Virus record (IMG/VR): IMGVR_UViG_3300030098_005723
Span: 1 to 36,805 of that record
Source: a virus
Direction: 5' to 3' (one strand)
DNA length: 36,805 nucleotides
The notes under the pieces are model-generated. The model had not been told where the DNA came from and ran no database searches. It was given only the letters and a program-made list of their open reading frames with translations. Shown one piece after another: positions 1 through 36,805 of this stretch (the first letter of the stretch is position 1; every line of letters starts with the position of its first letter). Position numbers and translations under genes: made by a program.

Positions 1-1386
1 ATCTACTGTGGGAAGGATGTCTGTGTTACAGCGCGGATTGCCCGCCCTCTTGCCCAGGATGTGAAGAAGAGAAAACAGCAGCACCTCATAAAGAGAGAGC
101 ACACACTACAATCTCTGGGCACCACGATGCAGCGGAATGGGATTGCAGTGGACAGGAACAAAGCGATTGAACACCTTCTCCGGTTGGATGAGGAAGCTAA
201 AAAACAACTCGCTCTCTGCAGAGAACTAACCTCGGAGAAGTTTAATCCCCAGAGTACACGTCAATTAGCGACTCTGCTTTTCGATGACTGGAAGCTTTCC
301 CCACACCATTACTCAGAAAAAACGGGAGACCCCTCCACAGACGATGAGACGCTACGGACGATGATTGTCCATTATGGACTCGCCCCAGAAAGGGTGAAAT
401 TCCTACGGGCCGTTCGGACCTACCGAAAAACGACTAAACTCTTGGGCACTTACGTCAGACCACTAGTCGAGAACGAAGTCGAAAGGATTCACCCAAGCTA
501 CAACAGGCTCCCCGCTACAGGAAGGTACTCTTCCTCGAACCCCAACGCTCAGAACATTCCGTATTCTCTCCGGGATATTTATGTTGCCCGAGAAGGGTGT
601 GTTCTTGTGGGGGCTGACATGGACCAATTAGAACTCCGGCTGATTGCAGAGGAGGCAAAGGCAAAGCACTCTCTCGACGTAATTGAGAAGGGGCTCGACC
701 CCCATAATGAGACGATGGAAATCGTTTATGGCCCAGGAATTTGGAAACTGGAGGGGGCACCGGAAGAGAGAAGAGAGAAGGGAAAAGGGACCTTCAAGGC
801 TACCCGAGACATCACCAAGAACACCCGGTATGCGTGGCAATACGCGGCTTCAACCAAACGGATTCACGAGCAGATTTGTTCGGTAGAAGATGACGAGGGA
901 AATCTCCTTTATGCTCACCTTTCTATCGAGGATGTGCGTCAGGTCGTGGAGGGACTGAAACGGGCAGACCCGGAGATTCCCAGGTGGTGGAAGATGATAG
1001 AAAATCGATACCGGAGAGAAGGATTCATTGGAGATTCCCTATGGGACCGACGTCGATACTTCCGAAATGAAGACAAGATCAATGAATTGGTCAACCACCC
1101 CATCCAATCTGGGGGGGCTGTCATAGTGAATGAGGCGATGATTGAACTGATTTATGGGGTTCAACCCTGGTTTTCTACTACTGCTGTGGATTCACCGGGA
1201 GAAACAATCCCAATGTCGTGGCTCATAAATCATGGCCATGACGCACTTTACTTAGAGGTGCCCGAGGATGAGGCGGAATGGGCCGCACGGATTCTTGAGG
1301 GCGTCATGAACAGAAAGAGAAAAACCAACCCCCTGCTGATCTACACCGCTGCGGCGGACATAGGGGAGAGGTGGAACGAGGTCTAA
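1..1386 (+). CDS. Family A DNA polymerase, 5'-partial (exo III motif plus polymerase domain)
   Basis: Template-directed phage DNA synthesis. The frame is open from base 1, so the gene begins outside the window; the GTG at 61 is not the true start, because codons 2-6 (YCGKD) fit the YxxxD exo III motif of the 3'-5' exonuclease domain. Further on are a TGRYSSSNPNAQNIP-type segment, motif A (GADMDQLELR, catalytic Asp about residue 206 of the visible part), and motif B (R-x3-K-x3-Y-x3-Y, RDITKNTRYAWQY, about 269-281). Tyr sits at the position of E. coli Phe762, as in T7-type polymerases. Motif C reads HDA (1237-1245) instead of the usual HDE. First gene of a tightly packed + operon; the next ATG begins 1 base after the stop. 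Confidence 0.93.
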   Translation: MYCGKDVCVTARIARPLAQDVKKRKQQHLIKREHTLQSLGTTMQRNGIAVDRNKAIEHLLRLDEEAKKQLALCRELTSEKFNPQSTRQLATLLFDDWKLSPHHYSEKTGDPSTDDETLRTMIVHYGLAPERVKFLRAVRTYRKTTKLLGTYVRPLVENEVERIHPSYNRLPATGRYSSSNPNAQNIPYSLRDIYVAREGCVLVGADMDQLELRLIAEEAKAKHSLDVIEKGLDPHNETMEIVYGPGIWKLEGAPEERREKGKGTFKATRDITKNTRYAWQYAASTKRIHEQICSVEDDEGNLLYAHLSIEDVRQVVEGLKRADPEIPRWWKMIENRYRREGFIGDSLWDRRRYFRNEDKINELVNHPIQSGGAVIVNEAMIELIYGVQPWFSTTAVDSPGETIPMSWLINHGHDALYLEVPEDEAEWAARILEGVMNRKRKTNPLLIYTAAADIGERWNEV

Positions 1387-1387
1387 G

Positions 1388-1597
1388 ATGACTGAAAAAG
1401 AAGCACTGGAAAAGATTATGGACCGCGCCGATACCTACGCGTATTGGCAGAAAGCAATATCAGATTCTGCCTACAACGGAGGGCCGAATTGTATGGACTG
1501 GGATGAAGTCCAACGCATAGCGAAAGAAAAACGCTGGGAACTGGAGCAAATTGTAAAAGTGGTCTTGTTTCGCTTACGAAAAAAGGAGAAGGCATGA
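1388..1597 (+). CDS. Small hypothetical protein (69 aa)
   Basis: Not recognised. A charged, probably helical 69-residue protein, with one Cys and a basic tail (LRKKEKA). It starts one base after the polymerase stop and its TGA overlaps the next ATG (ATGA at 1594), so it is translationally coupled in the replication operon. Position suggests an accessory to DNA metabolism, but no motif supports a specific role. Confidence 0.7.
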   Translation: MTEKEALEKIMDRADTYAYWQKAISDSAYNGGPNCMDWDEVQRIAKEKRWELEQIVKVVLFRLRKKEKA

Positions 1598-2058
1598 GTC
1601 GGATTATAAGAGTTTTCTTTGGGCATCCCCGCGACTTAAACGACGGGGAGATTGCCCAGGGGTGTAGTAGAATTAAAGAGTTTATCCGTGCCAAGGGAGA
1701 GCGTGCGGGTAAGGATTTGAAAGTGTCCGTAATCCCAGGGAGGGATGACTTTCAAGTCCACTGTCGTGGAGATTGGGATGTTTGGGCGAAGAGTGTAGTG
1801 CATAGGGAGCACTCAATTACTCGGAAGCCTTACTACGATATGATTGTCATCCCAAGTCAATACGTCGGCCGGGCGACTGCCCAGATTGTAAACCTTGCAA
1901 ACAAGGGCGGCCGCCCGGTATTTCTCCTAGGCCAGGAGAGTCTCACCCGAGTCTCTCAAGTGTATCCCTATGACCCAGATGATTGGCAGGGGGGCTTTAA
2001 GTGTGAGACTGAAAAGCAACTTCCTTTGCCCTTTAAAGAAAGGCAAGAAGATGATTAG
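1594..2058 (+). CDS. Hypothetical protein, possibly nucleoside deoxyribosyltransferase/DUF4406-like fold
   Basis: 154 residues. The N-terminal strand IIRVFFGHPRDLNDGEI and the later YDMIVIPSQYVGRATAQIV...GRPVFLLG resemble the alternating beta-alpha layout of small Rossmann-like nucleoside 2-deoxyribosyltransferase or DUF4406 proteins, which phages often carry near polymerase genes. The catalytic Glu/Asp set of that family cannot be placed confidently, so the assignment is tentative. The start is supported by an AGGAGAAGG Shine-Dalgarno before ATG 1594 and the ATGA overlap with the previous gene. Confidence 0.6.
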   Translation: MSRIIRVFFGHPRDLNDGEIAQGCSRIKEFIRAKGERAGKDLKVSVIPGRDDFQVHCRGDWDVWAKSVVHREHSITRKPYYDMIVIPSQYVGRATAQIVNLANKGGRPVFLLGQESLTRVSQVYPYDPDDWQGGFKCETEKQLPLPFKERQEDD

Positions 2059-2281
2059 TAATGATGAAAGAAAAGAGGCTGAGGAAGACGCGCCCCGTCT
2101 CCTGACCGAGCTTCTATCTGCAGGGCTGAGTTATGAACTCATCGCTGTAAAGATGGGAGATTTTATGGGAGGGGTAAACCCGAGCGTTACCAGCCTGAAG
2201 CGCTGGAAAGCCGGACGTAATACTCCTTCAAAGATAAACAGCACGGCTCTCGCAAGAGTCTACAGAGAGGAGAAAAAATAA
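2051..2281 (+). CDS. Small HTH-like DNA-binding protein (76 aa)
   Basis: The start at 2051 is chosen because it sits 8 bases inside the end of the preceding gene, after an AAGG-type ribosome site; a longer frame from 1970 would overlap that gene extensively. The central and C-terminal part (LSYELIAVKMG...NPSVTSLKRWKAGR) looks like a Cro/XRE-type helix-turn-helix with a recognition helix around SVTSLKRWKAG. It may be a regulator of the early operon or a DNA-binding accessory. Its stop overlaps the next ATG (TAATG, 2279-2283). Confidence 0.6.
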   Translation: MISNDERKEAEEDAPRLLTELLSAGLSYELIAVKMGDFMGGVNPSVTSLKRWKAGRNTPSKINSTALARVYREEKK

Positions 2282-3624
2282 TGAGTTTCGCAGTTAAAAT
2301 GGTCTCTAACTTAAAGAGCCCGAATGGGGATCCTTACTCCGTTGAGCTATCGAAGAACACCATCCTTATCGGGGACAACGAGTCTGGGAAGAGCGCGATT
2401 GCAGAATCCCTTCAACTTGCCCGGACAGGAAGCGCTTTCGGTCTCCTCTATAGGGATAAGCCCATTAAAGACGGTAGTTTACTGCAGCACTTGATTCCTC
2501 GGGAAGAGGAGACAGGTCGAGTGCGGGTGATGCTCGATGATGGAGAAACCTGCACTTGGACCATGGAGGAGGGAAAACGCCCTACTCGTAAAGGCCCAAA
2601 CGGGGCTTCTCTTTCGATTGCAGAACTCCATGCAGTCATGGGAGGGAACGCTGAGACTAAGATCAAATTCTTCTGGGAACGCCTCTGCAAGGAGATCGAA
2701 CTGGGAGAACTCCTCGCGGCATTGGCCGAGCGGGAACAGAAGACTCTCCTGTTAGTTTGTCCAGTAGATCGCTCAACCGTAAACCTCACGGAGGTTCTCG
2801 CTAAACTCGGCAAACTCCAACGAGAGCAATCCAATATCGTGAAAGCGGGGCAGATCGCTTTAGAGTCCCTGGGCTCTGTCCGTCAGGTAGACGACGATGA
2901 ACTCAAGGGAGCACTCGACGCGGTACAGCGTGGAGTAATCCGGGACATCATCAAAGTCCTTTACCGAGACAACAAGGCAGACCCAACCATCCAGGCCGGT
3001 CCCGCCATCCAGTACTTAGTAGATTACTTGGGAGGCAAAGAGGCCATTCGACGGATTCCAGATTCTGAAGAAACGACTTCCGAACTCTGTGAAGCTCTGC
3101 TCCACAAGAGATTAGGCCGGGCAGCCGTTGCGGCTAAGAATGGAGAACTCCGAGCTTCAGAACTTAGGGATTCTCTTAAGGTCTTAAAGGGAGCCCTCCT
3201 CAAAGTTATGGCAAAGGGTCTCCTTGCTATTGGATCTGCTTTCGCTGAGAGAGTTGGTTCGTTCTTGCCCGAGGGAGATGACTTTATGTTCTTACCCTCC
3301 AATGGGACAACCTTTGCAATCGGACTGGACCGGGGGTCAGAAGAAGACAAAGCCTCTTTTACCGCTCTTTCTGGAAGCACAGAAGCTCGACTGCTCGCAG
3401 CGATTGCCTCCGCACTCGCCGGGCCTTCCGACCTTATCGTAGTAGATGATAGAATGTGGGATGCAGGAACTCTCCGAAGAACTATGGTTGCTTTGGAGAA
3501 GGCAGAAGCCCAGGTTGTGATAATGTCTACGATAAAACCCAAGGGCAGGAAGCGAGGGGCATGGAAATACATTTCCATTTCTCGGACTCCTGGCCAAGCG
3601 TTGGAGATTTCAGATGCCGAGTGA
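2281..3624 (+). CDS. Compact SbcC/RecF/SMC-type P-loop ATPase
   Basis: 447 residues. Walker A is GDNESGKS (residues 31-38), an ABC-type signature LSGSTEAR lies near residue 362, and a Walker B-like stretch LIVVDDRMWD near 384-393 is followed by a strand VVIMST. This order is typical of ATPase heads of SbcC/Rad50, RecF and phage recombination-nuclease subunits. The region between Walker A and the signature is only about 320 residues, too short for the long coiled coil of true SbcC/Rad50. It probably acts on DNA ends in replication or recombination, but no partner nuclease (SbcD-type) lies in this window. Start by TAATG overlap, with GGAG upstream. Confidence 0.75.
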   Translation: MSFAVKMVSNLKSPNGDPYSVELSKNTILIGDNESGKSAIAESLQLARTGSAFGLLYRDKPIKDGSLLQHLIPREEETGRVRVMLDDGETCTWTMEEGKRPTRKGPNGASLSIAELHAVMGGNAETKIKFFWERLCKEIELGELLAALAEREQKTLLLVCPVDRSTVNLTEVLAKLGKLQREQSNIVKAGQIALESLGSVRQVDDDELKGALDAVQRGVIRDIIKVLYRDNKADPTIQAGPAIQYLVDYLGGKEAIRRIPDSEETTSELCEALLHKRLGRAAVAAKNGELRASELRDSLKVLKGALLKVMAKGLLAIGSAFAERVGSFLPEGDDFMFLPSNGTTFAIGLDRGSEEDKASFTALSGSTEARLLAAIASALAGPSDLIVVDDRMWDAGTLRRTMVALEKAEAQVVIMSTIKPKGRKRGAWKYISISRTPGQALEISDAE

Positions 3625-3757
3625 ATCTACCCTAAAAGAAGCCGACTCAAAGCTTAGGGCCCAGGCAATAAAGAAGGGGCTCTCGAAGAGGAAGCAAGAT
3701 GCTTATGTCTATGGCACTAAGCGCAAGATGGGGTGGAAGCCTAAAAAAGAAAAATAG
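3614..3757 (+). CDS. Small basic protein (47 aa)
   Basis: ATG 3614 lies 11 bases before the ATPase stop, in another frame, with GGAG about 8 bases upstream. The 47-residue product is strongly basic, with a C-terminal AYVYGTKRKMGWKPKKEK that reads like a conserved tail of small phage proteins. High Lys/Arg content suggests nucleic-acid binding (inference). It is the last gene of the + operon; the terminator is about 145 bases downstream. Confidence 0.6.
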   Translation: MPSESTLKEADSKLRAQAIKKGLSKRKQDAYVYGTKRKMGWKPKKEK

Positions 3758-4033
3758 AAAAGGGATTAGGCGTCATGTCCTTAACTACCTAATGGTAGGA
3801 GTTGTGAAGCGGGGAGTTTCTCGAAGTACGGATTCCCTGCTCCTCTTTCTAGTCTTCCGGCTGCCGGGAGGACTCAACAAGAATGCGCCACAGGCACTAA
3901 AGCCCCCGTTCCCCTACCATAGGGAGTCGGGGGCTTTTTTAATGAATAGCGGCGGGAGGGTGCTGAAGGATTCAGACAGAGAAGGCACATCATCCTCACC
4001 GGGCCCAACGCCGATGGCTCCCCCCGCCGCAGC
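3758..4033. other. Convergent intergenic region
   Basis: 276 bases between the two opposing operons. It holds the intrinsic terminator at 3901-3940 and a short GC hairpin at 3854-3870 (CTTCCGG, CTG loop, CCGGGAG) with no U-tract. An imperfect inverted repeat AGCGGGGA/TCCCTGCT flanks a short spacer near 3810-3842. No tRNA or convincing gene was found here. Confidence 0.7.
3901..3940 (+). terminator. Rho-independent terminator of the + operon (possibly bidirectional)
   Basis: Stem AGCCCCCG/CGGGGGCT encloses a second stem CCCTA/TAGGG with loop CCA, then a run of six T on the + strand. This closes the replication operon. Read on the - strand, the same hairpin is followed only by CTTTAG, so it would be a weaker terminator for the incoming late operon, which has no other visible terminator. 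Confidence 0.9.
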
Positions 4034-4222
4034 TTATTCCTCTTCTTTGGGAGGCGTCTCTTCTGGAGTCGGCTCCTCTGGAGCTACCTCCTCGGCTGGA
4101 GACTCACTCTCTTCTCCTCCCATAAAATGACAAGTTCCTAGAGTCGTTGAAATAACAACAACGCCCCCTACAAGAGCAACTCGTGGGTTTAGCTTTTTCC
4201 ACAGTTCTTTCAGTTTTTCCAT
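4034..4222 (-). CDS. Small membrane-anchored protein with acidic tail (62 aa)
   Basis: Start ATG 4222 is chosen for the GGAG 9 bases upstream; the in-frame GTG at 4231 has no better site. It has a basic N-terminus (KLKELWKKLNPR), one hydrophobic segment (VALVGGVVVISTTLG, about residues 16-30) and then a Glu/Pro-rich tail. A Cys after the hydrophobic stretch (LGTC) loosely resembles a lipobox but has Thr at -1. It is the last gene of the late operon, directly after the lysin; a spanin- or holin-like lysis role is plausible from size, topology and place, but not shown. Confidence 0.6.
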   Translation of the reverse strand: MEKLKELWKKLNPRVALVGGVVVISTTLGTCHFMGGEESESPAEEVAPEEPTPEETPPKEEE

Positions 4223-4224
4223 TT

Positions 4225-4818
4225 TTACCACTCCGTGATGAGGGTGTATGTGAAAGTCTTTGCCCAGTTGGGGTGATGTTCGATTTGCTTATGACACAAT
4301 GCGATTAGCTCATCGAAATCTTTACTCCGGGCAAAAACCTGGCACCCTGCGGACCACTTATCTACTCTGGTGGAGTGTGTGCCAGCTTTATGGATGTTGC
4401 AGCCGAAATAGCCTTCTTGAATCGTGTCCGGGTCCATATCCACGATGTCGTCCCTATTACCGTCTCGGTAGACTTTAATTTTTCCGTTCCGTTGGCAGAG
4501 CGCTTCGTACTTACCGCGATGGAGATCGAGCTTGTACACTCCTCGGTACTGGCCCGGGACGATGATTGCCGTTCCTGCCGATGTTCCGTAAACTTCAGGG
4601 TTTTCAAGGCAAAACCTCCCGGGGTCAGTCGTTGCTTCCCAGTATTTCACAATCCAGGGGCCGTTTTCTTCTTCTCGATAGACGCAACAAAGAAAATCGT
4701 TGAAAGAGTTTCCCTGTTCCTTGTTTCGGATGCCAATGATATTCAGATTGTAGGCATGGCCACCATCGAAAACCTTGTGGCCCAGGGATTGGACGTGTTG
4801 GAGTAGTGCAGGAATCAT
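4225..4818 (-). CDS. Putative lysin with L,D-transpeptidase (YkuD)-like catalytic signature
   Basis: 197 residues from ATG 4818, which overlaps the previous stop as ATGA and has AGGAG upstream. The C-terminal part contains GCNIHKAGTHST...WSAGCQVF: His143, Ser156, Gly158 and Cys159 fit the H-(x)n-S-x-G-C pattern of YkuD-type cysteine peptidases/transpeptidases. No signal peptide is visible. Neighbouring small membrane proteins could give it access to the wall, so an endolysin cleaving peptide crosslinks is the likeliest role. Several other Cys residues (44, 45, 70, 108, 140) are unusual for a cytoplasmic phage enzyme. It could instead be a virion-associated wall enzyme. Confidence 0.55.
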   Translation of the reverse strand: MIPALLQHVQSLGHKVFDGGHAYNLNIIGIRNKEQGNSFNDFLCCVYREEENGPWIVKYWEATTDPGRFCLENPEVYGTSAGTAIIVPGQYRGVYKLDLHRGKYEALCQRNGKIKVYRDGNRDDIVDMDPDTIQEGYFGCNIHKAGTHSTRVDKWSAGCQVFARSKDFDELIALCHKQIEHHPNWAKTFTYTLITEW

Positions 4819-5042
4819 TGTTGTTTGATCTCCTGGACTTTTTGGAACATGAGGTCGCATAAAACATCAACAGCGAATCCAATGATCTTTGCCTCTTGCC
4901 TCTCATTGAGGATTGGGAAATTGACGTGTTCGTTGATGAACTTGATAACCCAGGCTCGCTTCTCTTTCCCCTTCTTTGGTCCGGGGAAGAGGTCTTCTGC
5001 CATGATGATTGCTTGCTGTAGGATTTTTCCTCTATTCTTCAT
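4815..5042 (-). CDS. Small helical protein, similar to C-terminal part of LLH-type holins
   Basis: 75 residues with no transmembrane segment. The pattern KGKEKRAWVIKFIN...ERQEAKIIGFAVDVLCDLM recalls the conserved soluble region of LLH (superfamily 6) holins (K-x2-A-W-V...ieaaV), but the usual N-terminal membrane helix is absent. The gene sits just upstream of the lysin and overlaps it by 4 bases, consistent with a lysis accessory. Function unproven. Confidence 0.55.
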   Translation of the reverse strand: MKNRGKILQQAIIMAEDLFPGPKKGKEKRAWVIKFINEHVNFPILNERQEAKIIGFAVDVLCDLMFQKVQEIKQQ

Positions 5043-5045
5043 GAT

Positions 5046-5420
5046 CTATCCTATTAAAATTCGGTAGGAAACGGTGGAAGCGGGAGAAACATTCCCCACT
5101 GTCCCAGGAGTGGTCAAGCACGCCACTTTAAGCCCAGTACCGAAAGCACTACCGCTCGGACACGAGTATGCCCGAGTAGAAGAAGCAGGACACATCAAAA
5201 CCCAATCGGGCTCATTGGCAGCGCCACCTCCGCCCGGGGTGACGGCACCTGTCGTATCCCAGAATTTCAAATACACAGCATAGGCATTCTCGTTCACGAT
5301 CTCGACTTTGAAGATATTGCCCGCCGATCCTTTGAGGACATCGGGAGTATTACTGGCGGCGGTCTGAACACAGTGTAGACTTCCCGCGTCAGCAACAACG
5401 CTTGAAATAGAAAGAGCCAT
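5046..5420 (-). CDS. Small beta-rich virion protein (124 aa), similar to its upstream neighbour
   Basis: Predicted beta-sandwich-like sequence with AYAVYLKFWDTTGAVTPG, then EPDWVL, a Ser/Gly-rich strand and GLKVACLTTPGT. The same order (LRIFDT...GTTEP...dG.PF...ACV) occurs in the next upstream protein, so the two look like diverged tandem copies. The layout matches small structural proteins common in environmental phages, in which a LKLYD-type strand precedes a VGT.tP loop. Probably a tail or capsid accessory. Confidence 0.65.
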   Translation of the reverse strand: MALSISSVVADAGSLHCVQTAASNTPDVLKGSAGNIFKVEIVNENAYAVYLKFWDTTGAVTPGGGGAANEPDWVLMCPASSTRAYSCPSGSAFGTGLKVACLTTPGTVGNVSPASTVSYRILIG

Positions 5421-5422
5421 CG

Positions 5423-5773
5423 TTACCTCACGACTGCATGCAGTTTAATGGTGACAGCAGGGTTGGTACTTCCGGCTGTTCCGTTTTCTTGGACACAAGC
5501 ATAGCTGAAGTTCGTGAATGGGAGACCATCTACGATGGTCCACATCACATCTTCAGTCACTTTAATGATGATGTTTGGCTCGGTGGTGCCTACAGTGACG
5601 ATTGCAGTGTCGAAGATTCGTAGAAAGGAAGTGCCGGAGGGCGCTTCAATAAACAAACTATAGACTGTAGACGATCCCCCGAAAATATCCACAACAGCAG
5701 TGCCATTCACATTGCTGTCGGTGAGGACATAATCGAGGTTGGTTATTGCATTTTTACCGGTAAAAGTCGCCAT
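5423..5773 (-). CDS. Small beta-rich virion protein (116 aa)
   Basis: 116 residues, Thr/Val/Ile-rich with few charges. The core VYSLFIEAPSGTSFLRIFDT...VGTTEPNIIIKV followed by SYACVQENGTAG aligns by eye with the 124-aa downstream protein. It starts directly after the stop of the preceding gene (TAGATG). Probably a virion surface or tail component (inference from fold type and operon). Confidence 0.65.
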   Translation of the reverse strand: MATFTGKNAITNLDYVLTDSNVNGTAVVDIFGGSSTVYSLFIEAPSGTSFLRIFDTAIVTVGTTEPNIIIKVTEDVMWTIVDGLPFTNFSYACVQENGTAGSTNPAVTIKLHAVVR

Positions 5774-6412
5774 CTATCCTCCTCGGCCAGCAGGGGCGGG
5801 CGGATTCGTGGGTTGATTTACAGGAGGAGCGGATTGTGGCTTCTCTGCAATGGCTTGTTGGACAATGTCCAAACAACGCTTCAACCCCTCGGGCATTCCG
5901 TCATCGCGGGCAATGACCTTTACGTTGTACTTAGCTGAGTTGTCAGAAGAGCGGGCGTTCTCGCTTTTAGCGGAAACCGATCCGTGAATCTTCACATCCA
6001 CACTAACTGGGCCCCAGCCTGCTTTGATTTCCGTGTCAAGCGTAGCCTCGTAGTCACGGCTCGATTTAGACGACGTGCTCGATTTCACTTCCATTGTGAA
6101 GTCGACTTCGACTTCTTTCACTTGGAGAGAAGGAGTGTTCAGGATCGCGAGGATCGGAACATCGAGTTGGTTCGTAACTTCGGTATACCCACCATTGCCG
6201 TCATTTACGGGCTTGGAGTAGGTGAAGTCTACCGTCCGGGCTTTCATCACTCCGTTCGCATCAGTCTCAAGGCCGACGTTCTGGATGAAGTCAGCCGTTG
6301 CTTTCGCAAGCTGGACTTGGGAATTACAGGCAGCCGCCAACGGGCCCCCGATAAGTTGATCCATTGGCAGTCCGCCAAATTGATCTGACATTTTTACGAG
6401 GCCGTCAGGCAT
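5774..6412 (-). CDS. DUF2589-family protein (212 aa)
   Basis: Matches the layout I recall for DUF2589: LPMDQLIGGPLAAACNSQVQLA and a helix ending in DFIQNVG (residues 15-47), a VDFTYSKP strand, the conserved core LDVPILAILNTPSLQVKEVE with VDFTMEV (83-109), and PEGLKRCLDIVQQAI near 174-188, followed by a Pro/Gln-rich tail. The family is known from bacterial genomes and has no established biochemical function. ATG 6412 is supported by AGGAG. It lies next to a second protein with the same core, between the membrane-protein cassette and small beta proteins, which suggests a virion- or envelope-related role (inference). Confidence 0.72.
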   Translation of the reverse strand: MPDGLVKMSDQFGGLPMDQLIGGPLAAACNSQVQLAKATADFIQNVGLETDANGVMKARTVDFTYSKPVNDGNGGYTEVTNQLDVPILAILNTPSLQVKEVEVDFTMEVKSSTSSKSSRDYEATLDTEIKAGWGPVSVDVKIHGSVSAKSENARSSDNSAKYNVKVIARDDGMPEGLKRCLDIVQQAIAEKPQSAPPVNQPTNPPAPAGRGG

Positions 6413-6420
6413 ATTCTCTC

Positions 6421-6909
6421 CTATGGAAGTAGTTTGATGAGTTGATTGTCAATTCGAGCATAACCTTCAGGAGGCTCTTGCCCTTTAAAAGTTATGGAAA
6501 TCTTAGCAGTATTTCGCTTTCTGGCGAACCATCCTTTTCCACCAATCGAAGGATTTATTCGTAGCTTGCGGTGAGTGCATCCGATATCTGCGCCATCCTC
6601 CATTCCCTGAAGCTCAACATCCATTTCCACAGTAAGCGCTTCGATTGCTAAAGATTGCCCAGTGACGAGAGTCTGCATGGGAACTTGGATGTCTCGCTCA
6701 GTTTGTTTTCCTTCATCCCAAATGGGCAAGCGGACTGTTACCATTCGAGGGCGGTAGATAGGCTGGCCTTCGTGGTCCTTTTCTCCAGTATTAATCCAGT
6801 ATTCTTCTTGTCGGATGTGGTTTAGTTCATGCTGTTCCGCGATATCCGTAGATTTAACTACTGCTTCTTGGATCGCTCCTACAAATTCATCGAGGGAAAA
6901 CTGTGCCAT
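6421..6909 (-). CDS. Diverged DUF2589-like partner protein (162 aa)
   Basis: The core IQVPMQTLVTGQSLAIEALT with VEMDVEL (residues 74-100) aligns with residues 83-109 of the adjacent DUF2589 protein, and PEGYARIDNQLIKLL (147-161) matches its PEGLKRCLDIVQQAI. The two therefore appear to share a domain plan. The N-terminal 60 residues (LDEFVGAIQEAVVKS...YRPRMVTVRLPIW) differ from the partner. Nine bases separate the two genes, suggesting co-production and possibly a complex. Confidence 0.62.
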   Translation of the reverse strand: MAQFSLDEFVGAIQEAVVKSTDIAEQHELNHIRQEEYWINTGEKDHEGQPIYRPRMVTVRLPIWDEGKQTERDIQVPMQTLVTGQSLAIEALTVEMDVELQGMEDGADIGCTHRKLRINPSIGGKGWFARKRNTAKISITFKGQEPPEGYARIDNQLIKLLP

Positions 6910-6921
6910 TCTGTCTGTCCT

Positions 6922-7191
6922 CTACTCGGAATTACACCCCGAGAGTAGGCCCGTGATCATGTTGAGGCTGACAACCATCGATTCATGGGCCTTCTTTAAG
7001 TCTTCTATTTCTTGTTGGGCTTGAAATAGTTGGAACCCCGGATCGGGGCATTCCTCCACAACGTCTTGCGAAGGTTGGCCCTGGGTTAGTCCAAAGCCTC
7101 CTACTCCTATAGCACTTCCTCCCGCTAAATACACGAGGACCCATCCCCAAGGGGGCATATTTGAGAGGGGAGTTGAGGGGGGGTCAGTCAC
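6922..7191 (-). CDS. Small membrane protein with coiled-coil tail (89 aa)
   Basis: Starts at GTG 7191, inside the end of the preceding 51-aa gene. A Pro-rich N-terminus is followed by one hydrophobic segment (WVLVYLAGGSAIGVGGFG, about 17-34), a Cys-containing stretch and a helical, charged region (FQAQQEIEDLKKAHESM). This topology resembles an inner-membrane spanin-like or accessory lysis protein, but the family is not recognised. Confidence 0.6.
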   Translation of the reverse strand: MTDPPSTPLSNMPPWGWVLVYLAGGSAIGVGGFGLTQGQPSQDVVEECPDPGFQLFQAQQEIEDLKKAHESMVVSLNMITGLLSGCNSE

Positions 7192-7339
7192 GAGTCAGAA
7201 CTCTTTCGAAGAGTTCCTCATACTTTCGGGTCATCTTTGTGAGTTGGCGTCCCATTCGTCTGTTTTGGTTGATGAGATAGCCGATAAAAACGGCAGTCAT
7301 GCCCAGGTCAAGGTACTGCGCTAATACCTCGCCTTCCAT
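7184..7339 (-). CDS. Tiny membrane protein (51 aa)
   Basis: ATG 7339 directly follows the stop of the 63-aa gene, and its own TGA overlaps the next GTG (8-base overlap). It has one predicted hydrophobic helix (LGMTAVFIGYLI, about 12-23) followed by a basic, then amphipathic tail (RRMGRQLTKMTRKYEELFERVL). The tight overlaps on both sides and the matching topology make a real gene likely. Candidate holin or antiholin-type lysis protein. Confidence 0.55.
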   Translation of the reverse strand: MEGEVLAQYLDLGMTAVFIGYLINQNRRMGRQLTKMTRKYEELFERVLTRD

Positions 7340-7531
7340 TTACCCCTCCATAAGGATCGCGATGCACTGCATGATAACCACAGTGGCCAGAATCAAACCT
7401 TGGGCTTTGTGGATCTCTTTCTTGATCCCCTGGATGTCTGCCCGAATGGAAGACACTTCTGACTCTACCGTGTCCTGTCTCTGGCCCAGTACAGCTACAT
7501 CAGTTTCAAGCTTTCGAACACGCTGTTCCAT
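7340..7531 (-). CDS. XhlA/holin-accessory-like coiled-coil membrane protein (63 aa)
   Basis: N-terminal coiled coil (RVRKLETDVAVLGQRQDTVE...IRADIQGIKKEI) followed by a single C-terminal transmembrane helix (LILATVVIMQCIAILM). This is the topology of haemolysin XhlA-type phage lysis proteins, though the call rests on topology rather than a diagnostic motif. It is the first gene of the membrane-protein cassette; the 51-aa gene starts on the base after its stop. Confidence 0.55.
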   Translation of the reverse strand: MEQRVRKLETDVAVLGQRQDTVESEVSSIRADIQGIKKEIHKAQGLILATVVIMQCIAILMEG

Positions 7532-7534
7532 TCA

Positions 7535-7822
7535 TTAGCCCCCAATCTTACCGCGTAAATACCACACTTTTTCGTTTGCTGTAGCATTTGTGAAGCTGGC
7601 CACGTCATCCTCGGTAACGCTAAGCGAGACGTCTTCGGGAATCACATCAGTGATTTGCATGGCTCTGTTCGCAGTACACTCAACTAAAGCGTACTTAGAA
7701 TAAGAAGAACTCCCGGAGGTGGTGCCCATGTCTACGCCCCACAGTTCTCCAGTATCTACAGCAGCAACTATATCGTCGGCTGCACTTGTGCTTTTCGTTT
7801 CAAACAAACAGATGGAAGCCAT
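7535..7822 (-). CDS. Hypothetical small virion protein (95 aa)
   Basis: Not recognised. A Ser/Thr/Val-rich, mildly acidic protein with predicted beta strands (YSKYALVEC, NRAMQITDVIPEDVSLSV), ending in VWYLRGKIGG. It starts 2 bases after the stop of the fibre gene, so it may be a fibre partner or chaperone (inference from position only). Confidence 0.6.
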   Translation of the reverse strand: MASICLFETKSTSAADDIVAAVDTGELWGVDMGTTSGSSSYSKYALVECTANRAMQITDVIPEDVSLSVTEDDVASFTNATANEKVWYLRGKIGG

Positions 7823-7824
7823 GA

Positions 7825-8799
7825 CTACTCCAGCGCAGCGCGTGCAGAAAGAGGTTGTAGCAAATACCGGAACTTTGTGATGCGGATAACACCACCCTTC
7901 TTTCCGTTAACGTCGAAACCAAACCAACACGCAAAATACAGGTGCTTCCCGCCAAAGCGGCAACCGTTGTTTGTGGTCGAGGTGGCCGCTACCATCGGGC
8001 CAAAAGGATCTGTCGTAGCATAGGAGCCAGACTGCATCTGTTCATTGTTCGAGCCAATAGGGTGCGCAGTCATGTTTGTTGAGAGTCCGGCTTGGAACAC
8101 AATCGCATCGTGGGACGTTGTGTCATTGCCTGGTTGGTTTCGCCAGATACGCCCACCACCTGGACCTTTCCCATGACGGGTAAAAAGTCCCGACTTGTAC
8201 ATATCCAACTTCTGAGTAGCATTGCTGAAGTTGTTAGGATCGTTGGCCCGGTTTTTCGTTACATACGCACCAGCGTAGATGCCATTGCCAGGTAGAGGAG
8301 GGTCTGTTCCCTCGTCAGATGCATAGGCAATAATCCCACAAGCAGCATGTACCTGATGACCATAAGCTTGATCGGATGTTCCGTTGATAGGTCCGTTCGT
8401 ATGGTCAAACTGCATCTCTAATTTAAGCAACGTGCTTTCTGATTGATAACTGAAGGCATCTTGACCAGCAGGAGTTTCCTGATTTGCCCAGGGGTCGAGC
8501 TTTATTTTCTTAATGAGCCACAACCCATCTTGTGTGTTGCCTATGTTACGCGCGTTGTACCCGCTGCCAATGTCGGGGAAGGTGACGTGAAGTTGGTCAC
8601 CTGACATGGCTGCTGTGACGTTGATTGCCCCGATGCCATCACCCTCGATTTTCTTCCACTCGCTCTCATCTGCGATTTTAGAAAGATCGAACTCAACCCA
8701 GTCTTCCCAGGGATTACCACCACCGCCACCGCCACCGCCTCCGGCAGCCTGTGCTGGGATTGTTCTTCCTGCCGCTGCGGCTGGTATTGTTCTCGCCAT
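7825..8799 (-). CDS. Putative tail fibre/receptor-binding protein with poly-Gly hinge
   Basis: 324 residues. The N-terminus contains a duplicated RTIPA element (ARTIPAAAAGRTIPAQAA), then nine consecutive Gly as a flexible hinge, then about 295 residues of mixed beta-rich sequence with many aromatic and Gly residues. The later part (HLYFACWFGFDVNG...GVIRITKFRYL) resembles the closing strands of a lectin-like or jelly-roll domain. Layout fits a short attachment segment, hinge and receptor-binding head. Its ATG overlaps the stop of the HNH gene (TAATG). Confidence 0.5.
   Translation of the reverse strand: MARTIPAAAAGRTIPAQAAGGGGGGGGGNPWEDWVEFDLSKIADESEWKKIEGDGIGAINVTAAMSGDQLHVTFPDIGSGYNARNIGNTQDGLWLIKKIKLDPWANQETPAGQDAFSYQSESTLLKLEMQFDHTNGPINGTSDQAYGHQVHAACGIIAYASDEGTDPPLPGNGIYAGAYVTKNRANDPNNFSNATQKLDMYKSGLFTRHGKGPGGGRIWRNQPGNDTTSHDAIVFQAGLSTNMTAHPIGSNNEQMQSGSYATTDPFGPMVAATSTTNNGCRFGGKHLYFACWFGFDVNGKKGGVIRITKFRYLLQPLSARAALE
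8716..8742 (-). repeat. GGN trinucleotide tract encoding poly-Gly
   Basis: Nine glycine codons in a row, mostly GGT/GGC on the coding strand, forming the hinge of the putative fibre. Such tracts can slip and change hinge length. Confidence 0.85.
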
Positions 8800-9062
8800 T
8801 ATCTTTTTTCCTTCTTATTCCAGCCCCGGTTCTTTTTTACGGAACGGACTGAGAGGTTGTCAGGAGAATTATTCCGGGGATTCCCGTCTTTATGATGGAC
8901 GTCTTTCCCATCTCCCTTTTTAGCACGTCCGACCCTAATCATGTAAGCCCGGGCCATTACACGACCTGCTCGATCTTTCTTATTCTCAGGCTTGGAGGCA
9001 TACTCTCGGTTCTCGCATTTATAGTCTCTTTTCTCTTTATCTTTGTGGCTAGGACAACTCAT
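8799..9062 (-). CDS. Small HNH-type endonuclease-like protein (87 aa)
   Basis: A very basic protein with the core KGDGKDVHHKDGNPRNNSPDN followed by LSVRSVKKN: His56-His57, Asn64/65 and a last motif residue near Asn78 (HNN rather than HNH). This matches the short HNH proteins that phages carry among late genes. There are few other Cys (positions 3 and 16), so a full zinc finger is not evident. It could act as a homing-type nicking enzyme or as a packaging accessory. It sits within the late operon rather than beside the terminase. Confidence 0.65.
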   Translation of the reverse strand: MSCPSHKDKEKRDYKCENREYASKPENKKDRAGRVMARAYMIRVGRAKKGDGKDVHHKDGNPRNNSPDNLSVRSVKKNRGWNKKEKR

Positions 9063-9064
9063 AA

Positions 9065-10216
9065 CTATTCAGCCTCCGAAGTTGGGGATTCCCCAAGGTA
9101 CGCTTTCTCGGCGGTTTTCTTAGCTTCTGGGTGCTGACCCTCGGGTTCTCCGAGGACATGCTTAAGTTTCTTCTGAAACTGCTCTGGTGTAATTTTTCCT
9201 GTGGAAAGGTTCCGCTTCGCGTCTTCGAGTTTTGCCCAGTCAATGAAGTGCCGTCGAGAGAGGTCATGAGTGGCTTCCGCCGCTCCCAATGCTTCCGCGT
9301 GTTTCCCTCGAATTTTCCGGTGCTGCTTCCCACTCAGTCCTCCAAAATGTCGGGTCGCATAGTCTATCCAGGGGAGGTGCCCCTCATCGTATGCCCAATC
9401 TGCCATGGGGGTTTCTGGGTCGGGGGGCCCAAGGAGAGGACCCTTCCTCTTTGAGGTTGTTCTCCGGAGAGCCGCTTTCTCTAACTTACGTAGGGCCTCT
9501 TGAGATTCCCGAACATTGGGAACTTTGAATTTCCCCTCTTGGGCCGCGCCGATGTGCTTATTCATGGCGTCGATATAGCCCTGAGTGTATCTATTTAACT
9601 CTTCTCCCTTTCTCGGATCAGCCCCTCGAATTCCTGCCAGTGCATCTTCTTTGAGGAGTTCTCTTCTTTTCGTCTGCCATTTAGGCTCTGAGGAAAGGTC
9701 CTGTACTACCCACCCAATCGCATTAAAGACGTGGTCTAAGTGGGCGGCTTCTCCCAAACCTAAGATGAATTTTACCGTCCTATATCCTGGGTGGCTCTCT
9801 GCCTTTCTCTTCGTGAAATGAGCATGGCGTTCTGGATCGTACCACCCCTCAAAGGGGTTTTCCCCCGTAACAATACGCTGGGCTTCCTCGTCCCCAATGG
9901 CTGCCCATTCTTGGGGCAAAGAGGGACCCAAGTGTTCTTTGCCCAGGTCTAAGAAGAACTTCTCTGGATTCTCTTTGGGGGGGATAGGGATCCCCTCCTT
10001 TTTCATGATCTTCTCGTTGATCCCAGCTTGGACAAGGGGTCGAGCCACCATGTTGTAAAAGGCGACTCCTGCTAGGGTATAGATCTGATCTTCTGTGAAG
10101 TTCTCCGGCTCCCAAGAATAGGGGAGAGGATCGTAAACGTCCGGCCCCACCAGGGCCTCATACATTTTCCGACGTCCATCGGCATCACTGAGGAAATATA
10201 GGGCCTCACCTGCCAT
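9065..10216 (-). CDS. Hypothetical 383-aa structural-region protein
   Basis: Not recognised. Mixed helical protein, with an N-terminal part rich in aromatic residues (YFLSDADGRRKMYEALVG, YSWEPENFTEDQIYTLAG) and a strongly charged C-terminal third with many Lys, Glu and His (HRKIRGKHAEALGAAEATHD). There is no signal peptide or membrane segment. Its place between small virion proteins and the HNH/fibre genes suggests a tail or internal virion component. AGGGGG precedes ATG 10216. Confidence 0.6.
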   Translation of the reverse strand: MAGEALYFLSDADGRRKMYEALVGPDVYDPLPYSWEPENFTEDQIYTLAGVAFYNMVARPLVQAGINEKIMKKEGIPIPPKENPEKFFLDLGKEHLGPSLPQEWAAIGDEEAQRIVTGENPFEGWYDPERHAHFTKRKAESHPGYRTVKFILGLGEAAHLDHVFNAIGWVVQDLSSEPKWQTKRRELLKEDALAGIRGADPRKGEELNRYTQGYIDAMNKHIGAAQEGKFKVPNVRESQEALRKLEKAALRRTTSKRKGPLLGPPDPETPMADWAYDEGHLPWIDYATRHFGGLSGKQHRKIRGKHAEALGAAEATHDLSRRHFIDWAKLEDAKRNLSTGKITPEQFQKKLKHVLGEPEGQHPEAKKTAEKAYLGESPTSEAE

Positions 10217-10225
10217 CGAAACCCC

Positions 10226-10582
10226 CTAATTGGCGGGCTCGATATCGAGTTGGATATTAATCGCGGTCCCAGCGCTGGTTGTGGTTACGTCTGCGTAGAT
10301 CGTTCCCGTAGTTCCAGCAGTTGACGTGGGGTCTACCGCATAGAAAATTCCAGGATCCTCTTCTTGGTCAATCGGAGTTGCTGTCGCGCTGTATGCTAAG
10401 ACAGTGGCAAACCCCGCACCTAAAGAAGTCTCTCCGATAGATAGGGTAAGGTTACCCGTTCCCGCTGCTCGCGCACGACGAATCCAACCTCGGATAGGGA
10501 CTCCGGAGAGAGTGATCTCTCCGTTCCCTGTCCGACTTCCGGTGGCCCGGACCCAAGTCTTTTTATTTACTGCTCCAGCCAT
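10226..10582 (-). CDS. Small beta-rich virion protein (118 aa)
   Basis: Thr/Gly/Ala-rich with short alternating strands (GEITLSGVPIRGWIRRARA, GNLTLSIGETSL, GTIYADVTTTSAGTAINIQL). Low helix content and composition resemble small decoration or tail-accessory proteins. Exact role unknown. Confidence 0.6.
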   Translation of the reverse strand: MAGAVNKKTWVRATGSRTGNGEITLSGVPIRGWIRRARAAGTGNLTLSIGETSLGAGFATVLAYSATATPIDQEEDPGIFYAVDPTSTAGTTGTIYADVTTTSAGTAINIQLDIEPAN

Positions 10583-10594
10583 TAGGCACCCCTA

Positions 10595-11044
10595 TTAGTC
10601 AGTGCCGTAGGTGAACATGCCAGGGCTGAGAAGAATGATCCCCTCAGTCAAACTCTTTTTAATGCAGATTCCGACAGCACGACTGACGGCTCCCGCTGCG
10701 TGGCCCCAAGTTCCGGTTGCGCCGTTTTGGAGATAGATGGCGTCTCCTTCTGCGGTCACTGAGTTTGTATTCACGTTTTGAACAATTGACCAAGGAAGGA
10801 CAACGCCCCATTTTCCAGCGGGGACGGCGTGTTTGGTCACGAAGAGAGGTACTTTTCCTCCGCCTTCGTCAGTGTTTGCCTGGGCTTTTGTCATCCGAAG
10901 GCCGTTGCCCTGAAGGCTACCATGGTCAATCCGAACGAGGATATTCTTTCCGATTCCAGCACCGGACCCGTTGTACATCAGAATTCCCTCTGCGTAAGGG
11001 ACATCACGGGCGGGCTTAATGGATTTCTGCTTCATGACTGGCAT
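10595..11044 (-). CDS. Small beta-barrel-like virion protein, DUF2190-like (149 aa)
   Basis: The C-terminal part (AEGDAIYLQNGATG...VSRAVGICIKKSLTEGIILL) has the GD-x-(I/V)-Y ... (I/V)-G-x2-(I/V) ... G-x2-(I/L) spacing seen in DUF2190-type capsid-stabilising proteins. Probably a virion surface protein; here it lies after the ejection proteins instead of next to the capsid gene. ATG 11044 follows AGGAG. Confidence 0.5.
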   Translation of the reverse strand: MPVMKQKSIKPARDVPYAEGILMYNGSGAGIGKNILVRIDHGSLQGNGLRMTKAQANTDEGGGKVPLFVTKHAVPAGKWGVVLPWSIVQNVNTNSVTAEGDAIYLQNGATGTWGHAAGAVSRAVGICIKKSLTEGIILLSPGMFTYGTD

Positions 11045-11155
11045 TTTTACTCTCCTATTTAGAGTCTTCTCTAACTATCTTCAGTGAGGACCCCCGTATC
11101 TTCACGGAGGTTATTAGAATCTTACTCCGTCTTTTAAATTCTGTCGAGCGTAGAA
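11045..11155 (-). other. 111-base intergenic gap with a hairpin
   Basis: Lies between the giant ejection protein and the 149-aa gene. An inverted repeat (CCTCCGT, loop of six, ACGGGGG on the - strand) occupies about 11091-11110 and has no U-tract. AT-rich stretches surround it, but no convincing promoter was found. It may be an RNA-processing or attenuation element (inference). Confidence 0.4.
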
Positions 11156-14100
11156 TTATCGATACTTGGGATGGGGGTCTGCCCAAGGATCAGGCTGCTT
11201 CGGTAGTTTTCCGACTTCTCTCGCAATTATGCGGTCTATTGTCCTCAAGTAATTCGCCATCTCCTTCTCGGGATCATATGGAACTCCCCGCATGAATCCG
11301 GTGATTTCGGAGAAGGCTTTCCAAGCTCCTCCCCCCACCGCAGGATCCCAAGTCCTCGGTTGAAAGAGGCGGCTCCAACTTGTTGCCTGCGTCGAGGCGA
11401 CGGGGAGAAGACCATAAAGAATGTAGGTTCCAATTGGAACTTTTTGCTTTCCTGTCTCTGGGTCAGGAGGCCCGATCTGGTCCTTAAAGAAGGGCAGTTG
11501 TTTCATGACATCGTATTCTGCCGCATTCAGAGTTCTATACATTGAGCGGGACTCATACTCTAAATCGACTCCTGTCATAGAAAGAGCACCCCGAACCCAA
11601 GGCTCAAGAGCAGGAGATAAGGTCCCCAAAATAGGTTCGAAGAGACGAGCTTCGGCATCCTCCGCCAGTTCCCCCCCTCCTATTTTTTCTGCGAGAAGAG
11701 CAAACAGCGTTGCAGCCCCAAAGGCCATGTCTCCCTGATCTATCGCGGTAATTTGGGGAAGGACAGGCCGCATCCATGTAAATTTCTGCCCCTCTTCTCT
11801 CCAGAAAAAGTTCTGCGCTGCCTGGTTTAGGGGGAAAGATCCTGGAGAAGCCCTGGTATTTAAGTATTTCGGGTACATTTCCCGCCCTACTGTCGTCATC
11901 AAATCAGCATCTCGGACCCCTGCGTCCGGATCATTGTAGTAAACAATGTCCGGGAGGTGAGGCCAAATTAGAAGCTGTTGTTTGAATCTGGCGAGGCGGG
12001 TATTTCCCAGCAGCGCGTTCTTGAGGGCTTCATTTGTAGGTTGGGTGAAGGGGGTGAGCAGAGAGTCTGCGACCTGCTTCATGCTCAACCGCCAAAAACG
12101 GTAGAAAGGGATTATCTTTGCGAGAGCCGCCGCCTCCAACTCCGTGATTCCGTGTTTCCAATCGTAGAGGGCCCGGAGTGTGGCTTCTGCTGCTTCCTTC
12201 CGGGTATACCCGCTCTGGAGAAGATCGGCATAGAGGCCCATCCGCTGTCGATGTTGAATCATTCCAGCGTTCACTTCTCGGGTTCGGGCCCACAGACGGC
12301 GCGTTTCCTCAAGGCCATTCCATTGTTTCTTAGCCTCTTCTGTTTTCCCGATCTTGGTCCCCACCCGAGACATTAGGTCAATAATGTCCTCTGCGATAAA
12401 GTCGCTGATCACTCCATCTTCAATGGCCCAGGTTCGGAGGGCATCATAAGAAATCGCATCCCCCTTCTTGGTGATGATCGTCCCTGCTTCCCCCCGAAAA
12501 ACTTTCCCGAGATTCGGATTAAAGAGGGCTCCCGTAATTGTAGGGAGGGCTTTTCGTCCCTTCTTATGGGCCCATTCGTTCAGGCGAAATTGCCAGTCTT
12601 GGACTCTCCGACCCACTATTGGGATGTTCAGTGGGAGGTTCGAGAATGTCCTTGTAGCCGATTTCGCGAATCCAACTTCGGTCCACATCTGAGAAAAATC
12701 GCCGAAGATGTTATTCATGAAATAACGTGGGTTGGGGACCAAAAGTCCTGTCGTAGCAGAAGCTTTCCACACATTTGTCCATGCAATAGCGGCCGAGAAT
12801 ATCGTTTTTTGGGGCCCTTTTCCGATGCCCCTCGTTGCTTCAAGCTCCTTAACGATTTTCCCTGCTGAGGCTTCGATCTGGTCAATGAGGAACTTATCGT
12901 TGAAGACTTGTCTGCCTCCGGAAGCAGCAGTCTCAACAAGTTTTCTTGTCGCATCCTGCATCTCACCTGCAGACTGCCTTACTCCTTCGGGGAAAGCGCG
13001 GTTCTCAATAATAGGCATACCCATTTTAGAAGCTGCTTGAACAGCGGCCCGCATGTCTTCTACTTTTCCAATTTCTCCTGTCCAAATCCGATTTATATCG
13101 GCTGCGGTTTCCATCGTTAAAGTCCCGAAAGAAGCCCTGTCCATCAGAGCATTGAAATGCCCGAGGTTTGCAGCGAGTCCAAAGTTAGCGGAAGCAAAAG
13201 CGTGGGAAGCGCCTGCCTGGTCAACCCCTCCCGTGACGGCCCGGGTCACCCCTTTTAGCTTCTCCATGAACGCTTTATAGGTCATGTCCTCTTTTTTCAG
13301 TAGTCGAACAGTAACGGCCATGAGAATTGCGGCCTGCTGAGGAGGGATTCTGCCATCTGCTGTTCGGACCCATGATCTTGAAACACCGAGGAGGGCTTTC
13401 GGAATGGAGGTCTGGGCGCTCGTCCCTCCCTCGGCCGCCCTTATTGTGACCGCCAAAAGCTCGTCCGAGATCGCGCCTGCCAGGTCATCAACCTCCTCCG
13501 GAGAGAGTCCCGCTTTTAGAAGGTCTGACCTCTTGTTTTCGACGAATTTATTGATCTCTTCTCTCGCGGAAGTGGTCATTGCCTCCGATTCTTTCTCTAT
13601 TCGGGCTGCCCGAGCCGGATCGATCCGGGTATCCTCAAGCATCTGCCACCGGCCTTTATTAAAGGCAGAGGCGGGGCCCGTAGCAACAGACCACTCGCTT
13701 GGGGTATCTGGAGTTCTCAGTTTCCCTTCAATGAGGTTTAGTGGGCCTTTACTGACATCCCAATCCATGAAGGTCTCAACACGTTCGAGAACGTCGTCTC
13801 CAAGATGTTTTGCGTATGCAACGTCGAGGAGTTCAGTCCCAAATCGGGTGACTAAATGCTCGGCTGCCCTGAAAGCTGCCTGGTGAGCAGGAGAAAGGGC
13901 CCCTGTTCGGGCGAGGACAGGATCTCCGAATGTTCCCACCCGCCTTCTGTGCCTCAGATATACGAGAGCGGCCACAGAAGATGGGATCTTCTTAAGGCCC
14001 GGGATCCCAGTAAGTTCCTCAAGCCTGCCAAGCCCGAAGTATGAAGGGTCGTAGTTAGCAGAGCTATTCCAAGTAGAAAGGAATTGCTGTCCCCAGTGAA

Positions 14101-16996
14101 CCTCAGAGTCGAAGGATTTCGAGGCTTCTCCATATCGAATAAAATCTCGGAGGGATCCTTGAAAGTCTTCCAGTTCTTCAGCGGAAAGTTCTCTCTTCCC
14201 CTTTGAGAGGGCCTTAGCGAGTCCCGGCCTTTCTTTATTGTATTTCTGGAAAGCCTCAGTTCCATAGGATTCTTGGAGTTCTTTTAGGATCCCCTCTCCA
14301 TCCACCTCGGCTGTGTTTTTCTTTCGGTTAACCTTCGTGAATTTCCGGAGGTCTTCATACTTCTGCTCTGCCGCAAGCCTTCCCGCAGAGGGACTAAACG
14401 CCTCTTCAATCCGAGAAGTCCCTGCTTTTCCAGCAGCTTTTCGGATCTGCATGAAAGAAGATTCCGCTCCCTTCTTAGCCCCGAGGATGCCTAATCCACG
14501 ATCCCGGAAATCGAGCATTCCCTGAGCTACTTCTCGAATGCTCTCCTCGATTACTTTGGGAGCCCTTTCGAGAGTGTCAGCTTTGAGGGAAAGTCTTCCC
14601 GCTTTTATAGTCTTCTTCCCCGCTTTTACTAACTCGTCCGCTGCTTCCTTTGTGGCCCTGTCCGCGCTCTTCTTTACGTTCTTAAGAATACGTTGGGACT
14701 TATCGCGGGCCTTCTTTACCTTTCCGTAGGTTTTAATGGCCTCATAAGCCACTCCCCCTCTTTGGAGGGTCTTTACAGTGTTTTGGGCTTCTTCGACTCC
14801 CTGTAATGCTTTGGATAACCTCTTTTGGGCCTGCTCCATTGCGACGTATTTGGGGAGATACCTCTTCTTACTGTCCCGGAATTTAATAGCGTCGGCTCTT
14901 TGAACAAGAATCGGCTTTCCGCGTTTCTTTGCCCGGACAACTACTTTCTGTCCTGTGTCGGTGAGGACTGTCATGTGGATTTCAAACTTGGCGTCTGGAT
15001 CAATCCGACCCTTATTTGGGATAGGAGCCCCCGTCTTCGCGTTAACGATTTCAAAGTCTTCAACACGACCAGCGGGGAAAGACCCAATCATCTCCTCGAA
15101 AGCTTCATCTCCAAGGTCTACGATATCGCTCTTCTTGAAAACGACTTGAGCATTTGGGTTCGGGACTCCCAAGGATCCTACAATACTATCGAGGTCTATT
15201 TTGCTTTTCTTAAAGGCCTCTGCGATTTCCTTGGTCTCTTCCTTCACTTTCTTAAGTGAAGCTTTTTGGTTTTTGAGGGCTTCCTTTGCCCGATCAACGA
15301 GGACTTTGTCCGCCTTCGAGAGTTGAGAAACCTTCCCGATCCGGGCTGCTTCTTCCTCCGTAAGACCCCCTAATTGAAGAAGACGGTTCTTCCGAGCCTC
15401 CACAACTACTAAGGCCAGACTATCCGCAGCGGCTTCTTCTGCTGCGGCCAACAGAAGTAATTGCCGGGACTTAGCCAGACTCCCTTTGGTCTCCGCTTTC
15501 TCTAAAAGAACTCCGGCCTCTTCTTTGTATTTCTTTGCCTTAATCCGAGAGGTAGCTGCCTGGGTGAGGAGGTCTTTTGAGACAGAATCGAAGTTAGAGG
15601 CTCCGAGATCCTCCACCTCCATTTTCTGTGCAGCATTCTGGATAACCACACGTCGCTGGGCATTTCCAACGCTCTTATCTCCCAAGTAGCCAATTTCTTT
15701 GATCTTTTCGAGGGCTTTGGAATGGTCAATCGTCCCAGCGGCGAGTTCATCAGCCACCTTAATCATTTGCTCGGCGGTGGAGAGCTTACCAACAACCCTC
15801 CGCAGTTTAAGGGCCCGGGAGGTTTTTCCCATAGGGGCTCCTGCAGCAGTAAAAAGGTCCGGATCAAAAAGCGTTAGGGCAAGCATGATCCCCCCGCTTC
15901 CTATTGCTCCTGCAGTTCCTCCCCCTAACCAATCCGCTAAATCTCCTGTCCTATCAAAGTAATCGGATCCTGACCGGAGAAGTTGGACATGCTTGTCTCC
16001 TCCCCACTCTTCTTTCGACCTCATCCAAGCTTCTATTGCATTCCATAGGGATGCCCGCCCGAATTGGCTGAGAGCGTTCTCAGACCGGAGCCCGGAAGGA
16101 GCCGTGCTTAGTACTGCCCGTTGAGTGTAGTAAGCGGGGTCGTTTGGATCTACCGTGGGGGTCATCCCAAACTTCATTGGAGATGCCATTGCCCGGAAAG
16201 GACGGAGTGGTTTCCACCACCAGTTAATGTCTTTTAAAACATCCTCATCGAATGGGTCGATATAAACCTTACCCATTCCACTCTGCATGAGCGCCGCCAT
16301 GTGTCGGGCTGCCTTTTTTGCAGCCAGTACTTGGTAGGCTTCGTATGTTTCTTTGGACATCTTATCGATGTCTTTGCCTGCGGTGAGCTTCTTCCACCAA
16401 TTATCGCGGAAGATGGCTTCAGCCTCGGCAGGTTTTATTGCGGATTGGCCGAAGACCAGTTCTAAGGGGATCTCCTCAACGGAGGCGTCGAAGACTTCTT
16501 TCGCTCCCATTGCCTGATCCTCCATGCCCTGGAGGAGGTTGCCTCGGATTAAATCCGTTCCTGCCCGATAGGCATCGCGCATCGCATCTTTAGAATCCTT
16601 TTTAATTAAATCCCCTGTGTAGACTTTTTCTGAGGGGATTCCCGCTTCTGTACCCTTTGGAGCTTCCCACCGGGTGTGAGAAGGAGTCATGGGTTTTGCT
16701 TTTGGAGGCTCCGGAAGCTTCGGAGGCTTTGTAGAAGCGCCTTTCCCAACTACGCTGTCAGGAGCAACCTCGAACCCGGGGATTACGTCTTGGCCGTGTA
16801 AGACCTTCGGGGGCCCAGGGTCAAGATCCTCCATGAGTTCAAAAACACCGGGAAGAAGCCCCTTCGAAGTGAGGGGGCTGTCAGGATTTCGGGAAGCCAG
16901 TTGCAATCGAGCCCGCTCATCGAGCAGCTTATTGTATTCATCCTTCCCAAGCTTATCCTTGAGGTCGTTCTCCGTGAGGGGGGGACTCTCAGCCAT
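11156..16996 (-). CDS. Giant internal virion/DNA-ejection protein (1946 aa), T7 gp16 position
   Basis: Third of three genes (266, 834, 1946 aa) that follow the order and size trend of T7 gp14-gp15-gp16. It has a Pro-rich N-terminus and a Gly-rich hydrophobic segment near residues 345-365 (GGGTAGAIGSGGIMLALTLF) that could insert into membrane. Long Lys/Glu/Ala helical stretches run from about 400 to 900. Near residues 1410-1430 is LLVPNPRYFMNNIFGDF, and near 1630-1660 IIPFYRFWRLSMKQVADSLL; both remind me of very large phage internal proteins. I see neither a lytic transglycosylase signature nor the motifs of an N4-type virion RNA polymerase. The ATG overlaps the previous gene by 8 bases. Confidence 0.6.
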   Translation of the reverse strand: MAESPPLTENDLKDKLGKDEYNKLLDERARLQLASRNPDSPLTSKGLLPGVFELMEDLDPGPPKVLHGQDVIPGFEVAPDSVVGKGASTKPPKLPEPPKAKPMTPSHTRWEAPKGTEAGIPSEKVYTGDLIKKDSKDAMRDAYRAGTDLIRGNLLQGMEDQAMGAKEVFDASVEEIPLELVFGQSAIKPAEAEAIFRDNWWKKLTAGKDIDKMSKETYEAYQVLAAKKAARHMAALMQSGMGKVYIDPFDEDVLKDINWWWKPLRPFRAMASPMKFGMTPTVDPNDPAYYTQRAVLSTAPSGLRSENALSQFGRASLWNAIEAWMRSKEEWGGDKHVQLLRSGSDYFDRTGDLADWLGGGTAGAIGSGGIMLALTLFDPDLFTAAGAPMGKTSRALKLRRVVGKLSTAEQMIKVADELAAGTIDHSKALEKIKEIGYLGDKSVGNAQRRVVIQNAAQKMEVEDLGASNFDSVSKDLLTQAATSRIKAKKYKEEAGVLLEKAETKGSLAKSRQLLLLAAAEEAAADSLALVVVEARKNRLLQLGGLTEEEAARIGKVSQLSKADKVLVDRAKEALKNQKASLKKVKEETKEIAEAFKKSKIDLDSIVGSLGVPNPNAQVVFKKSDIVDLGDEAFEEMIGSFPAGRVEDFEIVNAKTGAPIPNKGRIDPDAKFEIHMTVLTDTGQKVVVRAKKRGKPILVQRADAIKFRDSKKRYLPKYVAMEQAQKRLSKALQGVEEAQNTVKTLQRGGVAYEAIKTYGKVKKARDKSQRILKNVKKSADRATKEAADELVKAGKKTIKAGRLSLKADTLERAPKVIEESIREVAQGMLDFRDRGLGILGAKKGAESSFMQIRKAAGKAGTSRIEEAFSPSAGRLAAEQKYEDLRKFTKVNRKKNTAEVDGEGILKELQESYGTEAFQKYNKERPGLAKALSKGKRELSAEELEDFQGSLRDFIRYGEASKSFDSEVHWGQQFLSTWNSSANYDPSYFGLGRLEELTGIPGLKKIPSSVAALVYLRHRRRVGTFGDPVLARTGALSPAHQAAFRAAEHLVTRFGTELLDVAYAKHLGDDVLERVETFMDWDVSKGPLNLIEGKLRTPDTPSEWSVATGPASAFNKGRWQMLEDTRIDPARAARIEKESEAMTTSAREEINKFVENKRSDLLKAGLSPEEVDDLAGAISDELLAVTIRAAEGGTSAQTSIPKALLGVSRSWVRTADGRIPPQQAAILMAVTVRLLKKEDMTYKAFMEKLKGVTRAVTGGVDQAGASHAFASANFGLAANLGHFNALMDRASFGTLTMETAADINRIWTGEIGKVEDMRAAVQAASKMGMPIIENRAFPEGVRQSAGEMQDATRKLVETAASGGRQVFNDKFLIDQIEASAGKIVKELEATRGIGKGPQKTIFSAAIAWTNVWKASATTGLLVPNPRYFMNNIFGDFSQMWTEVGFAKSATRTFSNLPLNIPIVGRRVQDWQFRLNEWAHKKGRKALPTITGALFNPNLGKVFRGEAGTIITKKGDAISYDALRTWAIEDGVISDFIAEDIIDLMSRVGTKIGKTEEAKKQWNGLEETRRLWARTREVNAGMIQHRQRMGLYADLLQSGYTRKEAAEATLRALYDWKHGITELEAAALAKIIPFYRFWRLSMKQVADSLLTPFTQPTNEALKNALLGNTRLARFKQQLLIWPHLPDIVYYNDPDAGVRDADLMTTVGREMYPKYLNTRASPGSFPLNQAAQNFFWREEGQKFTWMRPVLPQITAIDQGDMAFGAATLFALLAEKIGGGELAEDAEARLFEPILGTLSPALEPWVRGALSMTGVDLEYESRSMYRTLNAAEYDVMKQLPFFKDQIGPPDPETGKQKVPIGTYILYGLLPVASTQATSWSRLFQPRTWDPAVGGGAWKAFSEITGFMRGVPYDPEKEMANYLRTIDRIIAREVGKLPKQPDPWADPHPKYR

Positions 16997-19493
16997 AAGT
17001 TATTCCCTGGTGTTTTTTCTGCGCGGCTTGCAATAACTTCTGCATCTGAGCGGTCTTCGCAAGACTCCCCCCTTTCGTATCTACAGGAGCCTGGGCATCC
17101 GAGATATTTGGAGGAGCCGCAATCTTCGCAGCAACTCCCATCTTCTGCTCCTCAAATCGGGTTGGACCAATTTGTTTCTTAGGAGAAGAAGGAGGAGCGG
17201 TGAGCTTTGCTCCCTGCTCTTTTTTCTTCTGTTCAATATCCGGAGGGTGTTGAAAGGGGAGGGGCTTTGATGGTGCTGACGCGGGCGCTGTTTTCTCTTC
17301 TTTTGCCTCGGACTCCGGTCCGGGCTTAGGCTCTCCTTCCGCCTCGACCTTGGGCTTTGGAGCGGCTTCTTCTACAGACTCTTCAACTACAGCGGCCTCT
17401 TCTCCTTCCGGTTTTTCCGTAGGGACAGCCTCCTTAGAATCCAGGATACTCTTGACGACCGCAGCCCCTGCATCGTCGACGACTCCGGGCTTCTTTTCAG
17501 GTACAGCCGGAGCGCCCGTTTTCGATTTAGCTTCGGCCTTCGCTTCCTCTTGCAGCCTCTCTTGCGCCCTTTTTACGAGATCGCCAGACTTAGAGTCAGG
17601 TTTTTTCCCCAGACCTTCTTGGTTTTTCTGATAGAGGTCCTTATCGTCCATAGGAAAGGGCTCGTCTGGATCGAGATTAAACTTAATTTTGATGTCTCTT
17701 AGCTTTTTCTCATCTTCGGCTGAAAGATCACCCTTCGCTTTTTTGGCTTCCGCCTGACGCGCCGCCCGTATGAGGAAGCTAATGACTCCTTTTTCTGCGT
17801 CTGTATACTCCCCTTCTCCCTTTTTGGGCTCAACCTTCCCTTGTTTTCTCTTCTCCTCTGCGGCTCTGTACTTCTGCAGATACTCCATCTGTTCTGGATT
17901 GAGTTCATCGCCGAAAGCTCTTTCTGCGATGGAGAGGTAAGGTCCCATCTGATTAGGGCCTACTGTTATCTTTTTCCCTGTTTTGGGGTGTATGAACTCA
18001 AAGTTCCCATTGGGTAGTCGAGTATAAGTAGCCCAGCCATCTGTCCCTTCCATAGTCTTGGCTGCGGGCTCTTCCGGCACTTCCTCAATAACTTTCTTGG
18101 CCGGTTCCTTAGCTTCTATTTCTTTCTCTTCGGGGAGGACCACCTTTTCCGCTTTGTCAGTCCCCTTTTTAATGACCTCTTCTGCTTCTTTCCCGAACAA
18201 TCCTCCTACCTTTTTTACGATATTGCTCCCTGGATACCAGCCGGTCTGTCGGTGGATCTCTTTAAATAGGCGGAAGGGGTGTTTTGAGGAATAGATAAGA
18301 GCGTCGAGAATTTCCGGTACGAGGGGAGCTTCTCCCCCGGGCTTTAAAGTACGGAAATTCTCGATTGCCTCTACTGCATCAGCGGTAAGACTTTCGTTAT
18401 CGCGTTTCCCAGCTTGCCTCTGAATAAGTCGATCTAAAATCTGCTGCCTTTGCGCGAGAGAAACCTGTTCCGGGTCATAGCCATTTTGAACCAGGAAGGT
18501 TGTCATGTCTCTGCCAGAAACGATTTCGTCGTATAGATCATCTGGCCAAGGATCGGCTTCAAGGTCTGCGAGGCGAGCAACGAGGTTTTTCCCGATCTGT
18601 CGGGCTTCATCAGACAAAGCCTCCCCAGGAATTTCCCCCGTCGTCGACATCCCCAATCGTTCTGCTAACAATTCGGGGTTACTGAGGATAAGGTTCCCAA
18701 TTACGTCAAGCTCCCCAAAAACAGCCCTCCCTCTTCCTGAGAGGCCCGCCGACCCTTCCATTCCTTTAGAAGCCTTTTTAGCCTCTAAAAGGGATCGATC
18801 CAGGTCTTGTGTCTTCGCCTTAGTGTTCGTCCTCCAGTCTCTTACTACGGACTCCATTGCCTCGTTCTTGCCCCAGTTGCCTTGTTTCTCCAAATTCTTA
18901 TGTATGACTGAGGGGGGCAGCCCTGTGTACTCTGTTAAATAGCCCAGCACTGCTTCGTAGTTGTCCCGGGACAAGGTCTGGAGTTTCTGGGCGTTCTGGC
19001 CTCCCGTGAACATTCCTGCCGCTACGGTCCATTTATCGTTAGCGGCGTTCCTCGCTACTCCAGAAAGAAGAGTCTGCTGTTCGGGGGTTAAATCCGCTGT
19101 AAGACCCTCAATGGATTTTGTCGCAAGCTTCATGTTCTCTTTGTATAAAGCTTCGTATGCTCCCATCGAGGCTGCTTTTGTTCTAGCGTAGGCACTTGTG
19201 CCCGCAGTGGCGAGGCCCTTCTTAAGTTCTTGGACTTTTAAGTAAGAGTCCATGCGATCTTTGATCGTGACATTCCCCTCTTTCATTATCTTCGCGACAT
19301 TTCCCTGAATTTGAGAGAGAAGCTCCATTGCCTGTAGCTCAAGACGTGCCCGAGTTTCTGGGCTCATCTTCTCTCGGGGAGAAAGGGGGAGTTCTTTCGT
19401 GCCGAACTTCCGATCAAGAGCCTTGTCTCCGGCATCAAAGTACTCGTCGATACTCTCAATTAAAGCTTGGTTTACTTTGGATTCGGTCGCCAT
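16989..19493 (-). CDS. Putative internal virion/ejection protein (834 aa), T7 gp15 position
   Basis: Residues 1 to about 430 are mostly helical and of ordinary complexity. About 430-480 and 640-790 are low-complexity Lys/Glu/Pro/Ala-rich linkers, with a short ordered island around TYTRLPNGNFEFIHPKTGKK. No enzyme motif was found. Function as the middle ejection protein is inferred from order (between the 266-aa and 1946-aa genes), length close to T7 gp15 (747 aa), and helical, soluble character. The long disordered C-terminus is atypical. Confidence 0.5.
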   Translation of the reverse strand: MATESKVNQALIESIDEYFDAGDKALDRKFGTKELPLSPREKMSPETRARLELQAMELLSQIQGNVAKIMKEGNVTIKDRMDSYLKVQELKKGLATAGTSAYARTKAASMGAYEALYKENMKLATKSIEGLTADLTPEQQTLLSGVARNAANDKWTVAAGMFTGGQNAQKLQTLSRDNYEAVLGYLTEYTGLPPSVIHKNLEKQGNWGKNEAMESVVRDWRTNTKAKTQDLDRSLLEAKKASKGMEGSAGLSGRGRAVFGELDVIGNLILSNPELLAERLGMSTTGEIPGEALSDEARQIGKNLVARLADLEADPWPDDLYDEIVSGRDMTTFLVQNGYDPEQVSLAQRQQILDRLIQRQAGKRDNESLTADAVEAIENFRTLKPGGEAPLVPEILDALIYSSKHPFRLFKEIHRQTGWYPGSNIVKKVGGLFGKEAEEVIKKGTDKAEKVVLPEEKEIEAKEPAKKVIEEVPEEPAAKTMEGTDGWATYTRLPNGNFEFIHPKTGKKITVGPNQMGPYLSIAERAFGDELNPEQMEYLQKYRAAEEKRKQGKVEPKKGEGEYTDAEKGVISFLIRAARQAEAKKAKGDLSAEDEKKLRDIKIKFNLDPDEPFPMDDKDLYQKNQEGLGKKPDSKSGDLVKRAQERLQEEAKAEAKSKTGAPAVPEKKPGVVDDAGAAVVKSILDSKEAVPTEKPEGEEAAVVEESVEEAAPKPKVEAEGEPKPGPESEAKEEKTAPASAPSKPLPFQHPPDIEQKKKEQGAKLTAPPSSPKKQIGPTRFEEQKMGVAAKIAAPPNISDAQAPVDTKGGSLAKTAQMQKLLQAAQKKHQGITYG

Positions 19494-19502
19494 CGGAACT
19501 TC

Positions 19503-20303
19503 CTACGGTAGATGAGATTGGAGTTCAATCAAGGTGGGATTCTTCTCAGCCATCTTCTGCCCTCTCCAAGCAAAGTAGGAAAAGAGGGGGTACAGAAGTG
19601 GTTTTGCCCAGGTGTGAGATCGGAGCCACTTGGCTGTTTCCTCGCCCCGTTTGATATAAAGAGCGCGGAACCAGCCGGGGGATCCGAATAGAATATAAGT
19701 CCGGCAGTCTTTCCACCGAGTGGGGTGTACTTCTCTCGCTACCCAGCAGAAAAGAAAAGGGACGGCTATCTTCGCCAGTGTCGCTACGGTCTTCACCCCT
19801 GTGGCGAGGGAATCTCTCCCCTTCAGTTCTTGCTTTCCGACAAAGCTGTCCACGGCGCTGCTGGCGTCACTTAAGCCCTCGCCGAGGATGCTTGTCCCAG
19901 GTGCTTTGAGTATCTCTCCGAGAAGGGCTTTATTCTGGGCTCGCTCTGCTAAGGCGGCATTCCTTGCGGCGTGGAAGTTTTGCATCGCCATGTTCGCATG
20001 GCGTTCGTTCATCTCTTTTTCAGATTGCGCTAGTTGATTGGCAGTCGTCTCTGCGATTTCCTTGGCCATCTTGAACTTGTCGCCACCCCTCTCTCCTTCA
20101 ACAAGAGCTTCGGAGGCAGCGTCAAGAGTGTCTCCGATCACGTTGGTTGCTTGGGCCCGCTCACGTTCTTTGACCCCTTCCCCAGGCCCAAACGCAGAAA
20201 TGTCTCCGGACTCAGAAGCCTCTCTTGCTTTTTTTGCGCTGTCCTGGAGCATCCGCGCTGTTTGGCTAAAGCCTGGAGCCGCTAGAAAATCAGTAATAGC
20301 CAT
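19503..20303 (-). CDS. Putative internal virion protein (266 aa), T7 gp14 position, CWVAREV motif
   Basis: N-terminal 170 residues are helical, Ala/Glu/Lys-rich (QSEKEMNERHANMAMQNFHA). A hydrophobic stretch (TLAKIAVPFLF) leads into FCWVAREVHPTRW, then FGSPGWFRALYIKRGEETA, an aromatic-rich module that I recall as recurrent at the ends of phage virion proteins (C-W-V-A-R-E-V ... W ... F/Y-x2-Y-x2-x-G-x3-A). In T7 the smallest ejection protein gp14 forms the outer-membrane pore; the hydrophobic C-terminal half would suit membrane contact. Assignment by gene order and this module. Confidence 0.55.
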   Translation of the reverse strand: MAITDFLAAPGFSQTARMLQDSAKKAREASESGDISAFGPGEGVKERERAQATNVIGDTLDAASEALVEGERGGDKFKMAKEIAETTANQLAQSEKEMNERHANMAMQNFHAARNAALAERAQNKALLGEILKAPGTSILGEGLSDASSAVDSFVGKQELKGRDSLATGVKTVATLAKIAVPFLFCWVAREVHPTRWKDCRTYILFGSPGWFRALYIKRGEETAKWLRSHTWAKPLLYPLFSYFAWRGQKMAEKNPTLIELQSHLP

Positions 20304-20312
20304 GAGAAATTC

Positions 20313-20969
20313 CTATCTAAAGTAAACGTAGTCTAATCGCTTTACTCTCACGTTAGCGAGGTCAGCGGAAATAGCAATGCCTAAAGAAGCCGAGTGCCAC
20401 CCCTTCGTAAGGCTTACTCCACTCCAAAAGAAGTGCCCAGCCCAGTGCCTAGAGTATTCCCACTCCCCTTCTTGGCGTGTGGTTAGGGAAGGAGCGATCC
20501 TGTCCGTAACCCGAGTTCCATTCAGGAAGAACCGAATAAAGCCCTCAGTATTGGCCGCACTATCCGGGGAGGGCTGCGTATCATCAGGAAAAGCGTGGAA
20601 GATTGACCAAGTAAAGACGACCAGAGAGGGGGCAAAGGGAAGGTAAAATGACTGGCCTGCGCCGGGGATCATCAAGTATCGATCATCCGTATCATTCGCG
20701 CCCGCCGTGCTCCAGCCTGGAAAGTTTTGTGAGAAGTAGTGGTGGTTTGTCGTTGACCCTACGGTTTGTCCCCCCGAAAGGGCCCCCCTCTGGATGTGAG
20801 AACGGTCAATGTCCCAACCGGATTCTCGGTTTTCATCATCGAGTCTTCCATTAATGACGCTCAGGGAAGTAGGAGGAGTGACGTTTGGCCGATAAATGTT
20901 CTCCTCGATTTGCTGGGCGTCAGTGAGTGTCCCATCCGAGAAAGTGTGGGGGAGGGTAATATCTGCCAT
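20313..20969 (-). CDS. Tail/neck-associated protein, trio member 3 (218 aa)
   Basis: ATG 20969 is chosen (2 bases after the previous stop, with GAGG upstream) over an earlier in-frame ATG inside the preceding gene. The N-terminus ITLPHTFSDGTLTDAQQIEENIYRPN has the form typical of small phage fibre proteins (a Thr/Ile strand followed by a short N-x2-I/L helix). The rest is beta-rich with many aromatics (NHHYFSQNFPGWSTAG, VVFTWSIFHAF). Same length and plan as the two genes upstream. Confidence 0.55.
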   Translation of the reverse strand: MADITLPHTFSDGTLTDAQQIEENIYRPNVTPPTSLSVINGRLDDENRESGWDIDRSHIQRGALSGGQTVGSTTNHHYFSQNFPGWSTAGANDTDDRYLMIPGAGQSFYLPFAPSLVVFTWSIFHAFPDDTQPSPDSAANTEGFIRFFLNGTRVTDRIAPSLTTRQEGEWEYSRHWAGHFFWSGVSLTKGWHSASLGIAISADLANVRVKRLDYVYFR

Positions 20970-20971
20970 TC

Positions 20972-21643
20972 CTAAGTCCTCGTAGAGCGTAAAACTAAAA
21001 CAGAAAGCCAGCATTCTCTTAAGGTTGCTGTTTGGGCATTCCCTCCACTACTCGGATCGACCCTCACTTCCGCTCGGACTTCCCGAACAGTAGCGGAATC
21101 TGATGGGAGGATCAGTGTCTGAGTTGAAAGACACATCCGAGATGGGGACCCATTATGTTGAGGGCCCGCTTGATGGCCATAAGCAGCATACCGTTCGGTT
21201 CTGTTTATTCCGGCAAAAGCGGCTCCGCTCGTGGGAGCGAGGGCAATCCGTGTGAAGGTTTTTGCGGTAGCGAGCCCTGCCGTGGGAGTACTGGTGTACA
21301 CGCTTTTCACAATCATCACTTCTAAGAATACTAAGATCCCCGCAATCCCAGACGCCTCTCCTAAAATAAAGGTCGTGCCGAGATCGATCTCAAGGTCTCC
21401 ACCACTACTGATTGGAACGTAAGTGCCCGAAGTGTAGGTATGAAGAGTTCCGTATCCTCCCCGCTTAAGCGACTGCTGAAAGGCAATCATAGAGGGGAGG
21501 TGATTCTCATTAAACGCTCCTGGAGCAGGGGCGTCGGAAGGGAGATCATTGAGACCATTCTGGATATTAGAAAATGGAGTATTCAATGAAGCCGCATTTA
21601 AAACGTCAGTTTCCTCAATGGGAGTGTAAGTAATTTCAGCCAT
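20972..21643 (-). CDS. Tail/neck-associated protein, trio member 2 (223 aa)
   Basis: The N-terminus ITYTPIEETDVLNAASLNTPFSNIQNGLND is the most typical of the trio: a short strand then a helix with LNAASLN..F, a form seen at the attachment end of many phage fibre-like proteins. The C-terminal 150 residues are beta-rich. Its stop TAA overlaps no downstream start, but its ATG overlaps the previous stop (TAATG), implying coupled, stoichiometric synthesis. Confidence 0.55.
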   Translation of the reverse strand: MAEITYTPIEETDVLNAASLNTPFSNIQNGLNDLPSDAPAPGAFNENHLPSMIAFQQSLKRGGYGTLHTYTSGTYVPISSGGDLEIDLGTTFILGEASGIAGILVFLEVMIVKSVYTSTPTAGLATAKTFTRIALAPTSGAAFAGINRTERYAAYGHQAGPQHNGSPSRMCLSTQTLILPSDSATVREVRAEVRVDPSSGGNAQTATLRECWLSVLVLRSTRT

Positions 21644-22302
21644 TACCGTCGCATCTCCATGCAGATAATTTCTCGGGACCTCACATAGGCCGGAGTTGAG
21701 GAAGTGGCAGACCCAATTCCAACTGTTTTAATTACGAGGTCTACGGTGTGTTCTCCTGCCCCGACAGCGAGGACAAAAGACGTTGATAGTCCATGGTAAA
21801 GGAAGAGGGGACCGCAGACTCCGTCATTGTCTCCTTCTTCTCCTCCGGTCACAGAATCTAATAAAATCTGGCCATCTACCCGGACTGCCATTTTTATCAT
21901 GGAAGAGGTGCTAATGTTGGCTACGCCCTGATCAATCTGGCAACTCCCGTGGATCCAAAGGAGTGTTTGGGGACAAGAGAAGGAAAGGGTAAGGCCCGTA
22001 AGAGGAGTCCAGTCTGTCCAAGCCGCAAGCTTTTGGTCTTCTGCCCTGACCGTACCTCCAGCAATATCGGAAAACTCCGAATAGCTAGAGGCGGAATGGT
22101 AGACGAAAACTTCTCCTGCTCCTACGTCTTCCTTAACGAAGGGGTCTCCTCCATTGGGGGCCGCCTGATTCAGGGAAGCCCAGTTGTGTTCGTTCAACTG
22201 GCCGAATGTTTCCTCTACTGCAGGGAGCAATGCCTCATTGATCGCATCGGCGTCTGGAATTCCCCCAGATTTAATTGGAGGCTTTGGATATTTCCAACTC
22301 AT
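21643..22302 (-). CDS. Tail/neck-associated protein, trio member 1 (219 aa)
   Basis: The N-terminus has SGGIPDADAINEALLPAVEETFGQLNEHNW, comparable in position to the helical element of its two neighbours, then a beta-rich body (LTGLTLSFSCPQTLLWIHGSC). Overlaps the nozzle gene by 4 bases (ATGA) and the next gene by 1. Probably a fibre- or collar-type protein assembled on the nozzle or adaptor (inference). Confidence 0.55.
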   Translation of the reverse strand: MSWKYPKPPIKSGGIPDADAINEALLPAVEETFGQLNEHNWASLNQAAPNGGDPFVKEDVGAGEVFVYHSASSYSEFSDIAGGTVRAEDQKLAAWTDWTPLTGLTLSFSCPQTLLWIHGSCQIDQGVANISTSSMIKMAVRVDGQILLDSVTGGEEGDNDGVCGPLFLYHGLSTSFVLAVGAGEHTVDLVIKTVGIGSATSSTPAYVRSREIICMEMRR

Positions 22303-24482
22303 TTGGGGGCACTCCTAAAAGTGTCTGTCTTTGGAACTTCATCAAAGGCCAGTCCAAGGAACTCCCATTGTACGGTATTCGTGATCTTGAGTCGAAACAC
22401 TTCTGCGGAGGGTACGTGGATGTCTACTCGGGTCCAGTAAGGACGGCGGCGTTTCCAGGTAAGAGCGTCTCCTGATGGGCTTGTCCCTCCCCATCGAGCG
22501 GTATCCCAGAAAGGAGGAGTATCGTCCGCAGGGTAGAGTTTTGCTGTGCAAGTCTGAACAACCTCGGCCCTCCAATCCCGTTCAACTTCAATTGTCAGGT
22601 TCCCGGATCCGGTCTCTCGTAGCCACAAATACACTGTAAGGGGAGATCCTCTCCCCTCCGACCGCATCACTCGGAGCCATGCAGTCTGGACGATGGAAGC
22701 GCGGGGGGAAGGGGTCCAGGATTGAACTTGGTGGTCTAACAACCACACTCCCTCAGCGGGAGATCCCCCACTAACTGTGGCTCGTCCTGCCGCGATCATG
22801 TATGCCCGGTGGTCTTGGGTAACACAAACAGCGGAAGCCTGGACATCCGTTCGCCTGTTCCAACCTTCTCCATCAAATTCCCAGCAGACATTGTTCCGGC
22901 GAGAACCGTTCATGGGGACCCAGCATCTATATTTTCGGGTCTTAGTGTCTACTGCAGCTACGGCCTGGATAGTTCTGGCATCATTAAATCTGGAAACTTC
23001 CCGTTGAATTGGTTGGGAAATTAGCTGAATTTTCTCTTCAGCATAAGCATAAAACCCCTCCCTTCCGAGCCAGATCGCAACGCCCTGGGGAGTCATCGCA
23101 ACGGAAGAAGGGGCCACACAACCAGCACGGGGATGGATGGTTTTCGTCTGAAATCCATCTCCGGAGTATGAAATAACGATCATGAAAGTCGAGGTGGCCG
23201 TAAAAACCAGAAGACCCTCTGGGACTTGAATCATCCCGGTAATCGCCGCTCCTCTCGGATCTGGATAAATCTCTTCATTCTCTAAGAATGTCCCCCATTT
23301 TCCGGGGACGGAGGGATGGAGTTTTCCGGGATCTTCTGAAAAGTTAGCTGCCCACCCCCGACCAAAAGCCAGGGTATACAACTTAAATGGAGTGACAGGA
23401 ACGGGTTCCTTCGGTTTTCGAATTAGCGTGCTGTCCGGGATGTTGTCTGGAAAGGAAGTGCTGACATTGTCCGGAATTGGTATTGTGCCCAGGGAGATAG
23501 CAAGGGCTGGGAATGCGCCATTAATCGGAGACTGTCCGACAATTCCAGCCGGAACTCTAAAGAGGTCGGCTGTTCCAGAACTGAGCATGTCCTTTGTTCT
23601 ACAAAGTATGCGGCCTACTGTCCCTTGAGGTCCGGGTTCGATTCCTTCCCAGTAAAGCAAATATCTAAAATTTGCTATAGAACTGCCTCCTCCCGAGCCT
23701 TTCGCTTCTGAGAGGGGAATCTCTATGGCTTCTGAGCGTCCGGACATGGGAGAGAGATTTCCCCAAACATCCACCCATTGATACGCGGTCTGCCAGTACC
23801 CTTGAGCAATCCGACCTTCCATGTTGTCTCCAACAGAAGTCGCGCTGACTGTGCCCAGGCGAGCGTAACCAGCCTGGGACCCGGAGTTTGCGGTTCCATT
23901 AATTGCTCCCGGCTGGGCATAGCGAGCCGTTCCTACAGACACGGGACCGTGCCCTCTGGGGGCTCCGGGAGCGGAGGAGTATCCGAGGGGGAGGATAATT
24001 CGCCCATCATAGAAGTACGGGCGAGAAGTTTCCCCAGAAGGGATGATTACAATCCCGTCTGGAGTCGACTCAAACTGACAAGGAAAACGGGGCTTATCAT
24101 CGGCTCCAATACTTCCATCAATCTGAGAGGGTTGCCCAGGAGGAGAAATCAAAGCTCTCCAGATATTCCCTGTAGCGGGGCCTGCATTCCATCCTTCAAA
24201 TACACGGATTTTATCGCCGTCTTGGGTAAGGAGAACGTCCCGTGAGCCATCATCTCCGAGCGTGGCGTGGAAAATCCCGTATTGAACGGCATAAGTCGCT
24301 CCACTCCCATCCGAGTATGTCGGCACATAAGGGAGCGGACCCCAGACGGACTCCAGCGTTCCGTCCGAGGTCGCATACATATTCTCGACTCGGGATCCTA
24401 CCTGTTCGGGAATGACCAGATCCCCAGCCTCGATTCGAATAGGAAGGACTTCTGATCTAATTCGGAGCCGGGTGTCGGCCAT
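22299..24482 (-). CDS. Tail nozzle (tubular protein B-like), 727 aa
   Basis: Beta-rich throughout. Repeated blade-like elements include ITGMIQVPEGLLVFTATSTF, then GCVAPSSVAMTPQGVAIWLG and REGFYAYAEEKIQLISQPI, a pattern common in podovirus nozzle proteins (P22 gp10 and T7 gp12 functional class). The length fits that class (about 470-800 aa). The gene follows the adaptor and an AT-hook-like gene, and precedes the fibre-like trio, as expected for a short-tail assembly. No enzyme motif was seen. Confidence 0.72.
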   Translation of the reverse strand: MADTRLRIRSEVLPIRIEAGDLVIPEQVGSRVENMYATSDGTLESVWGPLPYVPTYSDGSGATYAVQYGIFHATLGDDGSRDVLLTQDGDKIRVFEGWNAGPATGNIWRALISPPGQPSQIDGSIGADDKPRFPCQFESTPDGIVIIPSGETSRPYFYDGRIILPLGYSSAPGAPRGHGPVSVGTARYAQPGAINGTANSGSQAGYARLGTVSATSVGDNMEGRIAQGYWQTAYQWVDVWGNLSPMSGRSEAIEIPLSEAKGSGGGSSIANFRYLLYWEGIEPGPQGTVGRILCRTKDMLSSGTADLFRVPAGIVGQSPINGAFPALAISLGTIPIPDNVSTSFPDNIPDSTLIRKPKEPVPVTPFKLYTLAFGRGWAANFSEDPGKLHPSVPGKWGTFLENEEIYPDPRGAAITGMIQVPEGLLVFTATSTFMIVISYSGDGFQTKTIHPRAGCVAPSSVAMTPQGVAIWLGREGFYAYAEEKIQLISQPIQREVSRFNDARTIQAVAAVDTKTRKYRCWVPMNGSRRNNVCWEFDGEGWNRRTDVQASAVCVTQDHRAYMIAAGRATVSGGSPAEGVWLLDHQVQSWTPSPRASIVQTAWLRVMRSEGRGSPLTVYLWLRETGSGNLTIEVERDWRAEVVQTCTAKLYPADDTPPFWDTARWGGTSPSGDALTWKRRRPYWTRVDIHVPSAEVFRLKITNTVQWEFLGLAFDEVPKTDTFRSAPK

Positions 24483-24502
24483 TTTCCCTCCCTATAGGCA
24501 GT

Positions 24503-24796
24503 CTACTTTGCTTCAGCAGCCTTCTTTGAAGGACGGCCTTTCTTTCGAGGAGCAGGGACAGTTTCCTGGTTTGGGGACCAAATCATTTTCCATGCAGCAA
24601 GCTCTTCCGCTTTCTCATCAAATCGCTCGAATGTCAGTCCATACCTACGGAAAAGACCTTGAATCCGGCCAGTCTCTGTTTCAAGGCGAGCAAGACAAAC
24701 CATCTGCTCTGTCCCTTGACCGAGGCGTTTTGCCTCGTAGATTGCTCCGGTAATGATTGGTGGAAATTCGACTTTCGTATCGTCTGTGTCTAACAT
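24503..24796 (-). CDS. Small protein with AT-hook-like C-terminus (97 aa)
   Basis: The N-terminal 80 residues are acidic to neutral. The C-terminus PRKKGRPSKKAAEAK contains an AT-hook-type GRP core flanked by Lys/Arg, which typically binds the minor groove of AT-rich DNA. Between adaptor and nozzle genes, so it may be a minor virion or assembly protein. Not otherwise recognised. ATAGGAG precedes ATG 24796. Confidence 0.6.
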   Translation of the reverse strand: MLDTDDTKVEFPPIITGAIYEAKRLGQGTEQMVCLARLETETGRIQGLFRRYGLTFERFDEKAEELAAWKMIWSPNQETVPAPRKKGRPSKKAAEAK

Positions 24797-24807
24797 GTTG
24801 GGCTCTC

Positions 24808-26379
24808 CTATGAATTAGACGGGAGGTTATACCACCGACGCCAGGGTCGGCGGGTGTTGATTACTCTCCCTGCACGGGCAGGTTTCTTCATGAGAAGCTG
24901 TTCTGGATAGCGCAGATCCCCATACCGCTTTGTGAGGGTGAATAGAAGTTCTTGGTAACGGCCAAGAGCACGATCTGCGAGTTCAATGTTCCCTTGGGCC
25001 TCATAAAGAGACGTAATTGCCCGGTAAAGGATGAGGTCTAAGGCATCGGGGTGGATCTGTGGGGCGTCCTGATCGTCTTTCAGGGGCATTGGACGTCGAA
25101 TACATCGAACATCTACTTCGAAACGTGTATTCGGGCGAGGGTACATTCGGAGTGCTTGGTAACCACTGACTTCACGTAGTCTTCGGTGGTAATCCGGGAG
25201 GACCGATCCATCGTCGAAAACTTGGCGGTTCCACCCATCGACATCGGCGAAAAGGTAAAAAGCGTCTGGAGTTTCCTGATTTATGGCTCCATCGAGTTGA
25301 GAACTCAAGGCTCCATAAGCATGTGCATCTACAGTCTTTCGACGGCGGTAGATTCTTTTTCTCCATCCAGAGTGGTGATATCTCCTATCCGCATTGGCGG
25401 GGACAGCGAAGGGGGCAATACCTCGGCCAAATCCTTGAATGTAATCGATGTCTGGGAGTCCGATGGCAATTCTTCCCGGACTCTCATTATTTGCAAGAAT
25501 TGAAGCTATGGGACTCGGGGCACTTTCCCATAGGGGCTCTCGCCTGGAGGGCGCTGCTTGGGCTGCTGCATAAGAGTTTTCTGGGCCGAAATCCCGGAAA
25601 CTATCGTCTCGGTATCCCCAACAGTAGGTAAAACAGTACTCAAATTCGCCTGCAGGCTCTGGGCCCTGCCATGGCCCATTTAAGGAGAGGACAGGAGCAA
25701 GCGTTGGGGATTCAATCTGTTTATGGGGGCGTCGGAATGCAGACCGAGGAGTTCCTTGGGCAATCTGGCTTGGAGTGTCCGCGAGAGAAAGCTGCTCTGC
25801 TTCAAGCTGCCCCAATACTTCGATTGGCCAGGTTTGATTATTCTGGAAAAGTCGGAGGGAGGTGACCTGCTGGACATCATCTGGAAGGTAATAGTCTTCC
25901 GTATAAATACGCCAGTCCATTAAAGTATCGGTCAGGTTGTTCCAGGGCCGATAGAGAGAAACGTATTGGACGTTCGCATCTGTCCAGATATCTCGAATCC
26001 GACGTCGGTGTTGAACTCCGGAAGGGTCGGTCACTAAGATCATCCGACCGCGCCAAATCCCAGTAGTGTCCCAGGCGACAAGCCCTGCCTGTGTGGTTGG
26101 GAGATCCCTTGTCAGAACCCAGGGATCCAGCGGAGTTCGAGAAACAGTATCAGCGGCTGCAGCGGGATTCGCGTCCTGCACAGCGGCTGTGTCTGGGGTT
26201 ACGTCGGCCTGAGTTGCGAATCCAAGCTGACTCTCAAAAAACAAAAAAGGGGCTTCTTGCGAAATTTGCGCGTAAGCCCGGTTGATATAGTCGTTTACTC
26301 TTGTAATTGCGTCAGAAGATTGCGTCGGAGCCCAGTCAGACTGGGAAAAGATGGCTTCTCGAATGTCCTTTAGGTTCAT
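24808..26379 (-). CDS. Head-tail adaptor (gp11/gp4-like), enlarged, 523 aa
   Basis: The N-terminal helix-rich part (AITRVNDYINRAYAQISQEA) and the C-terminal part (IHPDALDLILYRAITSLYEAQG, then ADRALGRYQELLFTLTKRYG) match the plan of podovirus adaptors that dock between portal and nozzle. T7 gp11 is 196 aa; here roughly 300 residues of beta-type sequence lie between the helical ends, including a GEFEYCFTYCWGYRD segment. The insert could be a surface-exposed domain. GGAG precedes ATG 26379. Confidence 0.62.
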   Translation of the reverse strand: MNLKDIREAIFSQSDWAPTQSSDAITRVNDYINRAYAQISQEAPFLFFESQLGFATQADVTPDTAAVQDANPAAAADTVSRTPLDPWVLTRDLPTTQAGLVAWDTTGIWRGRMILVTDPSGVQHRRRIRDIWTDANVQYVSLYRPWNNLTDTLMDWRIYTEDYYLPDDVQQVTSLRLFQNNQTWPIEVLGQLEAEQLSLADTPSQIAQGTPRSAFRRPHKQIESPTLAPVLSLNGPWQGPEPAGEFEYCFTYCWGYRDDSFRDFGPENSYAAAQAAPSRREPLWESAPSPIASILANNESPGRIAIGLPDIDYIQGFGRGIAPFAVPANADRRYHHSGWRKRIYRRRKTVDAHAYGALSSQLDGAINQETPDAFYLFADVDGWNRQVFDDGSVLPDYHRRLREVSGYQALRMYPRPNTRFEVDVRCIRRPMPLKDDQDAPQIHPDALDLILYRAITSLYEAQGNIELADRALGRYQELLFTLTKRYGDLRYPEQLLMKKPARAGRVINTRRPWRRWYNLPSNS

Positions 26380-26391
26380 GACGCACTCCTA

Positions 26392-26429
26392 TTAGGGTAG
26401 GCACCCCCCCGAAAGGAGGTGCCCCCTAA
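26392..26429 (-). promoter_or_regulatory. Long intergenic hairpin after the decoration gene
   Basis: On the - strand the RNA can pair TTAGGG with CCCTAA, then GGCACC with GGTGCC (two unpaired bases, TA, on one side), then TCC with GGG: about 15 base pairs in all. No U-tract follows. It lies between the last capsid gene and the adaptor gene. It could be an mRNA-stabilising, processing or partial-termination element that separates highly expressed capsid genes from tail genes (inference). Confidence 0.6.
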
Positions 26430-26451
26430 GTTTACTACAGATTCAGCCGAA

Positions 26452-26967
26452 TCAACCCTTACAGTCGATCATCGCCGTTCCCCGCCCAGCGGGGGCGGGG
26501 CCAGCCGCTGCGGATGCGGTGACGCACCATGCGATAACCTGGGCCTCTGTGTCAGTGATTGCACTCGCGTTTGCGACTACATCAGCGAATGTACCAGCGA
26601 CAACAGTTCCTGCTGTGGTCAAACCACGATCCGCACCGACAACAGCACCATTACCTGCTTGAACGGTTCCAAGTCCTCGTTTGAGGATAAAACCATAACT
26701 TGCGGTAGCGATAGCGTGTTGTGCTACGCCCACAACGCGGGCAGGGTGGATCGCAGTTGCAGCGGTAGTGGGAGACACCGTGTAGGTGCTTGCCCCAGCA
26801 TCGCGCATAGCTGCAATTCCGACACCGAGAGCGGCCGTAGCCTGGACATAAATCCAAACCTCATCGCCGCCGTTAGCAGTAGGAACAACCAGTTCAAACC
26901 CCAGAGGAGCTTGCTGATCAGTAGTTACGGTTGTGGTACTAATACCAGCCGCAGTTGTAATAGCCAT
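26452..26967 (-). CDS. Head decoration/capsid cement protein (171 aa)
   Basis: Ala/Thr/Gly/Val-rich with alternating short strands (VWIYVQATAALGVG, GYNA-poor and charge-poor), following the major capsid gene directly, as decoration proteins usually do. The central part repeats AxxxGT/GV elements. No catalytic motif. An AAGGAG site set in a short hairpin (26971-26987) precedes its ATG. Confidence 0.55.
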   Translation of the reverse strand: MAITTAAGISTTTVTTDQQAPLGFELVVPTANGGDEVWIYVQATAALGVGIAAMRDAGASTYTVSPTTAATAIHPARVVGVAQHAIATASYGFILKRGLGTVQAGNGAVVGADRGLTTAGTVVAGTFADVVANASAITDTEAQVIAWCVTASAAAGPAPAGRGTAMIDCKG

Positions 26968-26970
26968 GAT

Positions 26971-26987
26971 AAGTCTCCTTAAGACTT
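26971..26987 (-). promoter_or_regulatory. Hairpin presenting the decoration-gene Shine-Dalgarno
   Basis: A perfect 6-bp inverted repeat AAGTCT/AGACTT with loop TAAGG on the - strand. The AAGGAG ribosome site spans loop and stem, and the ATG at 26967 begins 4 bases beyond the stem. It may tune translation of the decoration protein relative to the capsid protein. Confidence 0.5.
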
Positions 26988-26994
26988 TAGGGGT

Positions 26995-28083
26995 TTATGG
27001 AACACCTGCGCCGGTAACAACACCGTTCGCACGCAATTGGTCACAGTACATACCCATGTTGAGAACGTACTCATAACGCCACATGTCTTGCTCAGGAATA
27101 CGGATAGGACCACGAACTGCGAAGTCGCCTTTCGTCTCCATGCCCGAATCGTGCCCGAGGGTGTACATGTGCCAAGTATCGGTCTTCAGCATGTAGATGA
27201 CGCCATTGGCGGATCCACCAGAGGTGAAGTTTGCGGCACCGTCTGTGATGGACTGCTCAAGGAAGAAATCAGCCTCCAAGAAAGGAATTCCTTGGCGGAG
27301 AGCCTTCGGAGCCTTATCGCCCTCGACTCGCATCACGCGAACTTGGTCATCAAGATCGTCGATGTAGTTGAGATACGAAGACTCATCACCGAGAAGCAAG
27401 TCAACAGGACCGCTTGCCTTAGAGCCTTGACGGCTTGCTGCATAGTAAACCTGACGCATGGTCGAACGACCATCAGTTGCGAAAGAAGCAACCTGTCCGT
27501 ATTGGTTGTACCAGCCAGCAAGACCTGCTGCACCAGCGGGCTTGGGAAGGTTGAATACCGTATCGTTCTGAGCAGCGGGGGCAGCGTACTCAAAGATACC
27601 CGTGCGGGCAGTTCCTTGAGGGTTGTACGACTGGTCACCATTCAGAGTGAGGAATCCGCCAACACCGGCTGTGGAGTTACCCGCAGCAAGCTGATCAGAA
27701 ATGCGCTCATGGAAGTCGGACAATGCCAACTCAGGGTAACGCTTAATGATCTTAGCGAGATCATTCTCACCATTGGCTTCTGCGAGGTCCTTACCAGGAA
27801 CGTCAAACGCGTAAATCAGACGAGGAGCATAGGTATCTCCACGCTGAGCGTTCTGGCGACGTCCGCCAGCAATAATCTCAGAACCAGTGAGAACTTGGGT
27901 CACTGTTCCGGGGCCGTCTGAGACGACCACAAATTCACGGTAAGGGCCTTTAAGAGTAGCTCGGTCGATGTTCCCCCGGTTTAACACCTTCTCCATGAGA
28001 GGATGCCATTGGGTGAATAGTTCCGAGTACCCTGGGGCCAGATCTTGCAACGCGGTTGCGACTACATCAGGGCTAATTGCCAT
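26995..28083 (-). CDS. Major capsid protein, HK97-type
   Basis: 362 residues, a usual length for a coat protein that works with a separate scaffold. The C-terminal block GVIYMLKTDTWHMYTLG, then RGPIRIPEQDMWRYEYVLNM and QLRANGVVTG, is typical of phage capsid proteins (late P-domain or A-domain strands). The middle has a flexible Gly/Ser-rich stretch (AAGNSTAGVGGF). It follows the scaffold gene and precedes the decoration gene. No prohead protease was recognised, consistent with a non-proteolytic scaffold. Confidence 0.85.
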   Translation of the reverse strand: MAISPDVVATALQDLAPGYSELFTQWHPLMEKVLNRGNIDRATLKGPYREFVVVSDGPGTVTQVLTGSEIIAGGRRQNAQRGDTYAPRLIYAFDVPGKDLAEANGENDLAKIIKRYPELALSDFHERISDQLAAGNSTAGVGGFLTLNGDQSYNPQGTARTGIFEYAAPAAQNDTVFNLPKPAGAAGLAGWYNQYGQVASFATDGRSTMRQVYYAASRQGSKASGPVDLLLGDESSYLNYIDDLDDQVRVMRVEGDKAPKALRQGIPFLEADFFLEQSITDGAANFTSGGSANGVIYMLKTDTWHMYTLGHDSGMETKGDFAVRGPIRIPEQDMWRYEYVLNMGMYCDQLRANGVVTGAGVP

Positions 28084-28106
28084 GTCTCTGAATCCTCATG
28101 GGGTGG

Positions 28107-28123
28107 AAAAGGGGGGAACCCCC
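28107..28123 (-). terminator. Terminator-like hairpin between scaffold and capsid genes
   Basis: On the - strand GGGG-loop-CCCC is followed by TTTT. The stem is short and the U-tract is only four long, so any termination would be partial. It lies 3 bases beyond the scaffold stop and 23 bases before the capsid ATG, where attenuation would alter the scaffold-to-capsid ratio. Confidence 0.35.
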
Positions 28124-28126
28124 AGC

Positions 28127-29011
28127 TTAGTTCCTGCCTCCACCATGAACCCGAAGGGCCCGGCGAGCAGCAAGAGATCTTAAATCGTCTAAAGAAGTAG
28201 CATCGCCCATACCTTCCGTGGCCTTGGTAGGCCGAGAGGAGGTAGTTGCGCCATTGGTGATTTTCGCACCACGGCGGGGGGCTTTTGCTTTAGCCTCAGC
28301 TTTGGCCTTTGCTTGGGCGGCCTTGACTTCCTGGGGGGAAGGCTGATTTTTGACTTCTTCGATCTCCGCGTGTGCCTTCGCGAGTTTCAAAGCATAGATA
28401 TCGGAGACGCCGTCTTCCTTTGCGCTGACTGCGACTTGGAAAGCATCTTCGGAAAGGGAGAGAAGCTCAGCAGCGATGTATCCATCCCACTGGCCTCCAA
28501 ACTCATTATTCTCATCAATGAGATTGATGAAAACTCCAAGCTTCTCTTGGTCTTGGGAAAGTTCTGGGTGCTCTTTCCAAAATCTCTCTACATATTCATT
28601 CGCAGACTGTTCGACGAAAGAGGAGTGTTGGCCCTCTAGCTCTGAGAAAGCTTCTAACTTCTGCTTGTGCTCTTCTTCCAGTTCCTGGAACTTCTTAGTC
28701 ATTTCTGCCAAACGGGGATCTTCCTCGTCGTTTAGCATTGCTGCGTACATTGCCCGGAGGGACTCGATTTCACCCTCTCGTTCTTTGTACTCTTCTGAAA
28801 ATTTCCGAGAAATAGCGGAAAAAGCTTCTCGGGAATCCTCGGGGATAGAATCTTCCGTTCCATCCCAGTCAGTCCAGGCAAAGGCGGGTGCTTCTGGAAT
28901 AGAAGCCTCCGGAGCAGGAGCCGAATCAACACTGGGGGCCGGAGCAACTGGGGCCGGGGCCGGAGCCTCAACCGCAGGAGCCGGAGCAGCGCTGGCGACT
29001 TCTTCGCTCAT
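28127..29011 (-). CDS. Capsid scaffolding protein (294 aa)
   Basis: A Pro/Ala-rich N-terminus (residues 1-45), a long charged helical middle (REAFSAISRKFSEEYKEREG, EMTKKFQELEEEHKQKLEAF), an Ala/Lys linker and a basic C-terminus. The short basic helix at the end (DDLRSLAARRALRVHGG) is the usual coat-binding feature of scaffolds. Position immediately upstream of the capsid gene and overlap by ATGA with the acidic protein before it support the call. Confidence 0.8.
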   Translation of the reverse strand: MSEEVASAAPAPAVEAPAPAPVAPAPSVDSAPAPEASIPEAPAFAWTDWDGTEDSIPEDSREAFSAISRKFSEEYKEREGEIESLRAMYAAMLNDEEDPRLAEMTKKFQELEEEHKQKLEAFSELEGQHSSFVEQSANEYVERFWKEHPELSQDQEKLGVFINLIDENNEFGGQWDGYIAAELLSLSEDAFQVAVSAKEDGVSDIYALKLAKAHAEIEEVKNQPSPQEVKAAQAKAKAEAKAKAPRRGAKITNGATTSSRPTKATEGMGDATSLDDLRSLAARRALRVHGGGRN

Positions 29012-29394
29012 GCCTTTCCTCCGAGCATTGGACCAAGTTTTTCTACAACGGAAGTCCGAAGACCGACGAGATCAAGAGGACCCTCTGGGGCTCCTTCTTC
29101 AGCCATCCCTTCTTCGCCTCCCGTCTTGACGAGTTCATAGCCGTACTGGTCGAACCATGCCATGAGGGCTTCAGGATCTGCTCCATGCTCCTCAATTGCA
29201 GCAGCAAGAGCTTCCGTGGGAGAGGCGAAATCCACCATCTCTCCTTCGCCCTCTTCTGCCATTTCTTCTGGCATCTCTTCGGGCATCTCTCCTGCCATCT
29301 CGGCTGGCATCTCTTCGTCCGTCTCTGGGGGAAGTTCTTCCTCCATCTCAACGTCCGTTTCCACCAACTCGTCTTCCATTTTTTCTTCAGCCAT
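29008..29394 (-). CDS. Acidic repeat protein coupled to the scaffold (128 aa)
   Basis: Extremely acidic N-terminal half built from an imperfect E-E-M-P-(A/E)-E-M repeat (residues about 25-55), then an ordered helical part (PTEALAAAIEEHGADPEALMAWF) and a hydrophobic end. The stop overlaps the scaffold ATG (ATGA), suggesting the two are made together. Possible roles are a scaffold partner or a charge shield in the prohead interior; no family was recognised. Confidence 0.65.
   Translation of the reverse strand: MAEEKMEDELVETDVEMEEELPPETDEEMPAEMAGEMPEEMPEEMAEEGEGEMVDFASPTEALAAAIEEHGADPEALMAWFDQYGYELVKTGGEEGMAEEGAPEGPLDLVGLRTSVVEKLGPMLGGKA
29251..29345 (-). repeat. Imperfect tandem repeat encoding Glu/Met/Pro units
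   Basis: Short repeats of the type GAGATGCCxGA, around 12-15 bases, encode the E-E-M-P-x-E-M units of the acidic protein. The copies are degenerate, but their unit phase is kept, suggesting recent expansion or slippage. Confidence 0.6.
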
Positions 29395-29413
29395 TTTATT
29401 TCCCTATTTATGG

Positions 29414-29442
29414 GTTCTACCTGAAGGGACCTGACCCGTCAA
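29414..29442 (-). promoter_or_regulatory. Candidate sigma70-type promoter before the capsid gene cluster
   Basis: On the - strand TTGACG (29437-29442) and TAGAAC (29414-29419) are separated by 17 bases. It would start RNA near 29407, leaving a short leader with AGGGA before ATG 29394. The -10 box matches only 4 of 6, so this is a weak candidate. The gap at 29395-29486 also contains an inverted repeat CCAGGT/ACCTGG and one TGCCCAGG copy. Confidence 0.3.
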
Positions 29443-29486
29443 GGCAAGCATATAGCATTCTGTGGTTTTTGCCCAGGTGAGTTGTA

Positions 29487-29912
29487 TCAAACCTGGATTT
29501 TCTTTTCCCCCCGAGAAATTGCCTCTCGGTGGGTCTTGTCTTTTTTCAGTCGTGTCTTTCGGTCTTCATGATCTCTGAAGCCCTGTTTTCGGGCTGTTCT
29601 ATCTGCCTGGTTCCGAACAGAATCCCGGTGGTTAATCCAAGCAGAATCATCCTTCCCTACAATTACTCGATCTTTTCTATGATTAAAATAGGCGCGTTGT
29701 TCTTCTGGAGAGGAGAAACTACGCCCGATCTGATCAATCGATAGTTGTTTAGAGGGGAGCGGGCCGATAACGGCGGGAGCTTTTCGGATGATTGTCGTGG
29801 CCTTCTCATTACACACTGGGCAAAAGAGTCCTCCATCTCGGATGTACTCGCTCGCCTTTTTAATCGCTTCAAATTCGCCGTGAGGCACACACATGCCTGT
29901 ATATGTGGGCAT
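29487..29912 (-). CDS. FmdB-like zinc-ribbon protein (141 aa)
   Basis: N-terminal MPTYTGMCVPHGEFEAIKK with Cys8-x2-His11 and then Cys31-P-V-Cys34: one zinc-ribbon knuckle of each half, as in FmdB-type small regulatory proteins, with His replacing one Cys. The C-terminal 70 residues are highly basic and charged (RTARKQGFRDHEDRKTRLKK). Between portal and acidic/scaffold genes. It may bind nucleic acid or the portal; the role is unknown. ATG directly follows the portal stop. Confidence 0.65.
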   Translation of the reverse strand: MPTYTGMCVPHGEFEAIKKASEYIRDGGLFCPVCNEKATTIIRKAPAVIGPLPSKQLSIDQIGRSFSSPEEQRAYFNHRKDRVIVGKDDSAWINHRDSVRNQADRTARKQGFRDHEDRKTRLKKDKTHREAISRGEKKIQV

Positions 29913-31757
29913 TTACTGATTCCTTGGAATGTTGGGGTCTAAATCAAAGGGCGCTCCACCAAAACCGGTAAGGGGACTCTGTCCTCCCCCTTCGCCCACT
30001 CCCCCGGGGAGAGGAGGCATTACTGGTTCTGTTCCAGGGGGAAGAGCCCCGCTTGCAATTGTATCTTGGCCGCCTCCAGGAGGACCGGCCGCTGCTGCTT
30101 GAGCTTGTTGAGCTTGTTGTTCGGCCATCCTGGCCTCTTCATCAATTTGCTCTTGGCTCTTAACAATATCGTCCATCTGCAGAAGCTCTGTGAGTTTCCG
30201 GACGAGTCGGTCTTGGTCAATCTGAGGAGACTGGGAAAGAAGCTCAAAGTACTGGCTGAGGTTCCGGAGTTGGACCAGCCGGTTGTTCTCTGTCGGAGAA
30301 TATGGAACAGCTAAATAGTCATATTCTAAGGGTTCCTCGCCCCGAGCAGAAAGGACTTCCCGGGCCAGCATAGAAGCACGAGTAATCTCGATAACTTCTG
30401 TTTGCGGAAGAAGACGAACTGGGAGGATTTCATCATCTGCGAGGAATTCTTCATACAGTCCGACGATTCCTTGTGCCTGCCAGGAAATCAGGTCGTAGAC
30501 CTCTTGTTGTCGGCGACCATTTCGAGTCCGAGTAGCGGTGTCTGCGAGAGCGACTTCAGTTGCCACATCCGAAACTCCAACTACACCCCGGGAGTATTGG
30601 GGAATGCCCAGGATAAATTCGATAACTTGAATACAGCGGTCTCGGGAAGCGATGAATTCTGGAGAGAGGGAGGGCGTCATCGTATGGCCGATGATGTCCT
30701 GCATTGAAGCTCCAGATTTTCCGGCAACTTCTACGATAGAGCCCGGAGAAGTGGCGTCTCTTAATTGGGAACGAATCCGTTCTGGATTGTCCACGAGCCC
30801 AGTGTTGAGCATCGTGATTGGAATTGCGGTCTGGGCGAACCAGAGCATCAGGGTGTCCAACTCGTTCAGCCTCTCAAGGACAGGGGCGATGAGGGTTACA
30901 TCACTCAGTCCTCCGATGTTCTCCAAGTTGTCATTGAATGTGAGGCGGTAGAAGGGATTCCGGACAAACCGGTAAGGGAGGTCTCCCGCAAATAGGGGCT
31001 CCTCTTGTTCTTCTAAATAGTGGTAGTACTTCCCGTTACCCGCGAAGTCGTAAATCTCATATACCGTGACCCATTCAAAGACCTCTTTTGAAGACTCATT
31101 CATAAGAGAACGGTCTCGTTGTTGGTCCTTAAGCCATTCGGGGTATCCACCGAACTGGGCTTTATCTGCAACCTCGGGATTGTAGACTTGATCCTCAGAG
31201 TCCGACCCTTTCCGTTGAACACGGGATTCGAAATCCTGGCGAGTGAGGACGGTCACCTCGATGATGTAGCGGATATCTTCCCAACGGTCTACGGACATGT
31301 CGTACCAGACATAGCGGGGGTCGATTACCAAAAAATCTGGGGAGCGGCGTTTAAAGTTCCAAACGGTTTTAACGAAAGAACGGGGGTAAACACTGGCCAT
31401 AGTAGCAGCACGCCAGAGAATCCGATGCCCTCGGACCCTGCCCATCGTGTCGTTAATCAGAGCCTCTCGGTACTTCGCCGCTTCATGGAGATGCCGCCGT
31501 CGAGCATTAACTGTGACTTCCGGGTTGTTTGGGCAGATGTTCGCGACCATCGTGTCCACGAAGGCGTAGGGATAATTTGTCTGGAAAGACAGATCATCCT
31601 CCGCTCCTACATCAGAAGCACCCTGGGGAATATCTGCAGAAGCAGAGCCCGAATTGCTTGTGTACCAAGACCGGACTCGATCCCAGTCCCTCTGATCGAT
31701 GTGGGACTTTGCCTTGTGGGTTTCGATCAACCCTTTAATCTGTCTCTTATTCAGCAT
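29913..31757 (-). CDS. Portal protein
   Basis: 614 residues, in the podovirus portal size range. Features include an N-terminal helical wing, a VIDPRYVWYD segment, a RNPFYRLTFNDN segment leading to a long helix (PVLERLNELDTLMLWFAQTA), and a C-terminal disordered Gln/Ala/Pro/Gly-rich tail (QQAQQAQAAAAGPPGGGQ). It lies downstream of TerL with one small gene between. Gene order and sequence character give a strong call. The ATG overlaps the previous stop (TAATG). Confidence 0.85.
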   Translation of the reverse strand: MLNKRQIKGLIETHKAKSHIDQRDWDRVRSWYTSNSGSASADIPQGASDVGAEDDLSFQTNYPYAFVDTMVANICPNNPEVTVNARRRHLHEAAKYREALINDTMGRVRGHRILWRAATMASVYPRSFVKTVWNFKRRSPDFLVIDPRYVWYDMSVDRWEDIRYIIEVTVLTRQDFESRVQRKGSDSEDQVYNPEVADKAQFGGYPEWLKDQQRDRSLMNESSKEVFEWVTVYEIYDFAGNGKYYHYLEEQEEPLFAGDLPYRFVRNPFYRLTFNDNLENIGGLSDVTLIAPVLERLNELDTLMLWFAQTAIPITMLNTGLVDNPERIRSQLRDATSPGSIVEVAGKSGASMQDIIGHTMTPSLSPEFIASRDRCIQVIEFILGIPQYSRGVVGVSDVATEVALADTATRTRNGRRQQEVYDLISWQAQGIVGLYEEFLADDEILPVRLLPQTEVIEITRASMLAREVLSARGEEPLEYDYLAVPYSPTENNRLVQLRNLSQYFELLSQSPQIDQDRLVRKLTELLQMDDIVKSQEQIDEEARMAEQQAQQAQAAAAGPPGGGQDTIASGALPPGTEPVMPPLPGGVGEGGGQSPLTGFGGAPFDLDPNIPRNQ

Positions 31758-31981
31758 TATACCTTCTCCACTTGAGAACCCGGACGAGCCTTTTCATCCA
31801 GTTCATCTTCGATTGTCGCCTCTTCCTCTTCTTCCCCGGGAGTGGGCCCTCCCACGGTGATGGGGGCGGCTCCTTCAGCGACAGGTTCCGTAGCCTTTTG
31901 ATTCGCTTCCCGAGTCCCTTTCAGGATCTTTTGGATCAACTGATCTCTAAGAGACGCGAGAGGCGTTTTAGTATTGGCCAT
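31757..31981 (-). CDS. Small hypothetical protein between TerL and portal (74 aa)
   Basis: An N-terminal basic helix (LASLRDQLIQKILKGTREAN), a Gly/Pro linker and a strongly acidic middle (GEEEEEATIEDELDEKAR). It is coupled to both neighbours (2-base gap from TerL, TAATG into portal). Probably a packaging or portal accessory; no family was recognised. Confidence 0.6.
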   Translation of the reverse strand: MANTKTPLASLRDQLIQKILKGTREANQKATEPVAEGAAPITVGGPTPGEEEEEATIEDELDEKARPGSQVEKV

Positions 31982-31983
31982 TT

Positions 31984-33684
31984 CTATTTCCTTCTCCGAA
32001 CAGAACGGTACGAAAATCTCCGCCTGGTTGTGGGCTTATCCTGGCCAAGCTGTTCCCGGTATTTTTCTTGATCATCGTGGCTCATGCCCGTGAACATTAC
32101 AACATTAGATTCCGCGACGGGAGCGCCAGGCTTGTCCCGCCTCGGTAAGTATCTCGCAGCAACAATCGCCAGAAGAAGCGCAGAAACCTTATCCCAGTGA
32201 TGACGATCTCGGCGACGAGAACTCGAAGCTCCGCGCAGAATCTCAGCACTCGCGCTCTCTTCCACCCGTTTGTCGTTTTTGTAGGTCTGTAGCTGCTGGA
32301 CTGTGTCGTGGTCATTAAATACCAGCGTATCCAGGAGAGAATCAACGAGCCACCCCGTTGCTTCGTCAAGAGACTTCGAAGTAGACGTAAATCCAGGCTT
32401 TAAACGCCCCTCACAGTACACATTTGGGTATCCCCGCTCTTGTAAGAGAGAAAGAACGGCTTGCCCGACCCCATTTGATTCGACCGCCACAAGAGCCCGA
32501 TTATAGCGATTTCCAGCCCGGATTAGTTCCGAAGTGAACTTTAATGGGTCTACATGGTCCGCAAAACACGCAACTTGTGTCCATTCCCCCCGCCAACACT
32601 TCAGAATTTGGAAAGAAGCGTGATCTCGGGCGGCATAACCGGCGGGATCAACCCCAATGGCGTAAATTGCGCCCGGTTGAGGAGGCTCATACTCCATATA
32701 TGGGCCTCTCCAGTGCTGTAACGGAGCTTTAAGGTGTTTTTCCAGCGCATGTTGGGGAATTGCGGCGTTCGTAGAGGAAATCCAGCAAGATAGATCGTCG
32801 AATGGGTACATTACCCCGAACATTTCGGGATTTCGGCGGATCTCAGGGTCGGTATCCATGATAAAGCGGCGGAAAATCAGGTTTTCGGCGCGAAGCCCTT
32901 GGGAACCATACTGATTTAGGAATCCCACCTCTTCATTTGTGGGCTGAAAGTCCGAAGGCACTGGACGTCTGTTCAGTTTGCCATCCCAAAACGGAAAAAA
33001 ATGGGCTTCATGGCGACCAGAACCTCCCCGCGCCATCACATAGTGCTCATGCCAAGCGCAATTCCGCTCCCAAGGAGTAGCTTCAAAGATAACCAAGGCA
33101 TTCTGCCTGTTAATCAGCGACGGGTTGATGAGAAACATTGACCCATCGAAGTCTGACCAGAGGTGACACTCTGAAGCATGGAAAGAATCCGGCGATTGTC
33201 CAACACCGACTGCGCCCGCTTCTGCGGAAAGGACACGCATCTTACCGCCCTGCGTAGAATCGAAGGTGAGTTGTCGACTTTCTCTCGTGGCAAGAGTCTT
33301 TGAACGTAGCTGTTTCGGCCATCTTTGGTGGAGGTGATGGACACGCTTGTGGAGATAGTCAGCACGGTCTCGATTATCCGCAACACAAACATGGTCCCAG
33401 CCTGGGATGTATGCCGCTTTACAATAAGCAGCATACTCACTGGTGAGACTCTTTCCGCCCTGTCGATAGCCCAGGAGAGTGAAGAACTTCGTCTCTCCCG
33501 TTGGAAGCCTCGGAGGATTAGACATGTAGTCTAGGATAGAAAGTTGGAGAGTGTCCGTAATCGCTAATGGGTCATATTTAACGAACCGTCCTGTTTTCTG
33601 GTCGTGAACTTCACCGAATGCAGCAAGAGCATGCGCCGGAGACCGGAGCGTATTCAGAAGCTGGGCTGCATTCGAAAGGCTCAC
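31984..33684 (-). CDS. terL: Terminase large subunit (packaging ATPase-nuclease)
   Basis: Cuts concatemeric DNA and pumps it into proheads. Walker A is GYRQGGKS (residues 72-79); the Walker B region SFHASECHLW has the catalytic Glu at 172, with Ser where Asp is common. The RNaseH-like nuclease has Asp346 (GVDPAG), Glu402 (AVESNG) and Asp498 (HHWDKVSAL). 566 aa is normal. It starts at GTG 33684, overlapping the previous stop (GTGA), and ends in a basic Arg/Lys tail. Confidence 0.95.
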   Translation of the reverse strand: MSLSNAAQLLNTLRSPAHALAAFGEVHDQKTGRFVKYDPLAITDTLQLSILDYMSNPPRLPTGETKFFTLLGYRQGGKSLTSEYAAYCKAAYIPGWDHVCVADNRDRADYLHKRVHHLHQRWPKQLRSKTLATRESRQLTFDSTQGGKMRVLSAEAGAVGVGQSPDSFHASECHLWSDFDGSMFLINPSLINRQNALVIFEATPWERNCAWHEHYVMARGGSGRHEAHFFPFWDGKLNRRPVPSDFQPTNEEVGFLNQYGSQGLRAENLIFRRFIMDTDPEIRRNPEMFGVMYPFDDLSCWISSTNAAIPQHALEKHLKAPLQHWRGPYMEYEPPQPGAIYAIGVDPAGYAARDHASFQILKCWRGEWTQVACFADHVDPLKFTSELIRAGNRYNRALVAVESNGVGQAVLSLLQERGYPNVYCEGRLKPGFTSTSKSLDEATGWLVDSLLDTLVFNDHDTVQQLQTYKNDKRVEESASAEILRGASSSRRRDRHHWDKVSALLLAIVAARYLPRRDKPGAPVAESNVVMFTGMSHDDQEKYREQLGQDKPTTRRRFSYRSVRRRK

Positions 33685-35168
33685 AGCAGATCCTGTCCCT
33701 TCTTAAGCGCCCTCTTCGATGCTTCAAGAATGGCCTTATTCCGATCTTCTGTCACACTGAGGGGAACTTCCGGTTCATCCTCATCATCATATTCAAAAAA
33801 TAAACTTGGGTCCAACTCTTCGAGTTCCTCCGGCTCCCTCTCCATATCCAGGGACATGGGCTTCCCGGGCTCTCGGATTCCGAGACCTTTCAGTATTTTA
33901 TCTCCGGTCCACTTAAACCCCTTTCCAGCTTTGCCAACATACTTCGCTACTGTGTCTGCGGCACTCACGCCGGGGGGCGGTAGTGTGCCCAGGGAGTCGC
34001 CGGTATATCCCATATCTTCCCACCCCTCTTTGATGTGCCCAGTCGCCTTCTCGGGCAGTTGAGCCAACTGTCCGGTCCCTTCAATGCTTTCCGCAAGGTA
34101 TTTTCCAGTACCCTTCAGGACACCATGATCCTTTATGTCCTTCGCGAGGAGATTCGCTTCATAGACTCCAGCCGCAGTTCCCGCGAGCCTCCCGATTACC
34201 TTTAAGTGCTTCTTAGCGGCGTCGAGCCTCTTAGCAGCTTTCGAGTGTTCTGGAGTCCCCGGTGTTGCTGATGACAGTTGTTCTTCGGCGGCTGCGAGTC
34301 TTTTTTCTGCTTTTTCGATCCGTCGAGCTTGGCGCTCTCCTACTCTCTTCTCCATATCAGGAGTAATGAGATTTTCTGCCTCACCGACCTTTTTTTGGAG
34401 AAGGGCATGGTCCTCTTGAGACACAAGACCATCAGCGAGGGCAGCATCTAACTCTCCTCTCAGGTTTCGAATCCTTTCGATCCCCATGTCTTCTGTAATA
34501 TGTGCTGGACGTAAGAGATCTGAGACGGCCTCGTTAAGTCGCCACTCTAATTTATCTATATGTGCTCTCCCCAGAAAGTCTCTTTCCCCGCCTCCTGTGG
34601 TTGTGAATTTCGTGAAGGAAGGGGGTGCTTTTGGAGTAAACCAACCAGTCCCAAACGTCTTACGAGAGTCTCTCTCTCTTATTTCTCTTTCGGCCGCTCG
34701 GGCAGCCGCCCATTCCCGGAGTTCCTTTCTTGTTTTCGGAATCGGTTCCCGTACTTGTCGTGCGAATACCCCAGCGGGTCCGGGTGCGTCAGCGGGCGCT
34801 CCTCGTCTTTTTTCGACCATTCGGAGCCATTTGTCTGTCGCTGAGTCTGGGCCGGTCTTTGCCCACGTTCGGGCTTTTTGTTCTCCGGCCTTTTGGATCA
34901 TCTCATCAGTAACGAAGCCATATGCCTCATCGAGTTTTGCTCGGAAGGCTAATTGATCCGCCTCATCCATGTATATGCCATATTTATCAAAAGTATGATG
35001 AGCCCGTCCCAGAAGGTCAATCCCCAAGGAGTTTTCGCTGAAAGTCGGAGGGAATTTCTTGGAGAGTTCTCGCGCTGGAGGAGCGCTGAGATTTTTAATG
35101 GCCTCATCGAGCTTGCGTTTCATCTGAGCAATTCGAAGTTCATGTGCCGTTGGGATCTTATCAGCCAT
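33681..35168 (-). CDS. Hypothetical 495-aa protein with internal duplication
   Basis: Not recognised. Residues 8-100 and 202-282 share the order: AH-x3-I/L-x3-(K/R)-L-(D/N)-EA-(I/V)..L, then GI/GL...L.. (K/V) x-(D/E)-A, then (V/I)T-(D/P)-(E/D)-M...GE-x-(Q/K)-AR. This points to an intragenic duplication. The rest has a long charged helix region (280-325), a small hydrophobic patch and an acidic C-terminus (DMEREPEELEELDPSLFFEY). Directly upstream of terL and overlapping it by 4 bases; it may be a virion or packaging accessory. Confidence 0.65.
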   Translation of the reverse strand: MADKIPTAHELRIAQMKRKLDEAIKNLSAPPARELSKKFPPTFSENSLGIDLLGRAHHTFDKYGIYMDEADQLAFRAKLDEAYGFVTDEMIQKAGEQKARTWAKTGPDSATDKWLRMVEKRRGAPADAPGPAGVFARQVREPIPKTRKELREWAAARAAEREIRERDSRKTFGTGWFTPKAPPSFTKFTTTGGGERDFLGRAHIDKLEWRLNEAVSDLLRPAHITEDMGIERIRNLRGELDAALADGLVSQEDHALLQKKVGEAENLITPDMEKRVGERQARRIEKAEKRLAAAEEQLSSATPGTPEHSKAAKRLDAAKKHLKVIGRLAGTAAGVYEANLLAKDIKDHGVLKGTGKYLAESIEGTGQLAQLPEKATGHIKEGWEDMGYTGDSLGTLPPPGVSAADTVAKYVGKAGKGFKWTGDKILKGLGIREPGKPMSLDMEREPEELEELDPSLFFEYDDEDEPEVPLSVTEDRNKAILEASKRALKKGQDLL

Positions 35169-35170
35169 CG

Positions 35171-35668
35171 TTATTCTCCTTGAGCTTTCTTACGGGGTTT
35201 TACTATAGTGTCTGTAACCTCGACAACCTCGGGCTTCACAGCCTCTGTGCCCCCGGCAAGCTGGATCAATTGTTCGACATAGTTTACTTGGACGTTATTC
35301 TGCTGAGGCTCGTTGGCCACGATGCAGGTGTACATGAGTTCGGCCCACTTACGAAGCTCAGCACTCTGAGATGTCTTGAGCTTTCCTTCGGCCACTGCAA
35401 TACACACCGTCGTCGCAAAATCCACGATTGAGTGAGTCTGGTGGAGGTGTCCTGCGGCCTGTTTGAGAAAGGAGGCAGGCAATCCATCAGGGGAGGACGC
35501 CAAGGATTGGAGGACTTCGATAGACAGCATTGACGGGCTATCGGACCCCGGTTGGGGTAGGACCGGCGATAATGCAGGTTCAACCTGGCTTTTCGGCTGC
35601 TCACCTAAACCGCCCTCCTCTTGCCCTTTAGTAGTATCATCTAAAACTTCCATCCAATCATCGCTCAT
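35171..35668 (-). CDS. Possible terminase small subunit (165 aa)
   Basis: ATG 35668 is chosen: it has GGAG six bases upstream and forms ATGA with the previous stop; a TTG four codons earlier is less likely. A disordered acidic N-terminus precedes a helical core (PSMLSIEVLQSLASSPDGL, KLKTSQSAELRKWAELMYTC) and a basic C-terminal tail (VKPRKKAQGE). Size, helical core and place two genes before terL suit a small terminase, but no clear DNA-binding HTH can be seen. Confidence 0.5.
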   Translation of the reverse strand: MSDDWMEVLDDTTKGQEEGGLGEQPKSQVEPALSPVLPQPGSDSPSMLSIEVLQSLASSPDGLPASFLKQAAGHLHQTHSIVDFATTVCIAVAEGKLKTSQSAELRKWAELMYTCIVANEPQQNNVQVNYVEQLIQLAGGTEAVKPEVVEVTDTIVKPRKKAQGE

Positions 35669-36594
35669 AGCGTTCTCCAAGGGAGTTGGGGGTGTGGATT
35701 CTCCATAATACGAACCCCCTCTAAATCCGAATCTCTTAGCACCCTATCTTCTCTCTTCTCTGGAACCCATCCTGGCCACTTTCCTAACAACTTCCCAGCC
35801 TCAATTCGGACGCCCGCTAACCGGGGTGCCCATTTTCCATCTTCTTCCCAATCTATACGCTCGTCAAGAGTGTGCCACAGCGGACGGAATTCTGGAAGCC
35901 ATCTTTCCACCCCTCTCCCCCTTTTGCCCGAAGAGATGTGGGAGTTGATGTAAACGCTTTTCCTCATCGACTTAAATGCTTCGACGATTCTATAATCCCG
36001 TCGCGACCCAAAGGATAAAAGCGCCCGTGCTTCGACGGGGCTCTTGATTGCGGGGCGCATATCTGTTCCGAGCGCCCATACCGCGAACATCGGGGTCTCC
36101 ATAAGACGTCTTATATATGCACCGGCCTTCGGCTCCCACCCAGGGCTAATTTTCTCGATTGCCTCGGCCCCGATTCCCGCCAACCACCAAAGGAGCGCAC
36201 TCCGACCTTCCGTTTCCTCCCCCCGGCTCCCCTTGGGAAGTGCCCAGGTGAATAGAAAGCAGGCGAGTTCATACGGAGTAGGAGGATCTTCGAGGCCGAA
36301 ACCCTTGAAAACCGCCTCCGGATACTCCGCTTGGGCAACGCCGAACGTCTGACTCAGCGCCTCCTCTCCCATTTGCCCAGATGAGAGAAGCCTCAGACGA
36401 ATCGCTCGTTGCTTCTTCTTATACTGCTTCATCCAACCCTGTCGGGTGTGCCAGCAGTACGGGTGCGCCACTCCGAGGCCGACCAAAATCCTCGGCCACG
36501 TAGAGTCAAGGACCGAAAAGTAGGGAAGATACTCCGTTTTGGGGATCCTCTCGGAATGAAGGAGGTACATAAACGGACTGGTCGGTCTTCCCAT
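35665..36594 (-). CDS. Hypothetical protein, first gene of the late operon (309 aa)
   Basis: Not recognised. Trp- and Arg-rich (for example WHTRQGWMKQYKKKQRAIRL and LPEFRPLWHTLDERIDWEE), with mixed helices, a hydrophobic stretch LACFLFTWALP, and no signal peptide. Its TGA overlaps the next ATG. Being first in the packaging operon, before the small terminase candidate, it may help packaging or regulate the switch to late genes (inference). No strong Shine-Dalgarno precedes ATG 36594. Confidence 0.6.
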   Translation of the reverse strand: MGRPTSPFMYLLHSERIPKTEYLPYFSVLDSTWPRILVGLGVAHPYCWHTRQGWMKQYKKKQRAIRLRLLSSGQMGEEALSQTFGVAQAEYPEAVFKGFGLEDPPTPYELACFLFTWALPKGSRGEETEGRSALLWWLAGIGAEAIEKISPGWEPKAGAYIRRLMETPMFAVWALGTDMRPAIKSPVEARALLSFGSRRDYRIVEAFKSMRKSVYINSHISSGKRGRGVERWLPEFRPLWHTLDERIDWEEDGKWAPRLAGVRIEAGKLLGKWPGWVPEKREDRVLRDSDLEGVRIMENPHPQLPWRTL

Positions 36595-36805
36595 TCACAT
36601 AGACTAACAGCAATCAGTACACCTGAAAATGGTCGCGCATGAAAGAGGGGGTATAACGGAAAAGGGCCTCGACGCAGTCGGGGATGGCCCCCGAGACCCG
36701 AGGGGAATAGCCATCCCTCAAGCTGCGGCGTACCCAAAGCGACAGCGGCGGGTACGTCCTCAACCGACGAGCAACGAGGAGGTCCGACTTCGCGTCAGCG
36801 AAGGA
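36595..36805. other. Right-end region with three stem-loops and an open + frame
   Basis: Upstream of the late operon. Stem-loop 1 (36673-36727): CGCAG/CTGCG, GGGATGGC/GCCATCCC and CCCC/GGGG, about 17 bp in total. Stem-loop 2 (36729-36756): CGTACCC/GGGTACG. Stem-loop 3 (36788-36803): CTTCGC-GTCA-GCGAAG. None has a U-tract. The + strand frame from the stop at 36605-36607 is open to the end (ATG at 36629). No clear promoter was seen. Confidence 0.5.

Follow-up and report, generated by a model that had tools for sequence, protein, structure and literature searches.

What do two neighbouring proteins of the family DUF2589, whose Pfam entry (PF11655) states just "unknown function," do for a phage that encodes them close to its lysin? 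The question is raised by the window, as we call the whole stretch of DNA analysed here, an IMG/VR contig of 36,805 bases with matches to terminase, portal, and head proteins. The record is probably a partial genome, as close relatives lie on contigs of up to 73 kb. An earlier note on this DNA had read the two proteins as a tandem DUF2589-type pair in a late operon, between a cassette of membrane proteins and the lysin, and had suggested a virion- or envelope-related module. The genes concerned are listed in Table 1; we call the better-conserved protein A and its diverged partner B.

In an HMM search against Pfam, the family assignment stands for both proteins. A matches positions 1-153 of the 154-position DUF2589 profile (1.3e-42) and B positions 2-153 (3.7e-17), both full-length matches with bit scores (Table 1) far over the curated cut-off of 23 bits; PHROGs holds no family for either. 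The two share a PEG-x2-R motif, present as PEGLKR and PEGYAR. The motifs of A are GLP..LI..P, RSxDNSAKYNVxV, and PEG, and in alignments of 13, 25, and 41 sequences its GLP, LI, PEG-region, and SAKY columns are invariant; P77, E148, and R152 of B are invariant or nearly so among its relatives. Pairwise BLASTP gives no link between A and B (E 0.29), whereas HMM-HMM comparison of the A and B groups recovers the common core that the note had described, with 99.86% probability (E 4.6e-31). Because profiles match where BLASTP is silent, A and B are, judged by sequence, old and highly diverged paralogs.

Against close relatives, dN ranges over 0.02-0.14 in A and 0.06-0.11 in B, with synonymous sites near saturation (for A versus its counterpart in L003, dN 0.024 and dS 1.57; for B versus that in L009, dN 0.07 and dS 1.19); the B protein of L028, a more distant relative, has a dN of 0.46. 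Since dN is low while synonymous sites are nearly saturated, both proteins are under strong purifying selection. Together with the Pfam scores and the conserved adjacency described below, this excludes chance as the source of either ORF, and both are real. The genes are 8 bp apart in the window, and each is preceded by a purine-rich sequence of the ribosome-binding type. AlphaFold models of A and B are weak (pLDDT 52 and 67; pTM 0.36 and 0.42, respectively) and were left out of functional inference. Both models have the same order of elements, namely an N-terminal helix, beta strands, a variable stretch, a strand, and a C-terminal helix; with them Foldseek gave no match at E<=0.001, and no solved relative was found by sequence profile. 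Neither protein in the window has a transmembrane segment (maximum 19-residue hydropathy 0.86 for A and 0.98 for B), and for this reason we rejected a holin identity.

The pair sits in a minus-strand run whose intergenic gaps are short or absent. In order of transcription, the upstream part consists of a 95-aa protein, an XhlA-like protein, two small possible-membrane proteins, and B, and the downstream part of A, two paralogs of each other, a 75-aa protein, the lysin, and a small hydrophobic protein; the claim that small membrane-type proteins and a lysin flank the pair is thus borne out. The XhlA-like protein matches PHROG 1193 "hemolysin" (3.4e-4) and, under the cut-off, Pfam XhlA (0.004). 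The protein directly upstream of B belongs to cluster c18, found in 6 representative phages. The lysin matches PHROG 3000 (7.6e-35) and, more weakly, PHROG 33083 "endolysin" (1.9e-11). The consensus of its cluster, c1, holds a conserved H-x2-G...S-A-G-C motif that resembles those of YkuD-type cysteine enzymes, and its homologs often carry an N-terminal PG_binding_1 domain (seen by Pfam in L212). The small protein after the lysin (cluster c14), which has no Pfam match, trails the lysin in 7 representative phages and could be a spanin-like part. Pairs of the c2 paralogs that occupy 5046-5773, between A and the lysin, recur elsewhere in relatives. A promoter scan gave no more sites than shuffles did.

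Table 1. The DUF2589 pair and its neighbors in the window
Feature	Positions	Strand	Remarks
XhlA-like protein, 63 aa	7340..7531	-	coiled coil and C-terminal hydrophobic segment; hydropathy 2.18
51-aa protein	7184..7339	-	one possible membrane segment; hydropathy 1.57; cluster c7, 10 representative phages
Small protein directly upstream of B	6922..7191	-	one possible membrane segment; hydropathy 1.56
DUF2589 protein B	6421..6909	-	162 aa; diverged paralog; PF11655 63.5 bits
DUF2589 protein A	5774..6412	-	212 aa; better-conserved partner; PF11655 146.1 bits
116-aa protein directly after A	5423..5773	-	cluster c2, 13 representative phages
124-aa protein	5046..5420	-	second adjacent c2 paralog
75-aa protein	4815..5042	-	overlaps first lysin codons; PHROG matches weak
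Lysin	4225..4860	-	211 aa; cluster c1; 913 bp downstream of A
Small protein after the lysin	4034..4222	-	one hydrophobic segment; Pro/Glu-rich tail; hydropathy 1.73

The tandem layout is no peculiarity of this phage; it proved to be the usual one for this branch of DUF2589 in phages and bacteria alike. A and B occur together in every viral locus of our first survey and in 164 of the 166 related viral loci of a wider one; in the two exceptions, A lies where the contig ends. The 20 bacterial and viral records examined at the outset each have two or more adjacent DUF2589 domains. Gene order varies, from B-A near the window to A-B in distant freshwater phages, and two close relatives of the window (L178 and L194) have several small, very basic ORFs between B and A. 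Bacterial DUF2589 is sporadic (9/399, 2/189, 10/345, and 28/396 genomes in four phyla, or about 1 to 7%), and Bacteroidota and some others also have single copies, triplets, and other layouts. Constant pairing therefore holds for the branch to which the window belongs, not for the whole family. In a tree of A proteins, which has several long branches and is unsure in its details, the phages form two clades with bacterial sequences between them; well-supported branches force 2 changes, and one change is found in 0% of bootstrap trees.

The late-operon location, by contrast with the pairing, does not hold throughout the neighborhoods surveyed. The pair lies on the strand opposite to the lysin in six relatives (L176, L214, L219, L224, L234, and L250), and several opposite-strand phages have clusters c3, c4, and c5, recombination-like by eye, adjoining it. 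In L169, whose A is 57% identical, the neighbors look like DNA-repair nucleases or other DNA-metabolism genes and no lysin is near; in several phages the pair stands at an operon boundary.

What recurs in these neighborhoods is a peptidoglycan hydrolase. A c1 lysin is present in 92 of the 166 viral loci, never more than 1,866 bp from A (median 868 bp), and its strand relation to the pair flips among lineages. Part of this linkage in related phages is shared ancestry. Other phages have other enzymes: in L052 the start of a GH19 lysin overlaps the stop of B, in L062 a GH19 enzyme lies beside the pair, and in L060 both a GH24 enzyme and c1 do. Bacterial pairs have Pfam-confirmed neighbors of the GH108, GH19, Amidase_3, N-acetylmuramidase, Rv2525c-like, pesticin-type lysozyme, and GH25 kinds, as well as PG_binding_1 proteins with either a C70 peptidase domain or a domain lacking assignment, and at two plasmid loci a gene annotated "peptidoglycan-binding protein" lies about 2 kb away. 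Within a limit given variously as 1.2 and 2.5 kb, 14 of the 23 bacterial loci with a pair have a hydrolase homolog, versus 0 of 217 farther genes (Fisher p 1e-6), a test biased by the choice of the hydrolase queries from near genes, nine of the matches being the queries themselves. A fairer count without self-matches leaves five class I loci (L155, L159, L255, L257, and L268), against the same 0/217. Among 45 distant control genes no peptidoglycan hydrolase was seen, as judged by eye, and in the remaining 23 loci, mostly with single-copy DUF2589, a hydrolase is near in 3. Thus, linkage of the pair to hydrolases of unrelated families recurs in phages and bacteria, and it is not one inherited accident, because the phage copies fall in two separate clades.

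Some members of the family carry further domains. In three large freshwater phages (L037, L046, and L057), a PG_binding_1 domain is inserted in the variable loop of B, and Big_1 Ig-like domains follow a bacterial A-type protein; as far as domain assignments can tell, these additions suggest that the proteins touch the wall or the cell surface. Some A proteins have a segment of G-x-G-Y-T repeats, with no Pfam match, inserted between the first strands (L107, 7992-8882; L163, 9536-10417; L279, 9653-10516).

The bacterial and single-copy loci also have recurrent partner proteins of their own. Bacterial A/B pairs (L152-L168) are accompanied by a very conserved protein of about 85 aa, which we call C (e.g. 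L162, 8981-9238; L154, 8949-9209), with the pattern ...FVKRIVVGS...NRCL...GEHxVVLQW..YHxGF.R.P.WL and no match in Pfam or NCBIfam. C was absent from the phage loci first compared; the IMG/VR record L254 has one, but this contig looks partly bacterial and may be the edge of a bacterial chromosome; close to its B, A, and C genes is an ORF resembling, by eye, the Zot-type ATPases of filamentous phages. Bacterial protein D is probably a third, degenerate B-type paralog, to go by a profile comparison (87.9%); the same kind of comparison led us to reject the class II neighbor E as B-like. E (about 225 aa) and F (about 190 aa) are partners of single-copy DUF2589 in L158, L161, L163, L265, L266, L271, L274, L276, L279, and L281-L283, and near single-copy loci there are also patatin, M15 peptidase, subtilase, or eCIS_core proteins and, in L282, a protein that by eye is Tc-toxin-like. 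A small zinc-ribbon protein stands beside the pair in Bacteroidota (L267, L273, and L278) and in freshwater phages (for example L051, 7197-7400; L060, 5739-5942), with profile E values of about 1e-6 to 1e-8. Several class I operons encode small, secreted-looking proteins with conserved cysteines (L255, 10659-11123; L256, 8739-9182; L258, 11538-12083; L268, 2952-3494); those tested have no Pfam match, and we guess that they may be lysin immunity or inhibitor proteins.

How might the pair act? We favor, tentatively and stopping short of calling it probable, a soluble heteromer of A and B, working in trans on the hydrolase encoded alongside. A would associate with B; the variable loop of B, or of A in some relatives, would form an outward, wall-facing site that sometimes takes binding-domain insertions; and the complex would bind the lysin (in the window, presumably the c1 enzyme) or position it on the wall. 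Because the bacterial pair is found with many different wall-cutting enzymes, it could there serve as an interchangeable accessory module. We infer the interaction between A and B, their contact with lysin or wall, and an effect that helps rather than restrains the enzyme. With more reserve still, we entertain as a possibility a wider claim, that DUF2589 A/B is a general, portable two-subunit accessory complex for unrelated hydrolases, exchanged between phages and hosts, and a previously undescribed partner of lysins. Several observations count against a role as helper of lysins. No recognizable hydrolase lies near the pair in 9 of the 23 paired bacterial loci or in phages L169, L173, L179, and L110; some phage pairs sit beside recombination or DNA-metabolism genes; and single-copy DUF2589 is found beside other genes, including those for patatin and subtilase. 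A further point against this role is that Archaeoglobus, in which DUF2589-related genes have been reported, has no peptidoglycan.

We weighed four other explanations. The diversity of effector-like neighbors, with wall hydrolases, patatin, M15 peptidase, subtilase, and eCIS_core protein all represented, is what a bacteriolytic weapon of bacteria would show: its effector would be the hydrolase, with DUF2589 proteins to carry it, export it, or direct it at competitors, and phages would have adopted the carrier for their own lysin. At one locus, a Vibrio plasmid (L287, NZ_OY808999.1), genes for HlyD and a peptidase-domain ABC exporter lie just upstream of the pair, and the secreted-looking class I proteins could, by eye, be immunity proteins. 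But the exporter is seen at that locus only, signal peptides or a secretion system are not common to all loci, and the immunity role is conjecture for proteins that Pfam does not match; we consider the weapon unlikely. Solubility, co-encoding with the lysin, and the overlap of lysin start and B stop in L052 would suit an antagonist or chaperone that restrains the lysin until lysis and so shields the producing cell. PG_binding_1 inside B and Big_1 after an A suggest the wall rather than the cytoplasm, however, and restraint of this kind seems improbable to us.

The same appended wall-binding and Ig-like domains, with the place of the pair among late-strand genes in the window, might instead indicate virion or surface components, such as displayed proteins that aid wall penetration. 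Against this stand the opposite strand of the lysis genes in the six relatives named above, the lack of a PHROG family, and the bacterial loci inspected, where phage structural neighbors of the DUF2589 genes were not recognized, so that we give a virion function little chance. The earlier proposal of a virion- or envelope-related module therefore survives in part: an envelope-related role fits, but the virion role has found no direct support. Also improbable, and lowest in our estimation, is that the accessory pair just occupies a hot spot by the lysis genes and has a function unrelated to them, such as superinfection exclusion or host takeover. The sporadic distribution and the location at operon boundaries in several phages would be natural for such a pair, but linkage recurs on bacterial chromosomes, and there with unrelated hydrolase families.

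A conserved pair that is found in two phage clades and linked to unrelated hydrolases offers a concrete, testable hypothesis for DUF2589, a family whose function is not known so far. If lysins are governed by the pair, phage lysis would gain a soluble regulator or targeting unit, with a bearing on lysins as antibacterials.

With respect to known systems, A and B are members of an established family, and it is the paired, lysin-linked module that appears to be undescribed. Four Archaeoglobus genes have been mentioned as DUF2589-related (PMC3949148); neither the A/B pairing nor the hydrolase linkage was found in that paper, the only one to name DUF2589 in the literature searched, which lacks most subscription papers. 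There is also a likeness to extracellular contractile injection systems (eCIS; PMC8213781), in that an eCIS_core (DUF4157) protein lies beside single-copy DUF2589 in L163 and, by eye, a similar-looking one near the pair in L153, but the window, with its genes for terminase, portal, and head proteins, is a phage. The closest parallel in how the pair may work, with no kinship claimed, is with the multimeric endolysin PlyC (PMC10604209) and with LysIME-EF1, a two-component endolysin made from a single gene (PMC7098653), where separate polypeptides bind the wall and carry out catalysis. As in multi-subunit endolysins, a separate non-catalytic gene is found near the catalytic one, at 913 bp in the window and adjacent in many relatives. 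The DUF2589 module differs from both in consisting of two paralogs, in accompanying many unrelated hydrolases, and in occurring on bacterial chromosomes as well as in phages.
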